Part shown: positions 1-64,000 of the stretch, in pieces
How positions within the stretch are numbered: position 1 is the first letter of the stretch
How the letters are laid out: the number at the start of each line of letters is the position of its first letter
Assembly (NCBI RefSeq): GCF_014131695.1
Contig: NZ_CP036346.1
Location: 434,001 to 498,000 of the forward strand
Length of the DNA: 64,000 nucleotides
Source: Thomasclavelia ramosa DSM 1402
GTDB taxonomy: Bacteria > Bacillota_I > Bacilli_A > Erysipelotrichales > Coprobacillaceae
Direction: 5' to 3'
Program-made: the position numbers and the translations under genes
Notes under the pieces: generated by a model
The model's input: the letters and a program-made list of their open reading frames with translations, nothing else
Told to the model about the DNA's origin: nothing
Database searches by the model: none

Positions 1-123
1 TGTTACTATATTATTTTCATATTTAAATATTGTTTGTCTAGATGTACCAAGTTTATCTGCAATTTCATCTAAGGTATAGTTATTTTTTAATCTTAAATTT
101 TTTATTCTTTCACCAATTGTCAT
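1..123 (-). CDS. CI-like phage repressor, N-terminal HTH (partial)
   Basis: The minus-strand reading frame starts at ATG (complement of 121-123) and runs off the left edge after 41 codons. It begins MTIGERIKNLRLKNNYTLDEI and continues DKLGTSRQTIFKYEN, a typical XRE/Cro-CI helix-turn-helix. An AGGAAGTGA ribosome site lies just upstream (131-139). It is divergent from the Cro-like gene at 301, the usual lysogeny-switch arrangement, so it is probably the prophage repressor. The C-terminal part (oligomerisation or peptidase domain) is outside the window, so its class cannot be told. Confidence 0.85.
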   Translation of the reverse strand, partial: MTIGERIKNLRLKNNYTLDEIADKLGTSRQTIFKYENNIVT

Positions 124-231
124 TTGTTATCACTTCCTATTATTGAATTTCAATAAAATTATAACATAAATAACTTAACGTGCAACAAAAAACACCTGAA
201 TAGTAACTTATACGTTTAAAGTTGTACAAAA

Positions 232-284
232 AATAACTTTACAAGTCACAAAAAGAATGTTATTATGGTAACGTGATAAGTTAC
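232..284 (+). promoter_or_regulatory. Early promoter with overlapping operators (lysogeny switch)
   Basis: TTTACA (238-243), a 17-bp spacer and TATTAT (261-266) form a near-consensus sigma-A promoter pointing at the Cro-like gene. GTAAC-N7-GTTAC (268-284) sits directly downstream of the -10, and TAACTT-TAC-AAGTCA (234-248) overlaps the -35. A further GTAACTT-like pair lies around 203-226, and the repressor start region carries GTGATAAC on its own strand. Repressor bound at these half sites would block the promoter. The operator role is inferred from position and symmetry. Confidence 0.65.
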
Positions 285-300
285 AAAGGGAGGTGATGAT

Positions 301-525
301 ATGATTGATACACAAAAGTTAAAAGGTCTTATAGCTGAAAGAAATACTTCTCAAAGACAAGTAGCTTTTGCATTGGGAATGACAGAAAAAACATTTTATG
401 AAAAGATGAAGATTGGTATTTTTGGTAGTGATGAAATTGATAAAATGATTGAATTACTTGAAATACAAGATCCTATGCCTATTTTTTTTGCACAGTTAGT
501 AACTTTAAAAGTTACTAAAGACTAA
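301..525 (+). CDS. Cro-like HTH regulator
   Basis: A 74-aa protein with a single helix-turn-helix (about residues 15-40: TSQRQVAFALGMTEKTFYEKM) and the ending DEIDKMIELLEIQDPMPIFFA, typical of small phage XRE proteins encoded divergently from CI. The ribosome site GGGAGGTGATG precedes ATG. It is the first rightward gene and most likely represses the repressor promoter or acts as an early regulator. The last codons contain a perfect 23-bp palindrome (496-518). Confidence 0.8.
   Translation: MIDTQKLKGLIAERNTSQRQVAFALGMTEKTFYEKMKIGIFGSDEIDKMIELLEIQDPMPIFFAQLVTLKVTKD
496..518. repeat. Perfect palindrome, probable operator inside a coding end
   Basis: TTAGTAACTT-TAA-AAGTTACTAA is a perfect inverted repeat with arms of 10 bp. 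Its core GTAACTT/AAGTTAC matches the half sites of the switch region at 203-284. It lies within the last codons of the Cro-like gene. It could be a third operator that represses by roadblock or looping; as RNA it could form a weak AU hairpin. Confidence 0.55.
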
Positions 526-569
526 AATACTTCATCGACCAAATAAATTATAACTCTAAATAAAAATAA

Positions 570-586
570 GTGTCCTGAAAAGACAC
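570..586 (+). other. Small hairpin after the Cro-like gene
   Basis: GTGTC (570-574) and GACAC (582-586) form a short stem with a 7-nt loop. There is no uridine run after it, so it is not a convincing terminator. It may be an mRNA end or attenuation structure. Confidence 0.3.
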
Positions 587-652
587 ATATTAAAAGTTAT
601 AAAAACGGTGTTAAAAGAAATTATTTAAAACAGATTAGGAGGAGTGGCAGGG

Positions 653-781
653 ATGATACATCATTATATAACGAAGTATATAGAGAACAGTGAATTATAT
701 GTTGAATCATGGATTCAAGTTAATATTTTTTCACTGGTATGGTGTTTTTCTAAGAGGAAGATAAAAATCCCAAAGCAGTAG
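653..781 (+). CDS. Small phage protein, 42 aa, unknown
   Basis: ATG at 653 follows a strong AGGAGG site (637-642). The product MIHHYITKYIENSELYVESW... ends ...WCFSKRKIKIPKQ. Similar roughly 40-residue proteins with a YITKYI start and a CFSK/KIKI end occur in the early regions of Firmicutes phages, which is recalled family knowledge. No function is known. It is probably transcribed with the Cro-like gene. Confidence 0.6.
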   Translation: MIHHYITKYIENSELYVESWIQVNIFSLVWCFSKRKIKIPKQ

Positions 782-800
782 AGTGCTAAGGGATGGTAGA

Positions 801-965
801 TTATATTTTTTTCCATTTTCTACCTTTTTCTTGGGTTGGTGGTAATCTATCGCCAGGATCTATTGAAACAACTCTAGGCTTAGGTACTTCACCACCACGG
901 GGACCGACTTCTTTATATTTTCCTTTTGGTTCATTATCGGTACCGGGTTTTACTAATTTAGTCAT
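801..965 (-). CDS. YjzC-like small protein
   Basis: A 54-aa minus-strand protein that starts MTKLVKPGTDNEPKGKYKEV and contains GPRGGEV and a C-terminal DRLPPTQEKGRKWK motif. This pattern is characteristic of the YjzC family (function unknown, found in Bacillus and many Firmicutes prophages). AGGAGG precedes the start and an extended -10 lies at 990-995. It faces away from the early operon, so it is a separately controlled cargo gene that may be expressed in the lysogen. Confidence 0.75.
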   Translation of the reverse strand: MTKLVKPGTDNEPKGKYKEVGPRGGEVPKPRVVSIDPGDRLPPTQEKGRKWKKI

Positions 966-989
966 TATATTTTACCTCCTTTCAAGCTA

Positions 990-998
990 ATTATAGCA
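990..998 (-). promoter_or_regulatory. Extended -10 promoter of the YjzC-like gene
   Basis: Read on the minus strand the sequence is TGCTATAAT, an extended -10 element about 25 bp before the start codon. The same TGCTATAAT form precedes several chromosomal genes in this window, so the gene is probably read by the host housekeeping sigma factor during lysogeny. Confidence 0.6.
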
Positions 999-1030
999 CG
1001 AAAGGGGCAGAAGAAAAAAAGGAGGAAGTT

Positions 1031-1177
1031 ATGGATAGAAAGCAAATTATTGAGACGTTAAAAAAGGAGATTGATATCGAATGGCTAAAAGTTTTAAATA
1101 AGTTCTTAAAATCTTATATAGATTTTTTGGAAATTATAGGCGAATTGGAAAAAGAGATAAAAAAAGAACAAAGTTAA
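1031..1177 (+). CDS. Hypothetical small protein, 48 aa
   Basis: ATG at 1031 follows GGAGGAAG. The product is helical and charged (MDRKQIIETLKKEIDIEWL...EKEIKKEQS). Not recognised. Its last 4 bases overlap the end of the convergent DUF4145 gene. The good ribosome site and compact spacing support it as real. Confidence 0.5.
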   Translation: MDRKQIIETLKKEIDIEWLKVLNKFLKSYIDFLEIIGELEKEIKKEQS

Positions 1178-1878
1178 TTGTTCTTAGGTTTGTTTAAAAG
1201 TTCCTCGGCTTTGTAAACTTCTAAATCTGAATCAATAAATGCGACAACTGCGTGAATGAACGATTTTAAGTGTTGAAGATTATAATCTTCGTGTTTACGT
1301 TGATAATGAGTTTCATCGTTTCCTAACCACGAAGAAGCTTTGGCTAATGATTTTATTCTTCTATTGTCAATATAATTATCAATAACCTGAGATAGTTGCA
1401 TTTTAATTATCTTATCAGTGTCACTATTGTTAAATTTAATAGCATAATCCTTAATTAAAAATTCCAGTGCTTTGCGATAGCCCATGCCACAAATTTCAGT
1501 TAAAGCCATATTTTCGGCTTTTAAAGCCTGGTTATATATGTCGATAAATTTATTCGAAAGAATCAATATGTTGTCTGAAAAAGATTCTTGACTTTGAGGA
1601 TATGGATAAACAGAGATTTGATCAACTGTATGAGCTTGATATCCTGAACCGGGATTATCAACAAGATATTCAATTAGATAGCAAGATTCGCAGCGTTGAC
1701 AGAAACAGATAACAAACATGTTGTCGTAACCAAAGTCACTTTTCTCTATGTAATATGCTTGAATTTCGTTGTTATTCGTCGCCGTTTCGCAATGAGGACA
1801 AACTTTTGCCTGATTTATTTCTACTGATATTTTTTCATTAAAATCATTTATGTAAAAAGCTGTAATAATTTTTTTCAT
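1174..1878 (-). CDS. DUF4145 domain protein
   Basis: 234 aa. The N-terminal third holds a CxxC...CxxC zinc-ribbon-like pair (KVCPHCET near residue 27; CQRCESC near 60). The C-terminal half (about residues 120-230: EICGMGYRKALEFLIKDYAI..., then WLGNDETHYQRKHEDYNLQHLK) matches the DUF4145 pattern. DUF4145 occurs alone or fused to restriction or defence proteins; its activity is not defined. Here it is a single minus-strand gene amid rightward early genes, with its own extended -10 promoter. That is typical of lysogenic-conversion cargo, and a host-protective role is possible but unproven. Confidence 0.7.
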   Translation of the reverse strand: MKKIITAFYINDFNEKISVEINQAKVCPHCETATNNNEIQAYYIEKSDFGYDNMFVICFCQRCESCYLIEYLVDNPGSGYQAHTVDQISVYPYPQSQESFSDNILILSNKFIDIYNQALKAENMALTEICGMGYRKALEFLIKDYAIKFNNSDTDKIIKMQLSQVIDNYIDNRRIKSLAKASSWLGNDETHYQRKHEDYNLQHLKSFIHAVVAFIDSDLEVYKAEELLNKPKNN

Positions 1879-1920
1879 TATTATTTCACCTCACTTTCTA
1901 TATTGGGATTCGACAAATCA

Positions 1921-1929
1921 ATTATAGCA
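1921..1929 (-). promoter_or_regulatory. Extended -10 promoter of the DUF4145 gene
   Basis: The minus strand reads TGCTATAAT about 43 bp upstream of the DUF4145 start. No good -35 is seen, consistent with an extended -10 promoter. It suggests expression independent of the phage early promoter. Confidence 0.6.
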
Positions 1930-1964
1930 TGAGTGAAGGTGATGCATCAAAGGAGGTGAGAAAG

Positions 1965-2231
1965 ATGGAAAGAGTCGAGACTATTACACCTGAAGAATGT
2001 GCTAAGCGTCTTAATAAGGATCCAGCATTTGTTAGAAATGCAGTTGAGCAGGGGGTATTTCCCGGGAGCTGTACAAAGAATGAAAATGGCCATAGATCTA
2101 TCGTAATTCCTCGAGCAGCATTTGAGGACTATATGACCAAATGGAATCCAAATCCAACAACTGAATTAGTTCAAACATTAGTTGAGATTTTAAGTAAACA
2201 AAAAAGCCGACGCGGCAACGTCGACGATTAA
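1965..2231 (+). CDS. Excisionase/MerR-like HTH small protein
   Basis: 88 aa from ATG 1965, which has an AAAGGAGGTGAG ribosome site; an in-frame ATG at 1929 has none. The segment ITPEECAKRLNKDPAFVRNAVEQGVFPG resembles the winged-helix DNA-binding fold of excisionase-family proteins. It could be a phage excisionase or an early regulator. The polar tail KSRRGNVDD has no recognised function. Confidence 0.6.
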   Translation: MERVETITPEECAKRLNKDPAFVRNAVEQGVFPGSCTKNENGHRSIVIPRAAFEDYMTKWNPNPTTELVQTLVEILSKQKSRRGNVDD

Positions 2232-2280
2232 CAAAAATAAAACCATCTTCATTATAGAAGATATTCAGGAGGAAGTCAAA

Positions 2281-2415
2281 GTGGAAGATAAGATTAGGGC
2301 TTTAGTGAAAGAATTATTTGATTCAGGCATGACTTTAGATGAAATCATTGAATCTGTAGCATCTATTGCGATGACTGAGGACTTTAAGAGGAGTGCCAAC
2401 CATGAATCTCAATAA
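2281..2415 (+). CDS. Hypothetical small protein, 44 aa
   Basis: GTG start at 2281 after AGGAGGAAGTC. The product MEDKIRALVKELFDSGMTLD... has an N-terminus similar to the protein at 2663 (MEDKIKELIESAMESG), so the two may share a short helical module. Its end overlaps the next gene by 14 bases. Not recognised. Confidence 0.5.
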   Translation: MEDKIRALVKELFDSGMTLDEIIESVASIAMTEDFKRSANHESQ

Positions 2416-2503
2416 TCTAAAACCGCAAGGAATTTTAACCATTGTAGCAGCATTATATATTTTTGCTGAATTATTAGCAGGTATCGTAGGTATGGTCTTA
2501 TGA
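2402..2503 (+). CDS. Small membrane peptide, 33 aa
   Basis: ATG at 2402 after AAGAGGAGTG. The product is MNLNNLKPQGILTIVAAL followed by a hydrophobic stretch, ending GIVGMVL: one probable membrane helix. It overlaps both neighbours (ATGA at its end), which supports translational coupling. Function unknown. Confidence 0.45.
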   Translation: MNLNNLKPQGILTIVAALYIFAELLAGIVGMVL

Positions 2504-2673
2504 AAGACAAGGTATTTATTAAATTTCTTAGCATACTTTTAGTCCTGTTTATTGTGCTAAGTGTTTATCAGGTATTAGTAATTAGAAATTTAAGGTCCAG
2601 TCTCGAAACAGTAACAGCTGATCGGGACCAGATCATAGAAAGATATAACAGAGGAGAAAGTTATGGAAGATAA
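2500..2673 (+). CDS. Small membrane-anchored protein, 57 aa
   Basis: Starts at the ATGA overlap with the previous gene. The N-terminal hydrophobic segment FIKFLSILLVLFIVLSVYQV is followed by a polar helix (RNLRSSLETVTADRDQIIERYN), so it is an N-terminally anchored small protein. It overlaps the next gene by 11 bases. Not recognised. Confidence 0.45.
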   Translation: MKDKVFIKFLSILLVLFIVLSVYQVLVIRNLRSSLETVTADRDQIIERYNRGESYGR

Positions 2674-3067
2674 AATCAAGGAATTAATCGAATCAGCAAT
2701 GGAATCAGGAGCTGATATAAAAGTAGTAAAGATTAACGGCAACAAAAGCAAATCAATAAAAAAACTATTAGATGAAATTGAAGAAAATATGGAGCCGAAA
2801 ACGCTGATACAGTATGAATTTAAAATCAGTCCTATTGAAAATTCAATCTGCGGAAGTCTTAGGTTTGCCATGCTCAAGTATGTTGAAGATATCAGCACCC
2901 TTACAAAAGAAGATATAATTGAAATTTTCAAACCAGTTGAGGATGTATTAAAAGAATGTGGAAAAGAATTTATAGAAAAATTAAATGCAAATAAAAGAGT
3001 TCCATCATCTGAAGAAGTAAGAAAAATTATGGATGAACTGTTGGGGGATAACAAAGATGTCAACTAA
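2663..3067 (+). CDS. Hypothetical phage early protein, 134 aa
   Basis: ATG at 2663 after GAGGAGAAAG. The product is charged and alpha/beta, with two helical segments (DKIKELIESAMESG; KKLLDEIEENM) and an acidic end. No domain recognised. It overlaps the genes on both sides and belongs to the early operon leading into the recombination module. Confidence 0.55.
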   Translation: MEDKIKELIESAMESGADIKVVKINGNKSKSIKKLLDEIEENMEPKTLIQYEFKISPIENSICGSLRFAMLKYVEDISTLTKEDIIEIFKPVEDVLKECGKEFIEKLNANKRVPSSEEVRKIMDELLGDNKDVN

Positions 3068-3296
3068 CTTCAACCATAACATGTTCAGTAAGCACCTTAA
3101 TGATGCTTACTTTGAAATGATTAACATGAAGCGTGAGGATCATGATGTGCGTTTTCGTATCGAAACATCTAAACATGTTCCGGATGTCAAAATTTTTGTA
3201 ATAGAAGGGGGAATTACTGTAAAAATCATCACCTTTAAGGAAGGTAAGAGACATTGCTATAACGCAGTTAAGGGAGGAAATAAGAATGTCGATTAA
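3057..3296 (+). CDS. Hypothetical phage early protein, 79 aa
   Basis: ATG 3057 (MSTNFNHNMFSKHLNDAYFEM) is preferred because GGGGGATAA lies just upstream; an in-frame ATG at 3033 lies inside the preceding gene. It overlaps the ATPase gene by 11 bases. No family recognised. Confidence 0.5.
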   Translation: MSTNFNHNMFSKHLNDAYFEMINMKREDHDVRFRIETSKHVPDVKIFVIEGGITVKIITFKEGKRHCYNAVKGGNKNVD

Positions 3297-5241
3297 AATT
3301 AATCAAATGAAATTAACCAACTTCCAGGGAATCAGAAACCTGGAATTAAATTTTGATGAATCAAACAAATCCATTAGAGGAGATAACGGTACTGGTAAAA
3401 CAACGATCATTAATGCCTATTATTATTTATTGACTGATAAGCCGTCAGTTACTATGGCAGATTATAGTCCTAAAACAAAAGGAGTCGAAGGAGATCTTCA
3501 TAATCTAGAACATACTGTTGAATGTACATTTGATGTTAATGGAATCGTTAAAGTTTTAAAGAAAACTTACAAAGAAAAATGGACACAAAAACGTGGCAAT
3601 AAAAATAAGGAGCTTACTGGCAATACCATTTCATATGAAGTAGATGGTCTTCCTGTTAAGGAAAAAGACTACAACAGGGAGATTGAGGAGTTATTTGGTC
3701 CTCGTGAAATTATACAAATGCTCATTAGCCCAACTTATTTTAGTGATGTATTGTCTTGGAAAGATAGACGTAAATATCTTACTGATATTTGTGGTGATTA
3801 TACTGATGAAGAAATTATTAATGTAGTAGCAGAACTGGAACCTTTAAATGAGATTTTGCTATTAAACGGATCAACAACCCAAAAACGCAGTATCGATGAT
3901 CAGATTAAGCTTTTAAAAACCAATATGAGCAGTATTAACAAAGAATTAAAACAGATTCCAAGTCGAATCGATGAAGCTGAAAGAGCGATTCCAGAAACAG
4001 CAGGGAGCAAAGCGGATTATGAAAATCAGCTATTTGAAGTAAGAAAAGAAATAAGCAGTCTGAATGACCGCAAGTTAGCAGCTAAGTCCGGTAATTCAGC
4101 AGCTGTTGAAAAATCAAACCGTATAGCTGAAATCAAGCAGAAAGAACGCGAGGCACGTATTGCACATATTAATAGTTTTGATGAAGTAAATAGATTGATA
4201 AAGGAATCTATAAATAACCTTATAAATAAGAAAAATCTACTTAATGACACAATCAGCAGCAATGATATTAGAATTTCCAGATACAAAAACGATATTGACT
4301 ATATGTCAAAAATGAGAAATGAACTGCTTAATGATTATAAAACTGTATCAGCAATGGAATTTGATGAGAATAGAAGAGTTTGTCAAACCTGTGGACAGTC
4401 ACTGCCAGCAGATCAGCAGGAAAAAATATTTGCTACTTTTAATATTAACAAGTCAAAGAAACTTGAAGAACTTCAAAAAAAGGGTGCAGATGTAAGTAAA
4501 GACAAAATTGCTTCTAAAGAGCTTGAACTGGATAATCTTATTCATGAAAATGAACAGTTAGGTATTAAAGTAATGGATTTGTCAAGTCAAATTGAAACTG
4601 AAAAAAGTAAGATTACTGCTGTTACACCGTTTGAAGATACTGAAGAATACAGAGTTATTAAGAAGCAGCTTGCAGATCTTGAAAACACTGATAATGAAAT
4701 AGATAAAGTAATTGAAGAAATTGATAAAGAAATTCATGAATGCAATGTTAAAGTTGCTGCTTTAAATACTCATATAAGCCGATTCCAGTTAGCCGAAGAA
4801 CAACAGAAGAGAATTGACGAGCTTGAAGCTAGACAGGCGCAGCTGGCTGAAGATTATGATCGTTATGAGTATGAATTAAGTTTGTGTGAAAAGTTCATTA
4901 TTGAAAAAGTTAAACGGATTACTAAAAAGATTAATCAGAGATTCAAGACAGTTAATTTTGAACTGTTTGAAAAACAAATTACCAATGATGCAATTATTGA
5001 ATCATGTAACGTGATGGTTCCTAATGAAAAAAGCATGGTTCCATATAAGATGGCCAACAATGCTAGTCGCATTAATGCAGGTATTGAGATCATTGATACT
5101 TTATCAGAACATTTTAATATCAGGATGCCAATATTTGTAGATAATGCAGAATCAGTTACAAAGATTACAGCGACAGATAATCAGCTGATCAGGCTGGTTG
5201 TTGATGAAGATTATAAAACTTTAACAATGGTGGAGGAATAG
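3286..5241 (+). CDS. SbcC/Rad50-like ATPase of the recombination module
   Basis: 651 aa. N-terminal FQGIRNLELNF and Walker A GDNGTGKT (residues 32-39) are typical of SMC/Rad50-type ATPases. The middle is coiled coil. CQTCG near residue 366 is a single CxxC zinc hook at the coil apex. The C-terminal lobe has IFVDNAES as a Walker B-like strand. It is much shorter than bacterial SbcC (about 1000 aa), as usual for phage copies. It lies 3 bp before recT, so it probably processes DNA ends for single-strand annealing recombination. Confidence 0.85.
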   Translation: MSIKINQMKLTNFQGIRNLELNFDESNKSIRGDNGTGKTTIINAYYYLLTDKPSVTMADYSPKTKGVEGDLHNLEHTVECTFDVNGIVKVLKKTYKEKWTQKRGNKNKELTGNTISYEVDGLPVKEKDYNREIEELFGPREIIQMLISPTYFSDVLSWKDRRKYLTDICGDYTDEEIINVVAELEPLNEILLLNGSTTQKRSIDDQIKLLKTNMSSINKELKQIPSRIDEAERAIPETAGSKADYENQLFEVRKEISSLNDRKLAAKSGNSAAVEKSNRIAEIKQKEREARIAHINSFDEVNRLIKESINNLINKKNLLNDTISSNDIRISRYKNDIDYMSKMRNELLNDYKTVSAMEFDENRRVCQTCGQSLPADQQEKIFATFNINKSKKLEELQKKGADVSKDKIASKELELDNLIHENEQLGIKVMDLSSQIETEKSKITAVTPFEDTEEYRVIKKQLADLENTDNEIDKVIEEIDKEIHECNVKVAALNTHISRFQLAEEQQKRIDELEARQAQLAEDYDRYEYELSLCEKFIIEKVKRITKKINQRFKTVNFELFEKQITNDAIIESCNVMVPNEKSMVPYKMANNASRINAGIEIIDTLSEHFNIRMPIFVDNAESVTKITATDNQLIRLVVDEDYKTLTMVEE

Positions 5242-5244
5242 GAA

Positions 5245-6192
5245 ATGAGTGAAAAGAAAGATACGGCAGCAGCTAATGCAGTTGCTAAAGCTAACACGGA
5301 TTTTAAGGGGTATATGATGTCTAAAGTTGACGGAGTAGCAGCTTCATCAGGTACACAGTTAAGTCCTCGTGATAAAACTTTTGCTAATGATATTATCTTA
5401 AATACGTATAAAAAAATGATGGAGGAAGGAATTAATCCCAATGAAATCAACTTCATTGGATGTAACTTCCCTGGACAGGTCAAAAGATTTGCGCGTCTGG
5501 GACTGTCTTTGAATGATAAAGAAATCTGGCTGGATATTAGAAATAATACCAAAGCTGGAAAAAAAGATATCAATATTAAAATTCAATATCAGGGCGAAGA
5601 AAAACTTTTATCTAAATTTTGTAAGAAAAATCATGGTGTTAAAAACATTATTAAGGATGTGGTTCTTGAAGGTGAGGAGCTTGTCCAGAAAAGAGATTTT
5701 AAAACTGGTGATTATGAGATCATCGATCACAAGATTCCGGATATTTTAAATCGTAACATTGATTTTAAGAATAAAGATAAAGTAAAAGGTGCATATGCAG
5801 TTGCTTATCATAATAATGGCAGTCAAACAGCGATTATCATTGATAAAGATAGAATTGATAGAGCTATGAAAGCAGCTAAAACGGCAATGGTATGGCAGTC
5901 GGATTTCAAAAAGATGGTATTGAAAACAGTTGTTCATGAGCTTTATCAGGAACTTGCAAAATTTAATGTTATTCCCGATGAACTGTTAAAAGATTACAGT
6001 GAAATGGTAATTGCTAAAAATGAAGTACAGTCAGAAATAAATGCAAATGCTAATAAAGAATTTATTGATGTTGACTTTGTTGAAAATGATGCTGCACCGG
6101 AATTGAATGCACCAAAACCACAAAAAGAACCGGAGCCGGCAACCGCACAGGCTAGTGAAAAAGCTGCTCAAACTTCTATGGATCCGTTCTAA
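5245..6192 (+). CDS. recT: RecT-family single-strand annealing recombinase
   Basis: 315 aa. Residues about 40-250 (QLSPRDKTFANDIILNTYKK..., INFIGCNFPGQVKRFARLGLSL, YQGEEKLLSKF, KGAYAVAYHNNG, KMVLKTVVHELYQELAKF) follow the RecT/Bet pattern. The tail is proline- and alanine-rich and ends TSMDPF, acidic and aromatic like SSB tails, which may serve partner binding. RecT anneals complementary single strands during phage recombination. A nuclease partner such as RecE is not obvious; the upstream ATPase or the downstream metallo-beta-lactamase-fold protein may take that role. Confidence 0.9.
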   Translation: MSEKKDTAAANAVAKANTDFKGYMMSKVDGVAASSGTQLSPRDKTFANDIILNTYKKMMEEGINPNEINFIGCNFPGQVKRFARLGLSLNDKEIWLDIRNNTKAGKKDINIKIQYQGEEKLLSKFCKKNHGVKNIIKDVVLEGEELVQKRDFKTGDYEIIDHKIPDILNRNIDFKNKDKVKGAYAVAYHNNGSQTAIIIDKDRIDRAMKAAKTAMVWQSDFKKMVLKTVVHELYQELAKFNVIPDELLKDYSEMVIAKNEVQSEINANANKEFIDVDFVENDAAPELNAPKPQKEPEPATAQASEKAAQTSMDPF

Positions 6193-6911
6193 TGAAGATA
6201 ACATGTATTGCCAGCGGTTCAAAAGGGAACGCCTATCTAATAAATGATGGCGTTTCCACTCTGCTGGTGGAGTGCGGTGTAAAGCTGGACATGATCAAGA
6301 AAGCTACGAATTACAAACTTAGCGAACTGGCTGGATGTCTTATCAGCCATGAGCACAATGATCATGCCAAATGTTATAAGGATTTGCTGCTTCGAGGTAT
6401 CAGGATATTTGCATCAAAAGGTACTTTAGAGGGAATCGGTATATACGGACAAAGAGGCACATTTGCTTTAGATACTAATATCACCGCCGAAACAACTGTA
6501 AAAACGTTCAGCATCAGGGCGTTTAAAGTTCATCACGATGCTAAGGAACCAACTGGTTTTTTGATCCATTCAAATGAAACAAATGAGAATTTATTATTTA
6601 TTACAGATTCATACTATTGCGATTATTCGTTTAAGAATTTAGATTACATTATGATTGAATGTAATTATATCAGTGAAAGGTTGGAACATCAGCTTAACAA
6701 TCCAAACAGAAATCCTTTTGTTGATACTCATATTAAACGGCTTATGAGAAGTCATATGAATCTTAATACATGTATTGATTTTCTTAAATCGTGCGAACTG
6801 TACAGAACTAAGGAAATAATGCTGTTGCATCTTAGCGATGCTAATGCAGATGAAGAATTTATGAAGTCAGAGGTCCAAAAGGCCACCGGCAAGATAGTAA
6901 GAGTATTTTAA
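6192..6911 (+). CDS. Metallo-beta-lactamase-fold hydrolase (YycJ-like)
   Basis: 239 aa, starting at the TAATG overlap with recT. It has the metal-binding motif HEHNDH (residues 53-58), preceded by SGSKGNAYLI, and later FKVHHDAKEPTGFLI and FITDSYYCDYSF. This is the YycJ/WalJ branch of the metallo-beta-lactamase fold, which includes DNA exonucleases. Coupling to recT suggests a DNA-processing nuclease, the likely 5'-3' resection partner. The nuclease activity is inferred from family and position. Confidence 0.8.
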   Translation: MKITCIASGSKGNAYLINDGVSTLLVECGVKLDMIKKATNYKLSELAGCLISHEHNDHAKCYKDLLLRGIRIFASKGTLEGIGIYGQRGTFALDTNITAETTVKTFSIRAFKVHHDAKEPTGFLIHSNETNENLLFITDSYYCDYSFKNLDYIMIECNYISERLEHQLNNPNRNPFVDTHIKRLMRSHMNLNTCIDFLKSCELYRTKEIMLLHLSDANADEEFMKSEVQKATGKIVRVF

Positions 6912-7034
6912 CAAAAAGGTGCATATGCGACGTGTATAGAAACGTTTTAGTATTCAGTTATAAGATTACCCATTTGTACAGTTTGTTATAAAGGATGTGT
7001 CTATAAGTGTTGAAAAAGCCAAAGGAGTGATGTT

Positions 7035-7274
7035 ATGGATGGAAACATGTTTGAAAAAATGGTTAAGGACTCAGCCGGGAAGAGAGTTAGCAGAGCCAAG
7101 GCAATAAGATACAAGTGTCTTGACTGCTGCGGTTTCCAATCAAACGAAGTAAGAGAATGTCCTGCTGTAGAGTGCCCGCTATGGCGTTACCGTATGGGAC
7201 ATGAAGAACGGGATGAATTTTATACCCCAAGAATAACAAATAAAAAGGAAGAAGAGGAAATTAAAAATGATTAG
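7035..7274 (+). CDS. Cysteine-rich small phage protein
   Basis: 79 aa. The motif CLDCCGFQSNEVRECPAVECPLWRYRMG has five or more cysteines and probably binds zinc. Proteins with the CxxCC...CPLWxYR signature are common in Firmicutes prophages and have no assigned role. Start ATG 7035 follows AAAGGAGTGATG. It overlaps the next gene by 8 bases. The 120 bp before it hold no convincing gene. Confidence 0.65.
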   Translation: MDGNMFEKMVKDSAGKRVSRAKAIRYKCLDCCGFQSNEVRECPAVECPLWRYRMGHEERDEFYTPRITNKKEEEEIKND

Positions 7275-8022
7275 ACAAGCAATTGAAAAAGTAGTTGAAT
7301 TAGCAAATGCGAAAGAAAACGCTCAATTAGAGCAGGCAGAAATTAAAGGTATGCTTCATACGAAATTCGGAGGCAGTTTAAGAAGGGTTACAACACCAGG
7401 TATTGAAAGTATCGATACGCGTTCATTAAGCGGACTTGTTGAAATTATCAAGTCATACATCGATGTTGAAGCAAAGAATTTAAACATTCAGCTGCCGCTG
7501 ATTATTCAAGCGGATGGTAATGAGATCAAAGTACTCAGTAGCGTAGATGATACATATGAACGTCAGATACTTATTCACTGTAAACCTATTGTACCCAGAC
7601 TTATTTTAAATGAATGGATATCACCTGAAGAAATGATCATCAACTTAAATACATGCTATGTCCCTACAGACAATACGGATAAATTAATCTCCACTGTAAG
7701 CAATCTGTACAATTCAAAAACTGTTAAACAGGTCGACAATGGCATTGGTGTTAACCTGGTAGTTGAGAGTGATGCATTTGCCGGCGGTGCAGGCAAGGTG
7801 ACTATTAACCCAATCGTTACGCTTACACCGGTTGCTACCTATCCTGAACTTATTCAGGTGGAACGTAAATTTAATCTTCGAGTTGATCAGCATGGCCGTG
7901 TTGCACTATTCGTTGCAGATAGAGGCTACTTTGAAAAAGAAGTACAAAAACTTATCAAACAGTATCTTACTGCGGAACTGCCAAAAGAACTTATTGGCAA
8001 AGATGTTGTACTGGCATTTTAG
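7267..8022 (+). CDS. Conserved phage protein, 251 aa, unknown
   Basis: The product is an alpha/beta protein with an N-terminal helical region (MIRQAIEKVVELANAKENAQ) and the signature GGSLRRVTTPGIESIDTRSL. No catalytic motif is evident. It lies between the recombination and replication modules in one operon, so a role in DNA metabolism is plausible but unsupported by sequence. Confidence 0.55.
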   Translation: MIRQAIEKVVELANAKENAQLEQAEIKGMLHTKFGGSLRRVTTPGIESIDTRSLSGLVEIIKSYIDVEAKNLNIQLPLIIQADGNEIKVLSSVDDTYERQILIHCKPIVPRLILNEWISPEEMIINLNTCYVPTDNTDKLISTVSNLYNSKTVKQVDNGIGVNLVVESDAFAGGAGKVTINPIVTLTPVATYPELIQVERKFNLRVDQHGRVALFVADRGYFEKEVQKLIKQYLTAELPKELIGKDVVLAF

Positions 8023-8034
8023 GGGGATATGAAA

Positions 8035-8427
8035 ATGGAAGCAAAATATACAAGAAGTATTTTAGATATAAATAACGGTTCTATTGTTAAGCTTATTGAT
8101 GAAGAATTAAAAAAAGTAATGGTTAATATGTTTGACGAAGGAACTGATGATAAGGCACGAACATTAACAGTTAAACTTACTTTCATACCTAAAAATGATA
8201 AAAAGGAAATGAGTGTTAAGCCGGTTATTACTTCTAAATTAAGTCCTAAAAAAAGTGAAGAAATTCATTTGTTTAATCAGGTTCAGTATGATAAGGATAC
8301 TGGCGAAGTTACTGGATTCAGACTTCAGGAGTTTACAGGAGTAGTTGCAGGACAGCTGGATTTATCAGGTGATGTAGCAGAACCGACACAGCCAGTTTGC
8401 ATTGAAATCAAGCCAAAGGAAAAGTAG
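8035..8427 (+). CDS. Phage protein of the replication-terminator-like family
   Basis: 130 aa from ATG 8035, 8 nt after GGGGG; an in-frame ATG at 8029 is too close to that site. The arrangement IVKLIDEELKKVMVNMFDEGTDDKARTLTVKLTF..., KPVITSKLSPKK resembles small Firmicutes phage proteins often labelled replication terminator protein. That label is a database habit rather than a tested function. The last codons form the left arm of a terminator hairpin. Confidence 0.5.
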   Translation: MEAKYTRSILDINNGSIVKLIDEELKKVMVNMFDEGTDDKARTLTVKLTFIPKNDKKEMSVKPVITSKLSPKKSEEIHLFNQVQYDKDTGEVTGFRLQEFTGVVAGQLDLSGDVAEPTQPVCIEIKPKEK

Positions 8428-8444
8428 TTTTCTACTTTTTCCTT
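8416..8444 (+). terminator. Terminator-like hairpin after the recombination operon
   Basis: AAGGAAAAGTAG (8416-8427) pairs with CTACTTTTTCCTT (8432-8444) with a one-base bulge and a 4-nt loop. It overlaps the stop codon of the upstream gene. There is no clean U tract, so termination may be partial before the replication genes. Confidence 0.5.
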
Positions 8445-8470
8445 AATGCTTTATAGAAAGAGTTCTATTA

Positions 8471-9256
8471 GTGGATAATGATACATTTATTAAACTGTTT
8501 CGCAGTTTTACATCATGGGAATGGTACACTGATCAGAATACTAAAGATGTCTTTATCCACTGTCTTTTAATGGCAAACTGGAAAGATAAAAAGTGGAAAG
8601 GCACAGTGATCCCCAGAGGCAGTTTTATAACATCAATTGCACGATTATCGTCTGATTTAAAGCTTTCAGAAAAGAAAATTAGAACAGCAATAAATCATTT
8701 AAAACAGTCAAACGATTTAGCAGTCAAAACGACAAACCAATATTCCCTTATAACCGTTGTAAAATATGACGTTTATCAAATCACCACAAACAAAAAGGCA
8801 AACGAATTGATAGATACAATGGCAAACGAGGGGCAAGCGGAGGGCAAACAAAAGGCAAACAAAGGGCAACAACTAAAGAAAGATATAACAATAGAAGATA
8901 AAAGATATAAGATAAAAGATAAAAGCACTTGCGTGCCTGAATTAAAAATTCATTACCTGACCGAAAGACTTTTATTTAAAAATCTTATTGCTGAAAACGA
9001 AACAGAAATCTTTGATGAAATCATTCGTGAATATCTTGCTGAGTATGATGCCGTTGATGTGAGTGTTAAAGCTGATTACGTTCTTGGACTGATGAAGGAC
9101 AAGCAGATTGATAACCGTATGGCATATTTCAAAAGTGCCATGAATAAAAATCTCAAATACTCGTATCTGCCTGAAGCGGAAGATACTAACACACCAGTTT
9201 TTGATGAAGAAGTTGATCTTGATGAACTGGATGAATTTTTAGCAGAGTTTGAATAG
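8471..9256 (+). CDS. Phage replication initiator, DnaD-like winged helix
   Basis: 261 aa, GTG start. The N-terminal 95 residues (FRSFTSWEWYTDQNTKDVFIHCLLMANWKDKKWKG, PRGSFITSIARLSSDLKLSEKKIRTAINHL) match the phage replisome organiser/DnaD N-terminal winged helix. The middle is Lys/Gln/Asn-rich and the C-terminal 100 residues are helical and acidic, probably the DnaD-like or helicase-loader contact. It probably binds the phage origin and recruits the host helicase. No iterons are obvious inside the gene. Confidence 0.75.
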   Translation: MDNDTFIKLFRSFTSWEWYTDQNTKDVFIHCLLMANWKDKKWKGTVIPRGSFITSIARLSSDLKLSEKKIRTAINHLKQSNDLAVKTTNQYSLITVVKYDVYQITTNKKANELIDTMANEGQAEGKQKANKGQQLKKDITIEDKRYKIKDKSTCVPELKIHYLTERLLFKNLIAENETEIFDEIIREYLAEYDAVDVSVKADYVLGLMKDKQIDNRMAYFKSAMNKNLKYSYLPEAEDTNTPVFDEEVDLDELDEFLAEFE

Positions 9257-9266
9257 GAGGAAAATA

Positions 9267-9422
9267 ATGGCGAATAAAGAAAATGCTCTTATTGTAAAAC
9301 ATAAAGACAAAAACACAGTTTTACAGTTGGATGGTGATTATGAAGTGGTTGGCTTCATTCCAACTACTGAAACAAGAATATGCGTTATTCTATCACGCAA
9401 GGAGGTAACTGAAGATGATTAA
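9267..9422 (+). CDS. Hypothetical small protein, 51 aa
   Basis: ATG at 9267 after AGGAGG. The product [19 protein letters not shown]... looks like a small beta-rich domain. It overlaps ssb by 8 bases, and the ssb ribosome site AAGGAGG lies inside it, indicating coupling. Not recognised. Confidence 0.5.
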
Positions 9423-9876
9423 TCGAGTAGTTCTTGTAGGACGAATGACTAGAAATCCTGAACTTAGAAGAACTCAACAAGGCGACGCGGTTACCTCGTT
9501 TACTTTAGCGGTAAATCGTAATTTTACAAGCGGAGATGGTCAACGACAAGCAGATTTTATTAATTGTGTTGTATGGCGCAAACCTGCTGAAAATGTTGAA
9601 AGATATTGTTCTAAGGGAAGCTTAGTCGGTGTTGAAGGAAAAATTCAAACCCGAACATACGATGATAAAGACGGTAAAACAGTATTTGTTGTTGAGGTTA
9701 GATGCGATAGCGTGCAGTTCCTTGATACTAGAAATCAAAATGAGGCACCTATGGATACTCAAAAAGTTCAGCAGATGGCCAACGATAATTATTTTCATAA
9801 TGGATCGTCAAGTCCGAGTGATTTTATGGAAGATGTTAATACATACGACATCATGGAGGAGGATATCCAATTTTAA
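9415..9876 (+). CDS. ssb: Single-stranded DNA-binding protein
   Basis: 153 aa. The OB fold starts [18 protein letters not shown] and contains [14 protein letters not shown] and [20 protein letters not shown], all standard SSB motifs. The tail ends MEEDIQF, an acidic aromatic tip like the DDDIPF tip that recruits partner proteins. It is a phage copy placed in the replication module, serving phage replication and RecT recombination. Confidence 0.95.
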
Positions 9877-10256
9877 TGGTTGATTACCCAAATGGACGGA
9901 AATATAGTCCTCAACCTGAACAACATGAGCAGAAAAAAATTAAACGAAGCAAATATCATGCGGTTAAAACTGTTCTTGATGATGTCAAGTTTGACAGCAA
10001 AAAAGAGGCTAAACGGTATATTCAACTAAAACAGATGGAAAGAGCTGGGCTTATCGAAAATCTCCAGCTCCAGGTTCCATTTGTACTTGTTGATAAGAGC
10101 TGTTATGGTCGTGAAATAAAATATATTGCTGATTTTGTTTATGTTGAAAATGATGTAGAAATTGTTGAAGATGTCAAAGGGGTTAAGACACCGGTATATC
10201 GTTTGAAGAAAAGATTACTAGCTGAGCGTTACGGAATAAAGATCAAGGAAACATAA
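9876..10256 (+). CDS. DUF1064 protein, endonuclease-like fold
   Basis: 126 aa, starting at the TAATG overlap with ssb. KYHAVKTVLDDVKFDSKKEAKRYIQLK followed by IKYIADFVYVENDVEIVEDVKG is the DUF1064 pattern. The spaced residues E (KKEAKRY), D (IADF) and ExxxVK suggest a PD-(D/E)xK nuclease core. It is commonly found in phage replication modules and may act as a Holliday-junction or recombination nuclease; the specific substrate is not known. Confidence 0.8.
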   Translation: MVDYPNGRKYSPQPEQHEQKKIKRSKYHAVKTVLDDVKFDSKKEAKRYIQLKQMERAGLIENLQLQVPFVLVDKSCYGREIKYIADFVYVENDVEIVEDVKGVKTPVYRLKKRLLAERYGIKIKET

Positions 10257-10278
10257 TTAACCGAGGAGGAAATAGGAA

Positions 10279-10779
10279 ATGATTGAAGATCTGAAAGACG
10301 AGATATGGAAACAGTATCGCGACACACCATATTTTGCTTCTATGTATGGACGTGTTAAAAGAATCTACAAGAATGGGAAAGAGCGATTATTAAATTCTTG
10401 GGTGAAAAAGAACAGAAGCGGTTCATGTTATATGCTTATAAAAATACATTGTAAGGAAACTAAAGTGAGTTATGTTGTATGGGAAGCATTTAACGGTCTC
10501 GTGCCTGATGGTCATGCAGTTACTCATAGAAATAAGTGCTATGGTGATAATGCTTTAGTGAATCTTAAAATTGTTACAAGAAAGGAATTAGGTGAGCTTT
10601 ACGGTGGTCGAACAAGTATTCGTAGGTTGATTTACTGTTATGATAACAATCGCATTTACAAAGGCACCAGGGAAGCAGCTAATGACTTGTATATCAGCCG
10701 GCAGACCGTCAGTGACTACTGCGATAGAAAGATTCAGAAACCTATGTTTCGATTGCGCTGGATGAGAGAAGGAGAATAG
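10279..10779 (+). CDS. HNH-like endonuclease with NUMOD4/NUMOD1-type motifs
   Basis: 166 aa. The N-terminus (IWKQYRDTPYFASMYGRVKRI) resembles NUMOD4. PDGHAVTHRNKCYGDNALVNLKIVTRKE is a degenerate HNH core: the His and Asn/Asp are kept but the usual HIDG form is altered. The C-terminal YCYDNNRIYKGTREAANDLYISRQTVSDYC resembles the NUMOD1 DNA-binding element. This is the make-up of a free-standing homing-type endonuclease. Activity is uncertain because the core is atypical. Confidence 0.7.
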   Translation: MIEDLKDEIWKQYRDTPYFASMYGRVKRIYKNGKERLLNSWVKKNRSGSCYMLIKIHCKETKVSYVVWEAFNGLVPDGHAVTHRNKCYGDNALVNLKIVTRKELGELYGGRTSIRRLIYCYDNNRIYKGTREAANDLYISRQTVSDYCDRKIQKPMFRLRWMREGE

Positions 10780-10826
10780 TAACACGTTAATAAAAGTTAA
10801 GATTGTACGTATAGGAGGAATAGCGT

Positions 10827-11303
10827 ATGGAACAGGAAAAAATGATACTTGATGTATGCTGCGGAAGTAAGATATTCTGGTTCAATAAGCATCATAAGAA
10901 TACTATTTATATGGATATTCGTGATGAAGAATATGATGTTTATGATAAACACATTGCAGTGCATCCTGATGTAATAGCGGATTTTAGAAGTATCCCGTTC
11001 GAAGATAATCGTTTTAATCTGGTTGTCTTCGATCCTCCTCATTTAAGATGGGCGGGGAAAAAATCAATTATGAAAGCTCAATACGGTCAGTTAGGTAAAT
11101 ACTGGGAAGATGATCTAAAGTTTGGATTTGATGAATGCATGAGAGTTCTGAAGTGTGGTGGTGTTCTTGTATTTAAATGGAACGAGATACAAATTGATTT
11201 AAAGAAAATATTAAGTGTATTGGATGCTGAGCCGTTGTTTGGTCACAAGAGCGGTAAAGCAGCTAAGACACACTGGCTATGTTTTATGAAATTGGAGGAG
11301 TAA
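10827..11303 (+). CDS. SAM-dependent DNA methyltransferase-like protein
   Basis: 158 aa. DVCCGSKIFWF (motif I), DIRDEEYDV, IPFEDNRFNLVVFDPPHL (motif IV as DPPH instead of DPPY/NPPY) and VLKCGGVLVFKWNE describe a short Rossmann methyltransferase. Such phage proteins are usually orphan DNA adenine-type methylases that guard phage DNA from restriction. No partner nuclease is next to it. DPPH in place of DPPY leaves the target base uncertain. Confidence 0.75.
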   Translation: MEQEKMILDVCCGSKIFWFNKHHKNTIYMDIRDEEYDVYDKHIAVHPDVIADFRSIPFEDNRFNLVVFDPPHLRWAGKKSIMKAQYGQLGKYWEDDLKFGFDECMRVLKCGGVLVFKWNEIQIDLKKILSVLDAEPLFGHKSGKAAKTHWLCFMKLEE

Positions 11304-11621
11304 ATGAAAGTAGAATTAAGTGAAATTTTAAAAATTGTTGCCGGTCTTGGCGGTACCGACGCATCCGACGAATACAGTAAAGGCTGGGATGAAGCTGTTG
11401 ATGCTGTGTATAGTGAGATTAATAAGCTTGGTGAAGCTGAATCTAGAAAACCGGCGCATAACTATGAGCACGAATGTATTGAGTTAAAAAAACGTCTTGA
11501 TGATTTAATCTGTGAAAATAAGATGTTAAGAGCTGATCGTGAAAATGAAAAAGAGTACAGCAGTACACTTGAGAGTGTATTAAAGGCAGTTAATCTTCTA
11601 ACAGATACTGTTACAAAATAA
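11304..11621 (+). CDS. Hypothetical coiled-coil protein, 105 aa
   Basis: Starts directly after the methyltransferase stop. A short alpha region (GWDEAVDAVYSEINKL) is followed by a heptad-like helix (HECIELKKRLDDLICENKML). Not recognised. It is compactly placed in the early operon. Confidence 0.5.
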   Translation: MKVELSEILKIVAGLGGTDASDEYSKGWDEAVDAVYSEINKLGEAESRKPAHNYEHECIELKKRLDDLICENKMLRADRENEKEYSSTLESVLKAVNLLTDTVTK

Positions 11622-11634
11622 GGAGGATTTAGAA

Positions 11635-11772
11635 ATGACTAAACAAGAACTCATGAAGGAGCTGTTGGATCGTTACCAGCAGCTTGATTCGCTTGAAGGA
11701 TGCAAAAGTGCTAAGGACACAGTCGTATTGTATATACGCAAGCTGGAAGTTAAACTTAAAGAAATGCTGTAG
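11635..11772 (+). CDS. Hypothetical small helical protein, 45 aa
   Basis: ATG at 11635 after AGGAGGATTT. The product starts MTKQELMKELLDRYQQLD and ends KLEVKLKEML; it is helical and charged. Not recognised. It lies just upstream of the late regulator. Confidence 0.5.
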   Translation: MTKQELMKELLDRYQQLDSLEGCKSAKDTVVLYIRKLEVKLKEML

Positions 11773-11783
11773 GAGGAGAATGA

Positions 11784-12131
11784 ATGGACTACAACGAAAG
11801 GGTACAGTATTTAAAATCCTATAGGGATAAGTTAGATCAGCTTACATATGTTGATGGACAAATAATGGGGATAAAAGCTATAAGCTATGGTCCAGCTTTA
11901 GGAACAAGACAATCAATTGAACAACTATATGCAAAAAAAGAAGCAATATTTAATGAAATGGAAAAGATAGAGCATACGATCGATACTTTGAAAAACATCC
12001 AGGAGCGTCTGGTGTTGAAATATGCATATATTCACTTAATGCAGTATGACGAAATCGCTAAAAAAATGGGTTTTTCAGAGCGTAATGTGTATCGCTATCG
12101 TCGAAATGCTATAAATAATCTTGAAATTTAA
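11784..12131 (+). CDS. Sigma-like late transcription regulator (DUF1492/ArpU-RinA type)
   Basis: 115 aa. The N-terminal half is helical (MDYNERVQYLKSYRDKLDQL). The C-terminal LVLKYAYIHLMQYDEIAKKMGFSERNVYRYRRNAINNL is a sigma-70 region 4-like HTH. Proteins of this type end the early operon of many Gram-positive phages and switch on late genes. The candidate target promoter with TGKCA repeats starts 7 bp after its stop codon, which fits direct action on late transcription. Confidence 0.8.
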   Translation: MDYNERVQYLKSYRDKLDQLTYVDGQIMGIKAISYGPALGTRQSIEQLYAKKEAIFNEMEKIEHTIDTLKNIQERLVLKYAYIHLMQYDEIAKKMGFSERNVYRYRRNAINNLEI

Positions 12132-12137
12132 TAAAGT

Positions 12138-12181
12138 TGTCAGTCCGTGTCATGGTATGGCAGTGAAATAGGTGTTATTAT
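12138..12181 (+). promoter_or_regulatory. Candidate activator-dependent late promoter with three phased repeats
   Basis: TGTCA (12138), TGTCA (12148) and TGGCA (12158) are spaced by exactly 10 bp, one helical turn. They are followed by TATTAT (12176-12181) with no -35 consensus. This looks like an activator-bound promoter, and the likely activator is the sigma-like protein encoded just upstream. A transcript starting near 12188 would meet a terminator at 12275, so antitermination may also be needed. The role is inferred. Confidence 0.5.
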
Positions 12182-12261
12182 GTTAATGTGGTCTTTTGGT
12201 TAAGACACACAGATGATTAATTTCTTTTTGGTTGATTCGTGTTTCTTATACTTCCCCTTGA

Positions 12262-12348
12262 TTATACAAATATGAAAAAGCTCATTCTCCCAGAGCTTTT
12301 TTTGTCTTCAGATAAAGCGGCATCACCTGGTGCTGATACGCCATTCAT
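12262..12348 (-). CDS. Possible antisense small ORF, 28 aa
   Basis: On the minus strand, AAAGGAGGCATTAA precedes an ATG (complement of 12346-12348). The frame encodes a 28-residue peptide starting MNGVSAPGDAALSED and ending SFFIFV. The ribosome site is excellent, but the frame runs through the terminator hairpin and the peptide is not recognised. It may be a real micropeptide or chance. Confidence 0.25.
   Translation of the reverse strand: MNGVSAPGDAALSEDKKSSGRMSFFIFV
12275..12304 (+). terminator. Intrinsic terminator in the late leader
   Basis: AAAAAGCTC (12275-12283) and GAGCTTTTTTT (12293-12303) form a stem with a 9-nt loop and a run of seven T. It ends transcripts entering from the early operon or from the candidate late promoter. 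It also insulates the following moron genes. Confidence 0.8.
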
Positions 12349-12399
12349 TTAATGCCTCCTTTCATTAATATTTGTGGTGTCGCTTTATGTTGGATATTG

Positions 12400-12408
12400 T
12401 GGTATAAT
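12400..12408 (+). promoter_or_regulatory. Extended -10 promoter of the moron
   Basis: TGGTATAAT is an extended -10 about 30 bp upstream of the start at 12439. No good -35 is seen. Together with terminators before (12275) and after (13032), it makes the two following genes an independent transcription unit. An imperfect inverted repeat with arms around ATAAAGCG (about 12312-12327) and CGCTTTAT (12381-12388) lies upstream and may be regulatory. Confidence 0.65.
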
Positions 12409-12438
12409 TGAGTATCATAATAACGGGAGGAAAGAATT

Positions 12439-12621
12439 ATGAATGAAAAGAAACCATTCAAACCAGGAGAACAAGAACAAAAGCAACCAAAGTATGAGCC
12501 AGAGATAAAGTACAGTAACCAGGATTTTGATGTCTACCAGGGAAATTATGAGAAGAGAGATAGTAGGGATGAAACTGACTTTTTACAGATGATTAGAGGA
12601 ACAGAAGATAATGACCAATGA
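12439..12621 (+). CDS. Moron protein 1, hydrophilic, 60 aa
   Basis: ATG 12439 follows CGGGAGG. The protein is very hydrophilic and probably disordered (MNEKKPFKPGEQEQKQPKYEP). Not recognised. It overlaps the next gene by 11 bases, so the two are co-translated. Its position between the early regulator and terminase with a host-type promoter suggests expression from the silent prophage. Confidence 0.55.
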   Translation: MNEKKPFKPGEQEQKQPKYEPEIKYSNQDFDVYQGNYEKRDSRDETDFLQMIRGTEDNDQ

Positions 12622-13030
12622 TCAGGTAAGCGCAACATTAGCTATAATTGCAATAATTATATCTGTGTTTGCTTTATATCAAACACACAAACAAAATAAA
12701 AACAGTCAAGGTCAGATAGAATTAACCATTGAACAAAGCATAGCTCAAAGTAAATATCGTCTTACTGATTTAATGCTAGCGAATGACAATAGTGAAAGAT
12801 ATAGTATAGCAATTAAGGCTGCAAAAGAAGAATATTTAAACACCTATGATAGTGCGTGTTCAAAATATCTAGATGATAAAGTAGATAAAGAAAGATTTAA
12901 AAAGCAGTATCATAAATGTATAAAAGACATAGTTGAAGATGAGCAGTTTGAATATAAACTTAATTCATTATCTTCACCATATAAGGCCTTAATTAAGGTA
13001 TACAATGAATGGAATGATTTAGAAAAATAA
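12611..13030 (+). CDS. Moron protein 2, N-terminally anchored membrane protein, 139 aa
   Basis: The start MTNDQVSATLAIIAIIISVF gives one membrane helix (residues 8-23), followed by a long polar helical region (HKQNKNSQGQIELTIEQSIAQ...). The cytoplasmic part has no recognised enzyme motif. The pair with the hydrophilic protein at 12439 is bracketed by terminators. Superinfection exclusion or an abortive-infection role is typical for such cargo but is only inferred. Confidence 0.55.
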   Translation: MTNDQVSATLAIIAIIISVFALYQTHKQNKNSQGQIELTIEQSIAQSKYRLTDLMLANDNSERYSIAIKAAKEEYLNTYDSACSKYLDDKVDKERFKKQYHKCIKDIVEDEQFEYKLNSLSSPYKALIKVYNEWNDLEK

Positions 13031-13031
13031 T

Positions 13032-13055
13032 GGCACTCCTCACGCAGTGCCTTTT
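13032..13055 (+). terminator. Intrinsic terminator after the moron
   Basis: GGCACT (13032-13037) pairs with AGTGCC (13046-13051), with an 8-nt loop and TTTT. It starts one base after the stop codon of the membrane protein. Confidence 0.85.
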
Positions 13056-13060
13056 ATTAT

Positions 13061-13135
13061 GGCAGGATATAGCAAGTAGCAGCTTACCAGGGTCCTTTCC
13101 TGGAGTTGGTGGTGCAATTCCACCTCCTGCAACCA
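13061..13135 (+). ncRNA. tRNA-like structure with encoded CCA end
   Basis: The 75 nt fold like a tRNA. Acceptor arms GCAGGA (13062-13067) and TCCTGC (13125-13130) pair 6 bp. T8 is present. The D-like arm is AGC/GCT with an 8-nt loop lacking GG. The anticodon arm CCAGG-GTCCTTT-CCTGG has a 7-nt loop with T33 and triplet CCT. A 4-nt variable region follows. The T arm GGTGG-TGCAATT-CCACC has a 7-nt loop keeping C56 and A58 but with G at 55. The 3' end is A plus CCA. The missing GG in the D loop, T at 37 and G55 argue against a normal tRNA-Arg(CCU). I read it as a tRNA-mimic RNA or a decayed tRNA. Confidence 0.55.
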
Positions 13136-13148
13136 AATTGAATATTGT

Positions 13149-13174
13149 AACCTTTGCAGTGCAGAGGTTTTTTT
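13149..13174 (+). terminator. Intrinsic terminator upstream of the packaging genes
   Basis: AACCT (13149-13153) and AGGTT (13165-13169), with inner TGCA/TGCA pairing, are followed by seven T. This is the third terminator between the early regulator and terminase, so late transcription must either start after it or read through. No clear promoter is seen between here and 13196. Confidence 0.8.
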
Positions 13175-13195
13175 GTTTAAGAGGAGGAAGAAAAT

Positions 13196-13414
13196 ATGGA
13201 ACCAGCAGAAAAAATATCAAAAGGACTTAATCTTTTTCTTGAAGGTATCGGTGAAAGTTTTCAAATATTTGCGGAATCGTTGGCAAAGTTTGTTAATGCT
13301 TTAGGAAGAACAACTACAACTTCAATGAAGTCAAGACTTCCAAGAAAATTAAAAAAGAAGTACAAAAAACTTGGAATCTATGAAGATTGGAAAAGAAAAA
13401 ATAATTTAATTTAA
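13196..13414 (+). CDS. Small basic phage protein upstream of terminase, 72 aa
   Basis: ATG 13196 after AGAGGAGGAAG. Helical start (MEPAEKISKGLNLFLEGIGE), then a basic tail (SRLPRKLKKKYKKLGIYEDWKRKNN). Proteins of this shape often precede the small terminase in Firmicutes prophages. Function unknown. It is the first gene of the late operon. Confidence 0.55.
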   Translation: MEPAEKISKGLNLFLEGIGESFQIFAESLAKFVNALGRTTTTSMKSRLPRKLKKKYKKLGIYEDWKRKNNLI

Positions 13415-13432
13415 GAAAGTGAGGTGTCGTTT

Positions 13433-13858
13433 ATGACCGAAAAACAAAAGATATTTGCAGATGAATATTTGATTGATCTAAACGGCACCAGGGCATATAA
13501 AGCTGCCTATTCTAATATCAAGAGCGATAATGCTGCTGCAGTTAGAGCAAATAAACTTTTGAAGAAAAAAGAAATCTGGGATTATATTCAGCAGCGTCTG
13601 GATGAAATCGCCAGTAAACGTGTTGCTAAACAACAGGAAGTCATGGAATATCTAACTTCAGTAATGCGTGGTGAATCAACTTCGAGTGTACTGGCCATGT
13701 GCGGTGACGGCATGCAGGAGGTTATTGAGAAACCGCCTGATGAAAAGGAAAGTCTAAGGGCTGCTGAACTATTAGGGAGACGTTATGGAATGTGGACTGA
13801 AAAGGTTGATGTTACTTCCAATGGCAAAACGATGATAGTTGATGATATAGATGGCTAA
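13433..13858 (+). CDS. terS: Terminase small subunit
   Basis: 141 aa from ATG 13433 after GTGAGGTG; a GTG at 13424 is in frame but overlaps the ribosome site. MTEKQKIFADEYLIDLNGTRAYKAAYSN and LRAAELLGRRYGMWTEKVDV are the Terminase_2 signature. It recognises the packaging site and recruits the large subunit. It overlaps terL by 8 bases. Confidence 0.92.
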   Translation: MTEKQKIFADEYLIDLNGTRAYKAAYSNIKSDNAAAVRANKLLKKKEIWDYIQQRLDEIASKRVAKQQEVMEYLTSVMRGESTSSVLAMCGDGMQEVIEKPPDEKESLRAAELLGRRYGMWTEKVDVTSNGKTMIVDDIDG

Positions 13859-15146
13859 AAAAGTTAGTTTGAAGTCAATAATTGGTCCTGCGTTTTGGGA
13901 TGTGCATAAACTGATTAAGGAGTGCGAATATACCCATTACTGGTTAAAAGGTGGTCGAGGGTCTCTTAAATCATCATTTATAGGAATTGAAATTCCTTTA
14001 GGCATTATGAGAGATGCACAAAATGGCCTAATGTCTAATGCAGTTGTTATTAGAAGGGTAAAGGATACTTTGAGAGGTTCAGTATATGAACAGATCAAAT
14101 GGGGTATTTATATGCTTAACGCTCAGGAGGATTGGGAAATACCTGAATCTAAACTACAAATGACATATAAGCCAACAGGACAGGTTATTTTATTCAAGGG
14201 TGCTGATAACCCAAAGAAACTTAAATCTACAAAGGTATTTGTCGGATATGTGAAATATGTATGGTATGAAGAATGTGATGAGTTTGAATCCTACGATAAG
14301 ATCAGGAATATTAATCAGTCTCTTTTGCGTGGTGGTCCTGAATATTGTGTATTCTACTCGTTTAATCCTCCTGAAAGTCAAAGAAACTGGTGTAATAAGC
14401 AAGTCCTTATCAAAAGACCAGATACTTACATAAGTCATACTACTTATCTTCAGGCGCCGAGAGAGTGGCTTGGCGAGCAGTTTCTTATTGAAGCGGAGCA
14501 TTTAAAGGTTATTAATGAAGAAAAGTACAATCATGATTATCTTGGAGAAGTTACGGGCACTGGCGGTGAAGTGTTCACTAATCTTGATATTAGAGAAATC
14601 AGTGATGATGAGATTGCAGTATTTGATCGTTTGAAGAACGGACTTGATTTTGGTTATGCCGGTGATCCATTAGCTTATTTAAAAATGAATTATGACAAGA
14701 CGAGAAGACGTCTTTTTATTTTTGGTGAGGTTTATGGTACACGTCTTTCAAACAAGAAAGCAGTAAAGAAAATAAAAAAACTAAATCCTTTAAACAAATT
14801 AGTTACAGCAGATAGTGCTGAACCTCGTACAATTAACGAATTCAAGTTGTTGGGATTAAATATCGTTGGTGCAAAGAAAGGGCCTGACAGTGTAGAAAAC
14901 GGGATTAAATGGCTTCAGGATCTAGAACAGATAATTATAGACCCCACACGATGTCCTAACGCTGCTAGAGAGTTTAATGACTATGAAATTGAAAAGGATA
15001 GGGAGGGAAACTTAAAAGGTGAATTTCCTGATAAGAATAATCATACGATTGATGCAGCTCGTTATGGATGTGAAACAGATGTTATTAGAAATAAAGCAAG
15101 AGCAGGTAAAAACCGCTCTAAATATACAAATCAAGGAGGTAGCTGA
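13851..15146 (+). CDS. terL: Terminase large subunit, PBSX type
   Basis: 431 aa. Walker A GGRGSLKSS (residues 34-42); Walker B-like KYVWYEECDEF near 137-145. The nuclease domain has LDFGYAGDPLAYL, VTADSAEPRTINEFK and NHTIDAARYG, supplying the acidic metal ligands. It is the ATP-driven DNA packaging motor and headful or site-specific nuclease. The length is normal for the PBSX/SPP1 type. It shares one base with the portal start. Confidence 0.95.
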   Translation: MAKKVSLKSIIGPAFWDVHKLIKECEYTHYWLKGGRGSLKSSFIGIEIPLGIMRDAQNGLMSNAVVIRRVKDTLRGSVYEQIKWGIYMLNAQEDWEIPESKLQMTYKPTGQVILFKGADNPKKLKSTKVFVGYVKYVWYEECDEFESYDKIRNINQSLLRGGPEYCVFYSFNPPESQRNWCNKQVLIKRPDTYISHTTYLQAPREWLGEQFLIEAEHLKVINEEKYNHDYLGEVTGTGGEVFTNLDIREISDDEIAVFDRLKNGLDFGYAGDPLAYLKMNYDKTRRRLFIFGEVYGTRLSNKKAVKKIKKLNPLNKLVTADSAEPRTINEFKLLGLNIVGAKKGPDSVENGIKWLQDLEQIIIDPTRCPNAAREFNDYEIEKDREGNLKGEFPDKNNHTIDAARYGCETDVIRNKARAGKNRSKYTNQGGS

Positions 15147-16576
15147 TGAAAAATTTTACAATCGATGCTAATGATTATGATGAAACAAATCTAAATAAAA
15201 CGATGATTAGGGATTTAATTCGTAAGCATTCTAGCGTGGCATCTAAAATTAGAAAAAATCAGCGCTATTATGATGGTAAACATAAGGTTCAAGGGCGAAC
15301 TAAAAAAATAAAGGGTTCCAGTAATAATAAAGTTGTATGTAATCACGCAAAGGATATAAGCGATACTGCGACGGGTTACTTTTTAAGCTCGGCTATATCA
15401 TTTTCTACAAGTGATAAGAAAATGAATATTGATAAACTTACAGACGCATTTGATTTGGCTGATGTTGACGATGTTGATCATGACAATGCGCTTGATATGA
15501 GTGTTGCAGGTGTTGCGTATGAGTATGTCTATGTTAAAGAAAATGAGACAACACCAGTATCAAAAAATCTAGAACCGGAACATACATTTCTAGTATGTGA
15601 TGATACTATTGAAGAAAATATTCTTTTTGGGGTTTATTACTATCGCTTTAAAGATGCTGTTACCGGAAAGTACAAATACAAGGCTACTGTTGGAACAGAA
15701 AATTATATCTATGAGCTGCTGCTTGAAGGAACTTATGAAAATAATGTTTATGTAGATGAAGAACCAAAAGAACATTTTTTAGGTGATGTCCCGATTATTC
15801 AGATTCTAAATAATAAAAATGGAGTTGGTGATTTTGAACAACAGATTAGTTTAATTGACGCTTACAACACGTTGATGAGTGACCGCGTAAATGACAAAGA
15901 ACAGTTTGTTGAAGCGCTTCTTGTAGTTTATGGGGCTTTGATGGGCGATGATGAAGAAGAAGTCAGTGAGGTAGTTAAGATACTTAAAGAAAATGGTTTA
16001 CTTGAGTTACCGCTTGATGCAAAAGCAGAATACATTGCTAGAACTTTTGATGAATCGGGAATGGAAGTATTAAGAAAAGCTATTAAAGAAGATATTTATA
16101 CATTCAGCCATGTTCCTAATCTTACTGATGAAAACTTTGTTGGCAACAGTTCAGGTGTGGCAATGGAATATAAGTTACTTGGTCTTGAGATGATAACTAA
16201 AACTAAAGAGCGTTATTATAAAAAGGCACTTAAACAGCGTATAACATTGTATTGTAATTATCTTAATCTTAAAGCGATTTCGATTAATCCAACTGCAATC
16301 ATTCCAACTTTTTCAAGAGGACTGCCTAAGAACTTGTTGGAGCTGTCTCAAATTATAACTAATTTAAAAGGTTTCGTATCACAGGAAACATTGTTGAATC
16401 AGCTTGATTTTGTTGAAGATGCCCAAACTGAAATTAAAAAAGTTGATGAAGAGAACGACAAAGCAGTGGAACGTCAGCAAAAAATGTTTGGTGTAGCAGA
16501 TAATGTACCGTTTAACAACTCAGGGGGTGAAGATGATGAAGAAGCTGATGGGGAAGATAAAAACAAAAATAAATAA
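15146..16576 (+). CDS. Portal protein, SPP1 gp6 family
   Basis: 476 aa. It contains IRKNQRYYDGKH, SDTATGYFLSSAISF, QISLIDAYNTLMSDRVNDKEQF and SGVAMEYKLLGLEM, all standard for SPP1-type portals. The C-terminus is acidic (GGEDDEEADGEDKNK). It forms the dodecameric vertex through which DNA enters. The last 41 bases overlap a small frame at 16536. Confidence 0.93.
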   Translation: MKNFTIDANDYDETNLNKTMIRDLIRKHSSVASKIRKNQRYYDGKHKVQGRTKKIKGSSNNKVVCNHAKDISDTATGYFLSSAISFSTSDKKMNIDKLTDAFDLADVDDVDHDNALDMSVAGVAYEYVYVKENETTPVSKNLEPEHTFLVCDDTIEENILFGVYYYRFKDAVTGKYKYKATVGTENYIYELLLEGTYENNVYVDEEPKEHFLGDVPIIQILNNKNGVGDFEQQISLIDAYNTLMSDRVNDKEQFVEALLVVYGALMGDDEEEVSEVVKILKENGLLELPLDAKAEYIARTFDESGMEVLRKAIKEDIYTFSHVPNLTDENFVGNSSGVAMEYKLLGLEMITKTKERYYKKALKQRITLYCNYLNLKAISINPTAIIPTFSRGLPKNLLELSQIITNLKGFVSQETLLNQLDFVEDAQTEIKKVDEENDKAVERQQKMFGVADNVPFNNSGGEDDEEADGEDKNKNK

Positions 16577-16655
16577 ACAGCTAAAAAAGATTCTGCTCCC
16601 AATAATAAAGCTGCTTAACAAATTTATGAAGTTTCTTATTGAGGTATTAGAGTGA
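16536..16655 (+). CDS. Overlapping small amphipathic protein, 39 aa
   Basis: It starts at ATG 16536 after GGGGGTGA, inside the portal 3' end in another frame. The product is MKKLMGKIKTKINKQLKK followed by a hydrophobic stretch, ending KFLIEVLE: a basic amphipathic helix. Its TGA overlaps the GTG start of the MuF gene (GTGA), so it couples portal and MuF translation. A coupling leader or a minor virion peptide are both possible. Confidence 0.5.
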   Translation: MKKLMGKIKTKINKQLKKILLPIIKLLNKFMKFLIEVLE

Positions 16656-18157
16656 GTAACTACTGGCGTAATAGACAGGCTGAACATATTCAAAGAGCTA
16701 TGGAAATCGCAGAAGCCTCAAGTCAGGAACTGGCAAAGCTTTATCAAAAATCCTGTTATTATTTTAATGAACAGATCCAGGGTGTTTTTGATAAATACAG
16801 GAAAAAGCATAGTTTAAGTGAGGCTGAAGCCAAGGCTCTGTTAAATGATTTAACTGATCCAACTTCATATGATCAGATGCTTAAAAGATTAAAGGCAGGA
16901 GCTAAAGGTGAGGAAAGAAAAGAACTTCTTAAAGAACTAGAAGCTCCAGCGTATCGATACAGAATCAATAAGCTTCAGGACTCACAGAAGAATCTCGATG
17001 TGATGATGAGAGAAGTCTACAAGCGTGAAAAAGAAGTCAATACACTCACGTATATTGATGTAGCATATGATTCTTATTTTAACTCAATCTATAATCTCCA
17101 TGAAAGAACCAGTATAGCCTTTAGCTTTGAAAATATTGATCCAGAGGTTACCGATAAATTACTTAATTCTAAATGGAGTGGTAAAAACTATAGCGAGCGT
17201 ATCTGGGATAATACCCAGAATTTAGCAGACTCAGTCAAAGAAGAAATGCTGATGGGTGTGTTAACTGGTAAAAGTGAAAAACAGATGGCTGATACGATCG
17301 TTGAAAAGTTTGCTGTCGGTGCTTATAATTCCAGAAGACTTATTTGTACAGAGAGTGACTTTATTAGTAATGCTTTAGATATGGAAGCGTATCGAGAAGC
17401 TGATATTGAAATGGTACGTTTTTGTGCGGTGCATGATATGAAGACATCTCCAATCTGTCAAACACATGACCATTCAACTATACCGCTTGATAAAGCAGTG
17501 CAGGGGGTAAATGTTCCACCATTACATCCAAACTGCAGGTCATCAACTGAGCCGGTTATTAATAAGGCAATTGAAGCTAAGATGAAGCGTAGAGTTAGGG
17601 ATCCAGTCACAGGTAAAGATAAAATTGTTAGTGCTAATCAAAACTATCAGAAATGGCTTAGAAATCAGCAAAAGGAATACGGTAAGGATACTGTTGAAAT
17701 ATTTAGAAAGAAAGTCTTAAATGCTAAAAAGGATCGTGAACAATTTAATCGTTATAAGAGTGTTATTGGTGGTATAGAGTTGCCGGAGACGTTCGCAAAA
17801 TTTCAAGATTTGAAGTATAATGATGGTAAGGATTGGAAAGACTTGAAATTATTATACAAAGCGACAAATAACGGATGGATACTGCATAAACATCTTGATT
17901 ATGTATGGCAAGGTGAGCAGGGATTTATCCCAACAGGGGCAGCTTTAATGAATACACATATTATCGCGGGAAAAGGTAGCGATAAAACTCTTAGAGCAGC
18001 AAAAAGATTATCGGAAAAATACGGCGGGAACATTGATAATTGGTCTAAAAAAGTTGCAAAAGTTACGTCAGATAAATATATATTTGATGTTCATTGGTAT
18101 GAACATGATAAGCATCAATATGAACCAAAAGTGAAATTAAGAAAGGATAGAGATTAA
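16652..18157 (+). CDS. MuF/SPP1 gp7-like minor capsid protein with toxin-like C-terminus
   Basis: 501 aa. Residues about 1-150 are helical. About 150-300 form the phage Mu F domain, with CAVHDMKTSPICQTHDHS and PPLHPNCRSSTEPVI. After a linker rich in K/Q/N, the last ~110 residues (from NNGWILHKHLDYVW to DVHWYEHDKHQYEPKVKL) form an added domain with several His residues, like the nuclease tips of MuF polymorphic toxins. The next gene has immunity-protein features. The enzyme class of the tip is not identified. Confidence 0.75.
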   Translation: MSNYWRNRQAEHIQRAMEIAEASSQELAKLYQKSCYYFNEQIQGVFDKYRKKHSLSEAEAKALLNDLTDPTSYDQMLKRLKAGAKGEERKELLKELEAPAYRYRINKLQDSQKNLDVMMREVYKREKEVNTLTYIDVAYDSYFNSIYNLHERTSIAFSFENIDPEVTDKLLNSKWSGKNYSERIWDNTQNLADSVKEEMLMGVLTGKSEKQMADTIVEKFAVGAYNSRRLICTESDFISNALDMEAYREADIEMVRFCAVHDMKTSPICQTHDHSTIPLDKAVQGVNVPPLHPNCRSSTEPVINKAIEAKMKRRVRDPVTGKDKIVSANQNYQKWLRNQQKEYGKDTVEIFRKKVLNAKKDREQFNRYKSVIGGIELPETFAKFQDLKYNDGKDWKDLKLLYKATNNGWILHKHLDYVWQGEQGFIPTGAALMNTHIIAGKGSDKTLRAAKRLSEKYGGNIDNWSKKVAKVTSDKYIFDVHWYEHDKHQYEPKVKLRKDRD

Positions 18158-18158
18158 T

Positions 18159-18458
18159 ATGAAAACTATAATGGTTTATCAGTGTGAACTTGATAAAGAA
18201 ATAAAAATGGAATTGTATGGAAAGCTTAGATATATTGGTAAGTCATTTGGTGTTGACGGTTTAACTAACAATCAAGTTTACGATTGTGTTGGTGTTGATA
18301 GCGGAATGCTTCGCATTGTTGATGACAGTGAAGAAGATTATCTTTATCCTACGGCTCGCCCTAAAGCAGCTTATGATCATGAATATGAAGGCGGAAGATG
18401 GGAAGTTGTTGAAATTTATAATGATGCATTGAGAAAGGAACTTGAGTTATATGGCTAA
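18159..18458 (+). CDS. Putative SH3-like immunity protein paired with the MuF tip
   Basis: 99 aa, starting 1 bp after the MuF stop. KLRYIGKSFGVDGLTNNQVYDCVGVDSGMLRIVDDSEEDYLYP resembles small SH3-fold proteins (YIGKT...LTxGKxY...DDSGEDYLY) found after phage minor head proteins and in polymorphic toxin loci. The acidic character fits a toxin-neutralising partner. The immunity role is inferred from position and family pattern. Confidence 0.55.
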   Translation: MKTIMVYQCELDKEIKMELYGKLRYIGKSFGVDGLTNNQVYDCVGVDSGMLRIVDDSEEDYLYPTARPKAAYDHEYEGGRWEVVEIYNDALRKELELYG

Positions 18459-18525
18459 AGACGACAGTTATATGAAAATAACGGAGCTAATGACAAGATG
18501 TAGTTATATTTCAAGATTAGACTAA
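18451..18525 (+). CDS. Tiny overlapping ORF, 24 aa
   Basis: ATG at 18451 lies 8 bases inside the preceding gene end. The peptide starts MAKDDSYMKITELMTRCSY and ends ISRLD. There is no clear ribosome site of its own, so coupling would be needed. It could be a truncated remnant of a larger gene replaced during module exchange. Confidence 0.25.
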   Translation: MAKDDSYMKITELMTRCSYISRLD

Positions 18526-18581
18526 TTCTATTATTAATTTGGATAGCTATATGCACAGTATATTTGATTTATAAATTTATA

Positions 18582-18616
18582 AAACACGTTAATTGACTTG
18601 TAGCGTGTTTTTATTT
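18582..18616 (+). terminator. Terminator-like hairpin after the MuF/immunity module
   Basis: AAACACG (18582-18588) pairs with CGTGTTT (18604-18610), then TTATTTT. A terminator inside the head operon is unusual and supports the idea that the toxin-immunity segment was acquired as a cassette. Confidence 0.55.
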
Positions 18617-18637
18617 TACCTAAAAGGAGGTGGTTAG

Positions 18638-18796
18638 ATGGCAAAACTAAAAGTTGTAAAGAATATGATCGATAAGAATACTGGTCTTTCTTACCGTGAA
18701 GGAGCCTTAATGACAGTTGCTGATCCTAAACGCATTAAGGAGTTAGTCGGAGCGGGGGTTGCAGTTGAAATCAAACAAGTGCAGAAAGAAAAATAA
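18638..18796 (+). CDS. Small phage head-region protein, 52 aa
   Basis: ATG 18638 after AAAGGAGGTGG. The product MAKLKVVKNMIDKNTGLSYR...GAGVAVEIKQ has the KxFIDKxTGxxYxxG pattern common to small beta-rich proteins encoded beside phage scaffolds. The role is unknown; possibly a decoration or head-fibre component. Confidence 0.55.
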   Translation: MAKLKVVKNMIDKNTGLSYREGALMTVADPKRIKELVGAGVAVEIKQVQKEK

Positions 18797-18805
18797 ATTA
18801 ATCAT

Positions 18806-18829
18806 GGCGAGAGAAATCTCGCCTTTATT
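18806..18829 (+). terminator. Perfect terminator-like hairpin before the scaffold gene
   Basis: GGCGAGA-GAAA-TCTCGCC (18806-18823) has a 7-bp perfect stem capped by a GNRA tetraloop and is followed by TTTATTAT. It may lower read-through or protect mRNA between the packaging and capsid parts of the late operon. Confidence 0.65.
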
Positions 18830-18892
18830 ATGTCCAAAAACTTATGACAAAAAAAGATGGGATAGTCATACGGACTTAAAATGGAGGAATTT

Positions 18893-19483
18893 ATGAGTAA
18901 AGATTTATTTAGAAAGTGGCCATTAGCGTATCCACTAAATCTTCAATTGTTTGCTGATGAAGATGCCGGCGGTAGTGATAATCAAGATACTTCAGGCAAA
19001 GAAGATGGTAAAAATGATGAAAGCCAAGAACAAACCAAGACTTTTACTCAGGATGAAGTCGATAATATTATTAAAGGTCGATTAGCTAAAGAGCGTAAGT
19101 CGTGGGAAAAACAGCTTGTTGATCAACAGACAGAGGCCGAGAAATTGGCCAGCATGAGTGAAAAAGAGAAAAAGCAGTATCAGGAGCAAAAACGTGCTAA
19201 GGATCTGGAAACTAGAGAAGCAGCAATTACTCGTAGAGAATTGACTGCCCAAGCTAAAGAACAGTTGGCGGATAAAGGGCTTCCTATTACGTTGGCCGAA
19301 ATTTTAAATTTTACTGATGCTGAGAGCTGCAACAAATCGATTGAAACAGTAGAAAAAGCATTTCAATCAGCAGTAGAAAAAGCAGTAGAGGACCGTATCA
19401 AAGGCGGTAAGCCGATTAAAAAAGCAACTGATGATAAAACAACAGATGCTGAACTTATTTATAAAAATATGATGGGCAAATAG
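18893..19483 (+). CDS. Scaffolding protein (DUF4355 type)
   Basis: 196 aa from ATG 18893, preceded by GGAGGAATTT; an in-frame ATG at 18881 lacks a site. The protein is acidic at the N-terminus, then coiled coil (FTQDEVDNIIKGRLAKERKSWEKQL..., MSEKEKKQYQEQKRAKDLETREAAITRRELTAQ). It matches DUF4355 scaffolds that direct capsid assembly. It sits right before the major capsid gene. Confidence 0.85.
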   Translation: MSKDLFRKWPLAYPLNLQLFADEDAGGSDNQDTSGKEDGKNDESQEQTKTFTQDEVDNIIKGRLAKERKSWEKQLVDQQTEAEKLASMSEKEKKQYQEQKRAKDLETREAAITRRELTAQAKEQLADKGLPITLAEILNFTDAESCNKSIETVEKAFQSAVEKAVEDRIKGGKPIKKATDDKTTDAELIYKNMMGK

Positions 19484-19499
19484 AAAGGATGATTAATTT

Positions 19500-20429
19500 A
19501 TGCCAATTAACACATTAGCAACAGCTACTTTATTTCAACAGACATTAGATTTAGTAGCACAACAGGAAGCATTGACAGGATGGATGGAAGCAAATGCCGG
19601 TCAGGTAAGATACAGCGGAGGTGCTGAGGTAAAGATTCCTAAAATTGCATTACAGGGGTTAGGAGCCTATGATCGTGATAACGGTTATCAACAGGGTGCA
19701 ATTAACTTGTCTTATGAAACAAGAACAATGACTCAAGATCGTGGGCGTAAGTTTCAATTGGATCCTATGGATGTTGATGAAACAAACTTTGTAGCAACAG
19801 CATCTACAGTAATGGGTGAATTCCAAAGAATGTGGGTAGTACCGGAAATCGATGCATATCGTTTATCAAAATTGATTACAACTGCAATTACTAAAGGAAC
19901 TATGGTTGAATACGGGTATACACCAGAGAAAACAACAATGTTAGAGAAGGTAAAGACAGGAATTTCTAAGATTAGAGATAATGGGTATAACGGAGATTTA
20001 GTAATTCATATGACAGCAGCAGCAAAACTGCAGTTAGAGTTAGAAATGGCGGGGAAACTTACTTCTGTTACATTCTCTCAAGGTGGTATTGATACAATTG
20101 TTCCTGCAGTTGATCATGTACCAATCATTGAAACACCACAAAACAGAATGTATTCTTCAATTACAATCTATGATGGTAAAACAACAGGTCAAGAACAAGG
20201 CGGATATGTGAAAGGAACTAAAGCGTTGGAGGCAAACTTTATTATTGTTCCAAGAGCAACACCAATCGCTATTTCTAAACAGGATGTAATGAGAATCTTC
20301 GATCCATTGACAAATCAAAAAGCAAATGCATGGGCAATGGACTATCGTAGATTCCATGAATTATGGACTTTAGAGAATAAAGAAGATTCAATTTTTGTAA
20401 ATATCAAAGATGCAAAACCAACTGAATAG
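19500..20429 (+). CDS. Major capsid protein
   Basis: 309 aa. Features such as VAQQEALTGWMEANAGQVRYSGGAEVKIPKIALQGLGAYDR, MTQDRGRKFQLDPMDVDETN and WAMDYRRFHELWTLENKEDSIFVN fit HK97-fold capsid proteins of Firmicutes siphoviruses. The ATG-rich, strongly biased codon use fits high expression. It follows the scaffold gene. Confidence 0.85.
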   Translation: MPINTLATATLFQQTLDLVAQQEALTGWMEANAGQVRYSGGAEVKIPKIALQGLGAYDRDNGYQQGAINLSYETRTMTQDRGRKFQLDPMDVDETNFVATASTVMGEFQRMWVVPEIDAYRLSKLITTAITKGTMVEYGYTPEKTTMLEKVKTGISKIRDNGYNGDLVIHMTAAAKLQLELEMAGKLTSVTFSQGGIDTIVPAVDHVPIIETPQNRMYSSITIYDGKTTGQEQGGYVKGTKALEANFIIVPRATPIAISKQDVMRIFDPLTNQKANAWAMDYRRFHELWTLENKEDSIFVNIKDAKPTE

Positions 20430-20440
20430 GGGGTGTCGAT

Positions 20441-20689
20441 ATGCGTGTTTTAAAAGAAAATGTAGAACTCATTATCGATGAAAAAGAATTTTCTAGGTTT
20501 GCAAAGCTTGGCTACAAAAGAATTGATGTATCAGAACAGTCTAATCAAGATACGGACAAAAAAGTTCCTTTATCTAAAATGAAGCTGGAGGATTTAAAGA
20601 AAACTGCTGAAGAACTTGGTTTGGATAGTGACGGGCTGAATTGTGATGAACTTCGTAAAATCATTAAGGATGCTCAAGGTAATCAGTAA
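20441..20689 (+). CDS. Small head protein with HeH/LEM-like C-terminus
   Basis: 82 aa. The C-terminal segment PLSKMKLEDLKKTAEELGLDSDGLNCDELRKIIKDAQ looks like a helix-extended-helix (HeH/SAP, Rho-N-like) nucleic-acid-binding motif that often follows phage capsid genes. The N-terminal half is a short beta region. It shares a base with the next gene. Confidence 0.6.
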   Translation: MRVLKENVELIIDEKEFSRFAKLGYKRIDVSEQSNQDTDKKVPLSKMKLEDLKKTAEELGLDSDGLNCDELRKIIKDAQGNQ

Positions 20690-21018
20690 TGACTATCGAA
20701 GAAGAGTTTAAGAAAGTAACAGGAGAAACTGACGATATATCGGTTTCTCTTTTTCTTGATAAAGCTGAGGAAACTGTTCTTGAAAAAACTAATCGCCCGT
20801 CATTGGTGAAAGAACTTGAACATTTCAAGTTTGATCTTGCAGTTGCGAGATATGAACGAGATGGTGAATCCGGGGAGTCAAGTCATAGCGAGGGCGGAGT
20901 AAACCGCAGCTATCGCAGTGAAGATGAGATACTTTCGGGTATCGATAAATATAGACTTAGTGCTGTTGCTAGGAGGCGATTAAATGCTAAGAAGAAAGAT
21001 GAAGAAATTCAAACTTAG
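20689..21018 (+). CDS. Head-tail connector protein
   Basis: 109 aa, helical (MTIEEEFKKVTGETDDISVSLFLDKAEETVLEKTN..., YRLSAVARRRLNAK). It matches phage head-tail connector proteins that form the first ring below the portal. It sits in the expected order after the capsid gene. Confidence 0.75.
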   Translation: MTIEEEFKKVTGETDDISVSLFLDKAEETVLEKTNRPSLVKELEHFKFDLAVARYERDGESGESSHSEGGVNRSYRSEDEILSGIDKYRLSAVARRRLNAKKKDEEIQT

Positions 21019-21295
21019 AAAATATATCGTAAAAAAAGATACTGAACGTAATACAGCTTTAGAATATCTTGATCCTGTTGAAGGTGAAGCGGTAATCTGG
21101 CCAGCTGGTGGAAAAGTACAAGCGGAACTTTATGGGCTAAGACTAGCCTATATGCTTAACATGAATTATTATGGTGATTTAAATATAAGTGAAAATGATG
21201 CCATATGTATAAATATTGATGAGCCGGAATATAAGGTGGTTTCAATTAAGAGCTATCCCAAATTTAAATTCATTGAGTTGGAAAAATTAAGATGA
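20984..21295 (+). CDS. Head closure/head-tail adaptor protein
   Basis: 103 aa, beta-rich (YIVKKDTERNTALEYLDPVEGEAVIWPAGGKVQAELYG..., PEYKVVSIKSYPKFKFIELEKL). Position and pattern fit the second head-tail joining protein. It overlaps the previous gene by 35 bases and the next by 4. Confidence 0.65.
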   Translation: MLRRKMKKFKLRKYIVKKDTERNTALEYLDPVEGEAVIWPAGGKVQAELYGLRLAYMLNMNYYGDLNISENDAICINIDEPEYKVVSIKSYPKFKFIELEKLR

Positions 21296-21825
21296 CATTT
21301 CAAAATGCGGATAAACTCATAAAAAAGCTTAATTTAATGTCTAATGAAGTTCAGGGTGAAATCTTAAAGAAATCAGTAAAGCGAGGTGGTCTACTTGTAC
21401 AAAAGCAGGCACGTCTTTTGGTTAATTCTAAGAGCGGTAATTTAGGTAGGTCAATCAAGGAAAGAACAGAACAGAGGCCTAGTGGAGCAAGCAGTACTGT
21501 TTACACTAATCTTGATTATGGCATTTACTATGAGCTTGGAACAGGTCCCAATGGTCAGGAAAAACATGCGGGTATTTCTCCAAATGTTAATCCTAAATAT
21601 TCACAAACTGGATGGATGATACCTGCTGATGCTATGAGTGTTGATGATGCTGAGTATTATGGCTTGGGTGTTGTAGAAAGTGGTGGTGAAGTTATCGGAT
21701 ACCGTACTAATGGTATGCCGGCACGGCCGTATCTCTATCCAGCGCTGCATGATCAGAAAAAAGATATTACTAAAGAGATGAATAGATATATTGGAAAGGA
21801 AATAGTCAAGGTGATGAAAAAATGA
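21292..21825 (+). CDS. HK97 gp10-like tail completion protein
   Basis: 177 aa. LIKKLNLMSNEVQGEILKKSVKRGGLLVQKQARLLV and YGIYYELGTGPNGQEKHAGI, then MPARPYLYPALHDQ, are the HK97-gp10 family signature. It joins tail to head. An insert between YELGTG and MPARPYL makes it somewhat longer than usual. Confidence 0.88.
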   Translation: MTFQNADKLIKKLNLMSNEVQGEILKKSVKRGGLLVQKQARLLVNSKSGNLGRSIKERTEQRPSGASSTVYTNLDYGIYYELGTGPNGQEKHAGISPNVNPKYSQTGWMIPADAMSVDDAEYYGLGVVESGGEVIGYRTNGMPARPYLYPALHDQKKDITKEMNRYIGKEIVKVMKK

Positions 21826-22181
21826 TCAATATTAAAGATAAGATAGTTGAGCAGCTTGAAAAAGTTGTTGATAATCTGAGCGATACGTATCCTCAGGATT
21901 TCACAAATTTTCCAGCAGTCAGCTACTGCGAGGAAGAGAACTGTGTTTATGAAGTTACCGATGAAGGTGAAGCTTCATCACTAATTCGCATTAGGATTGA
22001 TATCTGGAGCAATAAGAGTACTTCATCGACTGCAGTTGATATTGATAAGGTTATTGCTGAATTTGGTTTTAAACGTATTTCATGTTCAGATATTGGCGAG
22101 CCTTCGGGCATGAAGCATAAACTTATGAGATATGAAGCAATTGTAGATACAAATAAAATTTTTGCGTATCATAAAAATTAA
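21822..22181 (+). CDS. Tail terminator-like protein
   Basis: 119 aa, starting at a 4-base overlap. MINIKDKIVEQLEKVVDNLSDTYPQDFTNFPAVSYCEEEN... and IRIDIWSNKSTSSTAVDIDKVI resemble DUF3168/gpU-type tail terminators that stop tail tube growth. The position before the tail tube gene fits. Confidence 0.7.
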   Translation: MINIKDKIVEQLEKVVDNLSDTYPQDFTNFPAVSYCEEENCVYEVTDEGEASSLIRIRIDIWSNKSTSSTAVDIDKVIAEFGFKRISCSDIGEPSGMKHKLMRYEAIVDTNKIFAYHKN

Positions 22182-22199
22182 TGAAAGAGAGGTATTTAT

Positions 22200-22622
22200 A
22201 TGTTAGCAAATGGAGCAACTTTAGAGTATAAGAAAAAATCTGCTACTGAAAGTACTTATACAAAATTAAAAGGATTAAAAGAAATTCCTGAAATGGGTGT
22301 TGATCCTGAAAAAGTAGAGAATACAGATCTTGATGATACCGTTAAACAGTATGAAATGGGTATCGGTGATGCAGGTGATATCACCTATAAATTTAAATAT
22401 GAAAATACATCAACAGACAGTCCATATCGTTTGATGAGAGCTTTGGAGGAGAGTGGGGAGATCGCTACTTTTAAAGAAACATTAAAGGATGGAACTACAA
22501 CTGAATTTGATGGTCAGGTTTCTGTTAAAAGAACTGGTGGTGGAGTTAATGGTGTTATTGAGTTTAACTTAAACATTGCACTTCAAAGTAAATTGACAAT
22601 CACTGACCCAGAAATTGCATAA
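22200..22622 (+). CDS. Major tail tube protein
   Basis: 140 aa. LEYKKKSATESTYTKLKGLKEIPEMGVDPEKVENTDLDDTVKQYEMGIGD and a beta-rich remainder fit siphovirus tail tube proteins. It lies directly before the tail chaperone genes. Confidence 0.82.
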   Translation: MLANGATLEYKKKSATESTYTKLKGLKEIPEMGVDPEKVENTDLDDTVKQYEMGIGDAGDITYKFKYENTSTDSPYRLMRALEESGEIATFKETLKDGTTTEFDGQVSVKRTGGGVNGVIEFNLNIALQSKLTITDPEIA

Positions 22623-22632
22623 GGAGGCAGCT

Positions 22633-23007
22633 ATGGAAGAAAATAAAAGAATCCCATGGGCTACGTGGGAAGTCGATGGAGTTGAGTATAAATTAAAACT
22701 CACAACAAGTGTAATTACTAAACTTGAAGAACAGTTTAAGACTAATCTTGTTAACGTCCTGGATAATGGTGTTCCAGCGTTAAAGATTATGCTTACAATT
22801 ACACATGGTGCTATGCAAAAATTTCACCACGGTATCAAATATAAGGATGTAGAAGAAATGTTTGAAAAATATGTGGATGAGGGAGGATCACAAACTGCAT
22901 TCATGACAGATGTGTTTTTCCCGATTTATCAAGCGTCGGGTTTTTTCTCTGGTTCAATGGCAGAAATGATGAGCGAGAAATTGGACGAAGCCAAAGAACA
23001 ACTGTAA
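22633..23007 (+). CDS. Tail assembly chaperone, gpG-like (0-frame product)
   Basis: 124 aa from ATG 22633 after AAGGAGGC. WEVDGVEYKLKLTTSVITKLEEQFKTNLVNVL is typical of the tail assembly chaperone of Gram-positive siphoviruses. The 3' part contains a slippery sequence (22938-22947), so a fraction of ribosomes makes the longer gpGT form. Confidence 0.8.
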   Translation: MEENKRIPWATWEVDGVEYKLKLTTSVITKLEEQFKTNLVNVLDNGVPALKIMLTITHGAMQKFHHGIKYKDVEEMFEKYVDEGGSQTAFMTDVFFPIYQASGFFSGSMAEMMSEKLDEAKEQL

Positions 23008-23390
23008 CTAATATATCAGACTTAATAAATGGGATTTACCCAAATGCAGTTGACTGCGGGATAGATCCTTTTTATTTTTGGGAACTAAGTTTAGATGAAA
23101 TCAAGGATATTATTGATTCTTTTAATCGAAAAGAGATAATGAAACAAAAACAACGGGCTATAGATAACTCTATTCTGGCTGACCAAATCATCAGAGGAAT
23201 TGGATTATTATTTTCTCAAAAAGAAGACAATGTTGAAATTAAGCAAATATGGGATTACTATCCTGACTTATTTAAGGAAGAAAAGAAAAAAGCAGAGGAG
23301 CAAAAAGAAATAAACGAATTAGAGGAATTTAAAGAAAAAAGAAAAAGGTTCGCTTATAACCATAATAAACAGATTGGGGCTGATGACTAA
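22633..23390 (+). CDS. Tail assembly chaperone gpGT by -1 programmed frameshift
   Basis: The -1 frame is open without stops from the slippery site to TAA at 23388. Its product includes DLINGIYPNAVDCGIDPFYFWELS and DIIDSFNRKEIMKQKQRAIDNSI, the usual T-extension with a lysine-rich end. The fused product links tube subunits to the tape measure during tail assembly. The fusion fraction cannot be told from sequence. Confidence 0.75.
22938..22947 (+). promoter_or_regulatory. Programmed -1 frameshift slippery site
   Basis: In the gpG frame the codons read TCG GGT TTT TTC. This gives two overlapping X-XXY-YYZ heptamers: G-GGT-TTT and T-TTT-TTC. Slippage by -1 on either enters the open T frame. It sits about 60 nt before the gpG stop codon, as expected for the lambda gpG-gpGT mechanism. 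Confidence 0.7.
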
Positions 23391-23470
23391 GGACAGTAGA
23401 AGAATTAAAAGTAATAATCAACGCTGAAACAAAGCAGTTTAGAGATGAACTTGCAAAAGTTCAAACTCAA

Positions 23471-26152
23471 ATGAAGTCAGCTACCCAGAATGTTACTGCG
23501 CAGACATCTAAAATCAAATCAGCTATATCAGGTATAAAATCAGCACTTGTAGGATTAGCGGTTGGAACTGGACTGTTAAAACTTGGTAAAGAGGCTTTAC
23601 AGGTTGCAAGTGATCTTACTGAAGTGCAGAACGTTGTAGATGTAGCGTTTGGCTCCATGGCGTGGAAAGCTGAAAAGTTTTCTAAATCAGCACTTGAAGC
23701 ATTTGGGATGAGCGAGTTAAGCGCCAAGAAAACATCGGGCACTTACATGACTATGGCTAAAAGTGCCGGTATAAATGAAAACGCAGCCAGTGATATGGCG
23801 GTCACTTTGGCAGGTTTAACAGGTGATGTCGCATCATTTTATAACATATCTCAAGATCTTGCTGATGTGCGTTTAAAATCTGTTTTTACAGGTGAGACAG
23901 AAACTTTAAAAGAGCTAGGTGTTGTAATGACTCAAACAAATCTCCAGGCTTATGCATTGTCACAAGGTATTAATAAAAATATAAGTGATATGAATCAGGC
24001 AGAGCAAACAACTTTAAGATATAACTTTGTTTTGGATAGATTAGCCTTTGTTCAAGGCGATTTCGCAAGAACAAGCAGCAGCTGGGCTAATCAAATTCGT
24101 ATCCTTCAGGAACGATTTAAACAGCTTTTGGGGATTATCGGAAACGGCTTGATTGCCGCATTAACGCCTGTAGTACAGTTTTTGAATATGATTATTGGAA
24201 AACTGATTACATTTGCGAATGTTGTAAGTGCAGTTTTTGGTAGGTTATTTGGCAAGAAGTCGGCAGGACAGCAGGCATCGAATGGTTTTACTTCTGCTAG
24301 TAACGCTGCAAAAACAGCAACAGCTTCTACAGGTGGACTAAATAATGCATTAAAGGGTACAGAAGGTCAAGCCAAGAAAACGGCTAAGGCGTTAGGTTCA
24401 TTGGCCGGGTTTGATGAATTAAATACAATCAGTGCGAGTGATTCTAGTTCTGGTAGTGGTGGCTCTGGCGCTGGTACCGGAGGTGGCGGATATGCCATTG
24501 ATCCAATCGACTGGGGCAGTGCGTTTGAGGAGCCGGATACGAGCGGTATTGAGGCTACTGTTGATAAGGTGATGGTCTATGTCAATAGGCTTAAAGAGTT
24601 TCTCAAGACCAATGCTCCTGTCATTACAAGTCTGTTATCTGGAGTTTTAGCGGGCTTTGTTGCTTTTGAGGTGATCAAAAATTGGGCCGCATTAACGGGC
24701 CCAATAAAAAATTTATTTACTAATATAGGTGCATTATTTGCTTTATTCAAGGATGTTGGGGTAATTGAAACATTGAGTGTTATGCTTACCGGATTAAATA
24801 CTCCAATGCTTGCAATTGTAGGTGTTATTACAGCTGTAACCGCAGCACTTGTTTATTTATATCAGACTAGTGAGTCTTTTAGAAATCTTGTGAATGATGC
24901 GGTAGGTGCTTTATTAGGAATACTTCAGAATTTTTATACAAGCTGCCTTTTACCAATTTTTGATACGCTGGTAATGCTTTTTAATACAGTGCTGCTCCCA
25001 TTGGGGAATTTATTAACAGATGTATTTTTAACAGTAGTAGAAGCTATAGCAAGCATTGCTTTAGCATTTTGGACTAACATTCTTGCCCCGATTGCGGATT
25101 TTCTTGTCAGTGTTTTAGGAATAGCAATACAAGCTGTGTGCGATATTCTTCAGGGATGGATGCCGGCTATTAATACTGTTATTGAAACTTTATCAAAGTT
25201 ATGGAATACAATGCTAAAACCTATTGTCGAATTTATAAAGACAGCGTTTATTACGATATTTGAAATTGCTGGCTCTGTTATTAAAACCGTTGCCGATATT
25301 ATTCTTGGTGCATTTCAAGTGGTAGCTGATTTCTTTGTTGGAATCTTTACACTAAATATGAGTGATACATGGGAGAAGGTTTGTAAGATATTTAGCAATG
25401 CATGGGATAGTATCTGTGAAACATTTGCGCCTTTAGGTGAATGGTTTGGGCAGCAGTGGGAAAATGTTAAAACTGCATTTTCTGATGTTGCGGAATGGTT
25501 TGGAACTATATTCGATCATGCATGGGACAATATATGCGGTGCTTTCAGCAGAACTGGGGAGTTTTTCAAAGGCGTATGGAACAATATTACTGATGCATTT
25601 GGAAATATTGTGGACTGGTTCAAGGGCAAATTCAGCGATGCATGGACAGCAGTTAAAAATGTATTTAGTACAGGAGGTGCTGTATTCGATGGTATCAAAG
25701 ACGGTATTCTAAATGGCTTAAAGGCTGTTGTAAATGCAATTATTAAAGGAATCAATAAAGTAATTAAAATTCCATTCGATGGTATAAACAGTGCATTAAA
25801 ATCAATAAAAAAAGTAAGTATTTTAGGACTTAAACCTTTTGACTGGATTAGCACGATAAGCGTACCACAAATTCCTTTGCTAGCCGAAGGAACAGTGGTA
25901 AACAAACCAACTTTAGGTATTTTTGGTGAGGCAGGTACTGAGGCTGTAATTCCATTGAAACGTAATACCCAGGGACTTGATCTGATTGCTGAAAAATTAG
26001 CAGATAGATTATCTTTTGATGGGGATAGTGGAAATGGAGCAACTTATGTCATTAATTTTGTTTTGGAAAATGGGAAGGTACTGACCAAGATGGTAATTGA
26101 TAATATTAAAGAATATGAGGTACAAACTGGTAAACCAGTGTTTGATTATTAA
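23471..26152 (+). CDS. Tail tape measure protein (probable lost start codon)
   Basis: 893 aa from the first available ATG. The N-terminal region is helical; a Gly/Ser-rich linker near residue 325 follows; then a long hydrophobic helical region, a Trp-rich repeat zone (AEWFGTIFDHAWDNI-like units, about 650-740), and the end VNKPTLGIFGEAGTEAVIPLKRN, the normal tape measure C-terminus. It sets tail length. The same frame is open from 23390 and encodes TVEELKVIINAETKQFRDEL, the expected true N-terminus, but the codon at the start position is AGG, not ATG. No ribosome site precedes 23471. Confidence 0.85.
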   Translation: MKSATQNVTAQTSKIKSAISGIKSALVGLAVGTGLLKLGKEALQVASDLTEVQNVVDVAFGSMAWKAEKFSKSALEAFGMSELSAKKTSGTYMTMAKSAGINENAASDMAVTLAGLTGDVASFYNISQDLADVRLKSVFTGETETLKELGVVMTQTNLQAYALSQGINKNISDMNQAEQTTLRYNFVLDRLAFVQGDFARTSSSWANQIRILQERFKQLLGIIGNGLIAALTPVVQFLNMIIGKLITFANVVSAVFGRLFGKKSAGQQASNGFTSASNAAKTATASTGGLNNALKGTEGQAKKTAKALGSLAGFDELNTISASDSSSGSGGSGAGTGGGGYAIDPIDWGSAFEEPDTSGIEATVDKVMVYVNRLKEFLKTNAPVITSLLSGVLAGFVAFEVIKNWAALTGPIKNLFTNIGALFALFKDVGVIETLSVMLTGLNTPMLAIVGVITAVTAALVYLYQTSESFRNLVNDAVGALLGILQNFYTSCLLPIFDTLVMLFNTVLLPLGNLLTDVFLTVVEAIASIALAFWTNILAPIADFLVSVLGIAIQAVCDILQGWMPAINTVIETLSKLWNTMLKPIVEFIKTAFITIFEIAGSVIKTVADIILGAFQVVADFFVGIFTLNMSDTWEKVCKIFSNAWDSICETFAPLGEWFGQQWENVKTAFSDVAEWFGTIFDHAWDNICGAFSRTGEFFKGVWNNITDAFGNIVDWFKGKFSDAWTAVKNVFSTGGAVFDGIKDGILNGLKAVVNAIIKGINKVIKIPFDGINSALKSIKKVSILGLKPFDWISTISVPQIPLLAEGTVVNKPTLGIFGEAGTEAVIPLKRNTQGLDLIAEKLADRLSFDGDSGNGATYVINFVLENGKVLTKMVIDNIKEYEVQTGKPVFDY

Positions 26153-26165
26153 GAGGAGGGAGTAT

Positions 26166-26531
26166 ATGGCAAATGAAGCATTGATTAAAGTGAATGGTGT
26201 AGCTTTGTCTACACCTTCTGATATTAAAGTTGAAATTCAGGATTTGGACGGTGAAAGTGTTAGACCAGTGGCTACAGGTGTTCTAAGAAGAAATAGAATT
26301 AGATCAAATATGTTAAAAGTCACATTGACATGGAACATAACACCAACAATCGACATCATGAATATTCTCAATGCGGTAACTCCTGCTGAGTTTGACGCAG
26401 AACTATTTATTCCAACTCATGGAATCCGTGCCACTAGAAAAATGTATGCGGGAAACAAAAGTTATAATTACATTAGGACGAAAGAGGGACTTAAAGCTAA
26501 GTCCTTTTCTTTTGCATTGATTGAGGTGTAG
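26166..26531 (+). CDS. DUF6711-like distal tail-region protein
   Basis: 121 aa from ATG 26166 after GAGGAGGGAG. ALIKVNGVALSTPSDIKVEIQDLDGESVRPVATGVLRRNRIRSNMLKVTLTWN matches the DUF6711 pattern of small proteins between tape measure and tail tip genes. A structural role at the distal tail is inferred. Confidence 0.65.
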   Translation: MANEALIKVNGVALSTPSDIKVEIQDLDGESVRPVATGVLRRNRIRSNMLKVTLTWNITPTIDIMNILNAVTPAEFDAELFIPTHGIRATRKMYAGNKSYNYIRTKEGLKAKSFSFALIEV

Positions 26532-26533
26532 TC

Positions 26534-29500
26534 ATGCTAATTAAATACGGAAACTTAGATGTGACAAGTCGACTGCTTGACTATAAGATTTCAAGTTCTT
26601 TTGCGGAGGGTTATCTTATTGGTAATGTTCCAACAATCCAGCTGAATCTTAAGTTTGATAACTATGATGGAATTCTCGATAATCTTGATACTGAAGTGTA
26701 TTGGGAAATTCAAGAAACTAATGCTTCAGATAAAAGATATTTTAAGATATATGATCAACCCGAAAAGTATACTAAATCGTTGAGCCTAAAACTGTATGAC
26801 AATAACTATTCTCTAGATATTGCGTATGATACAAAACTTACATATCCAGTACAAATAAAAGACCAGTTGGATGAAATAGAAAGTCTAACTGGTTTTTCTA
26901 TAATCAGAACTAACATTCCTGATTATGTATTGAATAAAGAAGTTGCGTGGTATGACAATACAATTGTTATAAGAAGTTATCTAGGCTGGATAGCTGAACT
27001 TTGCGGGGCTAACGTGTTTGCAAAGGAAATTAATTCGCTTGAATTTGTAAAAGTTACAAAGGATGTATTTGCAAACACAGATACCTTAACAAATTATGAA
27101 AAGAATGAAGTTTATAAAGTGACTCGTATATATGCAGAGAATGGATTGAATCCACTTGAAGCAGGTAATGAAACAGGAAATACGATGTTTCTTAATGCAA
27201 ATAATCTTTATCTCGATGAACAATTGATTGTAGATTCTCTATACGAACAGTTCGATGGTTTAACATTCTATTCAGTAAAATCTGTAAAGATGATTTCTAT
27301 TGATAATTTATTACCAGGTAAATTGATTAATTATAATGATGAATTCAATTTTATGGTAATTGATTTATCAAATACATTTAAGGGTGGAAATTTTCTATTA
27401 TCTGATATAGATGGAACCGTAACTACCAAAAATGAAGAACGTGTTATCAAGAGAATAAACAATACAACACGCATACGAAAGCTGCAGATAACGCAAGATC
27501 AGGAATCACTTAAACTGGATGTCATCGCAAAAGAGCAAGAAGGGCTTAATGAAAAAGTCGGGCAGCTTACAATTACTAATGAAGAAATTAACACTAAGAT
27601 AGAAGAAATCAATACTAAGATAGAGGATATTGATACTTCTTTATATAGAGCTTTTATGATATCAGATGCAACTGTTTTAAATGAACAAAATAAATCAATT
27701 GTCCTGTCTTGTCAAGTTGTTAACGGGACTACTGATATTACACCTGACCAGACTGATATACAGTTTCAATGGTATAAAAATGAAGAAAAATTTAAAACTG
27801 GCAAATCAGTGACATTGACAGGCAATGATATTGATGTAAGTGCTAATTTTAAGTGTATAGTTTCTATAAGCGGAATTGAATTAGATACAGGAAGTGTAAC
27901 TATAACTGATAATAATGACATTGCTAATTTAGGCAACAGTTTTCTTGATGTTACCGGTTCACAGTTAGTACAGATTTTAAATACTGACGGAACTTATAGC
28001 CCTAACTGGGAAATTAACAACATTACGATTACTCCAGCAGTTTTAGATGGATTATTAAATGTGGATTTAAGTAATTGTGATATTGTCTTTAAAAAGATAA
28101 TCAACAGTTCAGAAACTGGACTTACGAATGGCGAGAATGTTAGCAATGGAATATTGAATGTAAGTAAAAATATTATGACCAAGGCTAATCCGGCGGTTAC
28201 ATATGTCTGTTATGTATCGTATAAAAACACAAGTATTAAACTGTTTACGTCATTTAGTTTAAATGTACTGGGTAAGGACGGTGCTGACGGTAGTGATGGA
28301 AAAGATGGAGCAGTGGGACCGCAAGGTCCAACTGGGGATGATGGTGTTAGTGTGATTAGTATCACACCTTACTTTGCAGTTAATGCCAGCAGTACGACAC
28401 CACCTGACAGCGGATGGATAACTGCTCAACCGGTTAGAGCAAATGGGCAGTATCTATGGCGCAAAGATACGACAAAATTTAGTAATAATACTACCTCAAC
28501 AACAATTCCATTCGTCATTACCGGAGATAAAGGCGATACTGGTCCACAAGGGCTTCAGGGACTTCAGGGTCCACAAGGTAATCAGGGAATTCAAGGACCG
28601 GCTGGACCTAAAGGAAATGATGGTTCTAGTGGAAAGACTTCGTATTTTCACATTAAATATAGCAGTGTTGCCAGTCCGACAAGCTCTAGTCAAATGACGG
28701 AAACTCCGTCGGTTTATATTGGTACTTATGTTGATTACACTGAAACCGACAGTACAGATCCAACAAAATATACATGGGCGAGATTTCAGGGAATTCAGGG
28801 AGCTCAGGGGACACAAGGAATACCGGGAACTAATGGTGTAGATGGCAAGACTTCTTATCTCCATATAAAATATTCTAATGATGGCGGGAAGTCGTTTACT
28901 GCAAACAGTGGAGAGACAGCAGGTGATTATATTGGACAGTGTGTAGACTTTAATTCTAATGATCCTACAAATGTTGACAGTTATACATGGTCTAAAATCA
29001 AAGGTGAACAAGGACCTCAGGGAATTAAGGGGGTTGCTGGAGCGGATGGAGTAAGTTCTTATTTCTATATAAGATACTCTCAAAACGCTAATGGTAACCC
29101 GATGACTGACAGTGCTGAGAATGCTGTTTATATTGGTACATGCTCAACAACATCAAATACAGCTCCGAGCTCATATGTTTCATATAAATGGAGCAAGATC
29201 AAAGGAGATACTGGAAGCAAAGGAGAACAAGGAATTCAGGGACCGAAGGGAAGCGATGGACAAACTTCGTATCTACATATTAAGTACAGTGATGACGGAA
29301 AAACTTTTACCTCAAATAATGGAGAAACACCAGGTAAATATATTGGAACATATGTGGATTTTTCTGAAGCTGACAGTGCAGTTTTTAATAAATACTCATG
29401 GGTTAAAATAGAAGGACCACAGGGCGTACAGGGACCTAAAGGAGTAGATGGGAAGCAGTATTATACATGGCTTAAATATGCGGATACACCTACAAGTGGT

Positions 29501-30421
29501 ATGAGTGACAGCCCAACTGGAAAAGCATATATTGGTTTAGCGTATAATAAGACCACTGCAACAGAAAGCAGTAATTATTCAGATTATACATGGTCTTTAA
29601 TCAAAGGTGAGAAAGGTGATACTGGAATTCAGGGACCAAAGGGTACAGATGGTAAAACAACCTATACATGGGTTAAGTATGCAACAAGTGCCAGTGGTGC
29701 TAATATGTCTGATGATCCATCGGGTAAAACATACATAGGTTTAGCTTACAACAAGACAACCCTTACGGAATCAACTTCAGCCAGTGATTATACATGGAGT
29801 TTGATTAAAGGTGATAAGGGTGACAAAGGTGACGATGGTACGGTTCATAGTGCTACTGCACCTAGTGATAAAACTAAGTTATGGTTTGATACAACTGATA
29901 ATCTTCTAAAATACTGGAACGGTACTACATGGGAAGTGACTAATGATTTTGCTGGTGATATCAATGATATGAAGCAGAATATTACCACTGAATATACTTC
30001 TGCGATCAACCAGCTTAAAGAATCGCTGACTACACTGGTTGAAAAACTACAGACTTCTACTACTGACAATTCAACTTTGATAGAGCAGTTATCCAGTCAG
30101 ATAGTCCAAAATGCAAGTTCAATTTCATTGATTACAAACAGTATAAGCAGTATTAATGATAATCTAACTGGTATGGCCACAAAAGAGGAAATCTCACAGT
30201 GGGCTAGATTTCAGGATGGTGTATTAGAACTAGGTGCAAGCAATAGTCCCTTTGCTGTTAAATTATCTAATACGGAATTAGGATTCTATCAAAATGGAAG
30301 CAGAATAGCATATCTGTCAAACCAACAGCTTAACATTGAATATGCCATTGTAATGACGAAATTAAATATCGGAACATTCAGCTGGAATTATGATGCTACT
30401 GATGGTCTGACATTAACTTAG
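26534..30421 (+). CDS. Tail tip/fibre protein with collagen-like repeats
   Basis: 1295 aa. Residues 1-330 form a baseplate-hub-like N-terminus (MLIKYGNLDVTSRLLDYKI...). A coiled coil (EEINTKIEEINTKIEDI) follows near 355, then Ig-like domains. From about 575 to 1105 eight Gly-X-Y collagen-like segments (such as GPQGLQGLQGPQGNQG) alternate with ~55-aa modules of the form SYLHIKYS...YIG...YTWSKIKG. The C-terminus is helical then beta-rich. It is probably a trimeric receptor-binding fibre fused to the tail hub. Confidence 0.8.
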   Translation: MLIKYGNLDVTSRLLDYKISSSFAEGYLIGNVPTIQLNLKFDNYDGILDNLDTEVYWEIQETNASDKRYFKIYDQPEKYTKSLSLKLYDNNYSLDIAYDTKLTYPVQIKDQLDEIESLTGFSIIRTNIPDYVLNKEVAWYDNTIVIRSYLGWIAELCGANVFAKEINSLEFVKVTKDVFANTDTLTNYEKNEVYKVTRIYAENGLNPLEAGNETGNTMFLNANNLYLDEQLIVDSLYEQFDGLTFYSVKSVKMISIDNLLPGKLINYNDEFNFMVIDLSNTFKGGNFLLSDIDGTVTTKNEERVIKRINNTTRIRKLQITQDQESLKLDVIAKEQEGLNEKVGQLTITNEEINTKIEEINTKIEDIDTSLYRAFMISDATVLNEQNKSIVLSCQVVNGTTDITPDQTDIQFQWYKNEEKFKTGKSVTLTGNDIDVSANFKCIVSISGIELDTGSVTITDNNDIANLGNSFLDVTGSQLVQILNTDGTYSPNWEINNITITPAVLDGLLNVDLSNCDIVFKKIINSSETGLTNGENVSNGILNVSKNIMTKANPAVTYVCYVSYKNTSIKLFTSFSLNVLGKDGADGSDGKDGAVGPQGPTGDDGVSVISITPYFAVNASSTTPPDSGWITAQPVRANGQYLWRKDTTKFSNNTTSTTIPFVITGDKGDTGPQGLQGLQGPQGNQGIQGPAGPKGNDGSSGKTSYFHIKYSSVASPTSSSQMTETPSVYIGTYVDYTETDSTDPTKYTWARFQGIQGAQGTQGIPGTNGVDGKTSYLHIKYSNDGGKSFTANSGETAGDYIGQCVDFNSNDPTNVDSYTWSKIKGEQGPQGIKGVAGADGVSSYFYIRYSQNANGNPMTDSAENAVYIGTCSTTSNTAPSSYVSYKWSKIKGDTGSKGEQGIQGPKGSDGQTSYLHIKYSDDGKTFTSNNGETPGKYIGTYVDFSEADSAVFNKYSWVKIEGPQGVQGPKGVDGKQYYTWLKYADTPTSGMSDSPTGKAYIGLAYNKTTATESSNYSDYTWSLIKGEKGDTGIQGPKGTDGKTTYTWVKYATSASGANMSDDPSGKTYIGLAYNKTTLTESTSASDYTWSLIKGDKGDKGDDGTVHSATAPSDKTKLWFDTTDNLLKYWNGTTWEVTNDFAGDINDMKQNITTEYTSAINQLKESLTTLVEKLQTSTTDNSTLIEQLSSQIVQNASSISLITNSISSINDNLTGMATKEEISQWARFQDGVLELGASNSPFAVKLSNTELGFYQNGSRIAYLSNQQLNIEYAIVMTKLNIGTFSWNYDATDGLTLT
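28270..29842 (+). repeat. Collagen-like and module repeats within the fibre gene
   Basis: Eight Gly-X-Y blocks separate seven related modules (starts near TSYFHIKYS, TSYLHIKYS, SSYFYIRYS, TSYLHIKYS, YYTWLKYAD, TTYTWVKYAT). Two subtypes exist: HIKYS/YTW and TWxKYA/GLAYNKTT. DNA similarity among modules allows recombination that could change fibre length or specificity. Confidence 0.7.
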
Positions 30422-30432
30422 GAGGTGTGTGA

Positions 30433-32169
30433 ATGGCAACTTTTGGAACAAGTAATAAATATATAAACTACAGTGTTAACAGTCAGGAGCTGAGCTATGA
30501 CATAAATTCAAACACCTCTGTTGTACGAGTTTGGATAGATGTATGGCGAACAAACACAGGTTATACTACAAATGGAACAGGTACAGTATATGCTCGTATA
30601 AACGGCGGAGTATACAGTACTGGTATAAGTACTGGACAGAAAATTACATCAACACCGATTCGTTTGGGTACATGGGATGTTACTATTAGTCATGATGCTG
30701 ACGGTTCAAAAGCTATAAGCGTTACTGGTTGGATAAGTCACAGTCAGTTCAGTTCAAGCGAGCAGGGTTATACACATACATTAACTACAATTCCAAGAGT
30801 GTCAGGAGTACGATGTGATGGTGGAACTTTTGGGAGTGCGTTAACTATTTATTTTGATAGAAAATCAGATAATTTTACTCACCATCTTTATTATAGTCTA
30901 AATGGTGGTCCTGAAACTGGTATAGGTGCTGACTACAGCACATCAGCTACGTGGACACCACCACTAAGTTTGTTAAATAGTGTAACAGGTGCGGACAGTA
31001 CAGCAATAATGTTTCGAGCATATACCTTTAATGGTGGAACGAACATAGGAAGCAGTACTTGTACTTGTACTGTTAAAATACCGACGAATATTGTTCCGAC
31101 TTTTACAAGTATTACTGCAACACCGGTAAATCCATTTGGTTCACTCTATCTGCAAGGAAAATCCAGCATTAAATTAACAATTAACGGGGCATCAGGAGTA
31201 TATGGAAGTACTATTAAAACTTACAGTATTAGTGGTAGAGATTACAGTTATAGTGGTGATAAAAATACATATACCACCGGTGTGGTTGATAAAAGCGGTG
31301 ATATAACATTCACCGCAACGATTACTGATAGTCGAGGAAGAACAGCAAGTAAAACGGTTAAAGTCACGGTTACTGCGTATACACTGCCTACATTAACTTT
31401 TGAAACATACAGATGCGACAGTTCGGGAACTAAAGATATAATCAAGGGTACTTACATTTATGTTAAGCCTACATTTACTTATTGTGTTATAACTGGGAAT
31501 GCAATAAAAACTAAAAGTATAAAAATCAACAATACAAGTAAATCAACTGCGTTTAACAGTGGACAAGGATATGTATTTAGTGGTTATGCGTTAAATACTA
31601 CCCATGAAGTAGAAGTTTCCATTACTGATAATGTTGGAAATACAGTAACTGTAATTCACGATATAGATATTGGTAAAGTTATACTTAATATTCCCCCTCA
31701 CAAAAACGGTGTCGGCTGGGGACGCTATTGCGATAAAGAAGGTGAATTTCAAATTGAGTATGACTTGAACATATTTGGAAAAATATTAAAAAATGGTGAA
31801 GAATTACCAGTATTTACGAAAAATGGAAATTATTCAGTCCCTCCAGCCCCTATTGAGAAAAAGGACATTTATTTTAAATATAGTACAGAAGAACAGTTTA
31901 CGGGCGAATACTGGATAGATGGCAAAAAGATATATCAAAAATCTTACAATTTAGGTACTATTAATGCTTTTAAAAAAATAGAAAATATTGCAAATTTTGA
32001 TAGAAATATAAGATATGAATTTTCAATGCGAGCGAACGATAAAATAAGTGGTATGAATGGAAATTCAAGTACTGATTTATTTGTCACTACGGGTGGAGAT
32101 GTTTACATCAATACCAACGGTAATACTAGATACGATGTAGTATTGACATTATGGTACACGAAAAATTAA
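30433..32169 (+). CDS. DUF859 minor structural protein
   Basis: 578 aa. The start MATFGTSNKYINYSVNSQEL, then SVVRVWIDVWRTNTGYTTNGTGTVYARINGGVY and GTWDVTISHDADGSKAISVTGWI, match DUF859, a siphovirus minor structural or baseplate protein family. Beta-sandwich repeats continue to NIPPHKNGVGWGRYCDKEGEFQ, a fibre-like anchor, and a variable C-terminus. Likely host adhesion. Confidence 0.78.
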   Translation: MATFGTSNKYINYSVNSQELSYDINSNTSVVRVWIDVWRTNTGYTTNGTGTVYARINGGVYSTGISTGQKITSTPIRLGTWDVTISHDADGSKAISVTGWISHSQFSSSEQGYTHTLTTIPRVSGVRCDGGTFGSALTIYFDRKSDNFTHHLYYSLNGGPETGIGADYSTSATWTPPLSLLNSVTGADSTAIMFRAYTFNGGTNIGSSTCTCTVKIPTNIVPTFTSITATPVNPFGSLYLQGKSSIKLTINGASGVYGSTIKTYSISGRDYSYSGDKNTYTTGVVDKSGDITFTATITDSRGRTASKTVKVTVTAYTLPTLTFETYRCDSSGTKDIIKGTYIYVKPTFTYCVITGNAIKTKSIKINNTSKSTAFNSGQGYVFSGYALNTTHEVEVSITDNVGNTVTVIHDIDIGKVILNIPPHKNGVGWGRYCDKEGEFQIEYDLNIFGKILKNGEELPVFTKNGNYSVPPAPIEKKDIYFKYSTEEQFTGEYWIDGKKIYQKSYNLGTINAFKKIENIANFDRNIRYEFSMRANDKISGMNGNSSTDLFVTTGGDVYINTNGNTRYDVVLTLWYTKN

Positions 32170-32192
32170 AGATGAAAGGACGGCATGAAATT

Positions 32193-32435
32193 ATGATTAA
32201 AACACATGAATTAGACGTTACGGCAAGTAAATTTAGTGAACTTTTGGAATCAAATTACAAAATTATAAAACAAAATGATTACGAGCAGAATGATTATATT
32301 TTATTTAGAGAAATCGAAACTGTCGAAGAAGAAGTTAGTTATACTTCGAAATCACAGTTAACGCAGATTAAACAGATTATTAATGATGAAGGTATCAAGG
32401 AAGGCTATGTATTAGCTGTACTTAATAAAATTTAA
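32193..32435 (+). CDS. DUF3850-like (ASCH-fold) small protein
   Basis: 80 aa from ATG 32193, downstream of AAAGGA. The order HELDVTASKFSELLESNYKIIKQNDYEQNDYILFREIE...YTSKSQLTQIKQII...GIKEGYVLAVL follows the DUF3850/ASCH pattern, though the usual EIRKNDR is changed to KIIKQNDY. RNA binding is possible for the fold. The location in the lysis region is unusual for this family. Confidence 0.6.
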   Translation: MIKTHELDVTASKFSELLESNYKIIKQNDYEQNDYILFREIETVEEEVSYTSKSQLTQIKQIINDEGIKEGYVLAVLNKI

Positions 32436-32451
32436 ACTGAAGGTGAGGAAA

Positions 32452-32925
32452 ATGAAAAAAATGAATGTTTTAAATAATATGAATTACATGGACACATACA
32501 ATGCGATTACTGGAGCGGTAGTCGCTTTTTTAAGCTTTATTTTTGGAGAACACTGGATTTTATTTGCTTTGTTCTTATTATTTAATGTTATTGATTGGAT
32601 TACTGGCTGTATGAAATCGAAATTGGCCAATAAAACCAATTCGCAAAAAGGATGGCTAGGTGTCTTAAAGAAATTAGGCTATTGGATTATGATTCTTGTG
32701 GCTTTTGCTGCATCTGTTTTATTTATAGAGATTGGCACTACACTAGGAATTGATCTTGGCATTACAACATTAATCGGATGGTTTGTATTAGGGTCATTAG
32801 CTGTTAATGAGATTAGATCAATCATAGAAAATCTTGTAGAAGCAGGTTATAACGTACCATCCATTTTAACAAGAGGTTTAGAAGTGGCGGATAAATTAAT
32901 TAATAAAGAAAGTGGGGATAATTAA
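32452..32925 (+). CDS. Phage holin (toxin secretion/holin family)
   Basis: About 157 aa. Three to four hydrophobic segments (AITGAVVAFLSFIFGEHWILFALFLLFNVIDWITG, YWIMILVAFAASVLFIEI, TTLIGWFVLGSLAVNEI) with the motif NVIDWITGCMKSKLANKTNSQKGWLGVLKKLGYW are typical of Phage_holin_4. It permeabilises the membrane to release the endolysin. The start is ATG 32452 or 32461; both follow AAGGTGAGG. Confidence 0.88.
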   Translation: MKKMNVLNNMNYMDTYNAITGAVVAFLSFIFGEHWILFALFLLFNVIDWITGCMKSKLANKTNSQKGWLGVLKKLGYWIMILVAFAASVLFIEIGTTLGIDLGITTLIGWFVLGSLAVNEIRSIIENLVEAGYNVPSILTRGLEVADKLINKESGDN

Positions 32926-32926
32926 C

Positions 32927-33184
32927 ATGGAATTAAATGAAACTATCGAAATGATGAATAGTAACGGTTATAAAGAGAGATTTAGAGGTGAGTATTTTCA
33001 AGCAAAAATCCGTTATGATAAATTAGATGCAATGACTGTTAAATATGAAGCTGGAACTTTAAACTTTAGACCTAGTTGTTCTTTAGAACTTTTAAAAGAG
33101 CAAAAAGGGTATATGGGTAATTATATTAGATGCTTAAAAATTCGTGCAGAAATCGAAGGAATTGATTTAAAGGAGGATAAATAA
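32927..33184 (+). CDS. crAss001_48-related small phage protein
   Basis: 85 aa. MELNETIEMMNSNGYKERFRGEYFQAKIRYDKLDAMTVKYEAGTLNF and CLKIRAEIEGIDL match a small family widespread in phages and labelled crAss001_48-related. Function unknown. It sits between holin and endolysin and is followed closely by the latter. Confidence 0.6.
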   Translation: MELNETIEMMNSNGYKERFRGEYFQAKIRYDKLDAMTVKYEAGTLNFRPSCSLELLKEQKGYMGNYIRCLKIRAEIEGIDLKEDK

Positions 33185-33185
33185 T

Positions 33186-33932
33186 ATGGCAGTATTAACA
33201 GCATCACAATTAGTGGATAAAGTAAAAGCAGTAGCAAATACAGCTACTGCTTATAAATTAGGAACTTTCGGAAATAAAACATCTGGTGGTAAAAGACAGT
33301 GGGATTGCTCTGGTTTGTTAAAAGGAATCTTATGGGGCTATCCTGATAATGGTAAATATTTAAAGAATGGTGTATTGGATCAGAATGCTGATACTATTAT
33401 TAGTAAGTGTAGCGGAGTGTCTACGGATTTTAGCAATATTGTTTCAGGTGAAATCGTCTGGATGAAAGGTCATATGGGTATTTATATTGGTAATGGCAAA
33501 GTAGTTGAAGCTACTCCTAAATGGGATAATGGTGTTCAAGTTTCAACTTGTGCTAATGTTTCAAATGGATCTAAATCTAGAAAATGGACTAAACATGGCA
33601 AAAGTCCCTATATTGATTATGGCACTACTGTATCAACCCCTGCACCAGAACCTTCTCAACCTGTCGATGACTGGTTAAATAGATTAAATGCAGAAATTGC
33701 TAGACAAGGATTCTCCAGTTATCCAACTGTAAAAAAAGGTGCGAAGGGTGGTATTACTAGATTAATTCAAGAACGATTAAACAGTGTGGGATTTAATTTG
33801 GTTGTTGATGGGGACTTTGGCAAAAAGACTAAAGAAGCTATTATCGTGTTTCAAAGAAATCGTGGTCTTGTTCAAGATGGTGTAGTAGGATCTAATACAT
33901 GGGACTGGTTATTAAAAGGAACTAAAATGTAA
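33186..33932 (+). CDS. Endolysin: NlpC/P60-type hydrolase plus peptidoglycan-binding domain
   Basis: 248 aa. The N-terminal catalytic domain has RQWDCSGLLKGILWG (Cys), GHMGIYIGNGKVVEATPKW (His) and a C-terminal proline-rich linker. The last 65 residues (KKGAKGGITRLIQERLNSVGFNLVVDGDFGKKTKEAIIVFQRNRGLVQDGVVGSNTW) form a PG_binding_1 domain. It degrades cell wall peptides at lysis. No signal peptide, so it depends on the holin. Confidence 0.9.
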   Translation: MAVLTASQLVDKVKAVANTATAYKLGTFGNKTSGGKRQWDCSGLLKGILWGYPDNGKYLKNGVLDQNADTIISKCSGVSTDFSNIVSGEIVWMKGHMGIYIGNGKVVEATPKWDNGVQVSTCANVSNGSKSRKWTKHGKSPYIDYGTTVSTPAPEPSQPVDDWLNRLNAEIARQGFSSYPTVKKGAKGGITRLIQERLNSVGFNLVVDGDFGKKTKEAIIVFQRNRGLVQDGVVGSNTWDWLLKGTKM

Positions 33933-33937
33933 AGATT

Positions 33938-34120
33938 ATGGAAAAGGTATACTTAAAAATAAATGCTGAAGATATTCAGGGGAACTGTTTAAACACAAGG
34001 ATAGAGTATACCCTTTTGTATATGGGGCTATCTCATAGTATTATTAATAATGGGTATCGCGATATACACGTAAACAATAAATATATAAAATTCAAGCCTA
34101 GGTCACACACATTGATCTAG
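33938..34120 (+). CDS. Possible small protein after the lysin, 60 aa
   Basis: ATG 33938 lies 6 bp after the lysin stop and has only a weak site (AAAGATT). The product MEKVYLKINAEDIQGNCLN... looks protein-like but is not recognised. Its stop codon lies inside the terminator hairpin, as is common for last genes of an operon. Confidence 0.35.
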   Translation: MEKVYLKINAEDIQGNCLNTRIEYTLLYMGLSHSIINNGYRDIHVNNKYIKFKPRSHTLI

Positions 34121-34128
34121 GCTTTTTT
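34094..34128 (+). terminator. Late operon terminator
   Basis: AAGCCTAGGTC (34094-34104) pairs with GATCTAGGCTT (34114-34124), followed by TTTT. It ends the structural and lysis operon. A near copy lies at 34671. Confidence 0.9.
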
Positions 34129-34135
34129 GTATAAA

Positions 34136-34173
34136 GAAAAACACAGTGACATGGGAATGAACACTGTGTTTTT
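34136..34173. terminator. Bidirectional terminator hairpin
   Basis: AAAAACACAGTG and CACTGTGTTTTT form a perfect 12-bp stem around a 13-nt loop (ACATGGGAATGAA). With A and T runs on both sides it can act in either direction. The loop contains GGGA, like the hairpins further right. Confidence 0.75.
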
Positions 34174-34251
34174 AGCATAATTTTGGAATACGTACTATGC
34201 TTAATAAAAGTATATAATAATAAGTAATTATTTTCAATAAACTTTATATAA

Positions 34252-34498
34252 AAAGAGCACAAGCCCAAAACGGGAGAGGTGAACTTGTACTCTTTGTATA
34301 CTTTCGAATATTGTTAATGGGAGAGGAACAATATTCTATTGTACAAAAATAATATTTGTACGCAATCTATTCTACTACATTATACAAAATATGCAAATGT
34401 ATTAAACTTTTAAATAAAAGAGCACAAGGCTCTAGTGAGGAGATATCTCTTTTGTGCTCTTGGTTGGGTATGGCTAAGGGGAAAGGAGGACCATACCC
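34252..34498 (+). ncRNA. Array of hairpins with purine-rich GGA loops
   Basis: H1: AAAGAGCACAAG (34252-34263) with CTTGTACTCTTT (34284-34295), loop containing CGGGAGAGGTG. H2: perfect GAATATTGTT/AACAATATTC (34306-34336), loop AATGGGAGAGG. H2b: GTACAAA/TTTGTAC (34341-34361), AU loop. H3: AAGAGCACAA/TTGTGCTCTT (34418-34461), loop with GTGAGGAGA. H4: perfect GGGTATGG/CCATACCC (34466-34498), loop CTAAGGGGAAAGGAGGA. H1 and H3 share the left arm AAAAGAGCACAAG. No ORF explains them. Shine-Dalgarno-like or CsrA-like GGA motifs in loops suggest an RNA that titrates a GGA-binding partner. A TATAAT (34212-34217) upstream may serve as -10. Confidence 0.5.
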
Positions 34499-34670
34499 TA
34501 TTATACAACTATTGGAATTATAGTGGGGATCAATAATTGTACAATATCAATTATAGTTATTTGTCATTTTTTATCAACTTGTATACTCGATATTAATCAT
34601 AATTTCTACTCATAGTGTTATAAGCAACGATTACCAGAATTTTTGCATCAATAAAAGAAATATAAAGTTT

Positions 34671-34703
34671 AAGCCTAGGTCTAATTGATCTAGGTTTTTT
34701 TTT
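34671..34703 (+). terminator. Duplicated terminator
   Basis: AAGCCTAGGTC (34671-34681) and GATCTAGG (34687-34694) plus nine T repeat the 34094 terminator, including the flanking AT-rich ATATAAA. The two copies bracket the hairpin array, suggesting duplication or cassette insertion. Between 34499 and 34670 only AT-rich sequence with weak inverted repeats is seen. Confidence 0.75.
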
Positions 34704-34817
34704 CATTTTTTTGGATAAAATAGAAGTATTAAAAAAATATTACATATATATATATTAATAGTTGAAAATAAAAATAAGGGATGAAAATTGGTGTTTAAAG
34801 GAATCATATTACTTATT

Positions 34818-34870
34818 TTTGTAACATTTATTGCAATTTTAATCAAAAAATGTTACAAATGTGGTATCAT
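34818..34870 (+). promoter_or_regulatory. 12-bp inverted repeat and extended -10 before the Panacea gene
   Basis: TTTGTAACATTT (34818-34829) and AAATGTTACAAA (34848-34859) are perfect inverted repeats 18 nt apart. TGTGGTATCAT with -10 TATCAT (34865-34870) follows, 41 bp before the ATG at 34911. The repeat core GTAAC/GTTAC equals the phage operator half site at 203-284. It may be the autoregulatory operator of the Panacea protein or a CI-type site. The same stretch is also an open frame from TTG/GTG 34788/34791 encoding a hydrophobic helix. Confidence 0.5.
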
Positions 34871-34910
34871 GAAAGTGGATAAAGATGTAATAAGAAAAGG
34901 GGAGTGTGAA

Positions 34911-35339
34911 ATGAAATCAAAATATGATGCTTTAGAATTATCAAAAAAAGTAATTTCACTTGCAGAAGAAAATGGTTTATATATTAGTAATTTACAATTA
35001 CAAAAAGTGATGTATTATATACAAGGAAATTTCATGAAAGAATTTAATAAAAAGGCATTTTTAGATAATATTGAATGTTGGGAATATGGGCCTGTGATAA
35101 AAAAAATATGGAGCACTTTTAATGTCTATGGAAGAAGCCCAATTAGAGGAATAAACTCACAACTAAATATTACAGAAGACGAAAAATGTTTAATTATATC
35201 TATATTAAAGGATAAATTAAGCATGAATGTTTGGAGATTAGTGGATGAGACTCACGATGAATTGCCATGGAAAAATGCAAATCATAGCGGTAGTTCTATA
35301 CTTTCAGATGCAGATATGGTGGAGTATTTTTGTAAATGA
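34911..35339 (+). CDS. Panacea-domain (SocA/DUF4065) antitoxin-like protein
   Basis: 142 aa from ATG 34911 after AAGGGGAG. YISNLQLQKVMYYIQGNFMKEFNKKAFLDNIECWEYGPVIKKIWSTFNVYGRSPI is the Panacea/GepA/SocA pattern (LQKxxYYxQG...EAWxYGPV). Panacea proteins are antitoxins able to pair with many toxin folds (PanAT systems) or act as proteolytic adaptors. Upstream in-frame codons from 34788 would add a membrane helix and CYKCG; I prefer the shorter form because of the ribosome site and promoter. It overlaps the next gene by 4 bases. Confidence 0.8.
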   Translation: MKSKYDALELSKKVISLAEENGLYISNLQLQKVMYYIQGNFMKEFNKKAFLDNIECWEYGPVIKKIWSTFNVYGRSPIRGINSQLNITEDEKCLIISILKDKLSMNVWRLVDETHDELPWKNANHSGSSILSDADMVEYFCK

Positions 35340-36049
35340 AAAAGCCTGAAAATTTTATTGATTTTTGCGAGTCTTTAGCTTTACCTTATTCTCAGGCTAA
35401 ACAATATTTTAATGATGTTATTATAAAAATAGATATTTATAATGATTCAGCTTATTTTTATGATTATTTTGGAAATTTAGAATCAAAAAAACAGGATACT
35501 GTCTATAATAATTTAGTTCGCCTTTATGATGTAACTAAAGAAAGTTGTGAAGCATCAATGAAGACGTTTAAACAGCAGACAGATTCATTATATGGTCAAA
35601 AAAGGGAAATAATTAGCAGATTAAATAAAAATGATGATTTTAATGAACTGGATTCATTTATGGAAAAAATAACAAAAATAATGAATGATTATAATGCCGA
35701 ATATAACAAATCTTATAAGTTATCTATTTTAAATCAGCTATTAAATACAGCTGATAATTATAGAAGAAAAAAAGAATCTGTAGATTTACTAACATGTGAG
35801 GAAAAATGCAAAAATTCGAAATCTAATCAAGATACACTTGATTCAAAATTGAAAACTATTAAAATAATAATACCAATTTTTTCATCTATGTTATCTATAT
35901 TTTTCTGTTTGGGTATTTTATATATTTATTTAAAAATGGGTAAGACGATGTTTATGCAATTATTTGAAGATTATATAATTGTAGTATTTATTTTTCCAAT
36001 GATTTCATCACTAGTTTACCATATTTATAACAAATACAAAAATATATAG
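35336..36049 (+). CDS. Coiled-coil protein with two C-terminal membrane helices, putative PanT-type toxin
   Basis: 237 aa, ATGA overlap with the Panacea gene. Residues 1-165 are helical and polar with coiled-coil segments (KKQDTVYNNLVRLYDVTKESCEASMKTFKQQ; KNSKSNQDTLDSKLKTIK). Two strong membrane helices follow (IIIPIFSSMLSIFFCLGILYIYL; YIIVVFIFPMISSLVYHIY). No enzyme motif. A membrane protein coupled to Panacea fits PanAT pairs whose toxin damages the membrane. It could instead be a defence effector whose partner is the Panacea protein. The sequence itself is not recognised. Confidence 0.65.
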   Translation: MKKPENFIDFCESLALPYSQAKQYFNDVIIKIDIYNDSAYFYDYFGNLESKKQDTVYNNLVRLYDVTKESCEASMKTFKQQTDSLYGQKREIISRLNKNDDFNELDSFMEKITKIMNDYNAEYNKSYKLSILNQLLNTADNYRRKKESVDLLTCEEKCKNSKSNQDTLDSKLKTIKIIIPIFSSMLSIFFCLGILYIYLKMGKTMFMQLFEDYIIVVFIFPMISSLVYHIYNKYKNI

Positions 36050-36083
36050 TTAGTAGAGTCAAAAATATGAAGACAAGTATAAT

Positions 36084-36134
36084 AAAGAACACAGTAATTT
36101 TTTAAGAAGGGAAAGATTTTGTGTTCTTTTTTTG
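36084..36134 (+). terminator. Terminator of the Panacea operon
   Basis: AAAGAACACA (36084-36093) pairs with TGTGTTCTTT (36120-36129), followed by TTTT. The loop contains AAGAAGGGAAAGA, again purine-rich, and the stem resembles H1/H3 of the hairpin array. Confidence 0.8.
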
Positions 36135-36160
36135 TATTTAAAAACGTCCTAAAATGTACT

Positions 36161-36182
36161 AAATAAGTAACAAATAAGTAAC
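36161..36182. repeat. Tandem 11-bp repeats, candidate attachment-site arm
   Basis: AAATAAGTAAC occurs twice back to back (36161-36171, 36172-36182), followed by AAATCGCC and, at 36190-36220, a sequence ending CTAGCG then a T run. Short direct repeats beside a prophage end resemble integrase arm-binding sites, so this may be attR. The left end is outside the window, so the core cannot be identified. The remaining gap to 36395 is AT-rich with only a weak hairpin (CGATTA/TAATCG at 36268-36285). Confidence 0.35.
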
Positions 36183-36392
36183 AAATCGCCTGAAACCCGC
36201 ATTCTAGCGTGTGTTTTTTTTCAAGACTTGAAATTTTTTCATGGTTTATTAAAAATAATGAGCTTTACGATTAGTCCGTTAATCGGTTAAATGACTAGTA
36301 TTTATTAGGATTTGTATTATTTTTATAGATTTTGTAAATATCATTAGAACTTAGATAATATAAAGATTATTTAAAATAAAAAAATATTTTTA

Positions 36393-36401
36393 TGATATAA
36401 T
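36393..36401 (+). promoter_or_regulatory. Extended -10 promoter of the lipoprotein gene
   Basis: TGATATAAT (-10 at 36396-36401) lies 20 bp before the ATG at 36422. It is the first host-type promoter after the prophage. Confidence 0.6.
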
Positions 36402-36421
36402 AGCTTGTGGAGGAGAGGATA

Positions 36422-36883
36422 ATGCAACAATTAAAGAAATTTATTTGTTTATTACTATTTCTTTTTATAATGACAGCCTGTCAAGAAAAAATAGCATATG
36501 ATAAGGAATGGGCGGCAAATTTTGCACAGCAGCAAGTTAAGGCTATGGATGGATATCGTCTGGAGGGAGTATATTTTTATCAAGGAAATCATATTAGGGT
36601 AAATGATCAAAAGGTTGGTAAGGCAGTTGTCGTGAAAGCAGTAGTTAGATACTATGATGTTTTTAAGGATCCAAACAAATATGAGCTTGTTTCTGTTTTT
36701 GATGAATCAAACATTGATTTAGCAGGACAAGGATATATTTACGGTGAAGATGGAGATAGGTTATTAGGGGTCGATCAAATAGATGTTTATGATTCCAATC
36801 AACCAATTAAGTATCTTCGGGCTATGGATGATAAAGACATTAGTGAAGTTAATCGAAAATTAAATACTGTGCAAATAAAATAA
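36422..36883 (+). CDS. Small secreted lipoprotein, unknown
   Basis: 153 aa from ATG 36422 after GGAGGAGAGG. A signal peptide ends in the lipobox MTAC (MQQLKKFICLLLFLFIMTAC), so Cys20 is the likely lipidated residue. The mature part is mixed alpha/beta with no recognised domain. It is probably the first chromosomal gene right of the prophage. Confidence 0.7.
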   Translation: MQQLKKFICLLLFLFIMTACQEKIAYDKEWAANFAQQQVKAMDGYRLEGVYFYQGNHIRVNDQKVGKAVVVKAVVRYYDVFKDPNKYELVSVFDESNIDLAGQGYIYGEDGDRLLGVDQIDVYDSNQPIKYLRAMDDKDISEVNRKLNTVQIK

Positions 36884-36903
36884 AAAAGCATCTTTAAATT
36901 GTT

Positions 36904-36942
36904 CCCTATAGAGTAAACACGATAAATGTGTTTTCTATAGGG
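36904..36942. terminator. Bidirectional terminator between convergent genes
   Basis: CCCTATAGA (36904-36912) pairs with TCTATAGGG (36934-36942); inner AAACAC pairs with GTGTTT. It separates the lipoprotein gene from the convergent nucleoside phosphorylase. Confidence 0.75.
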
Positions 36943-36966
36943 TCAGTTTAGTATGATGCTTTTAGT

Positions 36967-37779
36967 TTACCAATTTTTTATAATGCCTTTTACTAAAGTA
37001 ACTAGGTCTTTTTCTGCTTTATTAGCCGCTTCTACAACTTCTTGGTGATTTAATTCTTGGTTTGAAAGTCCTGCGGCTTTATTAGTGATCAACGAAATTC
37101 CCAGAGTTTTCATATCACAGTGACGAGCAACAATGGCTTCTGGTACAGTGGACATTCCCACTGCATCAGCACCTAAGGCTCTATATGCTAATATTTCTGC
37201 TGGTGTTTCATACATTGGGCCTTTAAAAAAAGCATAGACACCATCTTTTAAACTAATATTATTGTCATCGGCAACTTGATGAGCAAGTTTTCCTAATTTT
37301 CGATTATAGACTTCACTCATATCTTTAAAACGAGGGCCGAATTCATCGAGATTAGGACCACGTAGTGGGCTTGGGGCAAATAAACCAATATGATCTTTAA
37401 TCAGCATAATTTGTCCAGGATTTAAATCTTCACGGATTCCTCCGCAAGCATTAGTTAAAATTAAATTATCAATTCCCAGTCTTTTAAATACACGAATTGG
37501 CAGTGTAACAATATCCATGTCATTGCCTTCATAATAATGAAAACGTCCTTTCATGGCAATTACTGTTTTATTTTCTAATGTACCGATAATTAACTTGCCG
37601 GCATGTCCAATGAGATTAGAAATCGGGAAATGGGGGATATCGCGATAATCTAATTCGATAGGATTTTCAATTTCATCTGCAAGTGGGCCTAGACCTGAAC
37701 CGAGAATGATTGCTAAATCAATTTTTCCATGATATTGGGTCTTAATATAGTTTGTTGCTTCATTGATTTTAATGTACAT
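36967..37779 (-). CDS. punA: Purine nucleoside phosphorylase, trimeric type
   Basis: 270 aa. AIILGSGLGPLADEI (phosphate loop), GRFHYYEG, LTNACGGI, GPMYETPAEILAYRALGADAVGMSTVPE (purine pocket) and ISLITNKAAG are the class I PNP motifs. It cleaves inosine and guanosine with phosphate to free base and ribose-1-phosphate. Monocistronic, with extended -10 TGCTATAAT and AGGAGG. Confidence 0.93.
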   Translation of the reverse strand: MYIKINEATNYIKTQYHGKIDLAIILGSGLGPLADEIENPIELDYRDIPHFPISNLIGHAGKLIIGTLENKTVIAMKGRFHYYEGNDMDIVTLPIRVFKRLGIDNLILTNACGGIREDLNPGQIMLIKDHIGLFAPSPLRGPNLDEFGPRFKDMSEVYNRKLGKLAHQVADDNNISLKDGVYAFFKGPMYETPAEILAYRALGADAVGMSTVPEAIVARHCDMKTLGISLITNKAAGLSNQELNHQEVVEAANKAEKDLVTLVKGIIKNW

Positions 37780-37800
37780 ATGTCATACCTCCTAGACTCA

Positions 37801-37833
37801 ATTATAGCATAAACTTTTAAGATGTATTATAAT
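37801..37833. promoter_or_regulatory. Divergent promoters of punA and the DUF1653 gene
   Basis: On the minus strand TGCTATAAT (complement of 37801-37809) drives punA. On the plus strand TATAAT (37828-37833) lies 25 bp before the GTG at 37858. The plus -10 makes the ATG at 37822 too early to be the start of the downstream gene. Confidence 0.6.
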
Positions 37834-37857
37834 GAAAATAGAAAAAGTGGTGAGAAC

Positions 37858-38010
37858 GTGGAACGAAAATTAAAGACTCGACATTTATATCGACATTTCA
37901 AAGGCAAACTATATTATGTTATGAATATTGGGTTAGATAGTGAAACATTGGAGGAAGTTGTTATTTATCAAGCTATGTATGATGATAAAAAATATTTATT
38001 CGTTCTTTAG
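37858..38010 (+). CDS. DUF1653 domain protein
   Basis: 50 aa from GTG 37858 after GTGGTGAG. RHLYRHFKGKLYYVMNIGLDSETLEEVVIYQAMYDDKKYLFVL is the DUF1653 pattern (RHYKGxxY...HSETxExxVxYxxLY). A small single-domain protein of unknown role. Confidence 0.75.
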   Translation: MERKLKTRHLYRHFKGKLYYVMNIGLDSETLEEVVIYQAMYDDKKYLFVL

Positions 38011-38095
38011 AAATGTTTTTATCAAAAGTTGATATAAAGAAGTACCCAAATGTAGAATAAACATATCGTTTTGAGGAGTACGAGGAGGAAGACTG

Positions 38096-39328
38096 ATGAA
38101 TCAAGCGGCATATCGATTAGAACAGACGAAATTAACAGATAGTAAGGTTTTTCGTGATGCAGTACATAATTATATTCATGTAGATCAACCATTGATATTA
38201 GATTTAATCAATAGTCATGAAATGCAGCGACTTCGGAGAATCAAGCAATTAGGCGGGACGCATCAGGTCTATCAAAGTGCGGAACATTCGCGTTTTTGTC
38301 ATTCTTTAGGGGTTTACTTTATTGCTCGAAAAATGATTTTTAATAGTGCAATTGGAGCCTATTTAAATGATTATGATAAGTTAACAGTAATGTGTGCAGC
38401 TTTACTCCATGATATTGGTCATGGTCCATTTTCGCATTGTTTTGAAGATGCCTTTGATTTAAACCACGAAGCATATACAATTAAAATTATTAACGGAAAG
38501 ACCGAAGTACATGATCTTTTAGAAAAATTTGATCATGGTTTTTCACATAGAGTAAGTAGTGTTATTGAAAAAACACATCCTAATAAAATTTTAGTACAGA
38601 TGGTTTCGAGTCAACTTGATGCTGATCGGATGGATTATTTACTTAGAGATTCTTATTTTAGTGGTACTACTTATGGGCAATTCGATTTATCCCGAATTTT
38701 ACGAGTGATGGCTGTTTGTGATGGAAAGATCGTTTTTAAGAATTCTGGTGTACAAGCAATCGAGAATTATATTTTAGCCAGATATCATATGTATTGGCAA
38801 GTTTATTATCACCCCACAGCCCGGAGTTATGAACAGGTATTAATTAGTATTTTTAGGAGAATGAAAGATCTTTATGCAGCTGGTTATGATTTTGGAGATA
38901 TTCGTTATTTAAAGCCGTTTCTTGATGGACATGTCGATGAAAATGATTATACTAAATTAGATGAGGGGATCGTTTTTTATTATTTTACAGTCTTAAAAGA
39001 AGGCAATGACGAGATTTTGAAAGATTTATGTACACGCTTTTTAGATCGACGATTGTTTATTTATCATGATCTGCTCGATCAACATGAAAAACAATTAGCT
39101 GAATCATTTTATGAAAAAAAAGGCTATGATCCTCGTTATTATGTTGTAAGTGATGATCAAAGCCAAGTTCCCTATCGTTATTATGGAAATACTGAAGAAC
39201 TCAGTGAAATTGAAATATTAATTGATGAAGAACTCCGGTTTTTACCAGAAGTATCAGAAATTGTTGGGGCAATTGTAAATTCTAAGAAAAATAAAAATGA
39301 TCATAAGATTTTCTATCCCGAAGTGTAA
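38096..39328 (+). CDS. HD-domain hydrolase (YwfO-like)
   Basis: 410 aa. VFRDAVHNYIHVDQPLILDLINSHEMQRLRRIKQLGGTHQVYQSAEHSRFCHSLGVY, then ALLHDIGHGPFSHCFE (HD) and QLDADRMDYLLRDSYFSGTTYGQFD are typical of SAMHD1/YwfO-like dNTP or nucleotide phosphohydrolases. All HD ligands are present (H...HD...D). It probably affects nucleotide pools; the true substrate is not known. Start after GAGGAGGAAG. Confidence 0.88.
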   Translation: MNQAAYRLEQTKLTDSKVFRDAVHNYIHVDQPLILDLINSHEMQRLRRIKQLGGTHQVYQSAEHSRFCHSLGVYFIARKMIFNSAIGAYLNDYDKLTVMCAALLHDIGHGPFSHCFEDAFDLNHEAYTIKIINGKTEVHDLLEKFDHGFSHRVSSVIEKTHPNKILVQMVSSQLDADRMDYLLRDSYFSGTTYGQFDLSRILRVMAVCDGKIVFKNSGVQAIENYILARYHMYWQVYYHPTARSYEQVLISIFRRMKDLYAAGYDFGDIRYLKPFLDGHVDENDYTKLDEGIVFYYFTVLKEGNDEILKDLCTRFLDRRLFIYHDLLDQHEKQLAESFYEKKGYDPRYYVVSDDQSQVPYRYYGNTEELSEIEILIDEELRFLPEVSEIVGAIVNSKKNKNDHKIFYPEV

Positions 39329-39349
39329 ACTTCGGGATTAGTCTTTTTT
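39315..39349. terminator. Bidirectional terminator
   Basis: ATCCCGAAGT-GTAA-ACTTCGGGAT (39315-39338) is a perfect stem followed by TTAGTCTTTTTT. It overlaps the stop of the HD gene and the stop of the convergent PBP gene. Confidence 0.85.
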
Positions 39350-41218
39350 AAACCAATAGACTGTACCATTTTCATCAAAATCACCGGTTAGTGGATTGAT
39401 TGCAATTTGCTGTAGGTCTTCGGTTGGCTGATACCATGTAACATCTTTGTTTTCATTGGTATAGTTTAAAACATCGATAACGGTTTTTTTAGCAACAGTT
39501 TTGTCATCAGCTGTTTCCATTTTACGATTGTCATCGTAGCCGACCCAGCTGGCAACCAGGACTTGTGGATTATAAGCTACAGCCAGGTTATCAACATCGG
39601 TACTACCAGTTTTACAGGCGTTGATATTATCAAGTTGATAAGAAGCCATTGTTGCTTGAAGATAGGTACTAAATGTACTATTAAATGTAGATGTTAATAG
39701 CTGTGATAATTCTAAACAACTATCTTGCTCCAGCAATTGTTTATCTTCTTGTTCGTGCTGGTAAAGGACTTTACCAGCATCATTAGTAATTTTTTCAATT
39801 GTATAGAGATGATTGTATTTTCCTTCACTAGCGAGACAATTATACATATTGGCAAGATTATATATGTTTGTATTTAAAGTCCCAAGTGCCAGTGAGGCAT
39901 TTGCTTTGACGTCCTTGATTCCAAATTTTTTGATTAATGAAGCTAAGTTATCAGTTCCTAAAAATAGATGTGTTTTAACGGCGAAAATATTATCAGATAC
40001 AGCAATAGCTTGAGCTAACGTAACATCTTTATATGCATATTTATCGTTAAAATTACTAGGACTGTAAGTGCTGTTATCGTCAAGTTTAAAGGTAGTAGGT
40101 TCACATAAAAATGTGGTTGCCGGAGTGAAACCGTTTTCTAGCGCCAGGTAGTATAACAAAGGTTTGATTGTACTGCCGATTTGTCGATTAGCTTGAGTGG
40201 CACGATTGAATTGTGAGCTGGCATAGTCTTTACCGCCGATAATAGCAAGGATTTTACTGGTATATGGTTCAACAACGATACTCGAGGTTTCGACTTTACT
40301 ATCCTTAGTATATTCACTAGCACTTTTTTCCACTACTTTTTGGTAATCTTGATTAAAACTTGTATACACATTTAAACCTTGATTCAAATATGTATTGTTG
40401 TAGTAACCAAGTTCTTCGAGTTCATCAATAACGGTATCTTTATAGTAATTATTAGCCATATTATCATCTACTTTATGCGTTTCAGCAAGATTAAGATCAC
40501 TATCAAGAACCTGCTGTTTTTGAGTTACGGTAATTTCCTTACAGTCGATTAGAGCGTTTAAAACGATTGACTGTCGTTTTCGAGCTGCTTTAGCATCATT
40601 TAAGGGTGAGTAATAGGTTGGGCCATTAACTACTCCAGCCAACATACTGCTTTCATTTAAATCTAGTTCTTTAGCACTTTTACCATAAAAATATTGTGCA
40701 GCATTTTCAATACCATAAATTCCATGACCAAAATAAACGTTATTAATATATCCCTCGAGAATTTCATCTTTTGATAAACGTGTTTCTAACTGCATTGTCA
40801 AAAAAGCTTCTTTAATTTTTCGCGACCAGGATTTTTCGTTAGTTAAGTACAATAAGCGTGCATATTGCTGAGTTATCGTACTCGCTCCTTGAGATTTTTT
40901 TTGATTTGTGAAGTTTACTTTGAGGGCTCTCATGATTCCAATTGGATCAAACCCCCGATGGTCATAAAAGCGTTGATCTTCAATAGCTACAATACTTTCT
41001 TTAAAATAATTACTAACATTATTTAAAGTTACATAATGACCGGTATAGTCGTTGATCGACTGATAATAAATTTCTTGATTATCATCGTATAATTTTAAAT
41101 AACGATTCTTGTTTAGATCCGGTTCCCCCATGCAATATGCAATAACATATAGTGATAGAAGTATGCCGGCTAAACTTGCTAAAATAGTTACAAATATTTT
41201 TACTAATTTTTTCATCAT
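39338..41218 (-). CDS. Class A penicillin-binding protein (glycosyltransferase and transpeptidase)
   Basis: 626 aa. An N-terminal membrane anchor is followed by the GT51 domain (VAIEDQRFYDHRGFD, GASTITQQYARLLYL, NVYFGHGIYGIENAAQYFYGKSAKELDL). The transpeptidase domain has STIK (QIGSTIKPLLYY), SDN and KTG (CKTGSTD). It polymerises and cross-links peptidoglycan. It is shorter than B. subtilis PBP1 because it lacks C-terminal extensions. Confidence 0.93.
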   Translation of the reverse strand: MMKKLVKIFVTILASLAGILLSLYVIAYCMGEPDLNKNRYLKLYDDNQEIYYQSINDYTGHYVTLNNVSNYFKESIVAIEDQRFYDHRGFDPIGIMRALKVNFTNQKKSQGASTITQQYARLLYLTNEKSWSRKIKEAFLTMQLETRLSKDEILEGYINNVYFGHGIYGIENAAQYFYGKSAKELDLNESSMLAGVVNGPTYYSPLNDAKAARKRQSIVLNALIDCKEITVTQKQQVLDSDLNLAETHKVDDNMANNYYKDTVIDELEELGYYNNTYLNQGLNVYTSFNQDYQKVVEKSASEYTKDSKVETSSIVVEPYTSKILAIIGGKDYASSQFNRATQANRQIGSTIKPLLYYLALENGFTPATTFLCEPTTFKLDDNSTYSPSNFNDKYAYKDVTLAQAIAVSDNIFAVKTHLFLGTDNLASLIKKFGIKDVKANASLALGTLNTNIYNLANMYNCLASEGKYNHLYTIEKITNDAGKVLYQHEQEDKQLLEQDSCLELSQLLTSTFNSTFSTYLQATMASYQLDNINACKTGSTDVDNLAVAYNPQVLVASWVGYDDNRKMETADDKTVAKKTVIDVLNYTNENKDVTWYQPTEDLQQIAINPLTGDFDENGTVYWFKKD

Positions 41219-41246
41219 ATCACCAAAAGTATTCTTGACGGATTTG

Positions 41247-41255
41247 TGTTATAAT
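41247..41255 (+). promoter_or_regulatory. Extended -10 promoter of the DUF1934 gene
   Basis: TGTTATAAT (-10 at 41250-41255) precedes the ATG at 41271 by 15 bp. A MHGDR-encoding ATG at 41256 would lie on or before the transcript start, so 41271 is chosen as the start. Confidence 0.55.
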
Positions 41256-41270
41256 ATGCACGGTGATAGA

Positions 41271-41651
41271 ATGAAAAAAATAATTAAAGTAAATTATCGA
41301 AGTATTTTTAAATATGAAGAACATCAAGAAACTGTTAAATATGATGGTTCTGGTCATCTGGAGATAGGTGATGATAAAATTGTAGTCAGTTATCAAGATG
41401 AAAATAAAATAAAAATTGAATTAAGTGAAAATGAAGTTAAACTTCATAATGGGGCTAGTGTTTTGCATTTAGTAAGAGATCGTGATATTTTAAATCAATA
41501 TGAAACTCCATATGGAGCAATTGCTTTAAAAACTAGATTAATTAGTTATGATAACGGGGATAATGTGAAAATAAAGTATGAATTATATGATGGAACTAAT
41601 TTGATTAGTCAAGTATATGTCATGCTCAATTATTTAATATTGGAGAACTAA
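41271..41651 (+). CDS. DUF1934 (YwiB-like) beta-barrel protein
   Basis: 126 aa. DKIVVSYQDENKIKIELSENEVKLHNGASVLHLVRDRDILNQYETPYGAIALKTRLI is the DUF1934 calycin-like pattern. In Bacillus ywiB lies next to argS, and here it is two genes upstream of argS, so the order is partly conserved. Function unknown. Confidence 0.78.
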   Translation: MKKIIKVNYRSIFKYEEHQETVKYDGSGHLEIGDDKIVVSYQDENKIKIELSENEVKLHNGASVLHLVRDRDILNQYETPYGAIALKTRLISYDNGDNVKIKYELYDGTNLISQVYVMLNYLILEN

Positions 41652-41652
41652 G

Positions 41653-43173
41653 ATGAAAATACTAAAGTTTTTATCAAACCGGATCGTTGTATCGATTATT
41701 TTAATATGTGTTCAGATATTATGGCTAGCTTTATTTATGCGCTATATTTTTACTGATGCGACCTTATTAAAAGGAGTTTTTATTTTTTTAAGTGTGATCG
41801 TAACTTTATATATTATCAACAATGACGATGATGACCCCAGTTATAAGATTATTTGGTTAATTCCCATCTTATCTTTTCCGGTTTTTGGTGGTTTGTTGTA
41901 TGTTGTTTTTGGTAATAAAAAGCCAGCTAAAAAGCTTCAAGAAGCCTTTGCTAATCAAGAAGAAGCTATTAGACCATTTATTTATCCAAATAAGATGGTT
42001 GAACAAATTGAGGATTTGATTGCAAAAGGACAAGCTAATTATTTAGTTCAAGAAAATTTTCCTATTTATAATAATAGTGAGATTAAATATTACCCTTTAG
42101 GTGATGATACATATCCAGATTTGTTGAAAGAATTAGCTAAAGCAAAACATTTTATTTTTATGGAATATTTTATTGTTGAAGAAGGTGAGATGTTTAATAC
42201 AGTCTTAACGATATTAAAGCAAAAAGTTAAAGAGGGTGTGGAAGTACGATTTATGTATGATGATATGGGCTCTTTGACAATGCTGCCATTTCGTTATTAT
42301 CAAAAATTGGAAAGTTATGGAATCAAGTGTATAGCATTTAATCATTTTGTTCCATTTATTTCGGCAGTAATGAATACCCGTGATCATCGTAAAATTACGG
42401 TGATTGATGGAAATGTTGGTTTTAGTGGTGGTTTTAATCTGGCTGATGAGTATATTAATGCTAAAGTGAAATATGGACATTGGAAAGATACGGGGGTAAT
42501 GATCAAGGGTGAGGCTGTATGGAATTTAACACTGATGTTCCTAACAACGTGGAATGCATCATTAAATACATTTGAAGATTATGATAAATATCATCCTCGT
42601 CATTATATATGTCCCGAAATAAGTCCAAATGGGTATATTTTACCATACGGCGATTCACCATTGGATAATAAGCCGGTGGGGAAAAACGTTTATTTAAATA
42701 TGATTAATCAAGCACAAAAATATATTTATATTGATACGCCCTATTTAATCATTAATGATGAAATTAAAAATGCTTTGTGTTTAGCTGTTCGCCGGGGAGT
42801 AGATGTAAGGATCATCACACCTGGAATTCCAGACAAAAAAATGGTCTTTAAAGTAACACGCTCTTACTATGAACCACTTGTAAATGGCGGAGTACGAATT
42901 TACGAGTATACTCCTGGGTTTATTCATGCTAAGAACTTTGTTTGTGATGATAAAATTGCTACTGTTGGAACAATTAATTTGGATTATCGCAGTCTTTATC
43001 TGCACTTTGAATGTGGAGTCTATATGTATGATGTTCCAGCAATTAAAGATATTAAAGAGGACTTCTTGAAAACGATTGCTGTGAGTAAGGAAATGACCCC
43101 TGAAGATGTCGTTAAAGGGCGCTTTAGAGGGTGGCTAGAAGCAATCTTAAGATTATTTGCACCATTGTTATAA
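41653..43173 (+). CDS. cls: Cardiolipin synthase
   Basis: 506 aa. Two N-terminal membrane helices (residues 8-55) precede two phospholipase D motifs: HRKITVIDGNVGFSGG near residue 245 and HAKNFVCDDKIATVGT near 424. DPSYKIIWLIPILSFPVFGGLLYVVFG is typical of ClsA. It condenses phosphatidylglycerol to cardiolipin at the membrane. It starts 1 bp after the DUF1934 stop. Confidence 0.93.
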   Translation: MKILKFLSNRIVVSIILICVQILWLALFMRYIFTDATLLKGVFIFLSVIVTLYIINNDDDDPSYKIIWLIPILSFPVFGGLLYVVFGNKKPAKKLQEAFANQEEAIRPFIYPNKMVEQIEDLIAKGQANYLVQENFPIYNNSEIKYYPLGDDTYPDLLKELAKAKHFIFMEYFIVEEGEMFNTVLTILKQKVKEGVEVRFMYDDMGSLTMLPFRYYQKLESYGIKCIAFNHFVPFISAVMNTRDHRKITVIDGNVGFSGGFNLADEYINAKVKYGHWKDTGVMIKGEAVWNLTLMFLTTWNASLNTFEDYDKYHPRHYICPEISPNGYILPYGDSPLDNKPVGKNVYLNMINQAQKYIYIDTPYLIINDEIKNALCLAVRRGVDVRIITPGIPDKKMVFKVTRSYYEPLVNGGVRIYEYTPGFIHAKNFVCDDKIATVGTINLDYRSLYLHFECGVYMYDVPAIKDIKEDFLKTIAVSKEMTPEDVVKGRFRGWLEAILRLFAPLL

Positions 43174-43178
43174 AAACA

Positions 43179-43207
43179 TTGACTTCATGAGGGTTTAATG
43201 GTAATTT
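43179..43207 (+). promoter_or_regulatory. Promoter of argS
   Basis: TTGACT (43179-43184), 17-bp spacer and TAATTT (43202-43207) lie in the 70-bp gap before argS. No T-box-like leader fits in the short space. Confidence 0.45.
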
Positions 43208-43244
43208 AATTAAGATATAGTGATTAGAAGATAGGAGGGCAATG

Positions 43245-44906
43245 ATGGCAATTAATAAAATTGAAGCGACTTTAAAAGGGGCGCTTAAACAAGCAATAAT
43301 AGCGTGTGGATTTGTTGAAGAATATGATCAAGAAAGTATTACAATTGAAATTCCTAAAGATAAATCACATGGGGATTATTCAACTAATCTAGCAATGCAG
43401 CTAACAAAATTATTAAAGAGAAATCCTCGCCAAATTGCTGAGGCAATTATTGAGGCTTTAGATAAAGAAAATGCCAATATTGAAAAAGTAGAGATTGCGG
43501 GACCGGGATTTATTAACCTATTCTTGGCAAAAGATGCAATGACATCAATCATTAAAGAAGTTTTAGAAGAAAAAGAAGCATATGGTACCACAACATATGG
43601 TCAAGGAACTAAATATAATGTTGAATTTGTTTCAGCTAATCCAACTGGCGATTTACATCTAGGACATGCTAAAGGGGCAGCAGTGGGTGATAGTATCTGC
43701 CGAATTATGAGTGCTGCTGGCTATGATGTGACTCGTGAATATTATATTAATGATGCAGGGAATCAAATTCATAATTTAGCGTTATCTCTATACGCTCGTT
43801 ATAAACAAGCATTTGGACAAGATGTTACAATGCCTGAAGATGGTTATCATGGTAAAGATATTATTGATATTGCAACAAAGATCAAAGAGATCGATGGTGA
43901 TAAATATCTTGAAATGGATGAAGGTAAAGCAATTGCTTTCTTTAGAAATAAAGGAACAGAATATGAATTACAAAAGATTAAAGATATTTTAAATGAATTT
44001 AGAGTGTCGTTTGATGTTTGGTTTTCTGAAACATCATTATATGAAAATGATCGGGTCGTACCAACAATTGAAAAATTAAAAGCTGCTGGTTATACATATG
44101 AAGAAGAAGGGGCTTTATGGTTCAAATCAACTGAATTTGGTGATGATAAAGACCGGGTCTTAATTAAAAGTGATGGATCGTATACATATTTGACGCCTGA
44201 TATTGCTTATCATCTAAATAAATTAGATCGTGGATACGAATATTTAGTTGATTTATTAGGGGCTGATCATCATGGTTATATTAATCGAATGAAAGCAGCT
44301 ATTCAAGCTTTAGGTTATAATGCTGACCAGTTAAATATTGATATTATTCAAATGGTTAGAATGATGAATAATGGTGAACCAGTAAAAATGTCAAAACGAA
44401 CTGGAAATGCTGTTACTATTAAAGACTTAATCGAAGAAATTGGTGTTGATGCTACACGTTATTTCTTTGTTTCTAAAGCTGCTAATACACCATTTGATTT
44501 TGATATTGGACTTGCTAAATCAAAGTCTAATGAAAATCCAGTTTATTATGCTCAATACGCTCATGCTAGAATGTGTTCGATTAAAGCACAGGCTGCTAAA
44601 GCAAACATTGATTATAGTGATAAGTATGATTTATTAGTTAATCCTAAAGAAATTGAATTAGTAAAGCATATTAATGAGTTTAGAAACGTAATTATTGATA
44701 GTGCGATCAATCGTACGCCTCACAAAATTACAAATTATGTTCAAAGACTTGCACAATTATTCCATAGTTTTTATAATGAATGTTATGTAATCGATGAAGA
44801 TAATCTTGAATTAAGTGGACAAAGATTAGCTTTAGTTGAAGCTACAAGAATTACAATGGCTAATGCTTTAAATTTAATCGGTGTTAGTGCCCCAGAAAAG
44901 ATGTAG
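43245..44906 (+). CDS. argS: Arginyl-tRNA synthetase
   Basis: 553 aa from the second ATG, 6 bp after GGAGG. Class I motifs: PTGDLHLGHAKGAAVGD (HIGH form) and VKMSKRTGN (KMSKS form). The N-terminal ArgRS-specific domain and the C-terminal DALR anticodon domain (ALNLIGVSAPEKM) are complete. It charges tRNA-Arg. Confidence 0.96.
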   Translation: MAINKIEATLKGALKQAIIACGFVEEYDQESITIEIPKDKSHGDYSTNLAMQLTKLLKRNPRQIAEAIIEALDKENANIEKVEIAGPGFINLFLAKDAMTSIIKEVLEEKEAYGTTTYGQGTKYNVEFVSANPTGDLHLGHAKGAAVGDSICRIMSAAGYDVTREYYINDAGNQIHNLALSLYARYKQAFGQDVTMPEDGYHGKDIIDIATKIKEIDGDKYLEMDEGKAIAFFRNKGTEYELQKIKDILNEFRVSFDVWFSETSLYENDRVVPTIEKLKAAGYTYEEEGALWFKSTEFGDDKDRVLIKSDGSYTYLTPDIAYHLNKLDRGYEYLVDLLGADHHGYINRMKAAIQALGYNADQLNIDIIQMVRMMNNGEPVKMSKRTGNAVTIKDLIEEIGVDATRYFFVSKAANTPFDFDIGLAKSKSNENPVYYAQYAHARMCSIKAQAAKANIDYSDKYDLLVNPKEIELVKHINEFRNVIIDSAINRTPHKITNYVQRLAQLFHSFYNECYVIDEDNLELSGQRLALVEATRITMANALNLIGVSAPEKM

Positions 44907-44920
44907 GAGGATAATCAAGA

Positions 44921-45262
44921 ATGGATAGTATGGATAAATATTATAATATGTCTATGGTTGATGTAGCATATGAATTAATGTCTAAAAAGAAATCAGCAGT
45001 TAATTTTTTCAAATTATGGGAAGAAGTATGTCAAATGAAGAAATTTGATGACGAACAAAAAGAAGATAAAGAATCTTTGTTTTATACTAATATTACCTTA
45101 GACGGACGTTTTATCACGGTTGGTGAAAATGCCTGGGATTTAAGAAGTCGTCATAAATTTAGTGATGTTCATATTGATATGAATGATATTTATGCTGATG
45201 AAGAAGAAACAGAAGAATTAGAAGAGGATGTCGATTCTACGATTGAAGATGATTATAATTAA
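44921..45262 (+). CDS. rpoE: RNA polymerase delta subunit
   Basis: 113 aa. The HARE-HTH domain (MVDVAYELMSKKKSAVNFFKLWEEVCQMKKFDDEQKEDKESLFYTNITLDGRFITVGENAWDLRSRHKF) is followed by a short acidic tail (DEEETEELEEDVDSTIEDD). B. subtilis delta is about 173 aa, so the acidic tail here is much shorter. It affects polymerase recycling and promoter sensitivity. Co-transcribed with argS. Confidence 0.9.
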   Translation: MDSMDKYYNMSMVDVAYELMSKKKSAVNFFKLWEEVCQMKKFDDEQKEDKESLFYTNITLDGRFITVGENAWDLRSRHKFSDVHIDMNDIYADEEETEELEEDVDSTIEDDYN

Positions 45263-45286
45263 GCAAAACGAAAGTTTTGCTTTTTG
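45263..45286 (+). terminator. Terminator of argS-rpoE
   Basis: GCAAAAC-GAAA-GTTTTGC (45263-45280) plus TTTTT directly after the rpoE stop. Confidence 0.88.
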
Positions 45287-45367
45287 TTTAGAATTTTTTA
45301 AGAATTATTGTTAGTTTAGTTTTAGGATAGTCTTTTATTATTTAAGTATAGAAAGGCGGAACGACTT

Positions 45368-46024
45368 ATGCTTAAATCAATAAAAAAGACAAATTTGCTC
45401 ATGATGTCATCAATTATTTTGTTCATGGCATTTATTACAATATATTTATTTAGAAACTGCGATTTTAATGATGTTATTTATGAGATTGAAACACTGCCAT
45501 ATTTTACTAAAGTTTCAGCAATGATTGCTTTAATTGCTCTGCAGATCTTTTTAGCATTTTTACCTGGAGAACCTTTGGAGCTGGCTAGTGGATATATTTT
45601 TGGTTCATTTCAAGGAACAATCGTTTGTTTGATCGGGTCAATGATTGGAACGATTATTGTTTACTATTTAGCACGAATCTTTCAACACTCAATCATTGAT
45701 AAAATGTTTGATCAAAGTAAAGTTGCAGAAGTGAAAAAATTATTTTCTTCTAAAAAAAGTAAGTTTTGGCTATTTATTATTTTTTTGATTCCTGGAAGTC
45801 CTAAAGATATTATGACTTATTTAGTTAGCTTAACAGATATTGATATAAAACAATGGCTATTGCTTACAACGATTGGAAGAATTCCAAGTATTGTGACATC
45901 TACATATTTAATGGGAGCATTAAGAGACGGCAATATTGTATTGGCTGTTTCAATCTTTGCGGTAACTGTTATACTAGTAATTACCGGTGCCGTTTATTAT
46001 AAAAAAATAGTTAATTCTAATTAG
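45368..46024 (+). CDS. TVP38/TMEM64 (DedA-like) membrane protein
   Basis: 218 aa with about six hydrophobic segments. FLAFLPGEPLELASGYIFGSFQGTIVCLIGSMIGTIIVYYLAR and FIIFLIPGSPKDIMTYLVSLTDI are the SNARE-associated/VTT motif. Family members are lipid or membrane-homeostasis proteins. It lies 16 bp upstream of a two-component pair, so it may be co-regulated. Confidence 0.85.
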   Translation: MLKSIKKTNLLMMSSIILFMAFITIYLFRNCDFNDVIYEIETLPYFTKVSAMIALIALQIFLAFLPGEPLELASGYIFGSFQGTIVCLIGSMIGTIIVYYLARIFQHSIIDKMFDQSKVAEVKKLFSSKKSKFWLFIIFLIPGSPKDIMTYLVSLTDIDIKQWLLLTTIGRIPSIVTSTYLMGALRDGNIVLAVSIFAVTVILVITGAVYYKKIVNSN

Positions 46025-46040
46025 AAAAAGGGAGAAGATT

Positions 46041-46751
46041 ATGGAACATACAATTTTAATTGTTGAAGATGAAAAAGGAATCAGAGAAACAGTAACAGTT
46101 TTTTTGAAGAATCAAGGATATAATGTTTTACAAGCTAGTAATGGTGAAGAAGGGTTAGCATTAATCGAAGCAAATGAAATACATTTAGCAGTGGTTGATA
46201 TTATGATGCCAGTTATGGATGGAATTACAATGGTACTAAAACTACGAGAAAACTATGATTTTCCAGTTATTTTCTTAAGTGCAAAGTCTGAAGATATTGA
46301 TAAAATAACCGGGCTTAATATTGGTGGTGATGATTATATTACTAAGCCGTTTGAGGCGATGGAATTGATAGCTCGAGTTAATTCGAATCTTCGAAGATAT
46401 AATCAAATTTTAGCTTTAAAAGAAAATCGTAATCTTAATAATAATCAACAGCGCTTAGTCGTGGGTGGATTAGAGCTGGATAAGTTTACTAAAGAAGTGT
46501 TTGTTAATGATCGAGGTGTTCGTTTAACGGCTAAAGAATTTCAAATACTTGAATTATTAATGTCTTATCCGGGAAGAGTCTATTCAGCTGAGGAGATTTA
46601 TGAAGCTGTTTGGAAAGAAGAAGCCATAAATACTGAGACAATTATGGTGCATGTGCGAAAATTGCGTGAGAAAATAGAAGCTAATCCTAAAAAGCCAGAA
46701 TATTTAAAAGTAGTTTGGGGAATAGGATATAAAATTGAAAAAGGAGTGTAA
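46041..46751 (+). CDS. OmpR-family response regulator
   Basis: 236 aa. The receiver has the acidic pair ED (9-10), phospho-acceptor D53 (VVDIMMPVMDG) and a KPF lysine. The C-terminal winged helix contains LTAKEFQILELLMSYPGRVYSAEEIYEAVW and VHVRKLREKIE. It is activated by the kinase 3 bp downstream. Confidence 0.93.
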   Translation: MEHTILIVEDEKGIRETVTVFLKNQGYNVLQASNGEEGLALIEANEIHLAVVDIMMPVMDGITMVLKLRENYDFPVIFLSAKSEDIDKITGLNIGGDDYITKPFEAMELIARVNSNLRRYNQILALKENRNLNNNQQRLVVGGLELDKFTKEVFVNDRGVRLTAKEFQILELLMSYPGRVYSAEEIYEAVWKEEAINTETIMVHVRKLREKIEANPKKPEYLKVVWGIGYKIEKGV

Positions 46752-46754
46752 AAA

Positions 46755-48851
46755 ATGACAAAAGCTAAAAGAATTTTTGGTGTGATTTTTGCATCAATAT
46801 TACTATTAATGTCCGTTGTTGTTATATCCTTATATGATAATGTTAGAGAAAATACCCCTCGTGATGATAATTTAACGGGAATTTTAGAAGATGATCTACA
46901 GCTTTTTACTATTGCGATGGCTAAGACCCTTGATTCTAATTTTGAAGCAGTAAGCTTTGATGATAGTGTTGATGAACAGACAAGACAAATATTTTTAGAT
47001 GTTTTTGACGATTATTTAAAGGGAATAACATCATTGTTTAATAATGATGGAGATTTTATTTATAAAGCTGTTAATACTAATACTAATCAAATGATTTCTC
47101 AACATAGTGAAAAAATTACAACTAATGATGATCAAAGTAAATATAGTTTCTATACTGAGGCGAGCTATGATCAAAATGGTCTAGTTTCATGTAATGGGGA
47201 TTTAAGTAGTGATAAACTATCATATTTTAATATTGCTAACCTTTTAAGCTCATTTGCACATTATGATGGTGAAAATACTATATATATTGACAACTGGATG
47301 TTTGATACAAATGCAATCAAGATTAATGTTCCTAAGAATCTTCAAATTACATATATTATTCCAGAAACACCAGCCAGTCATGGATATGCTTCACAATATG
47401 TTAATTCATGGGAAAACTATAATTATTTTTCAGCTATTGCGTTATTAAGTTGTTCAGCTATATTAGTCTTATTTATCTTATTTTATCCAATTAAAATTGT
47501 AGAAGATGTTAATCCGTTTTTGTCAGTAAAGAGATGGAAAGCAGAAATAAATCTAGCTGTTTTAACGCTTATGATTACTTTTGGCGTTATGGGCTGTATG
47601 ATCGTAACGGGTTATACACTTAATAATTCACTTTTAGAATTATTAAAAAGATATGACATCATGTATGTAGATTACATCGTTATAGTTATTAATTTTGTGA
47701 TTTGGATACTGACGCTTTTAGTTATTTCATTAGGAATCTTCCAATTAAAGTACATTTTTGCTCGAGGATTCTGGCGTTATTTAAAAGAAGATACGTTAAT
47801 TGGTAGTGGAATACGCAGTATCAAAAATAAACTTAATCAAATTGCCGATATTGATCTATCAAAGTCGTTAAATCAAACAATCATGAAATATATTTTGATT
47901 AATACAGCAATCATTATGATCATGATTACTTTTTGGGGTTTTGGATATTTCCTAGCTATTATTTATGCATTTTTAGTATTTTTTTGGGTCAAAGATAAAG
48001 TGCTGAAGGTGCAAGATGACTATGATAAATTATTGACTGCAACAAAAGAATTAAGCAAAGGTAATTTTGATGTAGAGATAGATGGTGATTTAGGTATTTT
48101 TAATGCTTTAAATGATGAATTTAAAAATATTCGAATTGGTTTTGAAACTGCTGTTAAAGAAGAAACTAAGTCTCAGAATATGAAAAATGAATTAGTAAGT
48201 AATGTTTCTCATGACTTAAAAACACCATTGACATGTATTAAAAATTATATTGTTTTATTGCAAGATGATAATTTACCAATAGAGACAAGACATGAATATT
48301 TAGATAATTTAAATCAGTATTCTAATCGTTTAACGAATTTAATTGAAGATTTATTTGAAGTTAGTAAAGTTAATAGTGGTAATATCAAGTTAAATTTAAT
48401 GGAACTTAATATTGTTGCATTAATTGAGCAGGCGCATGCTGAATGTAGTGAAATATTAGATGCGCATCAATTAACTGTTATTACTAATTATCCACATAAT
48501 GATATAATCCTCAAATTAGATGGTGATAAGACGTATCGTATTTTTGAGAATCTATTCACTAATATTTCTAAATATGCTCTATTTAATAGCCGTGTATATG
48601 TTGATTTAACGGAGGAAACTGAGGATATTACTATTATTTTTAAAAATATTTCACAAGAGCAGATGAATTTTAGTCCTCAAGAAATTACAGAAAGATTTGT
48701 TCGTGGTGATAAATCGCGTCATGAAAGTGGCAGTGGTTTAGGATTAGCAATAGCTAAAAGTTTTGTTGAAGCACAGGGGGGGACTTTTAATATTGCAATC
48801 GATGGGGATCTATTTAAAGCAATAATTACTTTTAAAAAGATTGCTAAGTAG
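46755..48851 (+). CDS. Sensor histidine kinase
   Basis: 698 aa. An N-terminal helix, an extracellular domain of about 180 residues, then several membrane helices (about 225-245, 265-290, 305-330, 375-410) and a HAMP-like region (ATKELSKGNFDVEIDG). HisKA: NVSHDLKTPLTCIKNY with H486. The ATPase has an N-box (FENLFTNISKYA) and SGSGLGLAIAKS. The multi-pass sensor is unusual for simple OmpR partners and suggests it senses the membrane or a membrane partner. The signal is unknown. Confidence 0.9.
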   Translation: MTKAKRIFGVIFASILLLMSVVVISLYDNVRENTPRDDNLTGILEDDLQLFTIAMAKTLDSNFEAVSFDDSVDEQTRQIFLDVFDDYLKGITSLFNNDGDFIYKAVNTNTNQMISQHSEKITTNDDQSKYSFYTEASYDQNGLVSCNGDLSSDKLSYFNIANLLSSFAHYDGENTIYIDNWMFDTNAIKINVPKNLQITYIIPETPASHGYASQYVNSWENYNYFSAIALLSCSAILVLFILFYPIKIVEDVNPFLSVKRWKAEINLAVLTLMITFGVMGCMIVTGYTLNNSLLELLKRYDIMYVDYIVIVINFVIWILTLLVISLGIFQLKYIFARGFWRYLKEDTLIGSGIRSIKNKLNQIADIDLSKSLNQTIMKYILINTAIIMIMITFWGFGYFLAIIYAFLVFFWVKDKVLKVQDDYDKLLTATKELSKGNFDVEIDGDLGIFNALNDEFKNIRIGFETAVKEETKSQNMKNELVSNVSHDLKTPLTCIKNYIVLLQDDNLPIETRHEYLDNLNQYSNRLTNLIEDLFEVSKVNSGNIKLNLMELNIVALIEQAHAECSEILDAHQLTVITNYPHNDIILKLDGDKTYRIFENLFTNISKYALFNSRVYVDLTEETEDITIIFKNISQEQMNFSPQEITERFVRGDKSRHESGSGLGLAIAKSFVEAQGGTFNIAIDGDLFKAIITFKKIAK

Positions 48852-48905
48852 TCGTAATTGAAGCTATACTAAAGGAGTAGTCCTTTGAAAGTAGGTGGAA
48901 TTAGG

Positions 48906-49589
48906 ATGAAAATATTATTTGTTGGGAATTCGCATACGTATATGAATGATATGCCAGAAATGGTGCGAATCAATAGTAGTGAAAAGTTAGAAGTGACAAT
49001 GTTGGCCCGTCCTGCAATTACCTTTCACGATCATTTAGAGTCAATGGAATTACAGTTCGCTTTAAAACAAGGATATGATTTTGTTATTTTTCAACAGGCA
49101 GCACATGAGCCTTGTCCAAGTAAAGAAGCAACATTGCATGATGCTAAAGCATTGATTGAATTGGCACGTAGCTGTGGTGTTATGCCATACATTATGATTC
49201 CTTGGAGCCAACGGAATTATGATGATGATTTTAAAACAACCAAAGATATTTATCATCAAGTAATGATGGATAATTTAGTTGATGGAATACCAGTGGGTTA
49301 TGTCATTAATCGTTTAAGCCATCAAAATCCCGAATTAGAATTGTTCCAAAGTGACAATCAGCATTTAACTTCATTAGGGAGTTATCTTGAAAGCATTACG
49401 ATTTTAAATACAATTTTCTTTGAAACAAAGTTTCCTGGTAAACTCATTTATCCTAACCAAAGTAGTTTTGAAGAACATCAATTGGATGAAAGACTTATTG
49501 ATTTTTTAACTAAAGAAGTAGTTCATACTGTAGAACGATTTAAGAGTAATTATTGTGTTTGTGGAAAGCGAGAGATTTTAGATGATTAG
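48906..49589 (+). CDS. SGNH/GDSL-type hydrolase-like protein
   Basis: 227 aa from ATG 48906 (AGGTGG upstream). A TTG at 48885 with AAAGGAG is an alternative adding seven residues. The block I GNSHTYMNDMP contains the catalytic Ser, and DNQHLTSLGSYLES the Asp/His pair. Cytoplasmic. The substrate is unknown; family members are esterases or deacetylases. It overlaps the acetyltransferase gene by 8 bases. Confidence 0.75.
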   Translation: MKILFVGNSHTYMNDMPEMVRINSSEKLEVTMLARPAITFHDHLESMELQFALKQGYDFVIFQQAAHEPCPSKEATLHDAKALIELARSCGVMPYIMIPWSQRNYDDDFKTTKDIYHQVMMDNLVDGIPVGYVINRLSHQNPELELFQSDNQHLTSLGSYLESITILNTIFFETKFPGKLIYPNQSSFEEHQLDERLIDFLTKEVVHTVERFKSNYCVCGKREILDD

Positions 49590-50016
49590 AAGTGTCACTA
49601 AAAATGACTATGAAGAGATTGCTAAACTGATGGTTGAAGCATTTAAAAATCCTCCTTGGAATGAGGTATGGAGTTATGAAAGATCATACCAGCGAATTGA
49701 ACAGTTAGACGACGGAAAATATACAAGGTGTTTTGTGTATATGTTAGATAACAAAATAGCTGGTGTTGTTTGTGGGAAATTAATAACATATGTTAATGAT
49801 CTTGATTTTATGATTGAAGATTTTTATATTGATCCTCATTGTCAAAGAAGGGGATTAGGAAAGAAAATGATGAAGGCATTAGAAGAATGTTTACCTGAAG
49901 TTGATAATTTAATTTTGTTGACAGGACGAGAATTTTACAGTGCTGATTTTTATCAGAAAAATGGTTTTAAGATTAATGATGACATGGTATTTATGGTAAA
50001 AAAATTAAAGTCTTAA
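49582..50016 (+). CDS. GNAT family N-acetyltransferase
   Basis: 144 aa. MIRSVTKNDYEEIAKLMVEAF start, then FMIEDFYIDPHCQRRGLGKKMMKALEE (acetyl-CoA loop RRGLGKK) and ILLTGREFYSADFYQKNGFK. It resembles single-domain aminoglycoside 6'-N-acetyltransferase-like or small-molecule GNATs. The target is unknown. Coupled to the SGNH gene. Confidence 0.88.
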   Translation: MIRSVTKNDYEEIAKLMVEAFKNPPWNEVWSYERSYQRIEQLDDGKYTRCFVYMLDNKIAGVVCGKLITYVNDLDFMIEDFYIDPHCQRRGLGKKMMKALEECLPEVDNLILLTGREFYSADFYQKNGFKINDDMVFMVKKLKS

Positions 50017-50041
50017 TAAATCTAAATTATGCCGAATTATG

Positions 50042-50070
50042 TTGACAATATGTGATTATATCCTTATATT
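50042..50070 (+). promoter_or_regulatory. Consensus promoter of a small membrane protein gene
   Basis: TTGACA (50042-50047), a 17-bp spacer and TATATT (50065-50070): the closest match to the sigma-A consensus among the promoters I found in this window. Start of the ORF is 28 bp further. Confidence 0.75.
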
Positions 50071-50098
50071 ATATGTAGATTGATAAAGGGGATATAAG

Positions 50099-50224
50099 AT
50101 GCTGAATAAGTTTAAGGGATTAAAATTAAAGTGGTATCATTTTGTAGTATTTTGGCTACCAGGTGGAATGCTATTATTAACAGGTTTATTAGCATATCAA
50201 TATCGTAATTCAAAAATAGTATGA
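50099..50224 (+). CDS. Small single-span membrane protein, 41 aa
   Basis: ATG 50099 after AAAGGGG. The peptide begins MLNKFKGLKLKWYHFVVF and has one membrane helix, ending YQYRNSKIV. It has its own consensus promoter and a strong terminator at 50284, so it is a monocistronic highly expressed unit. Not recognised. Confidence 0.6.
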   Translation: MLNKFKGLKLKWYHFVVFWLPGGMLLLTGLLAYQYRNSKIV

Positions 50225-50283
50225 TTATTTAGCTTGTACAAATTATTAAATGAAAATAGATTTTAAAGACAATAGTTTGATTT

Positions 50284-50312
50284 AGAAGGGAAATATGTTT
50301 CCCTTCTTTTTA
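50284..50312 (+). terminator. Intrinsic terminator
   Basis: AGAAGGGAAA-TATG-TTTCCCTTCT (50284-50307) followed by TTTT. It ends the small membrane protein transcript. Confidence 0.88.
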
Positions 50313-50455
50313 TATTTTAGGATAGCTGATTTTTATATATTTGGTTGATCTAGACAGTTATATATTAAAAAATGACTAACTGATAATAAAATGAACCTCC
50401 ATTATTTGTGATGCGTACCCTCTTTACTGGGCAAACCAGTAAGGAGGGTTTTTAT

Positions 50456-50941
50456 ATGAAATATGATTATGTATTTAAGTTGAAGTGTGTTGAACTATAT
50501 AAAAATGGTCGATGGCATGAAACACCAGAAGGAATTGGACAAAAAAACTTTAGAAAAGGAATTACTACATGGGTCAAAATCGCTGACTTACATGGAATAG
50601 ATGCTTTAAAACATCCTACCACCTGCACTGAGTATACTGTGGAAGAAAGATACGCTTTAGTTGCCAGGGTTCTAGCTGGAGAATCTCAAAAAAGTGTTGC
50701 AATAAGTGCTAATATTAATCACAGTCAACTGTCAAACTGGGTAAAACGATATAAAATATATGGATATAATGGTCTCGATTTAAAGAAGGGACGACATAGT
50801 AAGGAGCAGCCTCTGAAAAAATCTATAATATCAAGTGAACTTACTCCTCCTGAGAAAGAAGAACTAATACGTTTAAGAGCAGCAATCGTTAAAGAAATTC
50901 GTGAAAAAGGATATCGATTAAAGCATCTTCTAAAGGCATGA
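50456..50941 (+). CDS. IS3-family transposase OrfA
   Basis: 161 aa from ATG 50456. Two helix-turn-helix segments (YDYVFKLKCVELYKNG; SQKSVAISANINHSQLSNWVKRY) and a coiled end (LTPPEKEELIRLRAAIVKEIREKGYRLKHL) are typical of IS150-type OrfA. The frame looks intact, but the partner OrfB is broken. Confidence 0.85.
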   Translation: MKYDYVFKLKCVELYKNGRWHETPEGIGQKNFRKGITTWVKIADLHGIDALKHPTTCTEYTVEERYALVARVLAGESQKSVAISANINHSQLSNWVKRYKIYGYNGLDLKKGRHSKEQPLKKSIISSELTPPEKEELIRLRAAIVKEIREKGYRLKHLLKA

Positions 50942-50942
50942 G

Positions 50943-51628
50943 ATGATGAAACTGATAAAAGAAATCTTTGATCAAAATAAGGGGACGCTATGGAGTTCGT
51001 CGAGTTCATAGAGAGCTTCTAAATCGCGGTTATCTGGTAAATCATAAGAGAGTGTAACGACTTATGCATAATATGGGATTATTAGGTAAACGTCCTAAAG
51101 AGAGATACCATTCTTATAAAGGGAATGTAGCAGATAATATTATTAATAGAAATTTTAATGCGAGTAGACCATTACAAAAATGGACTACTGATGTATCTCA
51201 ATTCAATTTTGCATGGGGAAAATGTTATATTTCTCCAATATTAGATAGGTTTACAAATGAGATTATTTCCTATGATTTATCACCGCATCCTAATCTTAAA
51301 CAAATTACAAATATGCTGACTCAGGCATATGAAAAGTTTTCCATCCTTGAAGGATTGATTTTCCACTCAGATCAGGGATGGAAATATCAACATGCTCATT
51401 ATATCAATTCATTAAAAGAACACAGTATAATACAATCGATGTCTAGAAAAGGAAACTGTTATGATAATTCGGTAACGGAAACTTTCTTTGGCCGATTAAA
51501 AAATGAAGTCTATTATGGGTATGAAAATGAATTGTATTCATTTTCATAGTTTTCTACTGCAATAAAAGAATACAGAAAAAACAAAATGGATGCCACCTGT
51601 TTTGTACAGATTAGCATCCATGGCATAA
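50943..51628 (+). pseudogene. IS3-family transposase OrfB, frameshifted and truncated
   Basis: The expected start is MMKLIKEIFDQNKG, then RYGVRRVHRELLNRGYLVNHKRV in another frame because of an extra G in the run 50981-50984. A CAA-to-TAA change at 51055 follows. The DDE domain is partly visible (KWTTDVSQFNFAWGK, FHSDQGWKYQ, SRKGNCYDNSVTETFFGRLKNE). A CAG-to-TAG change at 51547 and a deletion before KTKWMPPVLYRL finish the decay. At least four lesions, so the element is dead unless complemented. Confidence 0.88.
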
Positions 51629-51709
51629 TTTTTTTAAAACTAAATTTAAACGTGTCCAGAAAACTGGGTACACATCATTTTTTGGGGTTCACTTCATAAG
51701 TTGGTCGTT

Positions 51710-52282
51710 TTAAATAACTTCATCAATTAAGCCGTATTCAAGCGCTTCATCAGGTTCTAAAAAGTGATCACGATCAGTATCGATAACAATTTTATCTATG
51801 GGCTGATTTGTATTTTTACTAAGAATTAAATTTAATTTTTCCTTTTGTTTTAAGATTCGTTTGGCACTAATTTCAATATCACTCGCTTGTCCTTCAAAAG
51901 CTCCTAATGGCTGATGAATCATAATTTCACTATTAGGTAAACTACAACGCTTACCTTTAGCTCCGGCACTGAGTAAAAAGGCAGCCATACTAGCAGCCAT
52001 CCCAATTACGATTGTTGAAACGTCACATTTGATAAAGTTCATTGTATCATAGATTGCCATTCCCGCATTGATACTGCCACCTGGGGAATTAATATACATA
52101 AAAATATCAGCATTGTTATCTAATGATTCTAAATAGAGAAGCTGACCAACAATACTGCTGGACATCTTATCATCAATAGTACCGGTTAATAAGATGATCC
52201 GGTCTTCTAATAGTCGTGAATATATATCATAAGCATATTCACGTTGGTTTGTTTTTTCAATTACTGTAGGAACTAAATGCAT
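51710..52282 (-). CDS. clpP: ATP-dependent Clp protease proteolytic subunit
   Basis: 190 aa. Catalytic triad S98 (GMAASMAAF), H123 (MIHQPLG) and D172 (DRDHFL), plus [19 protein letters not shown]. It forms the tetradecameric protease with Clp ATPases. Monocistronic on the minus strand; no CtsR heptad repeat is visible upstream. Confidence 0.95.
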
Positions 52283-52493
52283 TATCTTACCTCCACATTT
52301 AAGTATAGTAATTAAAATAATAATTATTCATTTAAGCCTATAAAAGGCAAGAAAGATTGCGGTAAAACTAGGCTTGTAAAAGTCACTAAATTTATATTAT
52401 AAAAGAATAATGTTAGATTTTGTTCCATTAAAGTTAAATTTATGAATCTTTTGTGAAATATTTAATTTTTTTCAATGAAACCCGTTACATTAG

Positions 52494-52522
52494 TTGCTTT
52501 TCTTGCCTTTCTGGAATATAAT
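52494..52522 (+). promoter_or_regulatory. Promoter of gap
   Basis: TTGCTT (52494-52499), 17-bp spacer, TATAAT (52517-52522), about 35 bp before the start codon and its AAGGAGG site. The rest of the 270-bp gap to clpP is AT-rich with a short GCCT/AGGC hairpin. Confidence 0.65.
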
Positions 52523-52558
52523 ATGAGCATAAAGAACATTCAAGGAGGAATATAAAGA

Positions 52559-53575
52559 ATGGCAGTAAAAGTAGCAATTAACGGATTTGGACGTATCGGA
52601 CGTCTTGCATTCAGACAAATGTTTGGTGCTGAAGGATATGAAGTTGTAGCAATCAACGATTTAACTGATCCTAAAATGTTAGCACATTTATTAAAATATG
52701 ATTCAGCACAAGGTAGATATGCATTAGCTGATAAAGTTGAAGCTGGTGAAAATTCAATCACTGTTGATGGAAAAGAAATTAAAATCTATAGTGAAGCAGA
52801 TGCTTCTAAATTACCTTGGGGTGAAATCGGTGTAGATGTAGTATTAGAATGTACTGGTTTCTATGTATCTAAAGCTAAATCTCAAGCTCATATTGATGCA
52901 GGAGCTAAAAAAGTTGTTATCTCTGCACCAGCAGGAAATGACTTACCAACAGTTGTATTCGGAGTAAACGAAAATATCTTAACTGCTGATGATACAATCA
53001 TCTCTGCAGCATCTTGTACAACTAACTGTTTAGCACCAATGGCTAACGCTTTAAATAACTTAGCTAAAATTAAATCTGGTATCATGTTAACAGTACATGC
53101 TTACACAGGTGACCAAATGGTATTAGACGGACCTCATAGAAAAGGTGACTTAAGAAGAGCTCGTGCAGCTGCAGTAAATATCGTACCTAACTCAACTGGT
53201 GCAGCAAAAGCTATCGGATTAGTTATCCCTGAATTAAACGGAAAATTAATTGGTTCTGCTCAACGTGTACCTGTTCCTACTGGATCAACTACAATCTTAA
53301 CTTCAGTTGTTGAAGGTGAAGTTACAGTTGAAGAAGTAAATGCAGCTATGAAAGCAGCAGCTACTCCATCATTTGGATATACTGAAGAACAATTAGTTTC
53401 TTCTGATATTATTGGAATTAACTATGGTTCATTATTTGATGCAACTCAAACTATGGTTAAACCAATGGACAACGGAACTACTGAAGTTCAAACAGTTGCT
53501 TGGTATGATAATGAAAATTCATATACTTCTAACATGGTTAGAACAATCAAATATTTCGCTGAATTATCTAAATAA
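52559..53575 (+). CDS. gap: Glyceraldehyde-3-phosphate dehydrogenase
   Basis: 338 aa. NAD-binding [14 protein letters not shown]; active-site SCTTNC with C153; [39 protein letters not shown]. Strongly biased codon use (few rare codons) fits high glycolytic expression. A single gap gene with its own promoter and terminator. Confidence 0.97.
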
Positions 53576-53593
53576 TTAATTGAAACTTGATGC

Positions 53594-53620
53594 AAAAGCT
53601 GGTCATTGATCAGCTTTTTT
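53594..53620 (+). terminator. Terminator of gap
   Basis: AAAAGCTGGTC (53594-53604) pairs with GATCAGCTTTT (53608-53618) around ATT, with T tract. Confidence 0.85.
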
Positions 53621-53638
53621 CTTATGGAGGATATTATT

Positions 53639-54546
53639 GTGATCAAACGAGTTGGAATTATTGGGATGGGTGCTTTAGGAATGTTATATGGAGATTTTAT
53701 TGCAAAAACATTACTAGAGAAGCAGTGACATTTATAGTTGATGAAAAAAGGAAAAAAGCATATCAGGAAACTGTATTTACAATAAATGGTGAGAAAGTTT
53801 TATTTAATTTAGTTGAGTATTTTAATGCCGTTCCATTTGATTTAATAATCATAGCAGTAAAAGGGACTGCTTTAGAAGAAGTAATAAAGGAAATTAAAAA
53901 ATGTGTTGATAAAAATACAATAATAATTTCTGTTTTAAATGGGATTGACAGTGAAAAGGTTATTAGTGAATACTATGGGAGAGAAAAAGTAATTTATGCG
54001 GTTGCTCAGGGAATGGATGCAATGAAGTTTGGAACATCTCTAAAGTACACTAAAGAAGGACAGCTCTTATTGGGAATCACTGATTTCAAGCAAAAAGATA
54101 AGTTGGATAAGCTTACTAGCTTCTTCGATCAAGCAAAAATTAATTATGAAGTTAAAGGCGATATTTTACATAGTATGTGGGCTAAATTCATGTTGAATGT
54201 TGGGATAAATCAGACTTGTATGGCATATAATACCAATTATAGTGGTGCTTTAATGCCAGGGGAAGCAAATGATACCTTGATTGCAGCAATGAAGGAAATT
54301 ATTGAGTTGTCACATTACGAGGGAGTTGATCTAACTGAAACGGATTTGAAGCATTATATTGAGATAATTAGGACTTTGGCTCCTCTGGGTTTACCATCAA
54401 TGGCTCAAGATGCAAAAGTACGTCGTTACAGTGAAGTTGAAATGTTTGCTGGAACAGTAATTTCTTTGGCATCAAAGCATAAACTAAAAGTACCAACAAA
54501 TGAATTTTTATATAAGCGAATAAGGGGCATTGAAAATAGTTATTAA
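53639..54546 (+). pseudogene. 2-dehydropantoate 2-reductase-like (PanE/ApbA) gene with a frameshift
   Basis: GTG 53639 after TGGAGG starts VIKRVGIIGMGALGMLYGDFIAK, the Rossmann GxGxxG N-terminus. The frame then breaks at an A run (53704-53708, five A where six restore the frame), and the remainder (NITREAVTFIVDEKRKKAY...) continues in the next frame to 54546 with NVGINQTCMAYNTNY and YSEVEMFAGTVISLASKH. ApbA/PanE family enzymes reduce ketopantoate. It is a one-base homopolymer lesion, so a sequencing error, phase variation or a recent inactivation are all possible. Confidence 0.8.
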
Positions 54547-54597
54547 AATGAATATTTAATGCTGCTAAGAAATTATAAAGAAAGAGGAGTATTAATT

Positions 54598-55347
54598 ATG
54601 GCTAAATTTGGATATGTTAAAATCGTCTCAGGACAAGCAGCAAGACGAATTGGAAGGTTTATTGGCTGGGATGAAAAAGGGGTTAAAGCAAAAGTGGCTT
54701 TTGGTTATGATACTGATATTTTACCATATACTAATTATCATTTTTTTAGCGTCAATAGCATTACTAACAATATTACAAAACAGGACTTAGTCGATCGATA
54801 TTTTGAACTTTCCCAAGCCTTAAAAGCAATTGATTTACGTGCACACCCTAAAATAAAGAAATATACAGCTGAACATACAAGTATAATTACTGAATGTAAT
54901 TTGGTTCGGCATTTACTTCAAGTTTTTTTTGATTTAAAAAATCTAACTTTAAAAAATAAAGAAAAAAATATTACTTTATTAACTAATACAAGTAATATAA
55001 TGTGGATAAATGAATTTGCTTTAGAATTAGAGATTCGTGGGTTTCAAGTTGGAATTCTTAATCATGAAATTATTAAAGATAATTTTAATGATGAACTTAA
55101 ATATGCATTAGAGGTTTGTAATCATTATATTTTTATTGAAGAATACAATCATCAGGAATTAAAATATATAAAAGAAAATCTTAGTAGCGTTTATCAAAGT
55201 CTTACTGTAGTTGTTGAAACAGCTGTAGATGAGGACTATGAAAATGGTTATCTTTATTTTGATGAACCATTTACTGATCGGTTTGAGCAATCATTACAGC
55301 GTTTGGTTGAGCGCTTAGAAAGTCCAGAGATATATAGTCAGATATAA
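54598..55347 (+). CDS. Unrecognised protein, 249 aa, with a possible TIR-like C-terminal half
   Basis: ATG 54598 after AAGAGGAG. The N-terminal 55 residues (MAKFGYVKIVSGQAARRIGRFIGWDEKGVKAKVAFG) look like a small SH3/KOW-type barrel. About 120-220 (NITLLTNTSNIMWINEFALELEIRGFQVGIL...LKYALEVCNHYIFIEEYN) alternate strands and helices like a TIR domain. No database family comes to mind. It could be a stress or defence gene; this is a fold guess only. Confidence 0.5.
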   Translation: MAKFGYVKIVSGQAARRIGRFIGWDEKGVKAKVAFGYDTDILPYTNYHFFSVNSITNNITKQDLVDRYFELSQALKAIDLRAHPKIKKYTAEHTSIITECNLVRHLLQVFFDLKNLTLKNKEKNITLLTNTSNIMWINEFALELEIRGFQVGILNHEIIKDNFNDELKYALEVCNHYIFIEEYNHQELKYIKENLSSVYQSLTVVVETAVDEDYENGYLYFDEPFTDRFEQSLQRLVERLESPEIYSQI

Positions 55348-55358
55348 TAAAAAGAAAT

Positions 55359-55423
55359 CCCTTTACTCGTTTTGATATGGATTATCCAGTACATATCATT
55401 TTATTTGAATAAAGGGTTATTTT
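55359..55423. terminator. Bidirectional terminator between convergent genes
   Basis: CCCTTTA (55359-55365) pairs with TAAAGGG (55410-55416), and the inner TGATATG pairs perfectly with CATATCA. T runs follow on the right and A runs on the left. It separates the 249-aa gene from lrgB. Confidence 0.7.
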
Positions 55424-56116
55424 TTATAATAAATTTGCCATTAATGGTGCAATGATTACAGTTAATAATCCAGCAATAACAATTGATAAACTACTCATAG
55501 CTCCTTCAATTTCTCCAAATTCTAAAGCTTTTGATGTTCCAATCGCATGGGCACTATTACCAAGGGCTAAACCGATTGCAACAGGATGCTTAATTTTAAA
55601 TAATTTACAAATACTTTTAGCAATGATAGCACCAAGGATACCAGTAATAATAACAATTCCAACTGTAATGGTTGAATTACCGCCTAGTTTATCAGAAACA
55701 CCAATTGCGATTGCTGTTGTAATTGATTTTGGTAAAAGTGAATAATAAATTACAGGATCGGCTTTCATAATTAAACACATTATAAAAATGGAAACAATTC
55801 CGGCAAGACAACCACTAAATAAACTGATTAAAATAGCATCTAAATGTTTAATTAATATTTGCACTTGTTTATAAAGTGGTACCGCCAAACAAACAGTAGC
55901 TGGGGTCAATAAAAAAGTAATGAATTGAGCTCCCTTATTATATGTATCAAAATCAATATCAAAAATGATTAATATACCAATTGAAATAACAGCACTGATC
56001 AATAAAGGATTAAAAATTGGGTAGGGCAATAATTTTCTTATTTGAACTGCAATCCAATATGATAATAGACTGATAACAATCCCAAAATATACTGTTTCAA
56101 GCAAAAAACTATCCAT
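55424..56116 (-). CDS. lrgB: LrgB-family protein
   Basis: 230 aa from the ATG 8 bp after GGAGG (complement of 56116). Multi-pass with TPATVCLAVPLYKQV, LPKSITTAIAIGVSDKLGGNSTITVGIVIITGILGA and HPVAIGLALGNSAHAIGTSKALEFGEIEGAMSSLSI, the LrgB signature. LrgAB/CidAB influence autolysis and metabolite (pyruvate) transport. It overlaps lrgA by 8 bases. Confidence 0.92.
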   Translation of the reverse strand: MDSFLLETVYFGIVISLLSYWIAVQIRKLLPYPIFNPLLISAVISIGILIIFDIDFDTYNKGAQFITFLLTPATVCLAVPLYKQVQILIKHLDAILISLFSGCLAGIVSIFIMCLIMKADPVIYYSLLPKSITTAIAIGVSDKLGGNSTITVGIVIITGILGAIIAKSICKLFKIKHPVAIGLALGNSAHAIGTSKALEFGEIEGAMSSLSIVIAGLLTVIIAPLMANLL

Positions 56117-56471
56117 TATCATTATCCTCCTTTCGTTCAATGATTACTTGTGCAACTTTTCCTGTAACGATCATAACAACGATGGTACTAATTAAAGTGA
56201 CAATTCCAATAACTAGGAGATCTTTAATAATAGCATTACCAACGTTGATTAGACTAACAGCAGAAGGAACAAATAAAACGGGCATGATTAAGATCAGCCA
56301 ATCAGCTACTTCCTCGATTTGATTTAATTTAATTACTCTAGTAAATAAACAAATTAGCATTATTGCTAAACCATAAACGCTTGCCGGTATTGGCAATGGC
56401 AATAACAATCCCAACAATTCCCCAATAAATGAGATTGTCATAATAATTAAAAATTGATGTACATACTTCAC
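56109..56471 (-). CDS. lrgA: LrgA/CidA-family holin-like protein
   Basis: 120 aa with four hydrophobic segments. ISFIGELLGLLLPLPIPASVYGLAIMLICLF and ADWLILIMPVLFVPSAVSLINVG match LrgA/CidA. It is the first gene of the lrgAB operon. No LytSR genes are in the window. Confidence 0.92.
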   Translation of the reverse strand: MKYVHQFLIIMTISFIGELLGLLLPLPIPASVYGLAIMLICLFTRVIKLNQIEEVADWLILIMPVLFVPSAVSLINVGNAIIKDLLVIGIVTLISTIVVMIVTGKVAQVIIERKEDNDNG

Positions 56472-56492
56472 ACTATCCCTCTTTTCTTGTAG

Positions 56493-56501
56493 ATTATAGC
56501 A
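56493..56501 (-). promoter_or_regulatory. Extended -10 promoter of lrgAB
   Basis: The minus strand reads TGCTATAAT 22 bp before the lrgA start codon. Confidence 0.6.
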
Positions 56502-56568
56502 CTAAAATAAAAATTATTAAATCTCTAATATCAATGTTATCGTTTTCAATTAAAATAAAAAATATCTG

Positions 56569-56596
56569 GTCTTTAAAAGCTGCTAATTTTAAAGAC
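56569..56596. other. Hairpin in the lrgA upstream gap
   Basis: GTCTTTAAAA (56569-56578) and TTTTAAAGAC (56587-56596) form a perfect 10-bp stem. It could be an operator for the lrgAB promoter or the end of a short RNA. The surrounding 56502-56943 region has no credible ORF. Confidence 0.4.
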
Positions 56597-56621
56597 TATT
56601 TAATATAAATATTAAAAATTA

Positions 56622-56650
56622 TTGACGTTATAGTTATAGAAAAGTATACA
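56622..56650 (+). promoter_or_regulatory. Orphan promoter in a gene-free gap
   Basis: TTGACG (56622-56627), 17-bp spacer, TATACA (56645-56650) point rightward into about 290 bp without an ORF that has a ribosome site. It may drive a small RNA or be a remnant of a lost gene. Confidence 0.4.
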
Positions 56651-56943
56651 GTTTGATGAAAAAGATGGTATTGATATGAATAACGAATATTTTATTAGAT
56701 TGATTTGATGATATTATGATGTAGTAAACCTTTTATAATTATAATGAAGGGATAATAATTTTGAAAACAAGTTTTCTTTGTACTATCAAATTTTAGAATA
56801 TTATTAGATAAAGAGTATTATTGATCGTTTTTTGAAAAAATGTTTCTATGGAAAGAATAATTGTTATATGATATTTAGCGAGATATTGCTAACTCAATAA
56901 ATAAAGATAATACGCTGTTTTTGGGTGCATATCTAAGAAAATG

Positions 56944-56988
56944 TTAAAAAATTCCTACTTTCGAGTCTGCAACTCTAAAAATAGGAAT
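56944..56988 (-). terminator. Terminator of the GGDEF-EAL gene
   Basis: On the minus strand ATTCCTA (complement of 56982-56988) pairs with TAGGAAT (complement of 56951-56957), inner AGAGT with ACTC, followed by TTTTTTAAC. Confidence 0.75.
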
Positions 56989-57000
56989 CTAATTAAAAAG

Positions 57001-59220
57001 TTATTTTTCTTGATTTATAAGCAGTTGTTCAAATTCTTTGATTGGTCGTGGCTTAGAAAAGATATATCCTTGGATCATATCACAATCAATCATTTTTAAA
57101 AATTCCAATTGGCTTGGGGTTTCGACACCTTCAGCAACTGTTTTAATATTAATAGTTTTAGCCATTTCAACAATAGCTTTGATGATTTCTTGACTTCTTT
57201 GAATATCATAACTGTTGATTAAGAAAAGCCGGTCTAATTTTATGACTTCAAATGGTAAGTCTTTTAAAGAATTTAATGATGAGTAACCTGAACCAAAATC
57301 GTCGATTGAACAAGTAAAGCCATTATTTTGTAGTTCAATGATAATGTTTCTAATTCTTTCAATATTATCAAGTAAAATGTTTTCGGTTATTTCTAATTCA
57401 ACTAATTTATCAGGTAAACTATATTTATTTTTTATTTTACTGTAGCGTTCAATAAAGTCATCTTGATAAAGATGTAATCTAGAAATATTAATCGATATAG
57501 GAACATTTGGCAGGTTTTCGATAATTCGTTGATAGAGAAACTTACAAACACTTTCAAATATATATTCATCCATTTTAAGAATAAAGCCATTTTGTTCAAA
57601 GATTGGAATGAATTCACCAGGCATAATGAGATTTCCTGATGGCTCAAGCCAACGAACTAGAGCTTCAGCTCCTAACATGACTTGTCCATTTGGCGCATAC
57701 TTTGGTTGTAGATAGAATGTAAATTCGTTATTCAGTAAAGCGGACTCCATGTTATTTTCAATCTCTACTTTTCTAATCATTTGATCATGCATTTTAGAAT
57801 TATAGAAGTAATAGTTATTGGTTTGGCCAGGTATATATGCATTTAAAGCGAGGTGACTACAGTCAATTAGACCATCAATACCTGAGATTGTTTGATCATC
57901 TTCATAGCAGCATATACCAATTTTAACTATAGTATTATTTTTATTATCAAGTGATTCTAAAAGATTACAAAATTTTTGATTGATTTCTTGGCATAAGTTT
58001 TCCAGTTCGGTTCTATCATGATATGACTGCATGATTAAAAAATTATCGGCATTTACTCGGCACGTAAGTCCTGGGGCTATGACCAATTTTTTTAAAATAT
58101 TTGCCAGCTGCGTTAAGATCTTATCACCATATTTATAACCATATAATTCATTAATTATTTTAAAGTCATTAATATCTAAATACAGAACTGCAAGAAGAGT
58201 ATGATTACGTTCCAAAAATAATTTTTCCCCCTCTGTTTTAAACTTTTGATAATTATAGAGCATGGTCAAATGATCATAAAAAGCTAAGTTCTCTAACATT
58301 CTTTTGTGTTTACGGCTATCACGGATATATAGCAAAACAACACAGCTGATTGCACCAGCAATACCACTACATAAAATTATGGAGGAAATAATAATGTTAT
58401 TGGCCTGCTTCATGATTACATTATTAGGAATAATTGAAATAATAAACCAGTGATTGTTTTGTTGTAATGGAACATAGCAAAATACATTGGAACTATCTTG
58501 ATAATTAAATAAGGCAACACCTTTATCTCTTTTAGATAAAGATGCTTTAAATGATTCAATGGTTTTTGCATCATTACCAGACAGATCGATTAAATCAAAT
58601 AAGTTTTTAAAAGTACGATTTGAGTTACGATGTTTGGAACGAATTAAAATTTCACCATTATCTTTAACAATATATGAAAAACCTAAATCGTTATAAAACG
58701 AAAGTGAGAAGTTTTCAATAATAAAACTTAATTGAGTTTCTTTGACAATGACACTTTGACTATCGCTTGTTTTTACATAAGTTGCAAAAGTCTTAATACC
58801 TGTTTTTGAATTAAGATAGGGCTCTAAAAATCCTTGTGAATTATTATCAGCTTTTATTTGCTGAAACAACTGTTCATCACCTAACGGATAATTACCATTT
58901 TCATCATAGTAGCAGTCATTGGTATAGTCGATATATAAATATTTAGCTTCTTCACGATTAGATAGATGCTGGAGATACTGCGGAATCTTAGTTTGTAGAT
59001 AGGCAATATTAGTAAGGATGTTTTGGGAGTTAGTCATTTCTTTAGTCATATAGACATTAAAGGCTTTTTCCTCCTGAGAGGTTGTTTCTAAAATATCATT
59101 GATTGACTTATCCCAAAGAGAATCTTGAACATAATTAACATAAATGAACATGGAAAAAACAACAAAAATCACAGCACTAATTCCCCCGACAATCATTAAC
59201 GATATTTTTTTATTTTTCAT
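57001..59220 (-). CDS. Membrane GGDEF-EAL protein, probable c-di-GMP phosphodiesterase
   Basis: 739 aa from the ATG 9 bp after GAGGA. Membrane helices near residues 7-27 and 275-297 flank an extracellular sensor domain. The GGDEF domain (about 315-475) is degenerate: NADNF near 388 replaces GGDEF. The EAL domain keeps EALVRW (~518), DDFGSGYSS (~639) and KLDRLFLI, so hydrolysis of c-di-GMP is expected. It lies directly after a solute-binding lipoprotein gene, which overlaps its upstream start codons, suggesting that ligand binding outside controls the enzyme. Confidence 0.88.
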   Translation of the reverse strand: MKNKKISLMIVGGISAVIFVVFSMFIYVNYVQDSLWDKSINDILETTSQEEKAFNVYMTKEMTNSQNILTNIAYLQTKIPQYLQHLSNREEAKYLYIDYTNDCYYDENGNYPLGDEQLFQQIKADNNSQGFLEPYLNSKTGIKTFATYVKTSDSQSVIVKETQLSFIIENFSLSFYNDLGFSYIVKDNGEILIRSKHRNSNRTFKNLFDLIDLSGNDAKTIESFKASLSKRDKGVALFNYQDSSNVFCYVPLQQNNHWFIISIIPNNVIMKQANNIIISSIILCSGIAGAISCVVLLYIRDSRKHKRMLENLAFYDHLTMLYNYQKFKTEGEKLFLERNHTLLAVLYLDINDFKIINELYGYKYGDKILTQLANILKKLVIAPGLTCRVNADNFLIMQSYHDRTELENLCQEINQKFCNLLESLDNKNNTIVKIGICCYEDDQTISGIDGLIDCSHLALNAYIPGQTNNYYFYNSKMHDQMIRKVEIENNMESALLNNEFTFYLQPKYAPNGQVMLGAEALVRWLEPSGNLIMPGEFIPIFEQNGFILKMDEYIFESVCKFLYQRIIENLPNVPISINISRLHLYQDDFIERYSKIKNKYSLPDKLVELEITENILLDNIERIRNIIIELQNNGFTCSIDDFGSGYSSLNSLKDLPFEVIKLDRLFLINSYDIQRSQEIIKAIVEMAKTINIKTVAEGVETPSQLEFLKMIDCDMIQGYIFSKPRPIKEFEQLLINQEK

Positions 59221-59231
59221 TGGAATCATCC

Positions 59232-60494
59232 TCACTGTTCATAATTTTTGATTATTTCTAATGCACTATCAATACTGTTTCCTGTTAATAATTGGGTGAT
59301 TCCTTCATGGGTAAGTGACCAAAGGGGAAGATTTATATTTGAATCACTACCTAGAATTGTTTTCTCTGAGGTTAAATAAGGGCTTAATTCTTGAATCTTA
59401 GGATCATCAGCAATACGTTGTTCTTTCAGAGGACTAAAAGAGGACTGACTATTTACAAATTTCCACATCACATCTTCTTGACTTAAATATTCAATAAATT
59501 TTTTTGCTTCAGTAATATGTGGACCTTTAGCATTAATACATACACGGGTATCAATATTTGAAACTAGAATTGCTCCATCGTCTAAAATTGGATAAGGGTA
59601 AACTTTAAAATTTAAATCTGGTGAACTTTTTTCAACTCGAACAGAGGCCCAGGCACCAGTTAACATAAAAGGGTTTTTATTTTCTTCAAACTGTATTAGA
59701 TCGTCTGCAGTTTTTTCTGTTTTTAAAGTTGTGGCTGCATCAATGAATTTATTGTCGATTAACTGTTTAACATATTGATATCCTTCTTTAAGATAATTAC
59801 AAAGAATGCTAGGATCTTGATTTAGTGAAGCGATTATTCTATCCTTTTCAGGTGATTGATAGATGGGATAAAGACCTTTAGCAAGAGCAATTGTTTTTAG
59901 AGAAATATCATTATTAGCGATGATCGGAGTAATTCCTTGCTCAATAAAATATTGACAAACAGCCATAAATTCTTGATTATTTTTAGGAACTGACTGATGA
60001 TGTTTTTCTAGTAAATCAAGATTGCAATATAATCCAAATGCTGAAATAGAAGTTGGAATATAGGGGATCGTATTATCTGGTTGCACCATTTGTTCCAATG
60101 AGTTTGTGTTAAAGTTTTTTATTGTTTTTAGCTTTGATAAATCTTCAAAATAATTATAATTAGTTAATTGCTGTAAATTATCTTCATCGATCATAAAAAT
60201 GTCATCATAGTTATTAGAGGCCAAACGTTTTTTTAGTATCTCATAATACTCAGTTCCTTTCACACTTTCATAGGTAATGGTAATATTGGGATTTTTATCC
60301 ATATAAGCTTGTAAAATTTCTTCGATTGCAACAACATTAATTGCTTCCGTTTTATATCCATAAAAATTTAGTTCAATCTGATCATTATTATTTGTATCAA
60401 CAATATTTATTGATTTAGCTTGACAGCTGGTATTAAAAATTATTAATAAAAAGACTAATAAGTAATGAAAGAGGGATATTATCTTTGCTTTCAT
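59232..60494 (-). CDS. Extracellular solute-binding lipoprotein (ABC family 1 type)
   Basis: 420 aa from the second ATG (8 bp after GGAGGG). The lipobox FNTSC gives a lipidated Cys24. IELNFYGYKTEAINVVAIEEILQAYMDKNPNITITYESVKGTEYYEILKKRLASNNYDDIF is the sugar-binding SBP pattern. No permease genes are near; instead the GGDEF-EAL gene follows 11 bp later. It may work as a sensor rather than a transporter part, perhaps detecting a carbohydrate. Confidence 0.85.
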   Translation of the reverse strand: MKAKIISLFHYLLVFLLIIFNTSCQAKSINIVDTNNNDQIELNFYGYKTEAINVVAIEEILQAYMDKNPNITITYESVKGTEYYEILKKRLASNNYDDIFMIDEDNLQQLTNYNYFEDLSKLKTIKNFNTNSLEQMVQPDNTIPYIPTSISAFGLYCNLDLLEKHHQSVPKNNQEFMAVCQYFIEQGITPIIANNDISLKTIALAKGLYPIYQSPEKDRIIASLNQDPSILCNYLKEGYQYVKQLIDNKFIDAATTLKTEKTADDLIQFEENKNPFMLTGAWASVRVEKSSPDLNFKVYPYPILDDGAILVSNIDTRVCINAKGPHITEAKKFIEYLSQEDVMWKFVNSQSSFSPLKEQRIADDPKIQELSPYLTSEKTILGSDSNINLPLWSLTHEGITQLLTGNSIDSALEIIKNYEQ

Positions 60495-60525
60495 GCTCAT
60501 TTCCCTCCTTTGTTTTCTAACTTTA

Positions 60526-60534
60526 ATTATAGCA
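60526..60534 (-). promoter_or_regulatory. Extended -10 promoter of the SBP/GGDEF-EAL operon
   Basis: The minus strand reads TGCTATAAT 31 bp before the start codon. Confidence 0.6.
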
Positions 60535-60605
60535 TAGTAAATTTTAAATAGGATATAAATATAACATAACGCTCATATATTATTTGGATAATTATCGCCT
60601 AAAAT

Positions 60606-60652
60606 AAAAAAGGACAAGTATTGTAGTGAACTACAAAATTTGTCCTTTAAAA
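60606..60652. terminator. Terminator of the first NlpC/P60 gene
   Basis: AAAGGACAA and TTGTCCTTT form the outer stem, with GTAGT/ACTAC inside. The minus strand has TTTTTTATTTT after it. A-rich on the other side, so it may work both ways. Confidence 0.75.
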
Positions 60653-60658
60653 TATCTA

Positions 60659-61993
60659 TTATTTACTAACACGTCTAATTGTACTTATTCTACTATAGTA
60701 ATATGATCCTGGTTCAATTGAAGATACTTTAACATAAGCTTTTGGATTATCACCGTGTGTTGATGAATCACCACCACCGGCATGAACCATTGATCTGGAA
60801 CCATCGCTGTTTACAACAATGATTCCAATATGATAAGCTGGACTACCAAAACATACTAAATCACCAGTTTTAGAGTTTGCAAAACTTACAGCTGACCATT
60901 TTCTGGAGTAACCAGCAGCAGTATCTCGACCACCACTAACACCTGCTTGTTTTAATGACCAATATACTAAACCAGAACAGTCAAAGTATGTGGGACCTTG
61001 AGCTCCCCACCAATAACGCGATCCTAATTTAGCATAAGCAGCAGCATAGATTTTTTCACCAAGATTATCTGATGTGCTAGAATCATTATTATTGTTTCCG
61101 CCATTGTTGTTATTTCCAGAATCGCTATTGTTATTATTGTTGTTGTTATTATTGTTGTTGTTACCACCGGAATTATTATTGTTTCCACCATTATCAGGTT
61201 TTGGAGGCGGTGGTGTAGGAGTTGGAGTTTCATATGCTTCTTCATTAAATTTTTTAATTGCAGCATCCAGGGTTTCAGTCATTTCACCATAATCATAAAT
61301 CGTGTTTTGAGTAGATGCAATTGATTTGTTTTGTTCCTCTAACAAAGCTGTATATTTTGTTTTTAATGTTTTTTGTTCTTCTTGCTGAATAACTAAAGTG
61401 GCTTTAGCTTCTTCTAAAATAGTTTGTTGTTGTTCAACTTCTTTTCTTTGTTTATTAAGTTCTTCAATCAACTCTTTATCACTTTGTGTAAGTTCGTTAT
61501 AACCGTCGATTCTTGAGAACATTTCCGTGAAGTTGCTTGCACCAAAAATAAAGTTAATATATGTATTTTCATTTGCATAAGATTGCATTGCATACATACG
61601 ATCTTTTAATAATTGAGTATTCTTTTCAATACTTGCTTGAAGATTGGCAATAGTTGTATTTAAATACTCAATTTCAGCTTCTTTATCGCTGATTTGTTTA
61701 TTAACTTCATCTAATTGTTTTTGAACGCTTTCTAGTGTTGTTTTAGTGTCACTAGCAGCCTCTTTTTGTTCGGCCAATTTTTTAGTTAATTCAGAATTTT
61801 TAGTTTTAAGATACTTGTTGAATGCTTCACAAGTTGATTTGTTACTACTAGATAAATTCGAAGATGAGCATAATGTCATATATTTACTTTCATTACCATC
61901 AAATTCATCGGCTGCCACAGGGGCTGCATAATAACATGCACTTGTTACTATTGTCAGCGTTAAAGCTGTAGATATAACTTTTTTTATTTTCAT
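60659..61993 (-). CDS. Secreted coiled-coil NlpC/P60 peptidoglycan hydrolase 1
   Basis: 444 aa. A signal peptide (MKIKKVISTALTLTIV...VAA) is followed by YMTLCSSSNLSSSNKSTCEAF with two Cys, then coiled coil to about residue 235 (PcsB-like). Next come a Thr/Pro stretch (TPTPTPPPPKP) and an Asn/Gly/Ser low-complexity linker. The NlpC/P60 domain has FDCSGLVYWSLKQAG (Cys ~338) and AYHIGIIVV (His). Likely a cell-division or wall-remodelling endopeptidase controlled through the coiled coil, like CwlO/PcsB. Paralogous to the gene at 62184. Confidence 0.9.
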   Translation of the reverse strand: MKIKKVISTALTLTIVTSACYYAAPVAADEFDGNESKYMTLCSSSNLSSSNKSTCEAFNKYLKTKNSELTKKLAEQKEAASDTKTTLESVQKQLDEVNKQISDKEAEIEYLNTTIANLQASIEKNTQLLKDRMYAMQSYANENTYINFIFGASNFTEMFSRIDGYNELTQSDKELIEELNKQRKEVEQQQTILEEAKATLVIQQEEQKTLKTKYTALLEEQNKSIASTQNTIYDYGEMTETLDAAIKKFNEEAYETPTPTPPPPKPDNGGNNNNSGGNNNNNNNNNNNNSDSGNNNNGGNNNNDSSTSDNLGEKIYAAAYAKLGSRYWWGAQGPTYFDCSGLVYWSLKQAGVSGGRDTAAGYSRKWSAVSFANSKTGDLVCFGSPAYHIGIIVVNSDGSRSMVHAGGGDSSTHGDNPKAYVKVSSIEPGSYYYSRISTIRRVSK

Positions 61994-62155
61994 ACAATCA
62001 CCTCGATACATAGTAATTATCCTATATTTTTCTTAATAAGTAAATACTAATTTAGATTTTTTCTAAGGATATAAAGCTAATTTTCTAAAAAATATCACAT
62101 TTGTTATGGAAATAATGAAATTAATTTATGAATTTCATATATATGTGATAAAAAA

Positions 62156-62177
62156 GATGAGCAAGCTTGCTCATCTA
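62156..62177 (-). terminator. Terminator of the second NlpC/P60 gene
   Basis: AGATGAGCAAG/CTTGCTCATCT is a 22-bp perfect palindrome; the minus strand continues TTTTTTATC. Confidence 0.85.
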
Positions 62178-62183
62178 ATTGTA

Positions 62184-63386
62184 TTAATACAATCTACGAA
62201 CGTCATACCATTCTTTTTGCCAATATGAATAACCAAGATCCGCTACTTGAACAGGTTTACCTGTTTGTGGAGCATGAACCATGTTACCACCACCGATATA
62301 AATACCGACATGGTGAATTCCGCTGGTACTTCCATTACTGCTAAATAAGATGATATCTCCGGCCTGCATGTTATTACGAGAAACAGATACCCCTTTACTA
62401 GCTAGCGATTTGGTATTATTAGAACCAATGTTGACACCTGATTGATAATAAGCCCAGTTGACTAAACCTGAGCAGTCAAATGCAGTGTGGTTTGGATTAG
62501 CGATTTCAGACATGCTGTGACATCCACCCCATACATACATATAACCAACGCGAGTTAAAGCCTTTTGTGCAATTGCGTTTCCAACTGCAGAATCACCAGA
62601 AACAACGCTTCCGCCAGAAACTTGTGATTTTTCAGTAGCAGCTAATAGTGCAGCGATATTATCAGTGATTTTTTGACTTGAATCGGCCGCTTGAGCAGCT
62701 GCTTTTTCTTGCGCAATCAAATCAGCGTTTTGTTTTTCAAATAGAGCTTGATATTCTTGTTGTAGTGCCTGCTTTGATGATTTTTGACTTTCAATATTAG
62801 CTTTGGCAGTAACAACCGTAGCTTTTTGTGTTTCTACTTGTTCTTTTTCATCAGCTAGTTGTGCAACTAATTCATCATCATACGATGTTATTTCATTAAC
62901 GCTGTCAATTCGGGCAAACATATCAGTGAAGCTAGAAGCCCCAAAGATAAAGTCAATATATGAATTATTGTTATTGTATGATTGCATTGAATACATACGT
63001 TCTTTTACTTCTTCTTCTTTTTTAGCTATACTTGCTTCTAAATTTGAAATTGAAGTTTGTAAATATTCAATTTCTTTTTGTTTTTCAGCAATTTGATCAT
63101 TTAATGCACTAATTTCACTTGAGATACTATTCAAACTATTTTGAGTATCAGATACTTTGCTTTTTGAATCACTTACTTGAGATTTCAATTCTTTATTTTT
63201 ATTTTTCAAGTATGTATTGAATTCTTTACAAGTGTTCAAGTTATTAGTTGAAAGATTTGAAGATGAGCATAATTTCATGTACTTATCTTCTTGCCCGGAA
63301 AAATCAGTTGCCTGAACAGGAGTGGGAATAGTTACTAATGAAAGCATTGTACAGACTCCTAAAGCAGTGACGAATACTTTTTTCAT
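62184..63386 (-). CDS. Secreted coiled-coil NlpC/P60 peptidoglycan hydrolase 2
   Basis: 400 aa from the ATG 7 bp after GGAGG. Signal peptide (MKKVFVTALGVCTMLSLVTIPTPVQA), then YMKLCSSSNLSTNNLNTCKEF (the same two-Cys motif), coiled coil with YIDFIFGASSFTDMFARIDSVNEI, a short linker, and an NlpC/P60 domain with FDCSGLVNWAYYQSG (Cys ~305), HHVGIYIGGGNMVHAPQTG. It lacks the Asn-rich linker of its neighbour. CwlO/PcsB-like wall hydrolase; tandem duplication with divergence. Confidence 0.9.
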   Translation of the reverse strand: MKKVFVTALGVCTMLSLVTIPTPVQATDFSGQEDKYMKLCSSSNLSTNNLNTCKEFNTYLKNKNKELKSQVSDSKSKVSDTQNSLNSISSEISALNDQIAEKQKEIEYLQTSISNLEASIAKKEEEVKERMYSMQSYNNNNSYIDFIFGASSFTDMFARIDSVNEITSYDDELVAQLADEKEQVETQKATVVTAKANIESQKSSKQALQQEYQALFEKQNADLIAQEKAAAQAADSSQKITDNIAALLAATEKSQVSGGSVVSGDSAVGNAIAQKALTRVGYMYVWGGCHSMSEIANPNHTAFDCSGLVNWAYYQSGVNIGSNNTKSLASKGVSVSRNNMQAGDIILFSSNGSTSGIHHVGIYIGGGNMVHAPQTGKPVQVADLGYSYWQKEWYDVRRLY

Positions 63387-63466
63387 TTCATCGACCTCCA
63401 ATTTATATATATTATTTAGTTTTATATTCAGTTTTAAAGATGGCGTATTTAATCCATACCAATGTG

Positions 63467-63475
63467 ATTATAACA
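63467..63475 (-). promoter_or_regulatory. Extended -10 promoter of the second NlpC/P60 gene
   Basis: The minus strand reads TGTTATAAT about 80 bp before the start codon. The long 5' leader has no clear structure. Confidence 0.5.
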
Positions 63476-63568
63476 TAATATTCATTGTTTCGCATTAAAA
63501 TGATAAAAAAGTCTAGAAAGTCACACATTTTTGACAATTGCTCATATATTATTAATGGAGGTGGAAGA

Positions 63569-64000
63569 ATGACGACACATGGAATTGATGTCTCACAATA
63601 TCAGGGGGTAATTGATTGGGAAATTGTTCAAGATCGAGTTGATTTTGCAATTCTTAGATGTGGTTTTGGTCAAGATCGAACAGATCAAGATGATCGTTTG
63701 TTTAAAAGAAATGCAGACGAGTGTACACGATTAGGAATACCGTTTGGTGTTTACTTATATTCATATGCTAAAAATAGTAGTGATGCTAGAGGGGAAGCAC
63801 AACATGTTTTACGTCTAGTGAAAAACTATAAGATGGCATATCCAGTGTATTATGATTTAGAAGATAATAATACGACTGGAAAGCAATCAAATGATGTGAT
63901 TGCAAATATCGCTAAAACATTTGCTGATGAATTAGAAGCCAATGGATATTATGTTGGGATGTATGCTTCACTATACTGGTGGAACACTAAATTAACGGAT
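63569..64000 (+). CDS. GH25 lysozyme-like muramidase (partial)
   Basis: 144 codons visible, cut by the right edge. MTTHGIDVSQYQGVIDWEIVQ, DFAILRCGFGQDRTDQDD, FGVYLYSYAKN and YPVYYDLEDN are the GH25 catalytic fold with D (GIDVSQ) and DLE (YYDLED) acidic residues. No signal peptide, as in many GH25 proteins. ATG 63569 follows GGAGGTGG. TTGACA lies 38 bp upstream but without a good -10 at 17 bp. Confidence 0.92.
   Translation, partial: MTTHGIDVSQYQGVIDWEIVQDRVDFAILRCGFGQDRTDQDDRLFKRNADECTRLGIPFGVYLYSYAKNSSDARGEAQHVLRLVKNYKMAYPVYYDLEDNNTTGKQSNDVIANIAKTFADELEANGYYVGMYASLYWWNTKLTD

Follow-up and report, generated by a model that had tools for sequence, protein, structure and literature searches.

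The prophage of Thomasclavelia ramosa DSM 1402 carries a gene upstream of its terminase genes that most likely encodes an initiator-type tRNA rather than a decayed tRNA or a tRNA mimic. With a probability of about 90%, sequence comparison indicates that the phage has a functional initiator tRNA in which the anticodon was changed from CAU to CCU and which would start virion genes at AGG codons. At the level of sequence, this reading is carried by a covarying fold, initiator features, and a position mostly 5′ of the terminase small subunit gene (terS), together with phage genes that miss canonical starts, an anticodon that matches their start codon, and the absence of AGG starts from tRNA-free phages.

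Structure and Genomic Setting of the tRNA Gene

The window, i.e., the whole analyzed stretch of 64,000 nucleotides (NZ_CP036346.1, positions 434,001 to 498,000), is part of a prophage within one contig of the 3.25-Mb genome. The tRNA gene occupies positions 13061-13135 of its forward strand (GGCAGGATATAGCAAGTAGCAGCTTACCAGGGTCCTTTCCTGGAGTTGGTGGTGCAATTCCACCTCCTGCAACCA) and was assigned from its fold, homology, and covariation. The acceptor stem GGCAGGA/TCCTGCA contains a G1.A72 mismatch and is followed by discriminator A73 and an encoded CCA, the 5-bp anticodon stem closes the loop GUCCUUU with U33, anticodon CCU (13094-13096), and U37, the 5-bp T stem closes the loop UGCAAUU (G55), and the D loop is without GG. 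Intrinsic terminator-like hairpins lie on the same strand 5′ (13032-13051) and 3′ (13149-13169) of the gene, and approximately 300 bases downstream follow terS (13433-13858, forward strand; PF03592, 1.7e-25), with an ATG start in this phage, and the terminase large subunit gene (13851-15146, forward strand; PF04466, 2.4e-36). The anatomy given in the initial annotation, a tRNA-like RNA with four arms, encoded CCA, CCU anticodon, T37, G55, no D-loop GG, and a position-1 mismatch between two terminators 5′ of terminase, was therefore upheld in the sequence and, for the tRNA-like arms, by homologues and covariation. The three meanings it had attached to this anatomy (phage tRNA mimic, decayed tRNA-Arg, and packaging or processing signal) did not prove the best explanations, as the position-1 mismatch is an initiator hallmark and the anticodon matches the start of a virion gene.

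The minimum free energy fold recovered the acceptor, anticodon, and T arms without a canonical D arm, and at -27.5 kcal/mol (z -2.2; 5 of 200 shuffles equally good) such folding by itself is only suggestive of a tRNA structure. ARAGORN made no call on the element and a genome-wide RF00005 search did not detect it; Rfam returned no match at the gathering score nor at E<=10.

Conservation and Covariation in Related Prophages

A DNA search of related genomes identified homologues that were 74-90% identical (E 3e-21 to 3e-8). The relatives include Clostridiales bacterium VE202-01 from the same genus and Candidatus Stoquefichus massiliensis from the same family. Relatives found through TerS contained a related tRNA immediately 5′ of terS and pattern scans added members adjoining other terminase types, the location being mostly directly 5′ of terS. 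An alignment of six members had 93.7% of pair cells paired, with compensatory change in nine pairs compared to 3.2 in shuffles, and the alignment of 17 members had 94.4% of stem cells paired and compensatory change in 16 of 21 pairs, with shuffled and slid controls all far lower. Conserved, covarying arms 5′ of terS in related prophages, which the initial annotation had named as the check on its structure, settle from the alignments that the element is not a chance fold.

Several homologues were outright tRNAs according to ARAGORN, which named them Arg(CCU), Lys(CUU), and Ser(GCU), and the anticodons across relatives comprised CCU, CUU, GCU, and CGU. Most CCU members carry U37 and the anticodon loop CUCCUUA, the corresponding loop in the window being GUCCUUU. 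Among cultured phages, a nucleotide search returned a roseophage tRNA-Met and short matches only, and a TerL-based scan of genome contigs for related loci found none. The model R2 was unspecific, scoring cellular fMet tRNAs of other families at approximately 75-79 bits, and no prevalence figure is therefore claimed. A same-genus genome contained a truncated copy (L010, 1501-1528) in which a 28-base 5′ piece of the element at 93% identity was followed by unrelated AT-rich sequence.

Initiator-Type Features

The initiator hallmarks considered were the 1:72 position, the anticodon-stem G-C pairs, and R11:Y24, following published reviews (PMC4611024; PMC11497404). Position 1:72 was non-Watson-Crick in 15 of the 17 members (U-A and U-G in the other two), and the mismatch was kept while its bases differed (G.A, A.A, C.A, and G.G). 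G30-C40 was present in 16/17 members and R11:Y24 in 13/17 including the window. The full set of three G-C pairs at 29-31:39-41 was restricted to some members, such as L005 with its retained GGG/CCC, as 29:41 was A-U in 12/17 (A29-U41 in the window) and 31:39 was variable. The best match of the family model R1 in the window genome after the element itself was the host's own fMet tRNA (58.9 bits). The element thus has the cloverleaf with covarying stems of bacterial initiator tRNAs and shares with bacterial tRNA-fMet the non-Watson-Crick 1:72, G30-C40, mostly R11:Y24, and A73-CCA; it differs in being phage-encoded, in the U37 of most CCU members, in often missing the three G-C pairs, and in its anticodon. 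As this anticodon is not CAU (CCU in the window; CUU, GCU, or CGU in relatives), the class assigned is initiator-type and not tRNA-fMet. The Watson-Crick 1:72 pair and purine 37 of an elongator tRNA-Arg(CCU) are replaced in the window by G1.A72 and U37.

Many CAU initiator-like tRNAs with GCAGGA/TCCTGC acceptors were observed in viral contigs (e.g., L148, L151, and L196). They share the acceptor stem and the 1:72 mismatch with the element but have a CAU anticodon and go with ordinary start codons, and they appear to be the pool that gave rise to the non-CAU forms.

Proposed Start Codon of the Tape-Measure Gene

The tail tape-measure gene (23390-26152, forward strand; phrog_1535, 8e-169) comprises 920 codons when read from AGG, and is the one AGG-start gene found in the window. 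ATG, GTG, and TTG are absent for 27 codons, the first canonical start being an ATG 27 codons in. The proposed AGG start (23390-23392, forward strand), 10 kb 3′ of the tRNA gene, is complementary to the anticodon CCU and stands in the context TGA-CTA-AGG-ACA-GTA-GAA-GAA-TTA. It has only a weak Shine-Dalgarno (SD) sequence (GGGG), and as its first base is also the last base of the UAA stop (23388-23390) that ends the tail-chaperone extension (UAAGG), stop-start coupling is probable. The start position of homologous genes varied with the tRNA: the Ca. Stoquefichus prophage with a GCU tRNA reads CTA-AGC-ACA-TTA-GAG-GAA and phage G105 with a CUU tRNA reads AAA-AAG-ACA-TTA-GAA-GAA, compared to ATG-ACT-TTA-GAA-GAG or TTG-ACA-TTA-GAA-GAA in tRNA-free relatives and ATG in a family relative too. 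A second homologous tape-measure pair had AGG in G103 (CCU) and AAG in G107 (CUU).

Region 22633-23390 holds the tail-chaperone gene and an overlapping start-less ORF (22881-23390), a layout that is the same in G105 and G108. This ORF was rejected in all three phages as a gene with a non-canonical start because it is the extension of the tail chaperone produced by programmed frameshifting at a T-rich slip site (GGGTTTTTTC). At the downstream junction, the Stoquefichus homologue has UAAGC where the window has UAAGG. Three further tape-measure homologues (L543, L545, and L595) have ATT where the near relative L542 has ATG, and may use an upstream GTG or an ATT start.

These start positions bear on the interpretation of the element as a phage tRNA mimic. 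In many members the loop includes CUCCUU, which is identical to the anti-Shine-Dalgarno sequence of the 16S rRNA, and the full loop CUCCUUA complements UAAGGAG, such that the RNA might act as a regulatory decoy that binds SD sites. A decoy for anticodon nucleases is also conceivable, as altered anticodon loops in phage tRNAs are reported to evade these enzymes (PMC10264068). A mimic of either type is nevertheless very improbable: it predicts unchanged start codons, whereas CUU, GCU, and CGU loops misfit the SD sequence and yet the tape-measure start in those phages shifts to the fitting codon, and AGG lies 3′ of SD sequences at start spacing in place of the ATG of homologues.

Still a little less probable is a tRNA-Arg(CCU) in decay or carried as cargo, which would serve, or would formerly have served, as an elongator for AGG codons. 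The ARAGORN names of the homologues would suit such an origin, as would the lack of tRNA-Arg(CCU) among the 27 host tRNAs recovered, a list that is not exhaustive. Against this, compensatory changes preserve the stems, the 1:72 mismatch conserved with differing bases is a trait of initiators and not of elongators, and the anticodons are non-random, matching the AGG, AAG, or AGC starts of the same phage.

Candidate AGG Starts Across Phages

Genes without normal starts were sought in ten tRNA-carrying phages and the window, and the tRNA-carrying phages contained late ORFs in which a good SD sequence was followed by AGG. Among late ORFs of nine CCU phages without an SD-supported ATG, GTG, or TTG, AGG occurred at SD spacing 27 times compared to 0.65 expected from codon usage, the scan being simple and custom-made with SD rules chosen on this first set while exploring, before the validation phages were fetched. 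A whole-phage rerun gave 25 AGG starts (0.97 expected) in these nine phages, 27 (1.63 expected) in six validation CCU phages, and 2 (1.31 expected), i.e., no excess, in twelve tRNA-free relatives; phages within the sets are partly related, so that P values overstate independence. In a motif scan, the new loci whose CCU initiator-type tRNA was genuine all (7/7) had AGG-start late genes, and the five hits that proved to be something other than initiator tRNAs had no convincing ones. The contrast between carriers and tRNA-free phages makes it just as improbable as tRNA decay that the AGG genes are started otherwise, by host fMet-tRNA at AGG or a neighboring rare codon or by readthrough, with the tRNA unrelated. 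The window tape measure, with its overlapping upstream stop and weak SD sequence, would accommodate such a route, but the start codon shifts along with the anticodon. The suggestion of a packaging or processing signal was set aside, since the anticodon matches the non-canonical start of the virion gene or genes of the phage.

The AGG-start genes of relatives encode terminase, portal, protease, capsid, tail, and endolysin proteins as well as the tape measure, and PHROG matches of the capsid, tail, protease, endolysin, and terminase proteins start at residue 2-6. In phage G138, which is without the tRNA and has an 81% identical capsid protein, the portal, capsid, and tail genes start with ATG. 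The base at -1 was A at 27 of 32 AGG starts compared to 65 of 164 canonical starts (Fisher 2e-6). One CCU phage (G013; L007/L530-L531), with its tRNA near the contig end, had no AGG-start gene in the 23.9-kb contig. Two candidate AGG/AAG starts were dropped as unreliable, the G107 portal having a GTG available and G102_26496 an ATG in both gene and ortholog.

A CAU initiator reads GUG by first-position wobble. In the phage with a CGU initiator-type tRNA (G110; L382/L527-L529), the tape-measure gene and the next gene are without canonical starts and have GCG rather than ACG at the start position, a weaker case in which the codon would fit the anticodon only through the same wobble.

Proposed Mechanism

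The tRNA would be transcribed with the late region, matured, and charged, and the charged tRNA may be formylated. Its initiator features suggest that it enters the P site of the ribosome in the role of an initiator, where pairing with AGG would enable initiation at a codon that host ribosomes do not use. The predicted target in the window phage is the tape-measure gene, and in relatives also the terminase, portal, protease, capsid, tail, and lysis genes. As the tRNA heads the late cluster, virion production would need the phage's own tRNA. U37 is unusual in tRNAs. In most CCU members it could pair with an A just 5′ of AGG, as in the window, which makes a fourth base pair, A(-1)-U37, plausible.

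Charging with Arg would be expected from the anticodon CCU. The GCU variant has no long variable arm, which SerRS needs; its charging by SerRS is therefore doubtful, and the proposal does not account for the charging of all variants. They might all be charged by one non-cognate route. Benefits to the phage might be a lock on late genes in the lysogen, escape from an attack on host initiator tRNA, or denial of genes to other phages. A more extensive scheme, at somewhat less than even odds, is a swappable initiation code in which a private initiator tRNA, a first residue other than Met, and a four-base A-AGG signal read via U37 would make late proteins tRNA-dependent.

Comparison with Known Systems and Significance

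Engineered initiator tRNAs such as a UAG-start initiator (PMC4611024) likewise have an altered anticodon that directs initiation to the matching non-AUG codon, but they are man-made, whereas the phage tRNA is natural, targets virion genes, and its anticodon and start codons have apparently co-evolved. Stop-codon recoding by phages with suppressor tRNAs (Borges et al. 2022, via PMC10879173; code 15, PMC9523058) also has a phage tRNA that alters codon meaning for late or lytic genes in a standard-code host; it involves stop codons and elongator-type tRNAs, compared to start codons and an initiator-type tRNA here. These two systems were what the literature search returned, and no initiator tRNA occurring in nature with an anticodon other than CAU or a private start codon was found in a search with incomplete coverage (most subscription journals and preprints lay outside it), which is weak evidence of novelty.

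If the proposed role is true, gene callers would misplace the starts of tape-measure, capsid, and lysis genes in such phages or overlook these genes altogether. These tRNAs would also give biotechnology a ready-made set of orthogonal initiators, and the real requirements of MetRS, formyltransferase, IF2, and IF3 would become testable. Bacteria are taken to choose their start codons through a single CAU initiator; the phage tRNA would constitute a natural private start code, and codon reassignment would then include start codons as well as stop codons.
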